The notes beneath the pieces were generated by a model that saw nothing but the letters and a program-made list of their open reading frames with translations, was not told the origin of the DNA and made no database searches. A stretch of DNA of 41,163 nucleotides from Martelella sp. HB161492 (GTDB lineage Bacteria > Pseudomonadota > Alphaproteobacteria > Rhizobiales > Rhizobiaceae): positions 1-41,163 of the forward strand of contig NZ_JAATVV010000020.1 in the NCBI RefSeq assembly GCF_013184775.1, in the 5' to 3' direction. The position numbers and the translations under genes are program-made. Position 1 is the stretch's first letter. Each line of letters starts with the position of its first letter. Below, one piece after another: positions 1-41,163 of the stretch.

Positions 1-67
1 CTTCGCGGGCAACCGCAACAACCTGCTCGATCGTCAGATTGTCGCCGTCCAGAATGATAGTGCTCAT
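1..67 (-). CDS. Aromatic amino acid/histidine ammonia-lyase-type protein, N-terminus only (partial)
   Basis: The gene starts at the ATG complementary to 65-67 and runs off the left edge after 22 codons. The start is backed by an AAGGA motif six bases upstream. The visible peptide contains LDGDNLTIEQVVAVA, which resembles the first strand and helix of HutH/PAL/TAL-family MIO ammonia-lyases (pattern LxGxxLTxExVxxVAR). Family members eliminate ammonia from histidine, tyrosine or phenylalanine to give an unsaturated acid. The catalytic Ala-Ser-Gly triad that forms the MIO cofactor is outside the window, so the assignment rests on the N-terminus alone. It is the last visible gene of the minus-strand catabolic operon, 50 bases after the M20 hydrolase stop. 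Confidence 0.55.
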   Translation of the reverse strand, partial: MSTIILDGDNLTIEQVVAVARE

Positions 68-95
68 GTGTAGTCCTTTGAGATGGGGGATGAGG

Positions 96-109
96 GCCGG
101 TTTCCCGGC
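96..109 (-). other. Intercistronic hairpin with GAAA tetraloop
   Basis: On the minus strand GCCGG-GAAA-CCGGC forms a perfect five-pair stem closed by a GNRA-type loop. It sits between the M20 hydrolase stop codon and the ribosome-binding site of the ammonia-lyase-like gene. No T tract follows, so it is more likely an RNA-stability or processing element than a terminator. Confidence 0.45.
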
Positions 110-117
110 TGCTTCGT

Positions 118-1368
118 TTACTCTTGGTCGAGACGCATCAGCGTTTCGGCGAGAAGGTTTGCGGCGGAGACGAAATCGGCCGTATCGGTCCATTCCTCCG
201 GGCAATGGCTGCGGCCGTCCCTGGACGGCACGAAGATCATGGCGGCCGGCGCCAGCCGGGCGACAAAGGCGGCATCATGACCGGCGCCCGAGGCAAGCGG
301 ACGGGTCCTGAGGCCAAGATTTTCTGCAGCGTTGGCGATGGTTTCCTGAAGATGCTGGTCGCAGGGCACCGCAAAGGTGCGGCTCAGTCGCGAAACTAAG
401 GCCGTGCAGCCTTCTGCCCTGGCGGCTTCGCCGGCCATGGTTTCGGCCGAAGCCAGGAATTCATCCATGGCGCTGTCGTCTTCGGCGCGGATGTCGACGA
501 TGACTTCCGCCCCGCCCGGCACGACATTGGCGCCGTTCGGTTCCAGATGGGCAACCCCGGTCGTGGCGGTGAAATGGCCACGGCCCTGGCCGGCGAGATC
601 GCACGCGCCATCACGGATTGCCAGCATGAAGCGGGCAGCCGCAAGGCCCGCATCCTGACGCATGGTCATCGGTGCGGTGCCGGCATGGGCGGCGATACCT
701 TCGAAGCGGACCTTCAGCCGCCCGATCCCGGCAATGCCGGTGACGATGCCGATCGGCAGGCCTTCGGCTTCCAGCACCGGTCCCTGTTCGATATGGATCT
801 CGACAAAGGAGCGGATGTCATCGCGCAGCGGCTTGCCAAGGGCGGCGGTGTCGCCGCCGATCCGGTTGATTGCTGCGTCGAGCAGTTCCTCATCCGGGCC
901 GATGAGGGAAAATTCCTTCGGCCCGAGCGCGCCGGCCATACCGCGGCTGCCGACACAGGAAAGGCCCCATTCGCTCGGCTCTTCCGCAAGGAAATCAACC
1001 AGTTCGATCGTGTGACGCGGCGTGTAGCCACTGGTCTTCAGCGCGCGGATGGCGGCAAGACCACAGGCAATGCCGGCAATGCCGTCGAACCGGCCCCCGG
1101 AGGGAACGGTGTCGGAATGCGAGCCGGTCATGATCACGCCGGGCTCGGATCCCTCCAGACGGCCAATCAGATTGCCGGCGGCATCAAGGCGAACGCTCAG
1201 TCCTTCCGCCTCGAAACGGGTCTTGAGGTAATCGCGGCCCTTCAGGAACATCGGTGTGAAGGAACGCCGCGTCCAGGGTTTGTCGGGTTCGGTGATTGCC
1301 GCCAGCTGATCGAAATCGGCCTGCAGCGGCTGGATTTCGACGGCGGCGAGGTTGATGCGCTCACTCAT
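118..1368 (-). CDS. M20-family Zn-dependent amidohydrolase (hydantoinase/carbamoylase type)
   Basis: A 416-residue protein of the M20 family branch that includes N-carbamoyl-L-amino acid hydrolase, beta-ureidopropionase and allantoate amidohydrolase. These cytosolic enzymes hydrolyse a terminal carbamoyl or ureido group, releasing ammonia and CO2. The expected metal ligands are visible: H84 in GSHSDTVPSGGRFDG, D95, E129/E130, H192 in EIHIEQGPVLE and H388 in SRDGRSHCPEEW; H364 lies in GAGHDAAF. The length is normal for the family (about 410-420). The ATG overlaps the stop of the upstream amidohydrolase by four bases (ATGA), pointing to translational coupling. Together the two enzymes resemble a hydantoinase/carbamoylase pair: ring opening, then decarbamoylation. 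Exact substrate cannot be read from the sequence. Confidence 0.88.
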   Translation of the reverse strand: MSERINLAAVEIQPLQADFDQLAAITEPDKPWTRRSFTPMFLKGRDYLKTRFEAEGLSVRLDAAGNLIGRLEGSEPGVIMTGSHSDTVPSGGRFDGIAGIACGLAAIRALKTSGYTPRHTIELVDFLAEEPSEWGLSCVGSRGMAGALGPKEFSLIGPDEELLDAAINRIGGDTAALGKPLRDDIRSFVEIHIEQGPVLEAEGLPIGIVTGIAGIGRLKVRFEGIAAHAGTAPMTMRQDAGLAAARFMLAIRDGACDLAGQGRGHFTATTGVAHLEPNGANVVPGGAEVIVDIRAEDDSAMDEFLASAETMAGEAARAEGCTALVSRLSRTFAVPCDQHLQETIANAAENLGLRTRPLASGAGHDAAFVARLAPAAMIFVPSRDGRSHCPEEWTDTADFVSAANLLAETLMRLDQE

Positions 1369-2741
1369 GCTGCATGACCCGGAAGCGGACGGGAGGGTCG
1401 CACAAAGCGTCCCGCGCCCGGTTCTGCCAGAACATCGGTGCCGTCAAAGATCGCCTTGCCGCGCTGGAAGGTCGCGACCGTCGCGTGGCGGATATTCATG
1501 CCCTCATAGGGGCTCCAGCCGACGACATTGTGGCCACTGGCCGACGCATCGTAAATGCGCGGGCGCTCTGCAAAGACGGCGATATCGGCATCAAGACCGA
1601 GCTTCAGCCCGCCCTTCTGATCGGCGATGCGGAACAGACGTGCCGGATTGCCGGCCATCAGCCGCGCGGCAATGGTCAGCGGCAGGCCGCGTTTGGTCAG
1701 TCCGTCGAGGAACAGGCTCGCCATGACTTCAAGGCCCGGCATGCCCGAGGCATTTTCCAGCATGTTGTCGGAGGATTTGGCCTTGAGGCTCCAGGAAACA
1801 TGGTCGGTGGAGATCACCGTGACATTGCCAGCGGCAACCTGCTGCCACAGGGCCTCGCGCTCCTTCATCGTCCGGATCGGCGGGTTGCACTTGGCACGGC
1901 CGAGCAGACGGGAGACGTCTTCCTCTTCGGAGAGAACGAGATAGTGAATGCAGGCCTCGATGGTCGATTCAAAGCCCTGTGCGCGGTAGGCTGCTGCCAT
2001 GTCATACCCACGGCTTGCCGAGCAATGGACGATATGGGCAGGGCAGCCGGTGGCAGCACCGAGCTCATAGACCTCGGCCGTTGCCAGCATTTCGGCAACG
2101 ATCGGGCGTGACGCGGAATGGGCGGCATAGTCGGTGCGCCCGGCATCCTTCATCGCCTTCAGCCAGGTCTTGACGCATTCGTCATTCTCATTGTGAACAC
2201 CGGCGGCAAGGCCGGTCTTGGCCACTTCGGCAAAGGCATCATGCAGCATCGGCGTGGTGATGCGCGGGAAGCGGTTGGGATCGGTCTCGAAGGTGGAGAA
2301 CTTGAATGCCGCAGCCCCGGCTTCCGCCATTTCGGCGATATGGGCGGCGCCATGCAGCGGGTTGATCGTGCCGTAGAGGGCGAAGTCGACGCGGGCCTGC
2401 TCGCCCGCACTTGCGGCCTTTTCAGCGATCATGTCGGCGGTGGAAATCAGCTTGCCGGCATCATAGGGCATGTCGACGATGGTGGTGACGCCGCCGGCGG
2501 CTGCCGAACGGGTCGACCAGACAAAGTCTTCCTGGTCCTTCTGCGAACGCGAATGAACCTGCGGATCGATGGCGCCGGGAAGAATGAGCGCGGACCCGAA
2601 ATCATGGGTTTCGCGGGCAGCGGGCGGCGTGCCGGTACCGAGGCCTGCAATCTTTCCATCGCGAACGGCGACAAATCCGCCTTCGCTCACGCCGTCTTCC
2701 GTAACAAGCGTGCCACGGATCACCGTATCGAAGTCACTCAT
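1365..2741 (-). CDS. Dihydroorotase/allantoinase/hydantoinase-like cyclic amidohydrolase
   Basis: A 458-residue amidohydrolase-superfamily protein related to allantoinase, dihydropyrimidinase and dihydroorotase, which hydrolyse cyclic amides or imides. Visible metal-site elements are K147 (carbamylated lysine position, in AAFKFST), H183, H236/H239 and D313 (STDHVSW). The usual HxH on strand 1 is QVH here (Q61-V62-H63), so one canonical metal ligand is replaced; this Gln also occurs in some dihydroorotase-like proteins, from memory. The start has AAGGA seven bases upstream. It lies 29 bases after the ATPase gene and overlaps the M20 hydrolase by four bases. Pyrimidine synthesis is an unlikely role, because the gene is embedded with a dedicated importer and a carbamoylase; ring opening of an imported cyclic ureide is the better guess. 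Confidence 0.82.
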   Translation of the reverse strand: MSDFDTVIRGTLVTEDGVSEGGFVAVRDGKIAGLGTGTPPAARETHDFGSALILPGAIDPQVHSRSQKDQEDFVWSTRSAAAGGVTTIVDMPYDAGKLISTADMIAEKAASAGEQARVDFALYGTINPLHGAAHIAEMAEAGAAAFKFSTFETDPNRFPRITTPMLHDAFAEVAKTGLAAGVHNENDECVKTWLKAMKDAGRTDYAAHSASRPIVAEMLATAEVYELGAATGCPAHIVHCSASRGYDMAAAYRAQGFESTIEACIHYLVLSEEEDVSRLLGRAKCNPPIRTMKEREALWQQVAAGNVTVISTDHVSWSLKAKSSDNMLENASGMPGLEVMASLFLDGLTKRGLPLTIAARLMAGNPARLFRIADQKGGLKLGLDADIAVFAERPRIYDASASGHNVVGWSPYEGMNIRHATVATFQRGKAIFDGTDVLAEPGAGRFVRPSRPLPGHAA

Positions 2742-2770
2742 TTCGTCTTCCTTTCTGTCCCCTTCTGTCC

Positions 2771-3790
2771 TCAGGCCGGTTTCATGCCCGGCGCGGGCTC
2801 GTCATGGGGAAAATGGCAGGCCGCGAACTGTCCGCCCGGGGCCTCGGCAAGCGTCGGCGTCACGCTGGCGCATTTGTCTTGCGCCCGCGGGCAGCGCAGC
2901 CGGAAGGCACAGCCTTCCGGCGGGCGGATGCGCGAGGGAACGGCGCTGCGGGGCGCGGCCGGTGCGGTCGACTGATCGAGATCGATCACCGGCACGGCCT
3001 CGAGCAAGGTGCGTGTGTAGGGATGGGCGGGGCGGTCATAGATTGCCTTGGCATCGCCAATCTCGACGATCCGGCCCATATAGAGCACACAGACACGGTC
3101 CGAGACATTCTTCACCACGGCGAGATCGTGCGAGATGAAGATCAGCGCCAGCTTGCGCTGCTCGCGAATGTCCTGCAGCAGATTGATGATATGGGCCTGC
3201 ACCGAGACATCGAGCGAGGCGACCGGCTCGTCGCAGACAATCAGCTGCGGCTCGACGGCAAGCGCGCGGGCAATGGCGAGGCGCTGGCACTGACCGCCGG
3301 AAAACTGGTGCGGCTTGCGACCGGCAACCTGTTCGCGGGTAAAGCCGACGGCGGCGAGCGCTGCATCGACGCGCTTGTCACGCTCGGCGCGGGAGACGCC
3401 CTGGATCTCGAGGCCCTCGGCGACGATATCCTCCACCTTGCGGCGCGGATTGAAGGAGGAAACCGGATCCTGGAAGATCATCTGCAGATGCTGGCGCATG
3501 CGGCGCATGTCGCCGGCCGACAGGCTGTTGATGTCCTTTTCCTCGAAGGTGATCGTGCCTTCGGTCTCGGTGTTGGCGGCGCCGAGAAGGCGCAGGACCG
3601 CGCGGCCGATCGTGGTCTTGCCCGAGCCGCTTTCGCCGACCAGTCCGAGGGTTTCGCCGGCGGCGACATCGATCGAGACATCATCGACCGCCAGCATGGT
3701 CTTGCCGGAACGGGTGAAGCGCACCGAAAGATTTTCAACCGTCAGCAGGGCGGCATCGCGCATGGTCGGGGCAGGGGTCTGATTGTTCAT
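2771..3790 (-). CDS. ABC transporter ATPase, DppF/OppF type
   Basis: A 339-residue ATPase of the peptide/opine/nickel importer class, one of two that form the cytoplasmic motor with the adjacent DppD-type subunit. Walker A is GESGSGKTT at residues 52-60, the signature is FSGGQCQRLAIARAL (Cys where Arg is usual), and Walker B with the catalytic Glu is LIVCDEPVASLD. The C-terminal extension carries the cysteine-containing oligopeptide-transporter domain (CAFRLRCPRAQDKCASV) typical of OppD/OppF proteins, where it can bind an iron-sulfur cluster in some members. The gene starts directly after the DppD-type stop codon with no gap. It probably powers import of the operon's substrate. Confidence 0.9.
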   Translation of the reverse strand: MNNQTPAPTMRDAALLTVENLSVRFTRSGKTMLAVDDVSIDVAAGETLGLVGESGSGKTTIGRAVLRLLGAANTETEGTITFEEKDINSLSAGDMRRMRQHLQMIFQDPVSSFNPRRKVEDIVAEGLEIQGVSRAERDKRVDAALAAVGFTREQVAGRKPHQFSGGQCQRLAIARALAVEPQLIVCDEPVASLDVSVQAHIINLLQDIREQRKLALIFISHDLAVVKNVSDRVCVLYMGRIVEIGDAKAIYDRPAHPYTRTLLEAVPVIDLDQSTAPAAPRSAVPSRIRPPEGCAFRLRCPRAQDKCASVTPTLAEAPGGQFAACHFPHDEPAPGMKPA

Positions 3791-4825
3791 CTATTCGGCC
3801 CTTTCCGTTTCGGCGTGGCTGATCACGGGCCCGTCGGGCTGGCCGACCGGGAAATGGCAGGCGAAGCGGTGGTTGCCATCGCGGTTCACGGTCATGTGCG
3901 GCATCGTCTCGTGGCAGATGGCCTCGGCTGCCGTGCAGCGCGGGGCAAAGGGGCAGCCCTTGCGGCCAACCGCAAGCGAGGGCGGCGAGCCCGGAATGGT
4001 GGTGAGCTTGGCATGGGCCGGCTGGTCCATCTTCGGCATGGCTGAAAGCAGGGCTTGCGTGTAGCGATGGCGCGGATTGCGGAACACGACATCGGTCTTG
4101 CCGTATTCGACGATATGGCCGCCATAGAGCACCAGCAGTTCATCGGTCCGCCCGGCAACGATGGCGAGATTGTGCGAGACGATGATCATCGACATTTCGC
4201 GTTCGCGCTGCAGCGCCTGCAGCAGGTCGAGCACTTCCTTCTGCACCGTCACATCAAGCGCCGTTGTCGCTTCGTCGGCAATCAGAAGCTCCGGCTTGCA
4301 GGCAAGGGCTGCGGCAATCATGATGCGCTGCTTCATGCCACCGGAGAAATGATGCGGGAAATAGCCGTAGCAGTCTTCGGGATCGGGAATGCCGACAACG
4401 CCGAGCAGTTCGATGGCGCGGGCGCGGGCGTCCTTCTTGGTGAGGCCGAGATGGGCGCGGGCGGCTTCCTCGATCTGGCGGCCTATGCGCACAAACGGGT
4501 TGAGCGAGGTCATCGGGTTCTGGAACACCATGCCGACGCGGCGGCCGGTGAGTTCGGCGCGCTTCTGGCGCGGCAGGCTCAACAGATCCTCACCATCGAA
4601 GAAGATGCGGCCGTCAACGCGCATGCCGTTGGGCGTGATGCCCATGATCGCCTTGATCAGCATGGATTTGCCGGCACCGCTTTCGCCGACAATGCCGAGT
4701 GCGGTTTTTGCGTTCAGGCGGAAGACGATATCTTCGAGCACGCGCACAGGGCCGCTGTCGGTTTCCAGTGTGCAGGCGATGGTGTCGACCTTCAGCAGCG
4801 GATTGTCTTTTTCTGTCTCAGCCAT
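3791..4825 (-). CDS. ABC transporter ATPase, DppD/OppD type
   Basis: A 344-residue ATPase partner of the DppF-type subunit. Walker A is GESGAGKS at residues 47-54, the signature FSGGMKQRIMIAAAL, and Walker B LLIADEATTALD; a C-terminal oligopeptide-transporter domain has CPFAPRC and a later AICHETMP cysteine. I chose the ATG at 4825 (MAETEK) because a GGAG motif lies nine bases upstream; an in-frame ATG at 4834 lies only three bases from that motif and would overlap the permease gene by eight bases. From the 4825 start the gene lies one base beyond the permease stop. It abuts the next ATPase, so the four transporter core genes are tightly packed. Confidence 0.9.
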   Translation of the reverse strand: MAETEKDNPLLKVDTIACTLETDSGPVRVLEDIVFRLNAKTALGIVGESGAGKSMLIKAIMGITPNGMRVDGRIFFDGEDLLSLPRQKRAELTGRRVGMVFQNPMTSLNPFVRIGRQIEEAARAHLGLTKKDARARAIELLGVVGIPDPEDCYGYFPHHFSGGMKQRIMIAAALACKPELLIADEATTALDVTVQKEVLDLLQALQREREMSMIIVSHNLAIVAGRTDELLVLYGGHIVEYGKTDVVFRNPRHRYTQALLSAMPKMDQPAHAKLTTIPGSPPSLAVGRKGCPFAPRCTAAEAICHETMPHMTVNRDGNHRFACHFPVGQPDGPVISHAETERAE

Positions 4826-4826
4826 G

Positions 4827-5753
4827 TCATGCACTCCGGTCGCGGCTGTTGAGCCGTCTGGCGAAATAGTCGCCCACCGTGTTCAGCGCATAGACCGTCA
4901 GCACGATGGCGAGGATCGGGCCGAGGATCAGAAGCGGAAAACGGCTGATCAGGTCAGTCGAGGCGGCGATCATGCCGCCCCAGGAGGGCGCGGGGGCCGG
5001 GATGCCGTAGCCAAGGAAGGAGAGTGAACCTTCCGTCACGATCAGGCCGGCCATCAGCGTCGGCATGATGGCGGTCAGGGCGGGCACCAGGTTCGGCAGG
5101 ATCTCCTTTAGGAGAATGCGGCGGTCGGAAGCGCCCATGGCGCGGGCGGCCAGCACATAATCACGGCTAGACTGCGAAATCACACCGCCCTTGGCGACGC
5201 GGGCATAGGTGCCGATGTCGAGAATGCCGAGCACCAGGGTGATCGTCATCACAGACGAACCGGTGACTGCAACGAAGGCCAGCACGACGAGGATCGACGG
5301 CAGCGACGACATGGTGTTGGCATAAAGATCGACGATGCGCTCGACGATACCGCGGTAATAGCCGGCCAGAAGACCGAGCATCAGGCCGCAGCAGGCCGAA
5401 AGCAGCGTTGCAAACAGCACGATGGTCAGCGAGGCGCGAGCGCCCCAGATGACGCGGGACAAAATGCTGCGGCCGATCTCGTCGGTGCCAAGCAGTCCGT
5501 TCAGCGTCAGGCTTGGCGGCTGGGAAAAGTCGCCATAGGGAAAGATCGGGCTGACAAGGCCGGGAATGAAATTCACGAAGGCAGCGGCGAGAACCAGAAC
5601 GATCAGGAACACCGCAGAAAGGACTTCGAAGGCCGATGCCTCGGGGAAGCGCAGGCGCCGGGTCCTGGGCAGGGCTGCCTCGACGATCGCCGCAAGGGTC
5701 GCCTTGTCGCTTTCTTCGGGCAAGCCGGTCGGAATGTGGGATGACTGGCTCAT
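4827..5753 (-). CDS. ABC transporter permease, DppC/OppC type
   Basis: A 308-residue inner-membrane permease. It has an N-terminal hydrophobic segment after a cytoplasmic leader (about residues 45-65), a periplasmic loop with the family-typical HxxGTDExGRDxxSRxxWGAR-like stretch (LLGTDEIGRSILSRVIWGA), and four or five further membrane segments. The EAA loop that docks on the ATPase is seen as AARAMGASDRRILLKEILPN. The ATG overlaps the upstream DppB-type stop by four bases, so the two permeases are probably translated in a coupled way and pair as a heterodimer. Confidence 0.9.
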   Translation of the reverse strand: MSQSSHIPTGLPEESDKATLAAIVEAALPRTRRLRFPEASAFEVLSAVFLIVLVLAAAFVNFIPGLVSPIFPYGDFSQPPSLTLNGLLGTDEIGRSILSRVIWGARASLTIVLFATLLSACCGLMLGLLAGYYRGIVERIVDLYANTMSSLPSILVVLAFVAVTGSSVMTITLVLGILDIGTYARVAKGGVISQSSRDYVLAARAMGASDRRILLKEILPNLVPALTAIMPTLMAGLIVTEGSLSFLGYGIPAPAPSWGGMIAASTDLISRFPLLILGPILAIVLTVYALNTVGDYFARRLNSRDRSA

Positions 5754-6715
5754 GCGACATCTACCCTGGGATCAATGATGGCGTAGCAGAGATCAACGAG
5801 AATGAAGATCGCGACGAAGATGACAACTGTCAGCGAGAGGATGCCCTGAACGACCGCCAGATCATGGTTCTTGACCGCCGAGAGCACGGTCCAGCCGATG
5901 CCGGGCACGGCGAAATAGGCCTCGACGACAAAGGAACCAGCCAGCAGATAGGTCATCGACATGCCCATGACCGTGATGATCTGTGGCAGCGCCGGCCGCA
6001 GCACATGGCGGAACAGGATATAGCTGAGCGACAGGCCCTTGACGCGGGCAACCTGAACGAAATCTTCCTGCAGGGCCGTAACAAACTCATTGCGGGCAAC
6101 GCGGTAGAGATAGGCGCACTGATGGGCCGCAAGACACATGACGGGAAGACAGACATACCAGAGATTGGCGAGCGGATCGTCGGAGAAGGAGGCCCAGCCG
6201 GTTGCCGGCAGCCAGCGCAGGATCAGCGAGAAAAGATAGGACAGCAGCACCACGATGACGAAGGTCGGCACCGCCAGAAGCAGCGACGAGACGGACCGCA
6301 TCGCCGTGTCGGCGAATTTGCCCGGATGGCTTGCCGTATACATGGCAAGCGGCACGCCGATCAGGAAGGAGACCAGCTGGGCGAGAAGCGCGATTTCGAA
6401 GGTCACGGATGCACGGTCGATCAGAAGCTGGGACACCGGCTGCTGGGAAAACAGCGTAACGCCGAAATCGCCATGGATCACGCCGCCGAGCCAGTGCAGA
6501 TAGCGCTGGAAGATCGGCAGGTTATAGCCATATTCAGCATTGAGCTTGGCAATCTGTTCCTGGGTGGCATTATCGCCGAGGATCAGCTGGGCCGGCGAAC
6601 CTGGCGACAGATTTGCAAGCGCCGTGGCTGCAAATGTGACCAGGAAAAATACCGGTATACCAGCCAGCAGCCGCATTCCGATCGCTTTTCCATAAAGCAG
6701 GACGCCGTTTCTCAA
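5750..6715 (-). CDS. ABC transporter permease, DppB/OppB type
   Basis: A 321-residue inner-membrane permease with the DppB layout: a first membrane segment at about residues 12-32, a periplasmic domain with the SPGSPAQLILGDNATQ stretch, then five membrane helices. The EAA loop ARVKGLSLSYILFRHVLRPA sits before the last two helices, and the C-terminus ends in the typical YAIIDPRV. It is the first gene of the transporter core, 101 bases downstream of the isocitrate lyase-family gene, with a strong intercistronic hairpin between the two. Confidence 0.9.
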   Translation of the reverse strand: MRNGVLLYGKAIGMRLLAGIPVFFLVTFAATALANLSPGSPAQLILGDNATQEQIAKLNAEYGYNLPIFQRYLHWLGGVIHGDFGVTLFSQQPVSQLLIDRASVTFEIALLAQLVSFLIGVPLAMYTASHPGKFADTAMRSVSSLLLAVPTFVIVVLLSYLFSLILRWLPATGWASFSDDPLANLWYVCLPVMCLAAHQCAYLYRVARNEFVTALQEDFVQVARVKGLSLSYILFRHVLRPALPQIITVMGMSMTYLLAGSFVVEAYFAVPGIGWTVLSAVKNHDLAVVQGILSLTVVIFVAIFILVDLCYAIIDPRVDVA

Positions 6716-6756
6716 GGCACCGCTCCTTCTGTTCTTGTCTTCGCGCCCGAATTTCA

Positions 6757-6793
6757 GGCGGGGACGGGGTTATCCGTTGATCCGGTCCCCGCC
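6757..6793. other. Strong intercistronic stem-loop, T-run on plus strand
   Basis: GGCGGGGAC (6757-6765) pairs perfectly with GTCCCCGCC (6785-6793), followed by TTTTT on the plus strand. For operon transcription (minus strand) the T-run becomes a leading A-run, so the structure is a stem-loop without a terminator tail. It would act as a classic terminator only for antisense transcription. Confidence 0.6.
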
Positions 6794-6816
6794 TTTTTCA
6801 GGGCGAGGTGACCGCC

Positions 6817-7749
6817 TCAGACCTTCTTCCATTCAGCTTCGGCATCGAGCCAGCCGCTGTCGCGTTCAAGCAGCTGCTTCTGCTCGGCCTTGGTATAGCC
6901 GCCCATGTCATGCTCATCGGCATAGCGGGTCGACTGGTCGGCGAAAACGTGACGGCCGTAATCCATCATGCCGAACATCGAAGCCTTTTCCAGATAATGC
7001 ATGGTGACGAGGTTGAAGCCGAGTTCGGCGATCTCGTCGAGGGTGACGAAGGGCTTGCCGTCAATGGTGGCGACATCGCCGAACATCTTCCAGCCGGGCA
7101 GAACCTTGGCGACCTTCTTGCACTCGTCAAGCGTGCGCAGCCCGTGGACATAGGTCATTTCGGCGCCGAGTTCGGCAGCGCGGACACAGCGCTCGATCGC
7201 ATCGTCGAGGCCCTTTTCGAGCTTCGATTCCGAGCGGGCGATGATCACGCAGTCGGTGCCTTCGCAGGCTTCGATGCCGGCCTTGATCTTGGCGAGCCAG
7301 AGTTCGGCGGATACGACTTCATGGGTAACATTGCCGTCGACCTTGCCGGCGAGCGTTGCCTCTTCCATGGCGCGGCCGAAGCGGGCATAGCCGCGTTCGT
7401 TCGGCGTATCCTCGATCAGGATGGCAGCGGCACCGGCCTTGGCCAGGCGCTTGCAGGTACGATAGGCCTGGGCGACGTCGCCAAAGCCGTCATCGGCATC
7501 GATGATCAGCGGCAACGGGGAGTAATCGGCAATCCGGTCGGTGGCCCAGATCAGTTCTTCCTGATTGTGCAGTCCCATATCGGGAACGCCGGACATGGAG
7601 AAACCGACCGATGCGCCGCTCAAAAGTGTGGCCTTGAAGCCGGCCATTTCGGCGGCCTTGGCGGAATAGCAGTCCCAGACGCAAGGGGTGAAGACCTGTT
7701 CGCGGGCGAAAAGCTCGCGGAAAGTGGTTCTGGGTCGCTTGTCGAACAT
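6817..7749 (-). CDS. Isocitrate lyase/PEP mutase superfamily enzyme (oxaloacetate decarboxylase- or methylisocitrate lyase-like)
   Basis: A 310-residue alpha/beta-barrel enzyme. Superfamily members break or form C-C or C-P bonds in 2-hydroxy or 2-oxo dicarboxylates using Mg. The metal/oxyanion strand reads DADDGFGD (usually DADTGYGN) and the next strand has IEDTPNERG where lyases with a catalytic Cys show IEDQ..PKKCGH. That Cys loop is absent, which favours a PEP mutase-, oxaloacetate decarboxylase- or dimethylmalate lyase-like reaction over true (methyl)isocitrate cleavage. Later ARSES replaces the common ARTDA. The ATG at 7749 (MFDKRPR) was chosen over an upstream in-frame start because the preceding 49 codons read through the intercistronic hairpin and look non-coding. 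The reaction is unknown; the operon suggests a late C-C cleavage step. Confidence 0.8.
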   Translation of the reverse strand: MFDKRPRTTFRELFAREQVFTPCVWDCYSAKAAEMAGFKATLLSGASVGFSMSGVPDMGLHNQEELIWATDRIADYSPLPLIIDADDGFGDVAQAYRTCKRLAKAGAAAILIEDTPNERGYARFGRAMEEATLAGKVDGNVTHEVVSAELWLAKIKAGIEACEGTDCVIIARSESKLEKGLDDAIERCVRAAELGAEMTYVHGLRTLDECKKVAKVLPGWKMFGDVATIDGKPFVTLDEIAELGFNLVTMHYLEKASMFGMMDYGRHVFADQSTRYADEHDMGGYTKAEQKQLLERDSGWLDAEAEWKKV

Positions 7750-7823
7750 GTGTGATGGCCTTTTTTTAAGGGATGGTTGTTCTTCCGCCGGGGCGGGACA
7801 CTGAAATATCGGCCGGCCCGGGT

Positions 7824-7849
7824 TGCGATCCGCCCTGAGGCGGATCGCA
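7824..7849 (-). other. Intercistronic stem-loop downstream of the binding-protein gene
   Basis: TGCGATCCGCC and GGCGGATCGCA form a perfect 11-pair stem with a four-base loop, starting 16 bases after the solute-binding protein stop codon (minus strand). No T-run follows. In many importer operons such a structure protects the upstream binding-protein mRNA from 3' decay, giving more binding protein than membrane subunits. Confidence 0.6.
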
Positions 7850-7865
7850 GTCGTCACATTCTGGT

Positions 7866-9488
7866 TTACTTCTTCGCCTGGCAGGCGTCGTCGCAAACAT
7901 AGAGATACTGCTTCTGCAGCATGCCGCCGTCAGACGGGACGATGCCGCCGGTGTTGTCGCGCAGCAGCAGGAAGCGCGTTTCCGAACCGAAGATATAGAG
8001 CGGCAGGTCCTCTGCGACCATCTTCTGGACGTCGAGATAGTCAGCCTTGACCTCGGCGTCGTCCATGGTGGCGCTGGCGGCCTTCAGCTCTTCGTCCATC
8101 TTCGGGTTGCTGTACTGGCCCCAGTTGTAGATGCCGTCGGATGCCAGATGACCGGAAATGGTCGGCTCGGCGCCGTTGGCAACCAGAACGCCGCCGTCGA
8201 CGCAAAGGTCGAAGTTCAGCTGGTCCTTGCAGGTGGTGGTCAGCATGGCCTGATCGACGATGTCGACGTCGACCTTGACGTTCTTGTAGGCGCTCATGAC
8301 CTGCTGAACGTAGGACGCCAGACGCTTCAGGTCGGAGTTGGAATAGGTGACCAGCTTCATTTCGAACGGCTTGCCTTCATCGGCCAGCTCATTGAAAATC
8401 TTCTGCGCATCTTCCGGATTGTATTCCGGCAGATTGTATTCCGTCTGGTAGTAAGGCGAGACCTGAGTGAAGTAGTTGTTCGGCGTGACATAGCCACCGG
8501 TCTGCGTATAGGCCTGCATCAGGCGCGAACGGTCGATCGCCTCATAGAAAGCCTTGCGGGCACGCACATCGGTGAAGGGGCCGGACGTCTGGTTGAAGAA
8601 GGCGCGGTAGAGGCCCGGGATCGGGATCTCATGGGTGGCAACACCGGGCGCCTCAGCATTGGAACCGAACTGGTAGGGATAGCCGGCCATCATGGTCGCG
8701 CCGCCCTGAACAACGGTTGCGATACGGCTGTTGGTTTCCGGGATGATCTTGAAGTTCAGCGTGTCGAGATAGGGACGCGGCTGATCCCAGTAGTTGGGGT
8801 TGCGCTTCAGCGTCATGGAAACGCCCTGGTCCCAGCTGTCAAAGATGAACGGGCCGGCGCCGACAGGCTTGATGTCGGACTTCTGCTTGGCAGCGGCCAG
8901 TTCCTTCGGCGAACCGATGAAAGGGGCCTGCTGGGCAAGCTGCGAACCGAAGTTGCGGTTCGGCTGGTCGAGCGTGATCGTCAGGGTCAGCGGATCGATG
9001 ATCTTGATGCTCTTGTCCCAGGACGAAACGAAAGCCTGGGTCGGAGCCATGGTTTCCGGGTCGGCCATGCGATCCCAGTTATACTTCACGGCTTCGGCGT
9101 CATAGGCTTCGCCATCGGAAAAGGTGATGCCGGGGCGCAGCTTCAGCGTCCAGGTCTGGGCGTCTTCACTGGTCAGGCTTTCGGCCATGCCGCCCTGGAT
9201 CTTGCCGTTGACGTCGATATAGACGAGCACGCCGTAAATGGCGTCACGAACGTCCATCGGGCCACCCGGATAGGTGCCGTTGGTCAGCGCCGGATCCCAG
9301 CTGGTGATATCCGAGCCGTTAATGATGGTCATCTCGCCGCCGGCGATCGGCTGCTGGTCGTCAGCAACGGCCTTGGTGGCGATCGCGCCCGAGACGACGG
9401 GGCCGGCTGCTGCAAGCGCCAGCGCCATCATCAGCGCGCGACCAGAGGTGAGAAAAGTGCCGGAACGGCGCTTCGAAGTGAATGGCAT
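7866..9488 (-). CDS. ABC transporter solute-binding protein, family 5 (DppA/OppA type)
   Basis: A 540-residue periplasmic binding protein. The ATG at 9488 (MPFTSKRR) gives a long signal peptide with basic n-region, hydrophobic core (about residues 19-31) and a probable cleavage site after AVA before DDQQP. The mature part shows family-5 landmarks: SWDPALTNG, the LRPGITFSDGEAYDAEAVKYNWDR motif region, LNFKIIPETN and ARKAFYEAIDR. It would bind the substrate and deliver it to the DppBC-type permeases of this operon. It is placed upstream of, and separated by a stable hairpin from, the lyase and transporter genes. Family-5 proteins bind peptides, opines, nickel, heme or glycosides, so the ligand cannot be read here. 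Confidence 0.9.
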   Translation of the reverse strand: MPFTSKRRSGTFLTSGRALMMALALAAAGPVVSGAIATKAVADDQQPIAGGEMTIINGSDITSWDPALTNGTYPGGPMDVRDAIYGVLVYIDVNGKIQGGMAESLTSEDAQTWTLKLRPGITFSDGEAYDAEAVKYNWDRMADPETMAPTQAFVSSWDKSIKIIDPLTLTITLDQPNRNFGSQLAQQAPFIGSPKELAAAKQKSDIKPVGAGPFIFDSWDQGVSMTLKRNPNYWDQPRPYLDTLNFKIIPETNSRIATVVQGGATMMAGYPYQFGSNAEAPGVATHEIPIPGLYRAFFNQTSGPFTDVRARKAFYEAIDRSRLMQAYTQTGGYVTPNNYFTQVSPYYQTEYNLPEYNPEDAQKIFNELADEGKPFEMKLVTYSNSDLKRLASYVQQVMSAYKNVKVDVDIVDQAMLTTTCKDQLNFDLCVDGGVLVANGAEPTISGHLASDGIYNWGQYSNPKMDEELKAASATMDDAEVKADYLDVQKMVAEDLPLYIFGSETRFLLLRDNTGGIVPSDGGMLQKQYLYVCDDACQAKK

Positions 9489-9507
9489 TGCCTGTTTCTC
9501 CAATCTC

Positions 9508-9531
9508 TCCGTCCCTCTATGAGCGGACGGA
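9508..9531 (-). other. Small stem-loop in the binding-protein leader
   Basis: TCCGTCC and GGACGGA form a seven-pair stem with a ten-base loop about 20 bases before the solute-binding protein start codon. It lies in the 105-base gap after the UbiX-type gene and may be a 5' stabiliser of a processed mRNA. Support is the inverted repeat only. Confidence 0.3.
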
Positions 9532-9593
9532 TACATGTTCCCGATTGTGATTTCTATGCGGCATGGGTTGCATGCCCCGATACGAACCGCCTG

Positions 9594-10175
9594 CTAGTGG
9601 TCCGCCTGATCCGTGTCCCTCCATCTCCTGACGGCCGGATGGCTGATATCAAACAGGTCGAGTGCCCGGCCGACACTCTGATTGATGATGTCGTCGATCG
9701 TCTTGGGCTTTGTGTAAAAGCCCGGAACGGGGGGCATGATGATCGCGCCGCTGCGGGTCGCCTGATCCATCAATGCGATATGTCCGGCATGAAACGGTGT
9801 CTCGCGCAGCATCAGCACGAGCCGGCGACGTTCCTTGAGGCAGACATCGGCTGCCCGTGTAATCAGGTCTTCGGCGTAGCAATGGGCGATGCCGCTGAGC
9901 GTTTTCACCGAGCAGGGCGCGACCAGCATGCCGGCGGAGCGGAATGAGCCGGAAGCAATCGCCGCACCGATATCCTTATGGCTGTAATTGACGTCGGCGA
10001 GCGCGCGGATTTCGTCCGCGCTCATGTCGATGCCCTCTTCCTGTGCGGTGCGGATCGCCGATGGCGAGATCACCAGATGGGTCTCGACATCTTCGATCGC
10101 GCGCAACATTTCGAGCGCGCGGATGCCGTAGCAGGTCCCGGATGCTCCGGTGATGGCGACGATCATACGGCGCAT
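9594..10175 (-). CDS. ubiX: UbiX-family flavin prenyltransferase
   Basis: A 193-residue protein of the UbiX/Pad1 family. These enzymes attach a dimethylallyl group to FMN, making the prenylated FMN cofactor that UbiD-type decarboxylases need. Visible motifs are the N-terminal flavin loop ITGASGTCYG (residues 8-17), PCSVKTLSGIA, YAEDLITRAADVCLKERRRLVL, LRETPFHAGHI and the C-terminal PPVPGFYTKPKTIDD. The start is supported by AGGAG six bases upstream. It follows the UbiD-type gene by 67 bases. A cofactor maker dedicated to the neighbouring decarboxylase is the natural reading, rather than ubiquinone synthesis. Confidence 0.9.
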   Translation of the reverse strand: MRRMIVAITGASGTCYGIRALEMLRAIEDVETHLVISPSAIRTAQEEGIDMSADEIRALADVNYSHKDIGAAIASGSFRSAGMLVAPCSVKTLSGIAHCYAEDLITRAADVCLKERRRLVLMLRETPFHAGHIALMDQATRSGAIIMPPVPGFYTKPKTIDDIINQSVGRALDLFDISHPAVRRWRDTDQADH

Positions 10176-10242
10176 TGTCGTCTCCTGTTTCCGGCGCTCC
10201 GCGCGCTTTGTCCGTTGCTTCCGCTAGCGAAGGGGAGAACTG

Positions 10243-11667
10243 TCATGGCAGAAGGTCCGGACGGATGGTTGAGAGAAGGCTGCGCATGCGGGCATAGGCA
10301 TCCTCGGGCGGCAGGGCCTTGTCATAGCCCTGTGAACGGTCGCCTGCCTTCATCGTCGCGTCGTAGCCGATCTTGGCGACAACGCCGCCGTCTTCCTGGG
10401 CTTCCGAGCGGTCGGCCGGCAGGTCGCTGATGATCAGAACGTCACGTTCGGCGCGCATGCGGGTCATCTTGGCAAGTTCGACGGCCGCCAGATCCCACGG
10501 ATCGACATCGGCATCGATAATGGTGACATTCTTGATGATGCTGACGGCCCCCCAGCAGATTGCCATGGCGCGGCGCGCCTGGCCGGGGCGGGGATCCTTC
10601 AGCTGGACGATCACATCGTTGCGGCCGGAACCGGTGGCGGTTACCGCGACATCACCGACATTTTGCAGCGCGCGGGAAAGCTGGGCCTTCAGCGAGGCTG
10701 CAATCGGCACGGCGGCGATGAAGATATGTTCGGCGTGATAACCCGGTTCGATCACCTGGAACATGGCGTCTGCCCGGTTGGTGCGAGCCTGGAAGGTGCA
10801 GATCAGGCCACTGCCGTAATCCTCATACATGCCGTGATATTCGGAAACCGGTCCTTCGACCAGCGGCCGGTCGGAATGGATCAGACCTTCGAGGACAACC
10901 TCGGCTTCGGCCGGAACGAGCAGGTCGGAGCTCACGGTTTTGGCCATGCGTACCGGTGCGCCGAGCAGGGCGCCGGCATTCTCCATCTCGTCATCGCCGA
11001 GGCCGAGATAGAGGCAGGCGGCCAGCTGGATGGCAGGGTGGGCGCCGAGCACGACGGCGAAGGGCAGCGGCTTGCCCATGGCGGCCGCCTTGCGGGCCAT
11101 GATGGCGAGGTGGTGGTTCGGGGCAATGCCGATCATCGCCTCGTTTTCATTCAGCACTTTCAGCCGGGCATAGGAGGCATTGCCGAGACCGGTTTCGGGA
11201 TCCTTCGCGATGATCATGCCGGCGGAGATGTAAGGGCCGGTCTCACGCTGGAAAAAATGCGGAACCGGCAGGCCGGCGAGAACATTCTCGCGGACGACAA
11301 CCTCCTGGACCGGAGCGTTGTCGATGATTTCCGGCTTGATCGGATTGCGCACGGCGTCCGTCAGTGTCTTCTGGATCTGATCGACAGAAACACCAAGTGC
11401 CATTGCAATGCGTTCGCGGCTGGTCAGAAGGTTGCCGAAGAGCCGTATGTCGGAGCCTTCGATTTTGTCGAAGCGCACGGCAGCGCGGTGGTCGGCGAGC
11501 GACAGCATCGCCGATACATCGAACTTCGCACTGACCGGCTTGTCGACAACGAGCAGTTCGCCCTTGCCCTCAAGAGCATTGAGAATGCTTCTGCATGACT
11601 GATCATCCGTGCGGGTGTTTTCCGCTGCGGGGATCGGGGAAATGGTCTTTTCAGCAACAGACGTCAC
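10243..11667 (-). CDS. UbiD-family prenylated-FMN-dependent (de)carboxylase
   Basis: A 474-residue UbiD-family enzyme, which reversibly decarboxylates aromatic, heteroaromatic or alpha,beta-unsaturated carboxylic acids using prenylated FMN. The catalytic Glu-Arg-Glu triad can be placed: R168 in ASYARLKV, and E271 and E276 in EGPVSEYHG. The cofactor-binding region around residues 164-190 ends in HH (NHHLAIM). The start is a GTG at 11667 with AAGGA eight bases upstream; an ATG upstream is in another frame. It is the first gene of the 11-gene minus-strand operon, followed by its UbiX partner. Substrates of UbiD homologues range from cinnamate and protocatechuate to pyrrole- and furan-carboxylates, so none is assigned. 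Confidence 0.9.
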   Translation of the reverse strand: MTSVAEKTISPIPAAENTRTDDQSCRSILNALEGKGELLVVDKPVSAKFDVSAMLSLADHRAAVRFDKIEGSDIRLFGNLLTSRERIAMALGVSVDQIQKTLTDAVRNPIKPEIIDNAPVQEVVVRENVLAGLPVPHFFQRETGPYISAGMIIAKDPETGLGNASYARLKVLNENEAMIGIAPNHHLAIMARKAAAMGKPLPFAVVLGAHPAIQLAACLYLGLGDDEMENAGALLGAPVRMAKTVSSDLLVPAEAEVVLEGLIHSDRPLVEGPVSEYHGMYEDYGSGLICTFQARTNRADAMFQVIEPGYHAEHIFIAAVPIAASLKAQLSRALQNVGDVAVTATGSGRNDVIVQLKDPRPGQARRAMAICWGAVSIIKNVTIIDADVDPWDLAAVELAKMTRMRAERDVLIISDLPADRSEAQEDGGVVAKIGYDATMKAGDRSQGYDKALPPEDAYARMRSLLSTIRPDLLP

Positions 11668-12010
11668 GCAGGCAGTCCTTCATCACATTCAAATTATGAA
11701 AATGATTATGAGAGACGGGTTCCGGCCTTGGTAGCGGTCTGAAACCGAAGCGGCCCATAGGAGAAATTGAACTGAAGCCCCTCTGGGTTGTGTTTATATC
11801 TTCGGATATCGGCAGGGTAGAATTTCGGGTCGCGACCTTTGGCGGCGGACCTTGGTGCGGGCAGCCGGTACCCTGTGGCCGACTCGTCGCATTTTTGCTG
11901 TCTGGGCTGTGGAAAACCACTATTCTCCGGTGCTTAAGTGATGTATCGATTGCACAGGGCAGCGCTCCTGCCGGTACCTTTCCTTTCATTTCTGTTTTGT
12001 GCTGGTCCTC
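11668..12010. promoter_or_regulatory. Divergent control region between the UbiD-led operon and the MFS gene
   Basis: A 343-base gene-free interval between diverging genes. Next to the decarboxylase start it is AT-rich, with the hexamer array described separately. A short dyad ATATC-TTCG-GATAT lies at 11806-11819. No regulator gene adjoins the operon on this side. I could not confidently place -35/-10 elements. Confidence 0.5.
11693..11711 (-). promoter_or_regulatory. Tandem ATTATGA / Fur-like hexamer array
   Basis: On the minus strand the sequence reads TCATAATCATTTTCATAAT, which can be parsed as three hexamers resembling the NATWAT units of Fur boxes. It sits 26-44 bases upstream of the GTG start of the decarboxylase gene. 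Rhizobia mostly use RirA, Irr and Mur instead of classical Fur, so the binding factor is uncertain, and an AT-rich promoter element is the simplest alternative. Confidence 0.3.
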
Positions 12011-13210
12011 ATGCCCAAGACCCTGTCGCTCGTCTATTCGAATCCCGTGCTCAGATTGTCTGCCGCGGGGCTTTTTTTCTTTGGCTTTGCCGGTGCTGCG
12101 ACCTCGCCCTATCTGTCGATCATCGGCATTCAGGAGCTGGGCATGACGGACCGCGCTTATGCGATGGTGATCCTTCTCGGCGCCCTAGTCTCAGTGGTGG
12201 CGAGTATCCTGATCGGCTCGCTCGCCGATCGGATCGGCAGTTTCAGGGTTTCGCTGATGGTCACCAGCCTCACTGGTGTCATCGGGTTTCTCTGGGTCTA
12301 TCTGCTGCCGTCGCAATCGTCTTTCACGATCGCCAAAATACTGTTCATTCCCTTTTTCACGGCCCTCAATCCGCTGATCTTCGCCAATGTCCGGGTGCAG
12401 ATCGTCGGCCGGCCCTATCAGGAAATGGTGTCGGTGAACTCGGCCGTCCGCGCCGTGCTGTCCCTGTCCTGGGTGCTGGTTCCGGGCGTGGTCGGCGCCC
12501 TGCTGGCGGGCAGTTCCAGCATGCTGCCGTCCTTTCTGTTCGCCGGTCTTGCGTCACTTGTCTGTGTGTCGCTGTTCTCGCTTTCGGGCCATGAGCCGGA
12601 AGCCGTGGTTGCCAATCGCCGCAGCGAGCCGTTTCTGAAGGCTTTTGCTGCCTTTGCTGGGGCGGGACTGTGGATCCGCCTGCTGGCGATCTCGCTGATC
12701 ACGGCGATGATGCATATGTGCGGCACGGTGCTGCCGCTGATCATTACCGGTCAGGCGGGCGGCACGGTCTCGGATGTCGGCCTGCTGGTTGGCATTGTTG
12801 CGGGCCTGGAGATCGTTTTCATCATCTTCTGGTCCTATGTCGAGCGGGTCTTGCCGCATGTGGTCACGCTGGTGATCGGCGCGGCGGTCTATGTCGTCTA
12901 TCTCTATCTGCTCGGCCATGTCAGCGAGCCCTGGCAGGCCTATGCGCTGACGCCGGTCGCAGGCCTTGGCGCCGCCGCGATCATCTCCGTGCCGATCACC
13001 TATCTGCAGAATCTGATTGAAGATCGTCCCGGGGTCGGCAGTTCCCTGATTTCGGTCAACATGTTTGCAAGCGCCGGACTTGGTGCAGGCCTGTTTGCGC
13101 TTGGAACCCGTTTCACCGACTATTCCGGCACGGCCGTCCTTTCGGCCGCCGCTGGTCTCATCGGCTGCATTCTTGTCCTGGCGCTTGACGGACCGAAGCG
13201 GCAGCGCTGA
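12011..13210 (+). CDS. MFS transporter, sugar efflux (SetA/SetB)-like
   Basis: A 399-residue protein with about 12 hydrophobic segments. The loop between segments 2 and 3 carries the MFS signature (GSLADRIGSFRVS). The overall pattern, including a late EDRPGVGSSLISVN segment, resembles bacterial sugar-efflux transporters of the Set family, which expel sugars or analogues with protons. The start is uncertain: ATG at 12011 (MPKTLSL) or an in-frame GTG at 11999; neither has a good ribosome-binding site. It is transcribed away from the UbiD-led operon and may or may not share its regulation. It could equally export a toxic pathway intermediate. Confidence 0.75.
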   Translation: MPKTLSLVYSNPVLRLSAAGLFFFGFAGAATSPYLSIIGIQELGMTDRAYAMVILLGALVSVVASILIGSLADRIGSFRVSLMVTSLTGVIGFLWVYLLPSQSSFTIAKILFIPFFTALNPLIFANVRVQIVGRPYQEMVSVNSAVRAVLSLSWVLVPGVVGALLAGSSSMLPSFLFAGLASLVCVSLFSLSGHEPEAVVANRRSEPFLKAFAAFAGAGLWIRLLAISLITAMMHMCGTVLPLIITGQAGGTVSDVGLLVGIVAGLEIVFIIFWSYVERVLPHVVTLVIGAAVYVVYLYLLGHVSEPWQAYALTPVAGLGAAAIISVPITYLQNLIEDRPGVGSSLISVNMFASAGLGAGLFALGTRFTDYSGTAVLSAAAGLIGCILVLALDGPKRQR

Positions 13211-13227
13211 ACAGCTGACAAGCAAAA

Positions 13228-13254
13228 GGCCTCCCGGTTGCTGCCGGGAGGCCT
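13228..13254. terminator. Terminator hairpin, copy 1
   Basis: A 27-base sequence with perfect self-complementary arms (GGCCTCCCGG ... CCGGGAGGCC) 17 bases after the MFS stop. It is preceded by AAAA, which is the U-run for minus-strand transcription. The same 27 bases occur again at 13465-13491. Confidence 0.75.
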
Positions 13255-13464
13255 CAGATTGCTGAAAAACGCACCCTTTTCGCTGACGTCATGCCTGTGC
13301 TTGTCACAGGCATCCAGCCGACGCGCGTCTGCGCGGCGAAAGACTCTTTTAATCCAATGCCCTGAAGAGCCTGGATCCCCGTGACGAGCACGGGGATGAC
13401 GAAAGAGGGGAGGCGGCTATTCCATCCCAAACAAGCAATCTGAATCGCTTTGTCAGCAGCCTGA
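13255..13464. repeat. Small repeat element with imperfect terminal inverted repeats inserted between duplicated hairpins
   Basis: The left end CTCAGATTGCTGAAAAA and the complement of the right end CTCAGGCTGCTGACAAA match at 14 of 17 positions; the outermost bases overlap the flanking hairpins. Inside are two inverted copies of a dyad unit (13285-13317 and 13371-13403; core GTCAT..CC.GTGCT.GTCAC.GG.ATCCAG). Such units are scattered in rhizobial intergenic DNA. No reading frame in it looks like a gene, so it resembles a non-autonomous miniature element. Confidence 0.6.
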
Positions 13465-13491
13465 GGCCTCCCGGTTGCTGCCGGGAGGCCT
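13465..13491. terminator. Terminator hairpin, copy 2
   Basis: Identical in all 27 bases to copy 1, and followed by TTTG on the plus strand. It lies 21 bases from the stop codon of the minus-strand GH43 gene. With the A-run before copy 1 and the T-run after copy 2, a single original bidirectional terminator between converging genes is the likely ancestor. Confidence 0.75.
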
Positions 13492-13512
13492 TTGTTCGGC
13501 TGGCCGGTGCTT

Positions 13513-15111
13513 TCAGGCGTTTTCGTAGCGGAAGCTGTCGAAATCGGCGGAAAATGTGCCTCCGGCGAGGTCATAGGCGGCCATGCCGATGAAATTGCCG
13601 GTGAAGCTGCCATTGACGCCACGTCCGCCTTCATCGGACAGCACCGAGGCATCGAGCGTCGGACCGACCGGCTGCCAGTCACCGTCATCAATGGCGTAGC
13701 GGAACTGCAGCACGACACCGTCAATCGCGAGGCCGAGCCGGACTTTGCCTTCGCCCGGCAGCACAACCGGCTGTCGCAGCGCGAAGTTCAGCGATGATTC
13801 CGGCCATGATCCGGCACAGGATATGATCGAGAGTTCCCGGCCGCCCTGACCGTCGCCGGAAATCGCCAGATAGTGGAATTTCGAGCGGTTGTAATAGGCA
13901 ATCAGTCCGGCCAGATGCTGGAAGCTTTTCGGCTGAGCATCGGTCACAGTTTCGGCCCGGCAGGCAAATTCAGTCTGGCGGCGGGCAACGAGCGCCTGTT
14001 CGAACCAGCTGCCGATCGATTGACGGCCATAAAGGCGCAGATGGCCCGGACGGGCCGACAGGCTGAACAGACGTTCCGGCTGCGGGCTTCGCAGCCACTG
14101 GAAGTCGATCGGCAGATCCGGGCTGTCGAAATCGGTATCGGTGACATCGGCAATTGTTTCGCCGGCTGTCACGCCCTTGGGTGTCTCGACCTCAAGTGCC
14201 GGTGCCATGCCGCCATGGGCAAGGCGCGGCCAGCCTTCAGCATCAAAAACAACCTTCTGGATCGAGGTCTCGCGGCCGAGCACGCTGCGTCTGACGCCCG
14301 GCATCGGCCGGCTCATCAGGTGTACCATGTAGAATTCACCCTCCGGCGTCTCGATGATCGAGCCATGGCCGGAGCGCTGGATCGGCGATTGCGGATCGTC
14401 GCGGCTGGTCAGCAGATGCAGATCGGGATGGTCCTCATAAGGGCCTTCGAGATTTTTCGAGCGGGCGACCGAGACCGTGTGCGTATAGCCCGTGCCGCCC
14501 TCGGCGGTTACCATGTAATACCAGCCATTGAAGCGGTAGAGATGCGGTCCCTCGGTAATGCCGGCGGAGGTGCCGTGATAGACGACCTTCGGTTCGCCGA
14601 TCAGCTTCTTCTCGTCATGGGAATATTCCTGCAGCACGATTCCGGCAAAGGCGGTTGGCTTGCGGCGATAGTCCCAGAGCTGGTTGATCAGATATTTCCG
14701 TCCGTCTTCGTCATGGAACAGTGAAGGGTCGAAGCCGGAGGCATTGAGATAGACGGGATCCGACCATGGACCTTCTATGGCAGGGGCGGTGACCAGATAG
14801 TTGAAGCTGTCTTTGAAGTCGCCCTCGGCGCGCTTCATGTCGGTGTATATCAGCCAGAACAGGCCATCGGCATAGGTGAGGCAGGGCGCCCAGACGCCGC
14901 CGGAATCCTGCTCGCCGCGCATATCTAGCTGGGAGGCGCGCTCCAGCGGCCGCTTGACCACCCGCCAGTTCTTCAGATCTTGCGAGTGATGCAGCTGCAC
15001 GCCCGGATACCATTCGAAGGTCGAGGTGGCGATGTAGTAGTCCTCCCCGACCCGGCAGATGCAGGGGTCGGCATTGAAACCACGGAGGATGGGATTGGCA
15101 ATCATTGCCAT
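13513..15111 (-). CDS. xynB: Glycoside hydrolase family 43 beta-xylosidase/alpha-L-arabinofuranosidase
   Basis: A 532-residue GH43 enzyme without a signal peptide, so cytoplasmic. It would release xylose (possibly arabinose) from short xylo-oligosaccharides by inversion. Counting from MAMIANP, the catalytic residues fall at D15 (NADPCICR, general base), D128 (GFDPSLF, pKa modulator) and E187 (GITEGPHLY, general acid), the same numbers as in the well-studied Geobacillus beta-xylosidase. The five-bladed propeller covers about residues 1-310 and a C-terminal beta-sandwich follows, giving the usual length of about 530. It lies 31 bases after the permease gene, so imported oligosaccharides are probably cut inside the cell. 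Confidence 0.92.
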   Translation of the reverse strand: MAMIANPILRGFNADPCICRVGEDYYIATSTFEWYPGVQLHHSQDLKNWRVVKRPLERASQLDMRGEQDSGGVWAPCLTYADGLFWLIYTDMKRAEGDFKDSFNYLVTAPAIEGPWSDPVYLNASGFDPSLFHDEDGRKYLINQLWDYRRKPTAFAGIVLQEYSHDEKKLIGEPKVVYHGTSAGITEGPHLYRFNGWYYMVTAEGGTGYTHTVSVARSKNLEGPYEDHPDLHLLTSRDDPQSPIQRSGHGSIIETPEGEFYMVHLMSRPMPGVRRSVLGRETSIQKVVFDAEGWPRLAHGGMAPALEVETPKGVTAGETIADVTDTDFDSPDLPIDFQWLRSPQPERLFSLSARPGHLRLYGRQSIGSWFEQALVARRQTEFACRAETVTDAQPKSFQHLAGLIAYYNRSKFHYLAISGDGQGGRELSIISCAGSWPESSLNFALRQPVVLPGEGKVRLGLAIDGVVLQFRYAIDDGDWQPVGPTLDASVLSDEGGRGVNGSFTGNFIGMAAYDLAGGTFSADFDSFRYENA

Positions 15112-15142
15112 GATGAATTCCTTTTTGGAAATGGACGTCCGC

Positions 15143-15979
15143 TCAGCCCTTCACGGCGCCGCCGGTCAGACCTGCGACGATGTATTTCTGGGCAGCGAAG
15201 AAAAACACGACCGCCGGCACCATGGTCAGCGTCACGAAGGCGAGCACGCGGCTCCAGTCGGTCATATAGGCACCGCGATACTGCATCATGCCGAGCGTCC
15301 AGGTGTAGGCGGGCTGTTCGTTGAGAACGACCAGGGGCAGCAGGAAGTTATTCCAGCTCTGCACGAAGACGAAGGTGGCAACCGTCGACAGGATCGGCAC
15401 GGACAGTGGCAGGGTGAAGCGGAAGAAAAAGCCCATATAGCCGATGCCGTCGATCTGAGCTGCCTCGAACAGTTCCTTCGGCAGCTGCTCGAAAAAGCCG
15501 CGAAACAGCATCATCGAGAAGGCGAGGCCAAAGGCGACCTGCGGAAAGATGACGCCCGCCGGACTGTCAAGCAGGCCGAGATCGCGGATCTTGATGAACA
15601 GCGGCAGAATGGCGGTGGCGAAGGGAAACATCATCCCGACGGTGAAATAGGCAAACAGCATCTTCTTGCCAAAGAAATGCAGCTGCGCAAAGCAATAGGC
15701 CGCCATGCCGGAGATGATCAGCGTCAGCACCACGCAGGAGACCGAAATGGTCAGCGAATTGCGTAGGTAGCCCCAGAATTCGCCGGAACCCAGAATATCG
15801 GCATAATTGCTGAGCACCCATTCATGCGGCAGGCCGATCGGCGAAATGCGCAGCTCGCCAAGGCTCTTGAAGCCGCCGAAGACGGTGATGGAGAGCGGCA
15901 GCAGAATGACGGTCGTCATCAACAGTAGGAAGATGACACGCAGCGCTGCACGCCAGTTGAACATGGTCTCGGAGTTCAT
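15143..15979 (-). CDS. ABC sugar transporter permease, MalG type (CUT1)
   Basis: A 278-residue inner-membrane permease. Six hydrophobic segments are visible (first at about residues 13-32), and the EAA loop reads LPKELFEAAQIDGIGYMGFFFR, matching the EAAxxDGA pattern of CUT1 permeases. The C-terminus ends in QKYIVAGLTGGAVKG, typical of MalG-like proteins. The ATG overlaps the stop of the other permease by four bases. It pairs with that subunit to form the membrane pore of the presumed xylo-oligosaccharide importer. Confidence 0.92.
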   Translation of the reverse strand: MNSETMFNWRAALRVIFLLLMTTVILLPLSITVFGGFKSLGELRISPIGLPHEWVLSNYADILGSGEFWGYLRNSLTISVSCVVLTLIISGMAAYCFAQLHFFGKKMLFAYFTVGMMFPFATAILPLFIKIRDLGLLDSPAGVIFPQVAFGLAFSMMLFRGFFEQLPKELFEAAQIDGIGYMGFFFRFTLPLSVPILSTVATFVFVQSWNNFLLPLVVLNEQPAYTWTLGMMQYRGAYMTDWSRVLAFVTLTMVPAVVFFFAAQKYIVAGLTGGAVKG

Positions 15980-16917
15980 CGTGCCGTTCCTTTCTCACGC
16001 TGGAAGGTCGAGCGATAGGTGAAGGCGAATGTTGCGCAGAACAGGAAGAGGATAATGCCGACGGCACTACCGAAGCCGATATTCATGCGCTGCAGGCCGA
16101 AGGTGTAGAGGAAGCTGACAATAGTATGCGTCAGGTTCGATGGTCCGCCATTGGTGAGGGGAATGATGATGTCGAAGACCTGCATGGCGCCGATGACGGA
16201 GAAGAACACCGACATGGTCAGCGCCGGCTTCAGCGCAGGCAGCTTGACATAGCGGATGACCTGCAGGGGCCCGGCGCCATCGATGGTGATGGCCTCGATC
16301 TGGTCCTTCGGGATCGATTGCAGGCCAGCAATATAGATCATCATGTGGAAGCCGAAATATTTCCACACGATCACCGTCATGATTGCGGTGAAGGCCCATT
16401 CGCGATTGGCCAGGATGTAGAAATTGTCGACATGCAGCCAGCGGGCGATCTCGGCCGCAAGACCATAGTCCCCGTCAAAGATGAAGCTCCAGATCAGGCC
16501 GCTTGCCACCTCGGCCAGAATATAGGGCAGGAAGAAGATCAGCCGGAAAACCGTGTTCGACCAGTGCTTTTCGTAAATCAGCAGCGCCAGGACGAGCGCC
16601 AGCGGCAACTGGATGAACAGCGAGGTGCCGATGATCTTCAGCGAATTGCCGAAGGAATGGAGAAAAATCCGGTTTCCCGCCAGCCGCTCGAAATTCTGCA
16701 GGCCGACGAAATCCGTCGGCGAACCGTAGCCATTCCACTTGTAGAGCGAGAAATGCGCCGCATCGATCATCGGCAGCATGACGAAAGTGGTGAAGAGAAT
16801 GAAGGCGGGCAACATGAAGATCACGAGCGTTACCAGCGCATTCGAGGGGCGCCAGAGGACCTTTTTGACCCCGGCTTGTGTCTCAGTGAGGGTGCCGCCA
16901 CCCGTCTGGATAGACAT
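15976..16917 (-). CDS. ABC sugar transporter permease, MalF/UgpA type (CUT1)
   Basis: A 313-residue permease with six membrane segments. The ATG at 16917 (MSIQTGG) was chosen because AGGAGGA lies directly upstream; an earlier in-frame start would add 18 arginine-rich residues. The EAA loop is seen as IPKDQIEAITIDGAGPLQVIRY followed by KLPALKPAL. It is separated from the binding-protein gene by 158 bases containing a terminator-like hairpin and overlaps the next permease by four bases. Confidence 0.92.
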   Translation of the reverse strand: MSIQTGGGTLTETQAGVKKVLWRPSNALVTLVIFMLPAFILFTTFVMLPMIDAAHFSLYKWNGYGSPTDFVGLQNFERLAGNRIFLHSFGNSLKIIGTSLFIQLPLALVLALLIYEKHWSNTVFRLIFFLPYILAEVASGLIWSFIFDGDYGLAAEIARWLHVDNFYILANREWAFTAIMTVIVWKYFGFHMMIYIAGLQSIPKDQIEAITIDGAGPLQVIRYVKLPALKPALTMSVFFSVIGAMQVFDIIIPLTNGGPSNLTHTIVSFLYTFGLQRMNIGFGSAVGIILFLFCATFAFTYRSTFQREKGTAR

Positions 16918-17035
16918 CCTGTCCTCCTGCCGTGCATGACGCGTTTTTCGGCAGGGCCGGCGCGCATGCATTCCTGAAAAGGCCCGGGCCGGAGCCGGTT
17001 ATCAGCTTTCCGGCACGGGGAGAAATTGTGAAGGG

Positions 17036-17066
17036 AAAAAGCCCCGGCAGGAACTGCCTGCCGGGG
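17036..17066 (-). terminator. Intra-operon terminator/attenuator after the sugar-binding protein gene
   Basis: On the minus strand CCCCGGCAGG and CCTGCCGGGG form a perfect 10-pair stem followed by CTTTTT, a good Rho-independent terminator. It sits ten bases past the binding-protein stop and before the permeases. Partial read-through would give high binding protein and lower permease and xylosidase levels. Confidence 0.75.
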
Positions 17067-17075
17067 GTGGGAGGA

Positions 17076-18341
17076 TCACTCCATTTCGCGTTCGTCTTCC
17101 AGCGTCTGGGCGGCCTCTTCCGGCGTAACTGCGCCAATTGCGAGGTCGGCGGCGATGTCATTGACCGTGGCACCAAGATTGGGGCCAAAGGCCTGATCAA
17201 GATAGAGCTGCAGGTGGGCCGCATCACCGGCCATCTTGGAGACGGTCTGGAAATAGGGGTTGGTCAGTGCCTCGCCGGCACCCTTGGCAACCGGGATCCA
17301 CTGACCGGCAGCGGCATATTTTTCCACAACCGGCTTGGAGACCCAGTATTTCAGGAAGTCGACGGCCTCAGGCGGTGCATCCTTGGTGACAACCCAGCCA
17401 TTGACCCCACCGACGACATCGGTTGGCTCACCCTTGCCGCCCGGATAGGTCGGGAAGGTCATCATGCCGAGATCTTCTTCCGGCAGGCCCTGGCCGCTTG
17501 CCGAATTGCCCTTCTGGGTCGAGTAGTTCCACTGGCCAGCCAGTTCGAACAGGGCGTCGCCATCGCCGAACATGCCGCTTTCCTTGGCAAAGGTGGCGCT
17601 GGCAAAGCCCTGCTGGAATGGCTGAAGATCGGCAAGACGCTTGAATTCGGTCAGCGCCTTGATGAAGTCGGGATTGTTGAAGCCGCCATTTTCGCCGGCG
17701 CGCGCGGCGGCCAGTTCGTCGACACCCATGATCCGGGTTGCGAGATAGGCGACATAATAATGCAGCGGGAACTTGTCCTTGCCGCCGGCGACGATCGGCG
17801 TGATGCCTGCATCCTTGGCCTTCTGCACCGCGGCGAGGAAATCGTCCCAGGTCTTGATCGACGCGGGATCAATACCGGCTTTCTCTGCCAGTGCCTTGTT
17901 ATACCAGAGCACGATCAGGCTGACCTTGGTCGGCCCGCCGACGATCTCATTGTTCACCGTGAAGCTCTGGACCGGACCGGGCGGGATGGTGGCGTCGAAA
18001 TCGTCCTTTACCGAAGCCGTGATGTCCTGGGTCACGCCGCTCTGGAACTGCTCGTCGAGAACGCCGCCGGCCCAGGACCAGTAGAGGTCAGGGCGCTTGT
18101 CGGACTGAAGCACAGTCGGCAGTTTCGACTTGAAGGCGGAGTTTTCCAGATATTCCATCGAGATCTTGGTGTCGGGATGGTCGGCCTCATAGGCGTCGAA
18201 GACCTCCTGGTTGATTGTCTTCTCAAAGGCATCATTGGGTTCAATACCCATGATCCTGACGGTGGTTTCCGCCTGCGCGACGCCCATCAGGCTGAAAACG
18301 GCGACAGCGGTTCCAAGAGCAAGCTTGCTCGAAAATTTCAT
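17076..18341 (-). CDS. ABC sugar-binding protein, family 1 (CUT1)
   Basis: A 421-residue periplasmic protein with a clear signal peptide (hydrophobic core at about residues 8-20, cleavage likely after AQA before ETTV). The mature part has the family-1 extracellular-domain pattern: DAYEADHPDTKISMEYLEN, WYNKALAEKAGIDPASIKTWDDF and WVVTKDAPPEAVDFLKY. The ATG has GGAGG seven bases upstream. It is the first gene of the minus-strand sugar operon and faces the LacI-type regulator. The ligand is inferred as a xylo-oligosaccharide from the GH43 gene in the same operon, not from binding residues. Confidence 0.92.
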   Translation of the reverse strand: MKFSSKLALGTAVAVFSLMGVAQAETTVRIMGIEPNDAFEKTINQEVFDAYEADHPDTKISMEYLENSAFKSKLPTVLQSDKRPDLYWSWAGGVLDEQFQSGVTQDITASVKDDFDATIPPGPVQSFTVNNEIVGGPTKVSLIVLWYNKALAEKAGIDPASIKTWDDFLAAVQKAKDAGITPIVAGGKDKFPLHYYVAYLATRIMGVDELAAARAGENGGFNNPDFIKALTEFKRLADLQPFQQGFASATFAKESGMFGDGDALFELAGQWNYSTQKGNSASGQGLPEEDLGMMTFPTYPGGKGEPTDVVGGVNGWVVTKDAPPEAVDFLKYWVSKPVVEKYAAAGQWIPVAKGAGEALTNPYFQTVSKMAGDAAHLQLYLDQAFGPNLGATVNDIAADLAIGAVTPEEAAQTLEDEREME

Positions 18342-18515
18342 TTTTGATCCTCCGGTGGCGCATGACCTTCAACATCTGGTCAGGCGCATTTCCCATATGC
18401 CCTGCCGGAAACCGGCTCCGCGAACTCCCGGCACGGCGATCCTCCACGTTTCTCGCCGGCAATGTGGCCGGCTTTGAAACGGACATCCGCGATTATTCCG
18501 GAAAAAATAGAGAAA

Positions 18516-18569
18516 ATGGAAAATTACCGGAAAAATATCGCCATGACGTCTGAAATGGAAAATTATCGA
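18516..18569 (+). repeat. Pair of direct repeats ATGGAAAATTAYCGR
   Basis: ATGGAAAATTACCGG at 18516-18530 and ATGGAAAATTATCGA at 18555-18569 match at 13 of 15 positions and are 39 bases apart. Their place about 175-230 bases upstream of the binding-protein start makes them candidate operators of the adjacent LacI-family protein, though they lack the central-CG palindrome usual for that family. Confidence 0.45.
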
Positions 18570-18708
18570 TTCTGTTTTACCGAGTCAAGTTGCCGTCTGG
18601 TGCATTTGTCGCGTCCATAAGGGCGAAAATCTGCAATAAAAGCCATAAATATAGCGATTTTAGTGCCGTCGAGGCGATTGAAGCGTTTTGAATCTGATGG
18701 AAATCAAG

Positions 18709-18749
18709 ATGGAAAAAGAAAAATAAAATCGCATATTTTCTTTTTCCAT
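18709..18749. repeat. Perfect 14-base inverted repeat upstream of the LacI-type gene
   Basis: ATGGAAAAAGAAAA (18709-18722) is mirrored by TTTTCTTTTTCCAT (18736-18749) around a 13-base AT-rich centre. The arms share ATGGAAAA with the boxes at 18516 and 18555. It is 110 bases upstream of the LacI-type start, so an autoregulatory operator or leader hairpin is possible. Confidence 0.5.
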
Positions 18750-18859
18750 TTTCGTTGTTAGGCTCTGGTCAATCGAGTTGTGGCTGCGGCTGATCGCAGC
18801 TTGCAAGCGCGGCGATAAACTGGTGCCCTGTCCGGGTGAAAAGTCGGGAGGGTGTTGGG

Positions 18860-19957
18860 ATGGATGGACAAGACGACATGCATGTGAGCGATGAAATCGT
18901 CAGGACGAAAGGCCGGAAGGCGGCGAGCGCAGCGACGCTGCATGATATTGCCGAAGCCTCCGGCGTTTCGATCAGCACGGTTTCCAAGGTTCTGAACGAG
19001 CGCGCCGGCGTCAGCCCGGATAATCGCGCCCGTGTGCTGCAAATGGTCGAGGAACTCGGCTACCGACGCCCGGATTCAAAGCTTCGAACCGGGCCGGAGA
19101 TCGGTTCGGTCACCATCGTCACCTTTGATCGCTATGCCGCCAATGACCACTATTACGTCGATACGATGCGCGGTCTCACCGACGAGGCCCGTCATCTCGG
19201 CTGGGATGTGGCGCTGGATCTGGCGCTGATCGGCGATGGCTACACGAAAGTGTCGCCGGAAGCGCTGTTTCGCCGGGCGACACCGGAAAGCGTTGTCCTG
19301 CTTGGCATCGACCAGCCGCCGGTTGTCGAAGCGGTTGCGGCCCTTGGCTGCCCTGCCGTGATCGTCAACGGCATGGATCCGATGATGCGCCTGTCGAGCA
19401 TTTCGCCCGATCACTATTACGGTTCCTATGCCGCCACGCGGCATCTGATTGAAAAGGGCCACAAGCGCTTCCTGCACGTTTCACACATCTTCCGCGACAC
19501 GGTGGCCCAGCGTGTTGACGGCATGCGCCATGCGCTTGACGAAGCCGGGATTGGCTTCGATCCGGTCCGCAATGTGCTGGATACCGGCAGCGCCAATTTC
19601 TCGAGCCTTGATGCCAGCAACGCAATCGCGCGTCTGCTGGAGGAGGGGCGTTTTGATTATTCGGCGATCGTCTGCGCTTCCGACATGCTGGCGATTGGCG
19701 TGACCCAGGCGCTTTTGTCTGCCGGAATCCGGGTGCCGGAAGATGTTTCCGTCATTGGCTTCGACGATCTGCCGATCAGTACCCATTGCGAGGTGCCGCT
19801 TTCGACCATGCATATCGAGCGCGGCGAAATGGGCAGGCTTGCCATCCGCATGCTGGCAGAACAGGCGGCGGGAAAGCTGACCTCGAGACGGCGCGTCAGC
19901 ATGACCATGCAATTGGTGGAGCGTCATTCCGTGGCGCCGCCACCGGGTGAAAAATAG
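18860..19957 (+). CDS. LacI/GalR-family transcriptional regulator
   Basis: A 365-residue regulator. The ATG at 18860 was chosen because GGGAGGG lies upstream; a GTG at 18836 would add eight residues. After an unusual 25-residue N-terminal extension, the helix-turn-helix is TLHDIAEASGVSISTVSKVLN (about residues 26-46), followed by the hinge helix and a periplasmic-binding-protein-like effector domain with ICASDMLAIG and VSVIGFDDLPIS, standard for the family. It diverges from the sugar importer operon and precedes the ATPase gene by 70 bases. It probably represses the importer and xylosidase until a sugar such as xylose or xylobiose binds. Confidence 0.9.
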   Translation: MDGQDDMHVSDEIVRTKGRKAASAATLHDIAEASGVSISTVSKVLNERAGVSPDNRARVLQMVEELGYRRPDSKLRTGPEIGSVTIVTFDRYAANDHYYVDTMRGLTDEARHLGWDVALDLALIGDGYTKVSPEALFRRATPESVVLLGIDQPPVVEAVAALGCPAVIVNGMDPMMRLSSISPDHYYGSYAATRHLIEKGHKRFLHVSHIFRDTVAQRVDGMRHALDEAGIGFDPVRNVLDTGSANFSSLDASNAIARLLEEGRFDYSAIVCASDMLAIGVTQALLSAGIRVPEDVSVIGFDDLPISTHCEVPLSTMHIERGEMGRLAIRMLAEQAAGKLTSRRRVSMTMQLVERHSVAPPPGEK

Positions 19958-20027
19958 CCCTCTTCCGAGGGAGGGGGAGCCACGAGGAGCGGCGACAGAC
20001 CCCCAGCAATGTAAAGGGAGTGAGTTC

Positions 20028-21179
20028 ATGGCGAATGTCAGTCTTCGCGATATCCGCAAGATCTATCCGAATGGTTTCGAGGCGGTGCATGGGATCGATC
20101 TCGATGTCAGGGACGGGGAGTTCATGGTCTTTGTCGGGCCTTCGGGCTGCGCGAAAAGCACCATACTGCGCATGGTCGCTGGCCTTGAGCAGATCTCCGA
20201 TGGTGAATTGAAGATCGGTCCGTCCGTCGTCAACAAGCTGCCACCGAAGCAGCGCGGCATCGGCATGGTCTTCCAGAACTACGCGCTCTATCCGCATATG
20301 AAGGTCTATGACAACATGGCGCTGGGGCTGAAGATTGCTCATGTGCCGAAGGACGAGATCAAGAGCCGCGTCATGCATGCCGCCGAGCTTCTGGAAATGG
20401 TCAATCTCTTGGATCGCTATCCCAAGCAATTGTCTGGCGGACAGGCCCAGCGAGTCGCCGTCGGCCGCTGCATCGTCAAGCGCCCGGAGGTTTTCCTGTT
20501 TGACGAACCGCTTTCCAATCTTGACGCCAAGCTGCGTGCTTCGATGCGCGTGCGCCTGACGGAACTTCACCGCGAGCTGCGCAATAGCGGACAGCCGTCC
20601 ACAGCCATTTATGTGACCCATGATCAGGTCGAGGCGATGACCATGGGCGAGCGGATCTGCGTGCTGAAGGAAGGCACGATCCAGCAGGTCGATGCGCCGA
20701 CCGCGCTTTACGAGCGCCCGGTCAACGCCTTCGTCGCGGGCTTCATCGGTTCGCCAGAAATGAATATCCGCCCGGCAACGCTGGTTGCCAATGATGGCGC
20801 GCTGAACCTGCTTCTGGGGGAGAAAACCCTTGTGTCTCTGCCCGGTGCATTCGCTGAAAAGCTTTCCGGCCATGTCGGACGCAAGGTGCGTTTCGGCATT
20901 CGCCCGGAACATATCGGCACACCGGAAAGCATGGCGCTGCGCCGGCATGAGGAGGCGGTGGCCGCCAATGTTACCGGCACGGTGAAGCTTCTGGAGCATA
21001 TGGGCAACGAGATCTATGTCTATTTCGATCTCGAGGGACTTCCCTTCGCTGCCCGCATTCCCGTCGATGATGCAAGGATGCTTGACGAGAGTGCCCGCGG
21101 CAAGCCGTTCAGCTTCTCCTTCGTCATGGAAAAGGCGCATGTCTTTGATGACGAGACGGGTGCCAATCTGACGCTGTGA
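20028..21179 (+). CDS. Sugar ABC transporter ATPase, UgpC/MsmX/MalK type
   Basis: A 383-residue ATPase of CUT1 importers, with GGGAG upstream of the ATG at 20028. Walker A is GPSGCAKST (residues 37-45), in which Ala replaces the usual third Gly; I recall this variant in other rhizobial UgpC-like proteins. The signature is LSGGQAQRVAVGR, Walker B VFLFDEPLSNLD, and the switch His is in YVTHDQVEAMTMG. A C-terminal TOBE/regulatory domain (about residues 240-380) includes FGIRPEHIGTPE. The importer operon on the other strand has no ATPase, so this protein probably drives it. The stop codon abuts the stop of the converging DUF2254 gene. Confidence 0.92.
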   Translation: MANVSLRDIRKIYPNGFEAVHGIDLDVRDGEFMVFVGPSGCAKSTILRMVAGLEQISDGELKIGPSVVNKLPPKQRGIGMVFQNYALYPHMKVYDNMALGLKIAHVPKDEIKSRVMHAAELLEMVNLLDRYPKQLSGGQAQRVAVGRCIVKRPEVFLFDEPLSNLDAKLRASMRVRLTELHRELRNSGQPSTAIYVTHDQVEAMTMGERICVLKEGTIQQVDAPTALYERPVNAFVAGFIGSPEMNIRPATLVANDGALNLLLGEKTLVSLPGAFAEKLSGHVGRKVRFGIRPEHIGTPESMALRRHEEAVAANVTGTVKLLEHMGNEIYVYFDLEGLPFAARIPVDDARMLDESARGKPFSFSFVMEKAHVFDDETGANLTL

Positions 21180-22469
21180 TCAGCCCTTATCGGCGATGAG
21201 GTGGGCGTAGCGGGCCAGGTCCTGTTCGCTGGCGATGGCTGCAAGCCGTTCGCGCTCGCTTTCATATTCAAGCATGCGTCCCGCGCGTTCCAGTGCCATT
21301 TCGGCATAGGCGCGGGAGGCCTTGCCATAGCCTGCTCCGGGCAGATGCTCCAGCGATTTCAGCGCTCGCTGCAATGCAATGCCAACCTCGATCAGCCCGG
21401 CGCCATCGCGTGAAATGCCGGTAAAGGCGGCATCGAAAAAGGCATTCGGCGCCAGTGGCATGATGTGGAGGCGGCGATGAAGCGGTTCTGTCTCGGCCTT
21501 GATTTCCCGCCCGGCAGCCAGAACACGCACCAGATTGTTGATGACGTCAATGGCGGTGCCGGGGTCGTTGATGCCGGGCGACATGGCGCGCATGGCGATC
21601 TGCGACAGAACCGTCAGACCGTAAAGCGGATCCTGGTCATAGCTGCGCTCGGCTCCCAGTGCGAAGGAGGCGCGGATCTTCTCGACCATCGCGTCGTCAG
21701 GCCGTTTCTTGCCGTCGCCTTTCAGCCCGGCAACAAAGCGGCCGGGCGTCACGAAGACGCCGGGGCGCTCAAGGATGTAGATATCTGCATCGATCTCTTC
21801 AGCGGCAGCATTGAGCGCCGCAAGATCGATGAAGCGCAGATAGCCCATGTGGTTATGCTCGATCAGCGTCAGGTCTTCCGGGGCGTCGTGGAACGGATTT
21901 GCGCGGAAAAGCGGTTCCTCACGAAAGGTGCACATGGCAAGGTGAGCTGCCTGTTCGACCTGCGCGATCGTATTGGAAACCTGGCCAAGGCTGCCGAGAT
22001 GATTGATCCAGCGCAGCAGCATGACGACGATCAGCACGATCAGCATCAGCGTGACAGCAAACAGAACAAAGCGCCCGCCATCGCCGTAAAGGCCCGATTT
22101 CAGGGCAATCAATCCGACAAGAGAAAACAGGAAGGCACCGAGAAAGGTTGCCAGCGCGCCTTGCGCCGTGCGGTCCTGCAGCAGGTTGGAGACCGCACGC
22201 GGTGTCGCATTCTGTGCGGCTGAGGAGGTGGCGGAGACGAGCGTGTTCAGCGAAAAAACGGTAACGGTCAGCATGCTGGTGGCAATGATTTCCAGCAGCG
22301 ATCCGACGGCATCAATCCCGGCAAAGTCACCGAGTGCGACCGGGATGTAGGGATCGAGAGCAGCACCGGCAAGCGCGGTGAAAACGCCGGCAAGGCAGAA
22401 GGCCGCGGCCATGAACCAGATCTGGCGCATCGCCTCGCGGATCTGAAAGAGCGACATGCCCAGTTTCAC
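21180..22469 (-). CDS. DUF2254-family membrane protein
   Basis: A 429-residue protein with about four N-terminal membrane segments (within roughly residues 15-165) and a large soluble C-terminal half. The pattern TSMLTVTVFSLNTLVSATSSAAQNATPR between segments is typical of the DUF2254 (predicted membrane protein) family, whose function is unknown. I chose the GTG at 22469 because it overlaps the DUF1697 stop as GTGA and has AAGGGGA upstream; ATG at 22457 is an alternative. The gene is the last of a three-gene minus-strand run, and its stop codon touches that of the converging ATPase gene. Confidence 0.8.
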   Translation of the reverse strand: MKLGMSLFQIREAMRQIWFMAAAFCLAGVFTALAGAALDPYIPVALGDFAGIDAVGSLLEIIATSMLTVTVFSLNTLVSATSSAAQNATPRAVSNLLQDRTAQGALATFLGAFLFSLVGLIALKSGLYGDGGRFVLFAVTLMLIVLIVVMLLRWINHLGSLGQVSNTIAQVEQAAHLAMCTFREEPLFRANPFHDAPEDLTLIEHNHMGYLRFIDLAALNAAAEEIDADIYILERPGVFVTPGRFVAGLKGDGKKRPDDAMVEKIRASFALGAERSYDQDPLYGLTVLSQIAMRAMSPGINDPGTAIDVINNLVRVLAAGREIKAETEPLHRRLHIMPLAPNAFFDAAFTGISRDGAGLIEVGIALQRALKSLEHLPGAGYGKASRAYAEMALERAGRMLEYESERERLAAIASEQDLARYAHLIADKG

Positions 22470-22990
22470 GTTTCGTCCCCTTCGCATTCTGCTGCCATGA
22501 CGCTGAGCTTTCTCAACGTGTTGAGGTTGCGACCGGTTCCCTCATTCAGCCCCTTCAGTTTCAGCCGCGAGCGTCCAGTACCCGTCGGATAGTAGACGTG
22601 GATCGCGCGGCCGGTAATGCTCACCGTCTCGCCATCCGGCGCAACCATGGTTTCCAGCATGGCATGGTCCGGTGGTGCCTGAAAGACATAGATGATCGAG
22701 CGGGCAGGGTCGCCGCCAGGCGGGGCAGCGGCAAGCATTTGCCTGAGTTCGGCATGCGCGCGCAGAAATAGCTCGAAGTCCTGTCCGGTCATCGCCCGAA
22801 GGGCCTGCTTCAGCCTGGAACGGGCGGCATCTTCCTGAAGTTGCGTTGCAAAGACGGCGTTGCCGCTCTGGATATAGGTCCTGACGCCTGAAAACCCGGC
22901 CGCCTCGCAGGCCGCTTTGAGGTCGGTTGCGGCAAGCTTGCCCCGGCCGCCGACATTGACCGCACGCAGGAGCGCTATGAATGCGGTCAT
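22466..22990 (-). CDS. DUF1697-family protein
   Basis: A 174-residue cytosolic protein. The start TAFIALLRAVNVGGRGKLA and the motif GVRTYIQSGNAVF are characteristic of the DUF1697 family, together with the C-terminal NLNTLRKLSVMA. No biochemical role is established for the family. It lies 18 bases downstream of the oligopeptidase B gene and overlaps the DUF2254 gene by four bases, so the three are probably co-transcribed; the functional link is unclear. Confidence 0.88.
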   Translation of the reverse strand: MTAFIALLRAVNVGGRGKLAATDLKAACEAAGFSGVRTYIQSGNAVFATQLQEDAARSRLKQALRAMTGQDFELFLRAHAELRQMLAAAPPGGDPARSIIYVFQAPPDHAMLETMVAPDGETVSITGRAIHVYYPTGTGRSRLKLKGLNEGTGRNLNTLRKLSVMAAECEGDET

Positions 22991-23008
22991 GTCGGTGTCC
23001 TCGCTTTG

Positions 23009-25123
23009 CTAGAGCTTGCCCGCCGCCTTGATGGCGAAGGCATATTCAAGGGCGATTTCCTCCAGCCGCTGGAACCGGCCGGATGCACCGCCATGGCCCG
23101 CATCCATGTTGGTGCGCAGCAGGATCGGTGCGTCACCCGTTGTCCTGTCACGCAGACGCGCCACCCATTTCGCAGGCTCCCAATAGGTTACCCTGGGATC
23201 AGTGAGGCCGCCGAGCGCCAGGATCGCCGGATAGGGCTTTTCGGCGACGTTATCATACGGGCTGTAACTCGCCATATAGACGTAGGACGCCTTCGAATCG
23301 ATCGGATTGCCCCATTCGGGCCATTCCGGCGGCGTCAGCGGTAATGTATCGTCCAGCATGGTGTTCAGCACATCGACAAAGGGCACGGCGGCGATAATGC
23401 CGGAGAACAGCTCCGGTGCCATATTGGCAACGGCGCCCATCAGCATGCCGCCGGCCGATCCGCCCTCGGCGACGATCTGTCCGCGCGTGGTGAAGCCTTC
23501 GGCGATCAGCGCTTCGGCACTGGCAAGAAAGTCTGTGAAGGTGTTCTTCTTGGAAAACATCTTGCCGTCTTCATACCAGCCAAAGCCCTTGTCCTTGCCG
23601 CCGCGAATATGGGCGATGGCGTAGACGAAGCCGCGATCGACCAGCGACAGGCAATTGGTCGAGAAGGAGGCGGGAATGGTGATGCCATAGGCTCCGTAGC
23701 CATAAAGAAGGCAGGGCGCGGAGCCATCCAGCGGCGTGTTCTTGTGATAGACGATCGAGACCGGTACCAGCTGCCCATCTGCGGCTTTTGCCTGAATGCG
23801 GCGGGTGACATAGTCGTCCGGATCGTGGCCCGACGGCACGTCCTGCGTTTTCAGCAGAGTCCGCTCGCGCGTCGCCATATTGTAATCATAGAGCTGCGAC
23901 GGCGTCGTCATTGACGAATAGGAAAAACGGATGACATCCGTATCATATTCCGCAGCGCCCTGAAGACCGAGTGCATAGGCCTCTTCATCGAAGGCGATCG
24001 CATGTTCCTCGCCGCTGTTGCGGTCGCGGATGATGATGCGCGGCAGGCCGCCGAAACGTTCGAGCCAGATGAGGTGGCGGGCAAAGGCCATGTGGTTGAG
24101 GATCAGCCGTCCTTCCACATGCGGCACGACTTCGCGCCAGTTTTCCTTGCCCGGCGCCGTCACGGGTGTTTCGACGATCTTGAAGTCCTTGGCGCCGTCG
24201 GCATTGGTGAGGATGTAGAAGACATCGCCACCTTCCGTCAGATCATATTCCACCTGGGTTTCGCGTTGCGCGACAAGCACCGGGGCCTGGTCCAGCCGGT
24301 CTGCGGCGAGCAGATGTGTTTCCGACGTCTCGTGGTCGTGAATGTCGATGAAGACGAAATCATCGAGCAGCGAACCGCCGACACCGACGAAGAAACCGGG
24401 ATCCTCTTCCTCGTAAACCAGGACGTCAGTGCTCTGGGCAGTTCCCAGAATATGACGAAATACCTTGGAGGGGCGGTGGTTTTCGTCGACCTCCGTATAG
24501 AAGAAGCTTTTGCCGTCCGGTGCCCAGATCCCGTCGCCGCCGGTATTTTCGATCCGGTCGTCGAGATCCGTACCGGTCGCAAGGTCGCGGACACGCAGCG
24601 TATAGAATTCCGAACCCTTGTCGTCATAGCTCCAGATGCCAAGCTTATGGTCGCTGGAGTGGGAGAGCCCGCCAAGCCGGAAATAGGCCTTGCCTTCGCT
24701 TTCCCTGTCGCCGTTGAGCAATGTCGCGCGGATTGTCGCATCGTTGACATCGCCATCGCGCGGAATGCGAAAGAAATGCGGCTGTTCGCCGCCGGTAACG
24801 AAGCCGGTACCATAGGCGAATGGCCCGTCCTTCATCGGCACCGAGCTGTCATCTTCCTTGATGCGGCCGCGCATTTCGGCAAAAAGCGCCTTCTGCAGCG
24901 CTTCGGTATCCGCCATGGCAGCGCTCATATAGGCATTTTCCGCCTCCAGATGAGCGCGGATGTCCGGATCGAGAATGGCCGGGTCCTTGAACATGGCCTG
25001 CCAGTTGTCGGCGCGCAGCCAGGCATATTCGTCCGTGCGGGTGATGCCGTGGCGCGTGTCTGTGGCCGGGTGCTTGGGTGCATGTGGCGCTTTGGGCAGG
25101 TTGTTGAAGCGTTTTTCGGGCAT
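23009..25123 (-). CDS. ptrB: Oligopeptidase B (S9A prolyl oligopeptidase family)
   Basis: A 704-residue serine peptidase that cuts short peptides after basic residues in the cytosol. The ATG at 25123 (MPEKRF) has AAGGA five bases upstream; an upstream in-frame ATG is less likely. An N-terminal seven-bladed propeller (about residues 75-400) gates the catalytic alpha/beta-hydrolase domain, which shows the nucleophile elbow EGGSAGGMLMG, the oligopeptidase B-type DVLNTMLDDTLPLTPPEW stretch and the His in MDAGHGGASGR. No signal peptide is seen. It heads a run with DUF1697 and DUF2254 genes. Confidence 0.92.
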   Translation of the reverse strand: MPEKRFNNLPKAPHAPKHPATDTRHGITRTDEYAWLRADNWQAMFKDPAILDPDIRAHLEAENAYMSAAMADTEALQKALFAEMRGRIKEDDSSVPMKDGPFAYGTGFVTGGEQPHFFRIPRDGDVNDATIRATLLNGDRESEGKAYFRLGGLSHSSDHKLGIWSYDDKGSEFYTLRVRDLATGTDLDDRIENTGGDGIWAPDGKSFFYTEVDENHRPSKVFRHILGTAQSTDVLVYEEEDPGFFVGVGGSLLDDFVFIDIHDHETSETHLLAADRLDQAPVLVAQRETQVEYDLTEGGDVFYILTNADGAKDFKIVETPVTAPGKENWREVVPHVEGRLILNHMAFARHLIWLERFGGLPRIIIRDRNSGEEHAIAFDEEAYALGLQGAAEYDTDVIRFSYSSMTTPSQLYDYNMATRERTLLKTQDVPSGHDPDDYVTRRIQAKAADGQLVPVSIVYHKNTPLDGSAPCLLYGYGAYGITIPASFSTNCLSLVDRGFVYAIAHIRGGKDKGFGWYEDGKMFSKKNTFTDFLASAEALIAEGFTTRGQIVAEGGSAGGMLMGAVANMAPELFSGIIAAVPFVDVLNTMLDDTLPLTPPEWPEWGNPIDSKASYVYMASYSPYDNVAEKPYPAILALGGLTDPRVTYWEPAKWVARLRDRTTGDAPILLRTNMDAGHGGASGRFQRLEEIALEYAFAIKAAGKL

Positions 25124-25284
25124 GATTTTCCTTTCCCGTTTAGACGGGAAGATAAGTGGCTGCCACTTTTGCATCAAGATCCCTGTTCAATGTAGGCTAG
25201 CGCTGACACGGAATTCTATGCATAGTGCCGTCGCTTCAATTACAAGTTACTGCAAAAACTAGGAAAACAGGGAAACAAAGTACG

Positions 25285-25677
25285 ATGAAAAAAAGGCTCG
25301 CTGCCGTCCTGTTGATTCTGGCCGGCTCCTGCCACAGCGCCTATGCCGAAAGCAAACGCATCGATAATGAACTCGAAAGGCTCGATCCGGAGGAAAGGCT
25401 CGAGCAGCGTTGCGACATCGAGGCCTTGAGCCGAATCGATGCAGCGCGCAAGGACATGTCACCCGACAAGGTGATCGCCTACACTTTCGGTGCGCCGAAG
25501 GTGAAGGGCACGATGATCGATGCAAAGGGAGCGGTGTTTCGCTCTCATGAACACTGGTATCGGTTGAGCTATCACTGTGAAACCGATCCGACAGAACTCA
25601 ATGTGAAGAAATTCTCATTCAAGATCGGTGCGGAAGTGCCCCGCTCCAAGTGGGAGCATTACTACCTCTATCCGTAA
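25285..25677 (+). CDS. Secreted DUF930-family protein
   Basis: A 130-residue protein with a signal peptide (MKKRLAAVLLILAGS, cleavage likely after AYA). The mature part contains LERLDPEERLEQRCDIEALSRI and a later HWYRLSYHC, the pattern of the DUF930 family found mostly in rhizobia and relatives. Two cysteines (in EQRCDIEA and SYHCETD) could form a disulfide in the periplasm. The role is unknown. The ATG at 25285 is preferred over an earlier in-frame start because it begins the signal peptide. It diverges from oligopeptidase B and converges with the sulfide oxidoreductase gene. Confidence 0.82.
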   Translation: MKKRLAAVLLILAGSCHSAYAESKRIDNELERLDPEERLEQRCDIEALSRIDAARKDMSPDKVIAYTFGAPKVKGTMIDAKGAVFRSHEHWYRLSYHCETDPTELNVKKFSFKIGAEVPRSKWEHYYLYP

Positions 25678-25695
25678 CCGTTCGGACACAATGAT

Positions 25696-25727
25696 TGGGG
25701 GCCCGCGCATGACTGCGGGTGCCCCCA
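25696..25727. terminator. Hairpin between converging DUF930 and sqr genes
   Basis: GGGGGCCCGC pairs with GCGGG-TG-CCCCC (two-base bulge) around an eight-base loop, 18 bases past the DUF930 stop and 13 bases from the sqr stop. There is no clear T-run on either side, so its strength as a terminator is uncertain. Confidence 0.55.
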
Positions 25728-25740
25728 TTGTGGTCCGTGA

Positions 25741-27027
25741 TCAGTCGTCGAAGGTCACCGCTTTGAGCTTGTCGATCTTTAACGCCTGAAGCGCGAGCTT
25801 TTCGTAAAACGGCTCTGAATGGCCATTGCGGACCTTGTGCAGGAAATATTTCTCAAAGCCGACTTTGGCCGTGTGCACCCAGCGCCCGGACGAGGACCAG
25901 TTGACATTGCGTGGCGGAATCTGCGGCTGCGCGACAAAGGCGACCCCCCCGTCGCCGAAATCGGCCAGGCAGACCGCATTCCAGGTTGCCTGTACATTCG
26001 GCTTTCCGCCTTCGATCATGCGTTCGATATTGGCGGCGGTCGCCGTGACCATGGATTCGATCATGAAGCCGGTTTTCGGCACGCCGACAGGCACCGCTGT
26101 CTTGCCGGTCGGGGCAATGGCAACGCAGACGCCGATGGCGAAGATATTGTTGAACTGCGGGTTTTGCTGGTGCCGGTCAACAATGACGAAGCCGCGCGGA
26201 TTGGTCAGCCCCTCGATCCCCCTGATGGCGGAGACGCCGCGGAATGCCGGCAGCAGCATGGAAAACACCGCCGGCACCTCGTGGTGTTGTTTCACGGAAC
26301 CGTCGTCATTGATCTCGTCGGCGACAACTTTGTCGCTTTCGATCCGCGCGACCTTCGCATTGGTGATCCATTTGATATGGCGGGCGCGCAGTTCGCTTTC
26401 CATCAGCCCTTTGGTGTCGCCGACGCCATCAAGGCCGAGATGGCCGATATAGGGTTCCGGGGTGACGAAGGTCATCGGAACGGCGTCACGCACCTTGGCG
26501 TCGCGCAGCGCCTTGTCGAGAATGAAGGCGAATTCATAGGCCGGGCCGAAACAGGATGCCCCCTGAACCGCACCGATCACCACCGGGCCAGGTTTTTTCA
26601 CCAATGCGTCGAAAGCCTGCTTGGCGTCCGCTGCGTGGTCGGTCTGGCAGACAGACTGGGTAAAGCCCGCCGGGCCAAGCCCCTCGATCTCGTCAAAGGC
26701 CAGTTCCGGCCCGGTTGCAATGACGAGATAATCATAGTCGACGGAGGACCCGTCGGTCAGTTCAATGCGGTTTTCCGCCGGATGAAGCTTCGCCGCCCCT
26801 TCAGGGCGCAGCGCGATGTTGCGCTTCTTGAAGGCGGGAACCAGGTCGACCTCCACCGCCTCGCGTTCGCGCCAGCCAACAGCCACCCAGGGGTTGGAGG
26901 GAACGAATGAATAGACCGAACCCTTGTTGACGACGGTGATGTCATGGGAACGGCCAAGCTTGTTTCTCAGCTCATATGCCATGATGGTGCCGCCCAGGCC
27001 GGCGCCCAGAACAACGATTTTTGCCAT
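25741..27027 (-). CDS. sqr: Sulfide:quinone oxidoreductase
   Basis: A 428-residue peripheral membrane flavoprotein that oxidises sulfide to polysulfide or persulfide and passes electrons to quinone. Counting from MAKIVV, an N-terminal FAD fold (VVLGAGLGG, residues 5-13) is followed by the three cysteines expected of bona fide SQR: C127 (SVCQTDHA), C159 (GASCFGPAYEF) and C353 (WNAVCLADFGD). These correspond to Cys128/160/356 of the Acidithiobacillus enzyme. The C-terminal SGRWVHTAKVGFEKYFLHK also matches that type. An ATG four codons upstream is possible. It diverges from a stress-protein gene; a SqrR-like dyad and a FixK box lie upstream. Confidence 0.9.
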   Translation of the reverse strand: MAKIVVLGAGLGGTIMAYELRNKLGRSHDITVVNKGSVYSFVPSNPWVAVGWREREAVEVDLVPAFKKRNIALRPEGAAKLHPAENRIELTDGSSVDYDYLVIATGPELAFDEIEGLGPAGFTQSVCQTDHAADAKQAFDALVKKPGPVVIGAVQGASCFGPAYEFAFILDKALRDAKVRDAVPMTFVTPEPYIGHLGLDGVGDTKGLMESELRARHIKWITNAKVARIESDKVVADEINDDGSVKQHHEVPAVFSMLLPAFRGVSAIRGIEGLTNPRGFVIVDRHQQNPQFNNIFAIGVCVAIAPTGKTAVPVGVPKTGFMIESMVTATAANIERMIEGGKPNVQATWNAVCLADFGDGGVAFVAQPQIPPRNVNWSSSGRWVHTAKVGFEKYFLHKVRNGHSEPFYEKLALQALKIDKLKAVTFDD

Positions 27028-27106
27028 TTTATCCTCCACTCAAACGGCTTGCGATGGTGTCGCGCCCGAAAGCCGGGCCCGCACGCCGAAAATCGCATTT
27101 TGATCT

Positions 27107-27130
27107 GAATATATATTCGTATTTATGAAC
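27107..27130. promoter_or_regulatory. AT-rich dyads upstream of sqr (candidate SqrR/BigR-type operator)
   Basis: GAATATATATTC at 27107-27118 is a perfect palindrome. It overlaps ATTC-N8-GAAC at 27115-27130, one base off the ATTC-N8-GAAT site I recall for the sulfide-sensing ArsR-family repressor SqrR. It lies 80-103 bases upstream of the sqr start. No ArsR gene is in the window. Confidence 0.4.
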
Positions 27131-27250
27131 ATACGCAATAGTGAATTAGTGTGGTATGGTTGAAGCTGCCGGCATGTTGGAAAACAGGCTTGCCGGCAGG
27201 CAGGGCCTGTGCCACGGTTCGCCCGATGCTGACGATGATCAATTGCGTTC

Positions 27251-27264
27251 TTGATCCGGATCAA
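27251..27264. promoter_or_regulatory. FixK/FnrN/FNR-type binding site (anaerobox)
   Basis: TTGATCCGGATCAA is a perfect 14-base palindrome identical to the FNR/FixK consensus TTGAT-N4-ATCAA with the rhizobial-preferred centre. It lies 171 bases upstream of the usp start and 223 bases upstream of sqr, so it could activate the usp-zinc-finger operon, sqr, or both under low oxygen. Confidence 0.8.
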
Positions 27265-27435
27265 TGGCGGCGCAGGGCAACAAGGGCAAGCTTGGTCTAC
27301 AGGAACACCAGCCCCTTCTGTCGGCGTCGGACCTGATCGATGACCCGGGAGAGAGCAAGGGTGACACGATGCTGAAAGGCATTCTGTTAAGGGCATAGCC
27401 GGCAGGTGTTCAGGAGTTGGGCAAAGGAGGATGCC

Positions 27436-27846
27436 ATGTTCAAACAGATACTCGTACCCGTTGATATTGCAGCGCTTGAAAAGGGTGGTGACATTCTTCG
27501 CAAGGCTTCGGAGCTTCTGGACGAGGGCGGCAGCATCACGCTTCTGCATGTCGTTGAAGAAGTTCCGGCCTATCTGTCGATCGATATCCCTGTTGATGTG
27601 ATCGACAATGCCGTGGATGATGCCAAGGACAAGCTGAAACAGCTCAAGGATGAGCTGAAGGTGGATGCGCATATCGAGCTCAGAACCGGTCCGGCTTCGC
27701 GCGAGATTCTCTCGGCTGCCAAGGATCACAAGGCGGATCTGATCATTATTGCCTCGCATCGGCCGGATCTGTCGAACTATCTTCTGGGATCGACCGCTGA
27801 TCGGGTCGTGCGTCACGCGACCTGTTCGGTTCTCGTGCGCCGCTGA
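27436..27846 (+). CDS. Universal stress protein, UspF/UspG-like
   Basis: A 136-residue single-domain UspA-superfamily protein. The ATG at 27436 has a strong AGGAGG upstream. It starts MFKQILVPVDI and ends with ASHRPDLSNYLLGSTADRVVRHATCSVLVRR-like nucleotide-loop residues; the SHRP motif is that of UspF/UspG proteins, which bind ATP and form dimers. The probable FNR/FixK box upstream fits a role in survival at low oxygen. The zinc-finger gene follows after 38 bases and is probably co-transcribed. Confidence 0.88.
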   Translation: MFKQILVPVDIAALEKGGDILRKASELLDEGGSITLLHVVEEVPAYLSIDIPVDVIDNAVDDAKDKLKQLKDELKVDAHIELRTGPASREILSAAKDHKADLIIIASHRPDLSNYLLGSTADRVVRHATCSVLVRR

Positions 27847-27884
27847 GCGGCGCGGAAACCACGCGTCAGTTTGGGAGGACTGCG

Positions 27885-28211
27885 ATGATGGATAGCTCTG
27901 TCTATAAAGATCGGCTTCTTCAGCGGAAGCACGAAATTCTGGGACGTCTGACCAAGATCGACAGTGATCTCGGCCGGATGAAGAATCCAGACAGCGCCGA
28001 GCGGGCCACCGAGGCGGAAAATGACGAAGTGCTCGAAGAGTTCGGTCAGGTGGGCGCCGACGAGATGCGTGCCATTGATGCGGCGCTCGAGCGGATCGAA
28101 GAGGGCACATTCGGCATCTGCGTCAATTGCGGCAAGCCGATTTCGAGCGAACGGCTGGAGGCAGTTCCCTACACGCCATTCTGCAAGAAATGTGCTGCCG
28201 AACTGAAATAG
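27885..28211 (+). CDS. DksA/TraR-family zinc-finger protein
   Basis: A 108-residue protein with an N-terminal helical part (residues 1-75, probable coiled coil) and a C4 zinc finger at the C-terminus: CVNCGKPIS then PFCKKC. Family members insert into the RNA polymerase secondary channel to tune transcription during starvation or stress. It is shorter than E. coli DksA (151 residues), and the acidic tip (ERATEAENDEVLEEFGQ) differs, so an actual ppGpp partner role is not assured. GGGAGG lies before the double ATG; the second ATG is possible. It follows usp in the same operon and is ended by a strong hairpin. Confidence 0.85.
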   Translation: MMDSSVYKDRLLQRKHEILGRLTKIDSDLGRMKNPDSAERATEAENDEVLEEFGQVGADEMRAIDAALERIEEGTFGICVNCGKPISSERLEAVPYTPFCKKCAAELK

Positions 28212-28233
28212 GGCCTTCGGCGTCCGAGCGACG

Positions 28234-28266
28234 GCCCCGGCCCTTGGCGACCGGGGCTTTGTCTTG
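28234..28266 (+). terminator. Terminator of the usp-zinc-finger operon
   Basis: GCCCCGG (28234-28240) and CCGGGGC (28251-28257) form a seven-pair stem with a ten-base loop, followed by TTTGTCTTG on the plus strand. It starts 23 bases after the stop codon. Confidence 0.7.
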
Positions 28267-28342
28267 TCAGCACGGACAATCGCCATAAATATGACAGATA
28301 GAAGGCCAGAATTTTGAAAGGCAAGGACTGGCAGGGACGGTT

Positions 28343-29017
28343 ATGGCGCGTATATTCCGTGTGAAAGCGACATATGATTTCGGCGAGATTGTTGCGGACG
28401 GTGTGGTGCATGGGATCGGCATTGTTTTTGCACTCATCGGCGCCACGGTGCTGATTTTCTATGCCACCGTGTGGTCGACGCCGGGCGCACTGGCGGCTGC
28501 CTGGATCTATAGTGCCGGCCTGGTTCTGGCTCTTGCGATTTCGTGTTCCTATAATCTGATGCCGGGCTCGGTGCCGCGGACCAAGGCGGTATTCCGCCGG
28601 CTGGATCATTCGGCGATCTTTGTGCTGATTGCCGCCACCTACACTCCGTTTCTCGAGGGGGGCGCCGGGGACCCGGCGATCCGTGCGCTGCTCTTCGGCA
28701 TCTGGATCATGGCCGGGATTGGCGTGCTGCTGAAGGTCTTCTTTGCCGGACGCTACGATCGTCTGGCGATCCTGCTCTATCTCGCAATGGGGTGGAGCGG
28801 CGTTGCCGTGGCGCGGCCGCTCTTTCCCATGCTGCCGCTCGCGACCAGTATTCTGATCGTCACGGGCGGGATCATCTATTCGGCCGGGGTGATCTTTCAT
28901 GTCTGGGAACGGCTGCGGTTTCAAAATGCAATCTGGCATGGATTTGTCGTCGCCGCTGCTGCTGTGCATTATGCTGCCGTGCTGGTGTTTTTCAGTCTGA
29001 CGGGAACCGGGAGCTGA
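28343..29017 (+). CDS. Hemolysin III/YqfA (PAQR-like) family membrane protein
   Basis: A 224-residue integral membrane protein with seven hydrophobic segments. Family landmarks are GEIVADGVVHGIG at the N-terminus, LDHSAIFVLIAATYTPF in the middle and the C-terminal pair of histidines in WHGFVVAAAAVHYAAVL. The family's SxxYH motif appears as SCSYN here, so one His of the presumed metal site seems replaced by Asn; this should be checked by alignment. Despite the name, most members are not known to be toxins. It is followed after three bases by the LprI-like gene. Confidence 0.85.
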   Translation: MARIFRVKATYDFGEIVADGVVHGIGIVFALIGATVLIFYATVWSTPGALAAAWIYSAGLVLALAISCSYNLMPGSVPRTKAVFRRLDHSAIFVLIAATYTPFLEGGAGDPAIRALLFGIWIMAGIGVLLKVFFAGRYDRLAILLYLAMGWSGVAVARPLFPMLPLATSILIVTGGIIYSAGVIFHVWERLRFQNAIWHGFVVAAAAVHYAAVLVFFSLTGTGS

Positions 29018-29020
29018 GCG

Positions 29021-29533
29021 ATGAAACTGAGCCTTGCCTTGCTGATTTCTGTGTCGAGCACATGGGCGGCACTGCCGGCCCGTGCCGATGATATCCGCTA
29101 TTCCAACGCGGCAACGGCGGCCTGTCTGGCAGGGGCGGGCGATGAGGCAGAACGTCGTGACTGCGCCGGTTTGTCAGCGAAAGCCTGCGAAGATGCAACC
29201 GATGACGGCGCCACCACCTATGGCATGATCGAATGCCTGCGGCTGGAAACCGGATACTGGGATGATCTTCTGAACGAAACCTATCAGGATCTGCTCAAGC
29301 AGGCGACGGCCATGGATCAGGCCAATGCCGATGATCCGCGCGCGACCATGCTGGTCCGCGATACGTTGCGCGACATGCAGCGTGACTGGATCTCCTTCCG
29401 TGACAAGACCTGCACCTATGAATATTCGCTCTGGCAGGGCGGCACGATTTCGGGCCCGGTCAGTGCGTCCTGCTTTCTGCGCATGACAGCGGATCAGTAT
29501 ATCTATCTGGCGAGCTCCTGGCCGGGCGAGTGA
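29021..29533 (+). CDS. Secreted LprI-type (DUF1311) protein
   Basis: A 170-residue protein with a signal peptide (MKLSLALLISVSSTWAALP, cleavage likely after ARA). The mature part has cysteine-rich N-terminal segments (ACLAG, RDCAGLSAKACED), then the DUF1311 core: MIECLRLETGYWDDLLNETYQDL and RDMQRDWISFRDKTCTYE. The DUF1311 domain occurs in LprI, a mycobacterial lysozyme inhibitor, so an envelope protective role is possible but untested here. Six or more cysteines suggest periplasmic disulfides. It is probably co-transcribed with the hemolysin III-family gene. Confidence 0.85.
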   Translation: MKLSLALLISVSSTWAALPARADDIRYSNAATAACLAGAGDEAERRDCAGLSAKACEDATDDGATTYGMIECLRLETGYWDDLLNETYQDLLKQATAMDQANADDPRATMLVRDTLRDMQRDWISFRDKTCTYEYSLWQGGTISGPVSASCFLRMTADQYIYLASSWPGE

Positions 29534-29622
29534 TGAGATGAAGAATTCCCGATACGGGACGTGGCTTTGGCGGCAAAGCTGATCTATCAAGGGCCAAAAG
29601 ACCAGATAAAGAAAGCCACCCC

Positions 29623-30114
29623 ATGCTGATCCGTGATGCCCGCGAAAGCGATCTGCCCGTCATTGTCGATATCTATAACGACGCCGTGGTCAATACGACC
29701 GCGATCTGGAACGATGTTCTGATCGATCTTGAAAACCGCATGTACTGGCTCGACCAGCGCCGCCAACGCGGCTTTCCGGTTCTGGTTGCCGAGCAGGAGG
29801 GCGCGGTTCTGGGCTATGCCAGCTATGGCGACTGGCGCGCCTTTGACGGCTACAAGCATACGGTTGAGCATTCGGTCTATGTCCACAAGGATGCCCGTGG
29901 CAAAGGCACTGGTCTGAAGCTCATGGAGGAGCTGCTCATCCGTGCTCGGGCCGGCAAGGTTCATGTCATGATCGCGGCCATTGATGCCAGCAACACTGCA
30001 TCGATCCGCCTGCATGAAAAGCTTGGCTTCCAGCATACCGGGCTTTACCGCGAAGTCGGCACCAAATTCGGCCGCTGGCTCGATCTGGCGACGCTGCAAT
30101 ACACGTTTGACTGA
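29623..30114 (+). CDS. GNAT N-acetyltransferase, phosphinothricin/methionine sulfone acetyltransferase-like
   Basis: A 163-residue GNAT-fold enzyme. The start MLIRDARESDLPVIVDIYNDAV and the core HSVYVHKDARGKGTGLKLM (acetyl-CoA loop RGKGTG) plus IDASNTASIRLHEKLGFQ place it in the Pat/MddA group, which acetylates phosphinothricin, methionine sulfone or sulfoximine. The C-terminal GRWLDLATLQYTF is also typical. The natural substrate is unknown; detoxification of glutamine synthetase inhibitors is the usual suggestion. The ThuA-domain gene begins eight bases downstream. Confidence 0.88.
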   Translation: MLIRDARESDLPVIVDIYNDAVVNTTAIWNDVLIDLENRMYWLDQRRQRGFPVLVAEQEGAVLGYASYGDWRAFDGYKHTVEHSVYVHKDARGKGTGLKLMEELLIRARAGKVHVMIAAIDASNTASIRLHEKLGFQHTGLYREVGTKFGRWLDLATLQYTFD

Positions 30115-30122
30115 GGTGCGAC

Positions 30123-30767
30123 ATGGCACGGCGAGCGCAGATCATCTGGGGCGGGTGGCCGGGCCATGAGCCCAAGGCCTGCGCCCGTCTGATCGCCGGC
30201 ATGCTGGAAGATGACGGCTTTGCTGTTTCGCTCTCCGGCGATCTGTCGCTGATTTCTGCCGGTGAAACGCTTGCCGCAGATCTGCTGGTGCTGATCGTGA
30301 CGGGCGAAGCCCTTGGCGATATCGAGGCTCGGGCATTGACCGAGGCTGTCCGTGGCGGGCTGGGGGTTGCCGGCTTTCATGCAGGTCTTGCCGCCAGCTT
30401 CAAGGCATCGGCTGCATTTCGCTATCTGGCCGGCGTCACCTTTGCCGGCCATCCGGGCGGGATCATCGACTACCACGTCGACATCACCCGGCCGGATGAT
30501 CCGGTCATGGCAGGCATTGAAGGCTTCGGCTATCGCTCGGAGCAATATTATCTTCACTATGATCCGTCGGTTGACGTTCTGGCGACCACACGCTTTTCCG
30601 GCGCCCATGATGCGGCGACGGAGGGGGTGGTCATGCCGGTCGTGATCAAGCGGCGTTTCGGCGCCGGGCGGATCTTCTATTCCGCACTCGGCCATTCGCC
30701 GTCGGAGCTCGCCCACCCGCAGGCGCAGCTCATCCTGCGCCGTGGCTTTGCCTGGGCGGCGCGCTAG
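30123..30767 (+). CDS. ThuA-domain protein
   Basis: A 214-residue protein of the ThuA family (class I glutamine amidotransferase-like fold). Visible are IIWGGWPGHEPKACAR at the N-terminus, GVAGFHAGLAASFKAS in the centre and FYSALGHSPSE near the C-terminus, all typical of ThuA domains. In Sinorhizobium ThuA with ThuB takes part in trehalose oxidation, but there is no ThuB or sugar transporter next to this gene. It is probably co-transcribed with the acetyltransferase. Its TAG stop lies within the edge of a dispersed repeat. Confidence 0.85.
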   Translation: MARRAQIIWGGWPGHEPKACARLIAGMLEDDGFAVSLSGDLSLISAGETLAADLLVLIVTGEALGDIEARALTEAVRGGLGVAGFHAGLAASFKASAAFRYLAGVTFAGHPGGIIDYHVDITRPDDPVMAGIEGFGYRSEQYYLHYDPSVDVLATTRFSGAHDAATEGVVMPVVIKRRFGAGRIFYSALGHSPSELAHPQAQLILRRGFAWAAR

Positions 30768-30869
30768 CGCATCGGCTCGAAAATCGGAATCGGTTTTCGA
30801 AAAGAACGATGCGCAGATTCAATAAGTTAGAGCGTCCTGGTGCGTCCAAAAGGACGCACGGCGCTCTAG
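30764..30869 (+). repeat. Dispersed rhizobial-type intergenic repeat, copy A
   Basis: A 106-base element bounded by CTAG at both ends, made of two hairpin-forming parts joined by AGATTCAATAAG: one around CGGTTTTCGAAAA, the other GCGTCC-AAAA-GGACGC inside AGAGCG...CGCTCT. A similar copy in opposite orientation is at 35675-35784. It overlaps the ThuA stop codon and ends seven bases before the glpK stop, so it fills the gap between converging genes and may end transcription from both sides. Confidence 0.75.
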
Positions 30870-30876
30870 GCGATGG

Positions 30877-32373
<1,497 letters not shown>

Positions 32374-32466
32374 TCATTCCTCCCATTGCCGTGGTGCGGA
32401 ACCGGCGCGGCGGCCGGATGTGCATCAGAATATGCGGCACGATATCCTCCCGGGGCAGCAAGTGCC

Positions 32467-33999
32467 TCAGGCGGTCCTCCTCGATGCCCTGCCGACCAGC
32501 CATGCGTCAAGGGCGATGACCTCCTCCTGCGTCATCTTCAGACCCAGCTTGGTGCGCCGCCAGACAATATCTTCGGCAGTCACGGCAAATTCCCGGTTCA
32601 CCAGCCATTTGACTTCGGCTTCATAAAGCGTATGGCCGAAGTCCTGACCGAGATCGGCAGCTGATGTTGCCTCGCCGAGAATATGCCAGCAATCCCGGCC
32701 ATAATTGCGAAACAGACGCACAGCCCAGCTTGTCGTCAGGAAGGGATAATCCGTCAGCAATTCGCCAATCAGCTGATCGCGTTCGGAAACAGCGAATTCA
32801 CCGCCCGGCAAGATACTGTCAGCCGTCCATTCACCCTGGGCGTTAGGGAAGAAAGGCATCAGCTTTTCAAGGGCATGCTCCGCGAGCTTGCGGTGGGTCG
32901 TGATCTTGCCGCCGAAAACGGAAAGCAGGGGCGCTCCCTCTTCACGCAGTGACAAGACATAGTCTCGGGTGGCAGCGGTCGCCGATTTCGCGCCATCGTC
33001 GTAAAGCGGGCGAACGCCGGAATAGGTCCAGACGATATCGGAAGGTGTGACCGGCTTTCTAAAGTAGTCGGATGCGAATGTGCAGAGATATTCGGCTTCC
33101 TCGGGGGTGCATTCCACCTTGCCGGGTTCGGCCTCGTGATCCTTGTCGGTCGTGCCGATCAGCGTGTATTCCTGCTCATAGGGAATTGCGAAGATGATCC
33201 GGCCATCCTTGCCCTGGAAGAAATAGCAGCGGTCGTGGTCATAGAGCTTCTTCACCACGATATGCGAACCGCGCACCAGGCGCACACCTTCATGCGAAGA
33301 AAGGTTGAGCGTGTCGGTGATGACGCTTGCGACCCAGGGGCCGCCGGCATTGATCAGCGCACGCGCATAGACGGGAGCGAGCGTGCCATTGTCCGCACAG
33401 GCAAGCGAAATTTTCCACAGCGGGCCTCGATTGCCGTCAACCTGTTCTGCAGCGGTCACGCGGGTGCGCGTCATGATGTTCGCGCCGCGCTCGAAGGCGT
33501 CGCGTGCCATCAGTGAGACAAGGCGGGCATCCTGGATCCAGCAGTCGGAATATTCGAAGGCGCGGCGATACTCATCCTTCAGCGGCTTGCCGGCTGGGTC
33601 TGCCGGCAGTTTCAGGGCCTGCGTCGCCGGGAGGATCTTGCGGCCGCCGAGATGATCATAGAGAAACAGGCCGAGCCGCAGCATCCACCAGGGACGGAGG
33701 CCCTTGTGGTAAGGCAGGACAAAGCGCATCGGCCAGGAAATATGCGGCATGGATTTCAGCAGGACTTCACGCTCGATCAGCGCTTCACGCACCAGCCTGA
33801 ACTCATAATATTCGAGATAGCGCAGGCCGCCGTGGAAAAGCTTGGTCGAGGCCGATGACGTCGCCGAGGCGAGGTCGTTCATCTCTGCCAGTCCAACCGT
33901 CAATCCGCGGCCGCAGGCGTCGCGGGCAATTGCTGTTCCGTTCACGCCGCCACCGATCACAAACAGATCAAGCGGGTCAGCAGTGCTTGCGCCAGGCAT
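32467..33999 (-). CDS. glpD: Aerobic glycerol-3-phosphate dehydrogenase
   Basis: A 510-residue FAD enzyme bound to the inner membrane that oxidises glycerol 3-phosphate to dihydroxyacetone phosphate and reduces quinone. The FAD motif FVIGGGVNGTAIARDACGRG is at about residues 13-32, followed by SSASTKLFHGGLRYLE; FAIPYEQEYTLIGTTD and WTYSGVRPLYDD are further family landmarks. The ATG has GAGGAG about nine bases upstream. It is the first gene of glpD-glpK. The upstream region has three TTCGTTTT-like repeats that could bind a DeoR-family regulator such as GlpR, which is not in the window. Confidence 0.96.
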   Translation of the reverse strand: MPGASTADPLDLFVIGGGVNGTAIARDACGRGLTVGLAEMNDLASATSSASTKLFHGGLRYLEYYEFRLVREALIEREVLLKSMPHISWPMRFVLPYHKGLRPWWMLRLGLFLYDHLGGRKILPATQALKLPADPAGKPLKDEYRRAFEYSDCWIQDARLVSLMARDAFERGANIMTRTRVTAAEQVDGNRGPLWKISLACADNGTLAPVYARALINAGGPWVASVITDTLNLSSHEGVRLVRGSHIVVKKLYDHDRCYFFQGKDGRIIFAIPYEQEYTLIGTTDKDHEAEPGKVECTPEEAEYLCTFASDYFRKPVTPSDIVWTYSGVRPLYDDGAKSATAATRDYVLSLREEGAPLLSVFGGKITTHRKLAEHALEKLMPFFPNAQGEWTADSILPGGEFAVSERDQLIGELLTDYPFLTTSWAVRLFRNYGRDCWHILGEATSAADLGQDFGHTLYEAEVKWLVNREFAVTAEDIVWRRTKLGLKMTQEEVIALDAWLVGRASRRTA

Positions 34000-34399
34000 G
34001 GATCGTCACTCCTCAGAAGGGGCTGTTGCTTACCGACAAATGCGCGTAAATTTTCGTTTTGTCAAATTTCTGGTTCGTTTTTATTCGCTTTATCAGTTTG
34101 AGTGAGGTTGCATGCGCGTAATTTTTCGCGGTGACAGCACGCTGCGTCAGAGATGACGTTTGTTAAAATGCTGATTTAAATATTCAAATTTGAATTTTCG
34201 AATTGCCCGGCGTAACGAATCTTCTAGTATGCCAGTTGTGGTGGAGGAAACCGGACGGCTTCGGGAGGTTTGGCTGGATGGCGCGATATCGCGTCCGGGC
34301 GTCGTGCGCATTGTTTTCTCTTTCCCTGATCCTGAGGTCCTGCAGGCGGCGCTCCCGGCTCTCCTGCCACCTTGGCGATCCCATCCTGGAGGACTATTC
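34000..34399. promoter_or_regulatory. Divergent region between glpD and the secreted hydrolase gene
   Basis: A 400-base gene-free interval. The first 200 bases are AT-rich and carry TTCGTTTT repeats plus the perfect palindrome ATTCAAATTTGAAT (34182-34195). The rest to 34399 is GC-rich and can be read in frame with the hydrolase from 34190, but those 70 residues precede a clear signal peptide with its own GGAGG site and are probably untranslated leader. Confidence 0.6.
34053..34091. promoter_or_regulatory. Phased TTCGTTTT repeats upstream of glpD
   Basis: TTCGTTTT occurs at 34053-34060 and 34074-34081, and TTCGCTTT at 34084-34091. The spacings of 21 and 10 bases correspond to two and one helical turns. 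DeoR-family regulators often use tandem TTCG-containing half sites, so a GlpR-type operator is plausible but unproven. Confidence 0.4.
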
Positions 34400-35566
34400 A
34401 TGAAGTTGCTGACATCAACCATTCTGATCGGACTTGCCATGGCCACCACCGTCTATGCCCAATCCGCCGAGACGCCGCTGGAGCCGAAAACGGGAACCTT
34501 CTTCGAAACCCATCCGATCACCGAAGGCAATCTGCCGACCTTCTTTTCCGAATTGAAGGCGAAGATGACCTACCCGCTCGCCTATGATGGCGGCGATCCA
34601 AAGGCCTGGCATGACCGGGTTCTGCCATCCGCCGAAGCGCTGATGCTGCCGTCGACGGACACGGTGGATTTTGCGCCGGAAGTGATCGACAAGGTCGATC
34701 GCGGCGATTTTACCGCGATGCGCGTCGCCTTCAACGTTACCGATGAAAGCCGCATCGCCGCCATCGTTCTGGTGCCCAAGGGCGACGGGCCGTTTCCCGG
34801 TGTCCTGATGCTGCATGACCATGGCGCCCGCTTCGACATCGGCAAGGAAAAATGGATCCGCCCCTGGTATGACGAAGAACGGCTGAAATCGACGACCCAG
34901 TGGTCGCAGAAATATTTCTCCGGCCTGTTTCCGGGCGAGGAGCTGGCCAAGCGCGGTTATGTGGTGGTTGCCACCGATGCGCTCGGCTGGGGGGATCGTG
35001 CCGGCAATGGCTATGAGGCACAGCAGGCGCTAGCCTCCAATCTCTCCAATCTCGGCTCATCGCTGGCCGGTATCATGGCCCAGGAAGATGTGCGCGCCTC
35101 TGAATTTGTCGCCAGTCTGCCGGAGGTCGATCCCGACAGGGTCGGCGTGGTCGGCTTCTCCATGGGCGCATTCCGCGCCTGGCAGGTCGCCGCGCTTTCC
35201 CCCGTCGTCAAGGCAACGGTTGCCGATTGCTGGATGGCGACCTATGACGGGCTGATGGTGCCGGGCAATAACCAGCTCAAGGGGCAGTCCGCCTGGTACA
35301 TGAACCATCCCGGCATCGCCCGGCTGATGGATTATCCCGATGTTGCCGCGCTTGCGGCTCCAAAGGCGCTCTATTTCATGGAAGGTGTTGAGGATCCTTT
35401 GTTTCCCAAAGCGTCCGTGGAAGATGCCTATGCCAAGATGCGCGTGGTCTGGGATGCCTATAATGCCGACGACAAGCTGAAGACCGATTTCTTCGATGGC
35501 GGCCACATCTTCACGGAAGACCGGCAGAAGGCGGCGTTCGACTGGCTCGACAGCCAGCTGAAATAA
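34400..35566 (+). CDS. Secreted alpha/beta hydrolase, dienelactone hydrolase/acetyl xylan esterase-like
   Basis: A 388-residue protein with a signal peptide (MKLLTSTILIGLAMATTVYA, cleavage before QSAE). The ATG at 34400 has GGAGG seven bases upstream. The alpha/beta-hydrolase core runs from about residue 120: the oxyanion region PGVLMLHDHGARFD, the nucleophile elbow GFSMGAFRAW, the acid in EGVEDPLFP and the His in DGGHIFTED. The overall pattern resembles large exported hydrolases annotated as dienelactone hydrolase or CE7-like esterase. Substrate unknown; a periplasmic ester is likely. It is followed by a dispersed repeat and a second hydrolase gene. Confidence 0.8.
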   Translation: MKLLTSTILIGLAMATTVYAQSAETPLEPKTGTFFETHPITEGNLPTFFSELKAKMTYPLAYDGGDPKAWHDRVLPSAEALMLPSTDTVDFAPEVIDKVDRGDFTAMRVAFNVTDESRIAAIVLVPKGDGPFPGVLMLHDHGARFDIGKEKWIRPWYDEERLKSTTQWSQKYFSGLFPGEELAKRGYVVVATDALGWGDRAGNGYEAQQALASNLSNLGSSLAGIMAQEDVRASEFVASLPEVDPDRVGVVGFSMGAFRAWQVAALSPVVKATVADCWMATYDGLMVPGNNQLKGQSAWYMNHPGIARLMDYPDVAALAAPKALYFMEGVEDPLFPKASVEDAYAKMRVVWDAYNADDKLKTDFFDGGHIFTEDRQKAAFDWLDSQLK

Positions 35567-35674
35567 TCGGTCATCACCATGTTGAAACGGCTGTTTCCGC
35601 TTGTCCGGCTTGCGGAAATCGTCATTCTTTCTACCGGCGGAGCGGTTGCGATGCAGCCGTTCCGCCGGTCTCGT

Positions 35675-35784
35675 CTAGAGAGCGCCGCGCGTCCTCTTGG
35701 ACGCACCTGGACGCTCTATCTTATTGAATCTAAGCACCATTTTTCGAATATCGATTCCGGTTTTCGAAAAGAACGGTGCGCTAG
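35675..35784 (-). repeat. Dispersed rhizobial-type intergenic repeat, copy B
   Basis: A 110-base element, inverted relative to copy A at 30764-30869. Read on the minus strand both share CTAGCGCA at the start, AGATTCAATAAG in the middle, then AGAGCGTCC.GGTGCGTCC and CGGCGCTCT..CTAG at the end. The half before AGATTCAATAAG is more diverged and looks inverted, as if the stem had flipped. It lies in the 242-base gap between the two hydrolase genes; nothing else was recognised there. Confidence 0.75.
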
Positions 35785-35808
35785 GCCATGCATTGAGGAG
35801 TGCATATC

Positions 35809-36687
35809 ATGGCGCTTGCCCACGAACAGGTTATTCCGCTCTGGCCCGGCCGGCCGAAGGGGACGCCTGCCGACCTTGAGCCGATCATTACCGAGCGCTC
35901 GGAAAACCTGTTTCGCACCAGCCGTGTGATCACCGGTGTTGTGGAGCCGTCATTGACGGCCATCGTTCCGGAAAAGCCCAATGGCGTCTCGCTGATTGCG
36001 GCACCCGGCGGCGGCTATCGTCGGATCTCGCTTGATGCGGCCGGCTACAAGCTGGCACAGCAGCTCGCGCCGCTTGGTGTCACCACCTTCATGATGACCT
36101 ATCGTCTGCCGGGAGAGGGGCATGACAATGCTGCCGACGTGCCATTGATGGATGCGCAGCGTGCCGTGCGCCTGATCCGCCGCAACGCGGCTGACTGGGG
36201 GCTCGATCCGGGCCGGATCGGCTTTCTCGGTTCGTCTGCTGCCGGGCATATGGCTGCCTCCGTTGCAACCGGCCATGGCCGAAAGGTCTATGAGCCGCTG
36301 GATGATGCCGACGCGGTCTCTGCCAGACCCGATTTTCTCGGGCTGATGGTGCCGGTCATCACCATGTCGGACCCCTTTGTGCACGCTGGTTCGCGTGAGG
36401 CACTTTTGGGCGCGAAGGACGATGCGGCGACAAGGCGGGCCTATTCGCCCGATCTCCAGGTGACGCCGGACACACCGGAAACCTTTCTCGTGCTGGCTGA
36501 TGATGATCAGTCGGTGCCAGCGGAAAATGGTCTCGGCTTCTATGCCGCGCTGCGCCGGGCCGGTGTGCCGGCCGAGCTGCATGTTTTCCGGGATGGCGGC
36601 CATACATTTTCGGTGCCGGGCGCTCCGGTTCGAGACTGGTCGCGTCTTTTCATCGGCTGGCTGCGGCAGATCGGCATGCTGGACTGA
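35809..36687 (+). CDS. Alpha/beta hydrolase, acetyl esterase/lipase (BD-FAE/HSL-like)
   Basis: A 292-residue cytosolic hydrolase. The ATG at 35809 has GAGGAG eight bases upstream; an in-frame GTG at 35800 is too close to it. The oxyanion motif is APGGGYRRIS (residues about 66-75), the nucleophile elbow GFLGSSAAGHMAAS, the acid in VLADDDQSVP and the His in RDGGHTFS, in the order expected for acetyl-esterase-like enzymes often annotated as deacetylating xylan or other carbohydrate fragments. Substrate is not readable. It converges with the MFS exporter gene with an eight-base gap. Confidence 0.82.
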   Translation: MALAHEQVIPLWPGRPKGTPADLEPIITERSENLFRTSRVITGVVEPSLTAIVPEKPNGVSLIAAPGGGYRRISLDAAGYKLAQQLAPLGVTTFMMTYRLPGEGHDNAADVPLMDAQRAVRLIRRNAADWGLDPGRIGFLGSSAAGHMAASVATGHGRKVYEPLDDADAVSARPDFLGLMVPVITMSDPFVHAGSREALLGAKDDAATRRAYSPDLQVTPDTPETFLVLADDDQSVPAENGLGFYAALRRAGVPAELHVFRDGGHTFSVPGAPVRDWSRLFIGWLRQIGMLD

Positions 36688-36695
36688 CGGCTCTC

Positions 36696-38096
36696 TCAGT
36701 GACCGCCTTCGGCGGCACCGTGGCGGCCCTGACCCGAAACACTGGCGCCGGACTCGCGCGTCAGTGTCAGGATCGGCACCACGGCAAGGGCCGAGCAGAT
36801 CGCCACCACATGGAAGGCGACATGAAACTGGGCAACCGACAGCGTCGCCCCGGCAAAGAGCGAGGAGATTTCCAGCACGAGGGCGGCAAAGGCGACGCCG
36901 AGCGCCAGACTGACCTGCTGGATCGTCGAGCTCATCGCCGTCGCCTGGCTGGCGGCGCGGGCGTCGATATCGGCATAGGCCAGAACATTGATGCTGGTGA
37001 AGAAGAAGGACCGCGTGAAGCCGGAAATCAGCAATATGCCGAGAATGATGGCGGTGGGTGTTGTTGGCTCGATCAGGCCTATGGCGAACATCAATAGCGC
37101 GCCGAGCGACCCTGTCGTCAGCAGCAGGCGCTTGAACCCGGTAAAGGCCAGAACGCGCGGGGCAATGAATTTGGTGGCGATGGCACCGATGGCGCTGATG
37201 AAGGTGGTCATGCCGGACTGAAACGGCGTGAAGCCGAAGCCGATCTGCAGCATCAGCGGCAGCAGGAACGGAAAGGCGCCGGCCGCGATACGGAAGAAGG
37301 TGCCAGCCAGAATGGCGGTGCGGAACGTCGGTACGGCAAACAGCTTGAGGTCGAGAAGCGGCTTTTCGGAACGGCGGGCATGCAGGATATACCAGAGTGT
37401 CGCCGCGCAGCCGGTCACGGTGGCGCCGATGCCGACAGCCGGCGGCAGCGCCGGCATGCTGATCACCGAGAGACCGAACACGACACCCGAGGCTGCGGTC
37501 GCCAGCAGGAAAAAGCCTGTCCAGTCGATCGGTGGCGGGCGCTCCGCTTCGATCTTTGGCAGATAGATCGAGGTCAGGATCAGCCCCAACAGGCCAATCG
37601 GGATGTTGATCAGAAAGATCCAGTGCCAGGTGAAATAGGTGGTAATGAAACCGCCGAGCGGCGGCCCCGCCAGAGGCCCGACCAGCCCCGGAATGGTCAA
37701 AAGCGCCATGGCGCGTACCAGCTCGGTCCGTGATGTCGTGCGCAAGATGACAAGGCGGCCGACCGGTGTCATCATCGCACCGCCCATGCCCTGCAGAAAG
37801 CGCGAGATGACGAATTCACTCAGGCTTCCGGAAAAGGCGCACATGGCCGACCCGGTCAGAAACACCGCAATCGCCGTACGAAACACCAGCTTGGCACCAA
37901 AACGGTCTGCCATCCAGCCGGAGATGGGAATGAAGATCGCCAGCGCCACCATATAGGCCGTCAGCGCCAGTTTCAGCGTGATCGGCCCGACATGAAGATC
38001 GGCAGCAATTGCCGGCAGGGCCGTGGCGATCACGGTCGAATCCATCTGTTCCATGAACAGGGCGACGGCAAGGATGAGCGGAACGATCGGATTCAT
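36696..38096 (-). CDS. MFS transporter, DHA2 (EmrB/QacA) type drug exporter
   Basis: A 466-residue protein with 12-14 hydrophobic segments. The first segment carries the DHA2 signature LDSTVIATALPAIA-like residues (MEQMDSTVIATALPAI), followed by the MFS loop SGWMADRFGAKLVF and the antiporter motif C PGLVGPLAGPPLGGFI. Such proteins expel drugs or metabolites with protons. No membrane-fusion partner gene is adjacent, so it probably acts alone in the inner membrane. Ribosome-binding site is weak; the start is the first ATG of the hydrophobic region. Confidence 0.88.
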   Translation of the reverse strand: MNPIVPLILAVALFMEQMDSTVIATALPAIAADLHVGPITLKLALTAYMVALAIFIPISGWMADRFGAKLVFRTAIAVFLTGSAMCAFSGSLSEFVISRFLQGMGGAMMTPVGRLVILRTTSRTELVRAMALLTIPGLVGPLAGPPLGGFITTYFTWHWIFLINIPIGLLGLILTSIYLPKIEAERPPPIDWTGFFLLATAASGVVFGLSVISMPALPPAVGIGATVTGCAATLWYILHARRSEKPLLDLKLFAVPTFRTAILAGTFFRIAAGAFPFLLPLMLQIGFGFTPFQSGMTTFISAIGAIATKFIAPRVLAFTGFKRLLLTTGSLGALLMFAIGLIEPTTPTAIILGILLISGFTRSFFFTSINVLAYADIDARAASQATAMSSTIQQVSLALGVAFAALVLEISSLFAGATLSVAQFHVAFHVVAICSALAVVPILTLTRESGASVSGQGRHGAAEGGH

Positions 38097-38356
38097 CGGT
38101 TGGATTCTGGCCAGATTTATGTGACAAGAGCAAACGTCTTATCCGCCTTCTCGGTGCTTGCCAATCCGGAAAATGCATCTGCTCCGATCAGGGTTCCAGC
38201 TGTCAGCATTGTCTGTCGCCGCTTTCACGAACTCTTGATCGGCGGACAGCCACTTTGTCCGGCTCGCCCGTTGAAACTGGTCTTTGAGAGACAAGTTTCA
38301 GACTGTTGATATTGGGCAGCCAGTCTTGTTGCCGGAAACAGCGAGGAAAGTGCGAG
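38097..38356. promoter_or_regulatory. Divergent region between MFS exporter and MBL hydrolase genes
   Basis: A 260-base gene-free interval that must hold both promoters. I found no convincing operator, repeat or small gene in it. Confidence 0.4.
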
Positions 38357-39346
38357 ATGAAGACGACAGGTAAACTCGGACGCCGCGGCCTGATGAAGGG
38401 TGTTGGCTTGACCACTTTAGCGGCTCCCGCCCTGCTTGCGGGCGTCGCCCATGCGCAGGAAGACCAGATGACTGAAATGCCGAAAGACATGCCCGAGACG
38501 AAACGGTTTTCGATGGGGGAACTCAAATTCGTTGTCGTGCGCGACGGAATTCGCAAGATGGACAATCCGGGCACGATCTTCGGTGCGGATCAGCCGCCGG
38601 AAACGGTGGCGGCGCTGCTCCGGCAAAATTTCCTGCCCAGCGATGTTTCGGTCAACATGTTCTCGCCGACGCTGATCGACACCGGTTCACAGGTGATGCT
38701 GTTCGATACCGGCATGGGCGAGGCCGGCCGCTCCTGGGGCGCGGGGCAATTGCTGAAAGGTCTTGCCGCTGAAGGCTATGGGCCGGAAGATATCGATGTC
38801 GTGGTAATCACCCACATGCATGGCGACCACATAAACGGGCTGATGGAAGCCGGTGCGCCGGCTTTCCCCAATGCGCGCTATGTTTTCGGGCAGACGGAAT
38901 ATGATTTCTGGACAGATCCGGCCCGGATCGGCACGCCGGCTGAGGGCGGTCATAATGCGGTCAAGACAATGATCGTGCCGCTGGCGGAAAAGGCAAGCTT
39001 CATCGCCGACGGGGCAAGCATCGCGCCGGGGATCACCGCCATGGACGCGCCCGGCCACACGCCCGGCCACATGGTCTTCATGGTCGAATCAGCCGGTCGC
39101 CAGCTGCTGCTGACAGCTGATACAGCGAATCACTATGTCTTGTCGCTGCAGCGTCCGGACTGGCAGGTTCGCTTTGATACCGATCCGGTAATGGCATCGG
39201 CCACCCGCCGCAGGATCTTCGATATGGTCGCTGCCGACGGCATTCCCTTCCTGGGGTACCACATGCCGTTCCCGGCGGTCGGATATGCCGAAAAACAGGG
39301 CGATGGCTATCGTTTCGTGCCGGCAAGCTACCAGTTCGAGCTCTGA
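38357..39346 (+). CDS. Tat-exported metallo-beta-lactamase-fold hydrolase (lactonase/organophosphate hydrolase-like)
   Basis: A 329-residue protein. The ATG at 38357 (MKTTGK) has GAGGAAAG upstream. The N-terminus is a probable twin-arginine signal: RRGLMKGVG, then a hydrophobic stretch ending in VAHA before QEDQ. The metal site is complete: THMHGDHING (HxHxDH), a later His in APGHTPGHM, Asp in TADTANH and His in GYHMPFP. The pattern LIDTGSQVMLFDTGMG resembles the branch with N-acyl-homoserine lactonases and methyl parathion hydrolase. Export folded with metal to the periplasm is expected; natural substrate unknown. Confidence 0.85.
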   Translation: MKTTGKLGRRGLMKGVGLTTLAAPALLAGVAHAQEDQMTEMPKDMPETKRFSMGELKFVVVRDGIRKMDNPGTIFGADQPPETVAALLRQNFLPSDVSVNMFSPTLIDTGSQVMLFDTGMGEAGRSWGAGQLLKGLAAEGYGPEDIDVVVITHMHGDHINGLMEAGAPAFPNARYVFGQTEYDFWTDPARIGTPAEGGHNAVKTMIVPLAEKASFIADGASIAPGITAMDAPGHTPGHMVFMVESAGRQLLLTADTANHYVLSLQRPDWQVRFDTDPVMASATRRRIFDMVAADGIPFLGYHMPFPAVGYAEKQGDGYRFVPASYQFEL

Positions 39347-39385
39347 TCCGCGCCTCTGGAAAGCCATTTCCAAAGATGTGGCTGA

Positions 39386-41042
<1,657 letters not shown>

Positions 41043-41069
41043 GCTGATCTGCTCCATCACGAATTCTGG

Positions 41070-41099
41070 AAACCCCGGTGCCTGGCGCCGGGGTTTTTC
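41070..41099 (+). terminator. Terminator of guaB
   Basis: AACCCCGG (from 41071) and CCGGGGTT (to about 41095) pair around a short loop, followed by a run of T (GGGTTTTTCT), 28 bases after the stop codon. A textbook Rho-independent terminator. The remaining bases to 41163 hold no recognisable feature. Confidence 0.85.
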
Positions 41100-41163
41100 T
41101 ATGGCCGGGCGCTGTTCACGTGGCGGTGATCGTCAACGCTGATTTCGTGATCGGTGCGTGAAT

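Follow-up and report, generated by a model that had tools for sequence, protein, structure and literature searches.

A conserved UbiD-containing operon in Martelella with ErtD- and ErtE-type genes, possibly for the conversion of a histidine analogue to glutamate

The window, by which we mean the whole 41,163-nucleotide stretch of Martelella sp. HB161492 DNA analysed here, opens with an operon. As the original prediction held, it consists of eleven head-to-tail genes on one strand, here the minus strand. The genes and the presumed promoter region are as follows:

11668..11998, no strand: presumed promoter region between the operon and a divergent MFS gene (11999-13210, +), placed by position only
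10243..11667, minus: UbiD-family enzyme, 474 aa, first gene of the operon (TIGR00148, 266.2 bits, cut-off 244.85; PF01977, PF20695, PF20696)
9594..10175, minus: UbiX flavin prenyltransferase, 193 aa (NF004685, 260.2 bits, cut-off 188)
7866..9536, minus: solute-binding protein of the peptide/opine type, SBP_bac_5 (PF00496, 233.2 bits)
6817..7749, minus: PEP-mutase/isocitrate-lyase superfamily enzyme (PF13714, 116.9 bits; start placed at the same ATG as in the M. alba copy)
5750..6715, minus: importer permease, OppB/DppB type (PF00528, PF19300)
4827..5753, minus: importer permease, OppC/DppC type (PF00528)
3791..4834, minus: importer ATPase, OppD/DppD type (PF00005, oligo_HPY)
2771..3790, minus: importer ATPase, OppF/DppF type (PF00005, oligo_HPY)
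1365..2741, minus: ErtD-type amidohydrolase, hydantoinase-like (NF058538, 755.0 bits, curated cut-off 600)
118..1368, minus: ErtE-type M20 amidohydrolase, carbamoylase-like (NF058540, 550.7 bits, curated cut-off 520)
1..67, minus: histidine-ammonia-lyase-like gene, 5' part only (ATG at 67; first 22 codons)

Tight junctions are present as predicted, with overlaps of 4 bases at 5750/5753, 8 at 4827/4834 and 4 at 1365/1368 and one abutting pair at 3790/3791; the remaining six have gaps of 29 to 116 bases. A sigma-70 scan of positions 1-12400 found three promoter-like sites against a shuffle mean of 2.9. Terminator-like sites numbered 14, four of them on the operon's strand, against 9.5 (sd 3.5) in shuffles. 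The two scans give no good evidence of a split operon. The lyase gene is incomplete because assembly contig C13 begins where the window does. The window's first 93 bases also open contig C15, and the start of the lyase gene is therefore present at two places in the genome.

By Pfam, the Opp/Dpp-type importer is complete (a family 5 solute-binding protein, two permeases and two ATPases with oligo_HPY), and the PEP-mutase-family gene travels with importer genes. The product of the latter scored under all eight NCBIfam cut-offs listed. Its loop, EDTPNERGYARFG, is conserved in 28 of 33 rows, two of which have F in place of Y; the other five rows were low-scoring paralogues. The methylisocitrate lyase PrpB was rejected as an identity for this enzyme, as its TIGR02317 score was too low (134.2 bits, cut-off 354.4) and the loop contains no Cys; isocitrate lyase was likewise rejected on a score below the cut-off. 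The C-C cleavage in the original prediction is a candidate role for it.

Related genomes show how the operon continues to the left. The complete set, ending in a histidine-ammonia-lyase-like gene, is found in M. alba, M. limonii and Agrobacterium vitis, and in the two Martelella species (loci L020 and L021) that place holds a 537-aa lyase, after which comes a LysR-type gene in the same orientation. Across 80 loci of UbiD relatives, many of which end early at contig or flank limits, ErtD was found in 52, ErtE in 56, UbiX in 47 and a lyase in 39. The genes for UbiD, UbiX, the solute-binding protein, the PEP-mutase relative, OppB, ErtD and ErtE occur all together in 18 of the 80, bearing out the expectation that the set is conserved as a group.

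The hydantoinase-like and carbamoylase-like proteins both lie over their curated cut-offs, which supports the predicted steps of cyclic-ureide opening and carbamoyl removal; with the generic model NF009531 the carbamoylase scores slightly higher (567.0, cut-off 486). Going by family, ErtD would convert hydantoin-5-propionate to N-carbamoyl-glutamate, and ErtE would probably convert N-carbamoyl-glutamate to glutamate. Allantoin or pyrimidine ring opening was rejected, since the hydantoinase fell short of the cut-offs of both allantoinase AllB (290.1 against 357.85) and D-hydantoinase (228.6 against 393.25). Window-type ErtDs are nested among the ErtDs of thiourocanate clusters, in which ErtD is, by family names, a late step.

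In the UbiD subfamily, Arg168, Glu271, Ser275 and Glu276 were invariant in all 88 members, leaving the Arg-Glu-Glu triad (R168, E271, E276) intact throughout. All 88 also carry Val/Ile-Ser at the site of Phe-Gly in three outgroup UbiDs. The UbiX gene adjoins the UbiD gene in the window, and its product would be expected to make the prenylated FMN cofactor for UbiD.

The window copy of the lyase ends before the motif position. In relatives, the MIO-type motif is A-C-G in Martelella loci L020 and L021, with A-C-G replacing A-S-G in the M. alba enzyme, and A-S-G in L012 and L014; these tallies count rows, some of which are one gene twice (such as L020 and L182), and the lyase counted for L026 probably belongs to its hut operon. 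Window-type MIO lyases share the LSH and QEDHVSM stretches with HutH. Against the HutH model TIGR01225 (cut-off 539.15 bits), the M. alba lyase scored 531.8 and that of Allorhizobium ampelinum 540.5, the window copy being truncated. Three further elements of the original prediction are supported: the pairing of UbiD with UbiX, a lyase expected to yield an unsaturated acid, and an importer of the operon's own. Many lyases next to relatives of the window UbiD have no MIO motif, and ergothionase also lacks it, according to PMC13405746. A trimethylamine-releasing betaine lyase could not, we infer, come after the carbamoylase, because the carbamoylase yields a free amine. A separate hut-type lyase and a urocanase are encoded on contig C44 of the window's genome, so plain histidine is probably already served. 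At locus L005, genes near the hut lyase and urocanase resemble HutI and HutG by eye alone.

These identities bear on the order of steps originally predicted, in which, in the example chain offered, an aryl-hydantoin is opened, decarbamoylated, deaminated to an aryl acrylate and finally decarboxylated by UbiD to a vinyl arene. Because the hydantoinase and carbamoylase are ErtD and ErtE, late steps by family names and the last two enzymes of ergothioneine-type degradation, that order is probably backwards. The chain would use the same enzymes with no urocanase required, and Fdc-kind UbiD enzymes decarboxylate aryl acrylates. We nevertheless regard it as very unlikely, given the nesting of ErtD, the MIO-less lyases beside relatives of the same UbiD, the QEDHVSM stretch, and the ranking of solved UbiDs, among which 6h6v comes closest with 223.8 bits and the best Fdc entry reaches 84 bits. 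Nor does the view that no described pathway has this gene set stand as given, since at the family level the set is a branch of ergothioneine-type degradation.

We compared the distribution of UbiD with that of the thiourocanate hydratase/thiohydantoin desulfurase module. The 76 ErtD-anchored loci comprised 71 of 72 family places (the window left out) and five of nine class places (the window and three below the cut-off left out), a sample that registers a UbiD only if it lies within about 9 kb of ErtD. The module occurred alone in 57 loci, UbiD alone in nine, both in five and neither in five (Fisher p 2e-5, relatedness ignored). On the ErtD tree, which includes loci picked by UbiD, the module changed opposite to UbiD in 5.2 of seven independent contrasts on average, and in no contrast did the two change together (independent-pairs sign test, median p 0.06). 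In one genome (G092), each of the two modules has its own ErtD next to it (L177 and L179). With both modules in five of 76 loci and neither in another five, UbiD is not a strict substitute. Loose labels for the thio module include L026 and L034; the strict set, used thereafter, excludes both.

Neither a thiourocanate hydratase nor a thiohydantoin desulfurase was found among the ten complete genes of the operon or around the complete relatives L012, L014, L020 and L021. Urocanase and desulfurase families were searched for in the genomes of 40 of the 80 loci, selected by hand, and lyases in 16 of those 40. The isolate genomes of M. limonii, Devosia sp. Root685 and Devosia enhydra contained no urocanase and no S-Me-THD_N desulfurase, and each had a single lyase, located within the operon or at its end. 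This leaves UbiD as the enzyme that would take a C2-substituted urocanate towards hydantoin-5-propionate. Counting against this reading, a urocanase that could act from elsewhere is present in 33 of the 40 genomes and in the window's genome, and no UbiX was found at the D. enhydra locus.

The same observations bear on the idea that UbiD is an ordinary decarboxylase elsewhere in the route, acting for instance on an imidazole ring carboxylate, with hydration by a urocanase encoded elsewhere. The intact triad, the widespread urocanase and the nearest solved relative, which we take to be a decarboxylase of a five-ring heteroaromatic acid, all favour it. Against it stand the three genomes with the operon but without urocanase; moreover, decarboxylation to a C2-H ring would leave ErtD unexplained, as ErtD should need a C2 oxo group. 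We consider it unlikely.

The reading we favour, if by a little, is that the operon degrades a histidine analogue, with a C2 substituent at the oxidation level of a urea carbon, to L-glutamate, UbiD/UbiX replacing the hydratase and desulfurase. The substituent is most likely 2-sulfo or 2-oxo, with 2-sulfo- or 2-oxo-histidine as the best fit. We infer the substrate, step order and UbiD reaction as follows. The analogue would be imported by the peptide-type ABC transporter, and the MIO-type lyase would remove ammonia to give a C2-substituted urocanate. UbiD, with its UbiX-made cofactor, would turn this into hydantoin-5-propionate, whose ring ErtD would open; ErtE, with loss of CO2 and ammonia, would then release L-glutamate. 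NAD+ has a role in the urocanase mechanism, and the prenyl-flavin iminium is known as an electrophile. The electrophilic iminium might take the place of the NAD+, and a sulfonate substituent would then depart as sulfite. Bifidobacteriaceae and Chloroflexota clusters have hydantoinases under the ErtD cut-offs, the Chloroflexota one scoring best as an allantoinase, and therefore lend this explanation weak support.

There are hints that the UbiD reaction is other than simple decarboxylation. More doubtful is the specific proposal that the subfamily marked by EGx(V/I)SE and GIAxNHH does not decarboxylate its natural substrate, and that its prenylated FMN is the electrophile that hydrates urocanate and strips the C2 substituent, one step replacing a urocanase-type hydratase and a desulfurase. 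UbiD enzymes are known to carboxylate or decarboxylate their substrates, which counts against the favoured reading. Among 110 neighbouring ORFs, no additional enzyme family was matched by more than four, which speaks for that reading. Sulfite-handling families, such as an exporter or an oxidase that would signal desulfonation, were absent from the 25 commonest, and this speaks against it. These ORFs were hand-picked from the first 150 of 222 listed (a portion ending at L082) and include neither the strict thio loci nor a group of near-duplicates, so families matched once or twice may be hidden. Some are probably shadow ORFs of the simple gene caller, one of ten in one scan and three of ten in another having no Pfam match. 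In open-licence PMC papers, UbiD and ergothioneine co-occurred in a nutrition review only, and no title concerned UbiD/prFMN in C-S bond, hydratase or desulfonation chemistry.

A 2022 paper by Yan, Huang and Zhang (10.1021/acscatal.2c00169) reportedly covers ergothioneine sulfonate catabolism, judging by its title, and may already describe the UbiD step. That the operon is this published route with an amino-acid-type lyase is possible, if short of an even chance; it overlaps our best explanation and bears mainly on novelty. The title fits, MIO-less lyases lie beside permeases read as OpuC-type betaine importers (L016, L094, L095), and a 2026 study names Agrobacterium radiobacter as an ergothionase organism, citing the 2022 paper (PMC13405746). 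Set against this, the window's relatives combine a MIO-type lyase with a peptide-type importer, which makes a betaine substrate unlikely.

Under the favoured histidine-analogue reading, the operon suggests that hydantoin-5-propionate can be reached by a third route in addition to the thione and S-methyl ones, and it singles out a UbiD subfamily that may catalyse something other than decarboxylation. It would also assign a pathway to genes labelled in records as UbiD family decarboxylase, dihydroorotase, allantoinase, amidohydrolase or Zn-dependent hydrolase. Histidines modified by oxidation or by sulfur are natural compounds whose clearance by bacteria is only partly understood.

Among known systems, 6h6v, presumably the furan-2,5-dicarboxylate decarboxylase HmfF, aligns its catalytic Arg and two Glu with the window UbiD. 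It differs in reading EGPFGEY in place of the window subfamily's EGx(V/I)SE, and its GIAxNHH segment is shorter by one residue. The canonical Hut pathway likewise has a histidine-ammonia-lyase-like enzyme with a QEDH stretch and ends in glutamate, as the operon would, whereas the operon is without urocanase, which the same genome encodes with a second lyase on C44. The variant acting on S-methyl thiourocanate and S-methyl thiohydantoin (NF058531, NF058532; Agrobacterium tumefaciens Ach5 pAt, L103) shares ErtD, ErtE and a lyase, but has a hydratase, a desulfurase and a molybdopterin oxide reductase, with no UbiD in its 21-kb stretch. Ergothioneine degradation runs, after ergothionase, through thiourocanate hydratase (NF058530), thiohydantoin desulfurase (NF058529), ErtD (NF058538) and ErtE (NF058540). 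The operon differs from it in having UbiD/UbiX in the absence of the hydratase and desulfurase, in the MIO-type A-C-G of its close relatives' lyase, where ergothionase has no MIO, and in its added peptide-type importer and PEP-mutase-family gene. What the two share are an ErtD and an ErtE over the cut-offs and a lyase of the histidine-ammonia-lyase superfamily, and in Thalassospira marina (L017) ErtD, ErtE, the desulfurase, the hydratase and UbiD stand in one row.

Position 1 of the window is also the first base of contig C13, part of a 5.28-Mb genome. The original prediction of an eleven-gene operon was borne out: the genes occupy the minus strand between position 11667 and the start of the contig, with ten genes complete and the following one partial:

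Contig start, minus strand: lyase, the eleventh operon gene, first 22 codons only.

A leftward extension holding the lyase and a regulator was found in relatives. The nearest relatives in our searches were Martelella alba (99% UbiD identity) and M. limonii (85%), where the operon continues with a whole 537-aa lyase, followed by a LysR-type gene called at 644 or 704 aa (L020, M. alba; L021, M. limonii). Identical gene order is annotated in Allorhizobium ampelinum pAtS4e (L012) and Agrobacterium vitis VAR03-1 (L014), except for one extra small gene (TIGR02444) ahead of the hydantoinase. TIGR02444 proteins often lie beside ErtD (L012:20975-21496 and 19/80 UbiD-relative loci) and also near more distant UbiD clusters of Sinorhizobium meliloti (L015) and Pseudohalocynthiibacter (L019); the Martelella operons showed none. 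They may act as accessories to UbiD. The LysR-type regulators accompanying the operon run to 620-650 aa, roughly double the norm (L012:10061-11932, L020:2218-4152 and L006:1816-3753), from which we suspect two LysR halves.

With the curated model for ErtD (hydantoin-5-propionate amidohydrolase, cut-off 600), the hydantoinase-like protein reached 755.0 bits, and the carbamoylase-like protein 550.7 bits against ErtE (N-carbamyl-l-glutamate amidohydrolase, cut-off 520). UbiD and UbiX clearly belong to their families. The lyase of the window's relatives is histidine-ammonia-lyase-like; the Martelella operon lyase has the motif A-C-G, versus A-S-G in the canonical enzyme of the window's genome, and a cysteine at this position may still allow the MIO group to form. 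The PEP-mutase relative occurs together with the importer; on pAtS4e, a paralogue adjoins an aminotransferase and another importer. The PEP-mutase relative does not have the cysteine of the lyase loop.

Related genes occur elsewhere. On contig C15 of the same genome (L006, 1-1540), a second UbiD (65% identical) ends 57 bases ahead of a lyase start; neighbouring genes encode a LysR-type protein (645 aa) and an importer, polyamine-type by eye. The first 93 bases of C15 equal window positions 1-93, the lyase start. A lyase search of the genome returned only the lyase on contig C44, so the lyase body is missing at C15 too, perhaps through a collapsed repeat. Contig C7 (L007) holds, by eye, a further set of hydantoinase-like and carbamoylase-like genes; two short stretches there match the window carbamoylase at 73% DNA identity. 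In S. meliloti (L015:13268-19458), a distant UbiD (32%) and UbiX adjoin a HutC regulator and an FAD and 2Fe-2S protein set that is opine-oxidase-like by eye. A 104-aa (2Fe-2S)-binding protein there (L015:17771-18085) is labelled resistance gene poxtA in PLSDB, which looks like a misprediction.

One scan gave 94 UbiD relatives, of which 80 loci were kept. ErtD and ErtE were both present in 52/80 (ErtE in 56), UbiX in 47, a lyase in 39 (best match the A. ampelinum lyase in 25, the Rhizobium jaguaris lyase in 14) and the PEP-mutase relative in 23, counts affected by the many loci ended by contig ends or the 10-kb flank. One counted lyase (L026) is probably part of a hut operon. Record titles span Hyphomicrobiales, Rhodospirillales, Burkholderiaceae, Bifidobacteriaceae, Chloroflexota, Synergistales and Trueperaceae. 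In the Burkholderiaceae loci (L060-L062), thio genes are present and the PEP-mutase relative is absent, and L060 and L061 include a TRAP importer. Eight MAG loci titled Rhodospirillales, Rhodospirillaceae, Alpha- or Gammaproteobacteria (L050, L052, L054, L056-L059, L075) have a lyase of the MIO-less kind adjoining UbiD, with ErtD/ErtE absent from the locus.

To avoid selection by UbiD, we anchored a second sample on the ErtD model, which matched 72 of 394 genomes of the window's family and 8 of 385 at class level, yielding 76 loci (71/72 family and 5/9 class places). Thio genes (thiourocanate hydratase, thiohydantoin desulfurase) occurred without UbiD in 57/76, 55 with both and two, on contigs of 10.6 and 13.2 kb, with the desulfurase only. 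UbiD occurred without thio genes in nine, both in five and neither in five (Fisher's exact test, p = 2.0e-5, related genomes not being independent). On a tree of 125 ErtDs, including UbiD-picked loci, module state (scored for 120 rows) required at least 14 changes. Of seven independent UbiD contrasts, an average of 5.2 had the thio module changing against UbiD, none had it changing with UbiD and 1.8 showed no difference in it (sign test, median p 0.06). Two ErtDs occur in genome G092, each beside a different module (L177, L179). Window-type ErtDs were adjacent to thio-cluster ErtDs in the ErtD comparison, which argues for one common substrate. Thalassospira marina has ErtD, ErtE, desulfurase (611.4 bits, cut-off 440), hydratase (1018.7 bits, cut-off 930) and UbiD side by side in one row. 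In Agrobacterium tumefaciens Ach5 pAt (L103), S-methyl thiourocanate hydratase (975.8 bits, cut-off 880) and S-methyl thiohydantoin desulfurase (555.1 bits, cut-off 450) cluster with ErtD, ErtE, a betaine importer, a MIO-less lyase and a molybdopterin oxide reductase; UbiD was absent from the fetched stretch.

Among 40 of the 80 UbiD-locus genomes, urocanase (PF01175) was detected in 33 and the desulfurase domain S-Me-THD_N (PF06032) in 22. Neither was found in five: M. limonii (L023), Devosia sp. Root685 (L033), Devosia enhydra (L044), a Bifidobacteriaceae MAG (L055) and a Rhizobium MAG (L095). The M. limonii genome, re-checked, is rated 100% complete. Each of the five, among 16 genomes scanned, has one aromatic-lyase gene, inside the operon in all but Root685, where it lies 0.6 kb beyond the fetched locus end. 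L055 is a compact five-gene row of lyase, ErtD, UbiD, ErtE and UbiX, its ErtD scoring 438.0 and 398.4 bits, where 650 and 600 are the cut-offs; the D. enhydra locus yielded no UbiX. When 110 of 222 listed neighbouring ORFs were scanned, every additional enzyme family had four matches or fewer. By elimination, UbiD with UbiX is the best candidate for converting the lyase product into the ErtD substrate.

Lyases beside UbiD were of two sorts, MIO-type (A-S-G or A-C-G) and MIO-less. Counted as rows, with some genes counted twice, MIO-less lyases made up 57/58 with the thio module alone and 26/47 with UbiD alone (21/47 MIO-type); both rows with the two modules together were MIO-type. Ergothionase is described as working without the MIO cofactor (PMC13405746). 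The L016 MIO-less lyase is only distantly like solved ergothionase 6s7j (26.9 bits). The original prediction had placed hydantoin opening first. We infer that, at least in clusters with MIO-less lyases, the lyase must precede ErtD and ErtE, because a carbamoylase cannot yield a trimethylammonium betaine. Permeases that we read as OpuC-type betaine importers adjoin MIO-less lyases in L016, L094 and L095, and the L103 permease is annotated as such. The window type, in contrast, has a peptide-type importer, and an amino acid or its peptide is therefore a more likely substrate than a betaine. In L060, the genes after the lyase encode an FAD-linked oxidase and an aminotransferase, an arrangement likewise consistent with a lyase acting on an amino acid.

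If a C2-substituted urocanate is to become hydantoin-5-propionate with no redox partner, C2 would have to bear S or O already. A thione would need sulfide release, the job of the thio module. UbiD alone would fit a 2-sulfonate, from which sulfite would leave, or a 2-oxo ring (one hydration only). This assignment fits as bookkeeping rather than data. Clusters with both modules could handle thione and oxidised form in parallel. Yan, Huang and Zhang (2022) may have assigned the UbiD step already.

Arg168, Glu271 and Glu276 were invariant in all 88 sequences of the UbiD subfamily. So were His185-His186, which are not diagnostic because outgroups carry them too (His186 in 3/3, His185 in 2/3). Ser275 was likewise invariant (88/88) and residue 274 was Val (84) or Ile (4), whereas three outgroup UbiDs have Gly and Phe at these positions. 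At this site, the printed alignments read EGPFGEY for 6h6v and EGPFAEV for AnInD.
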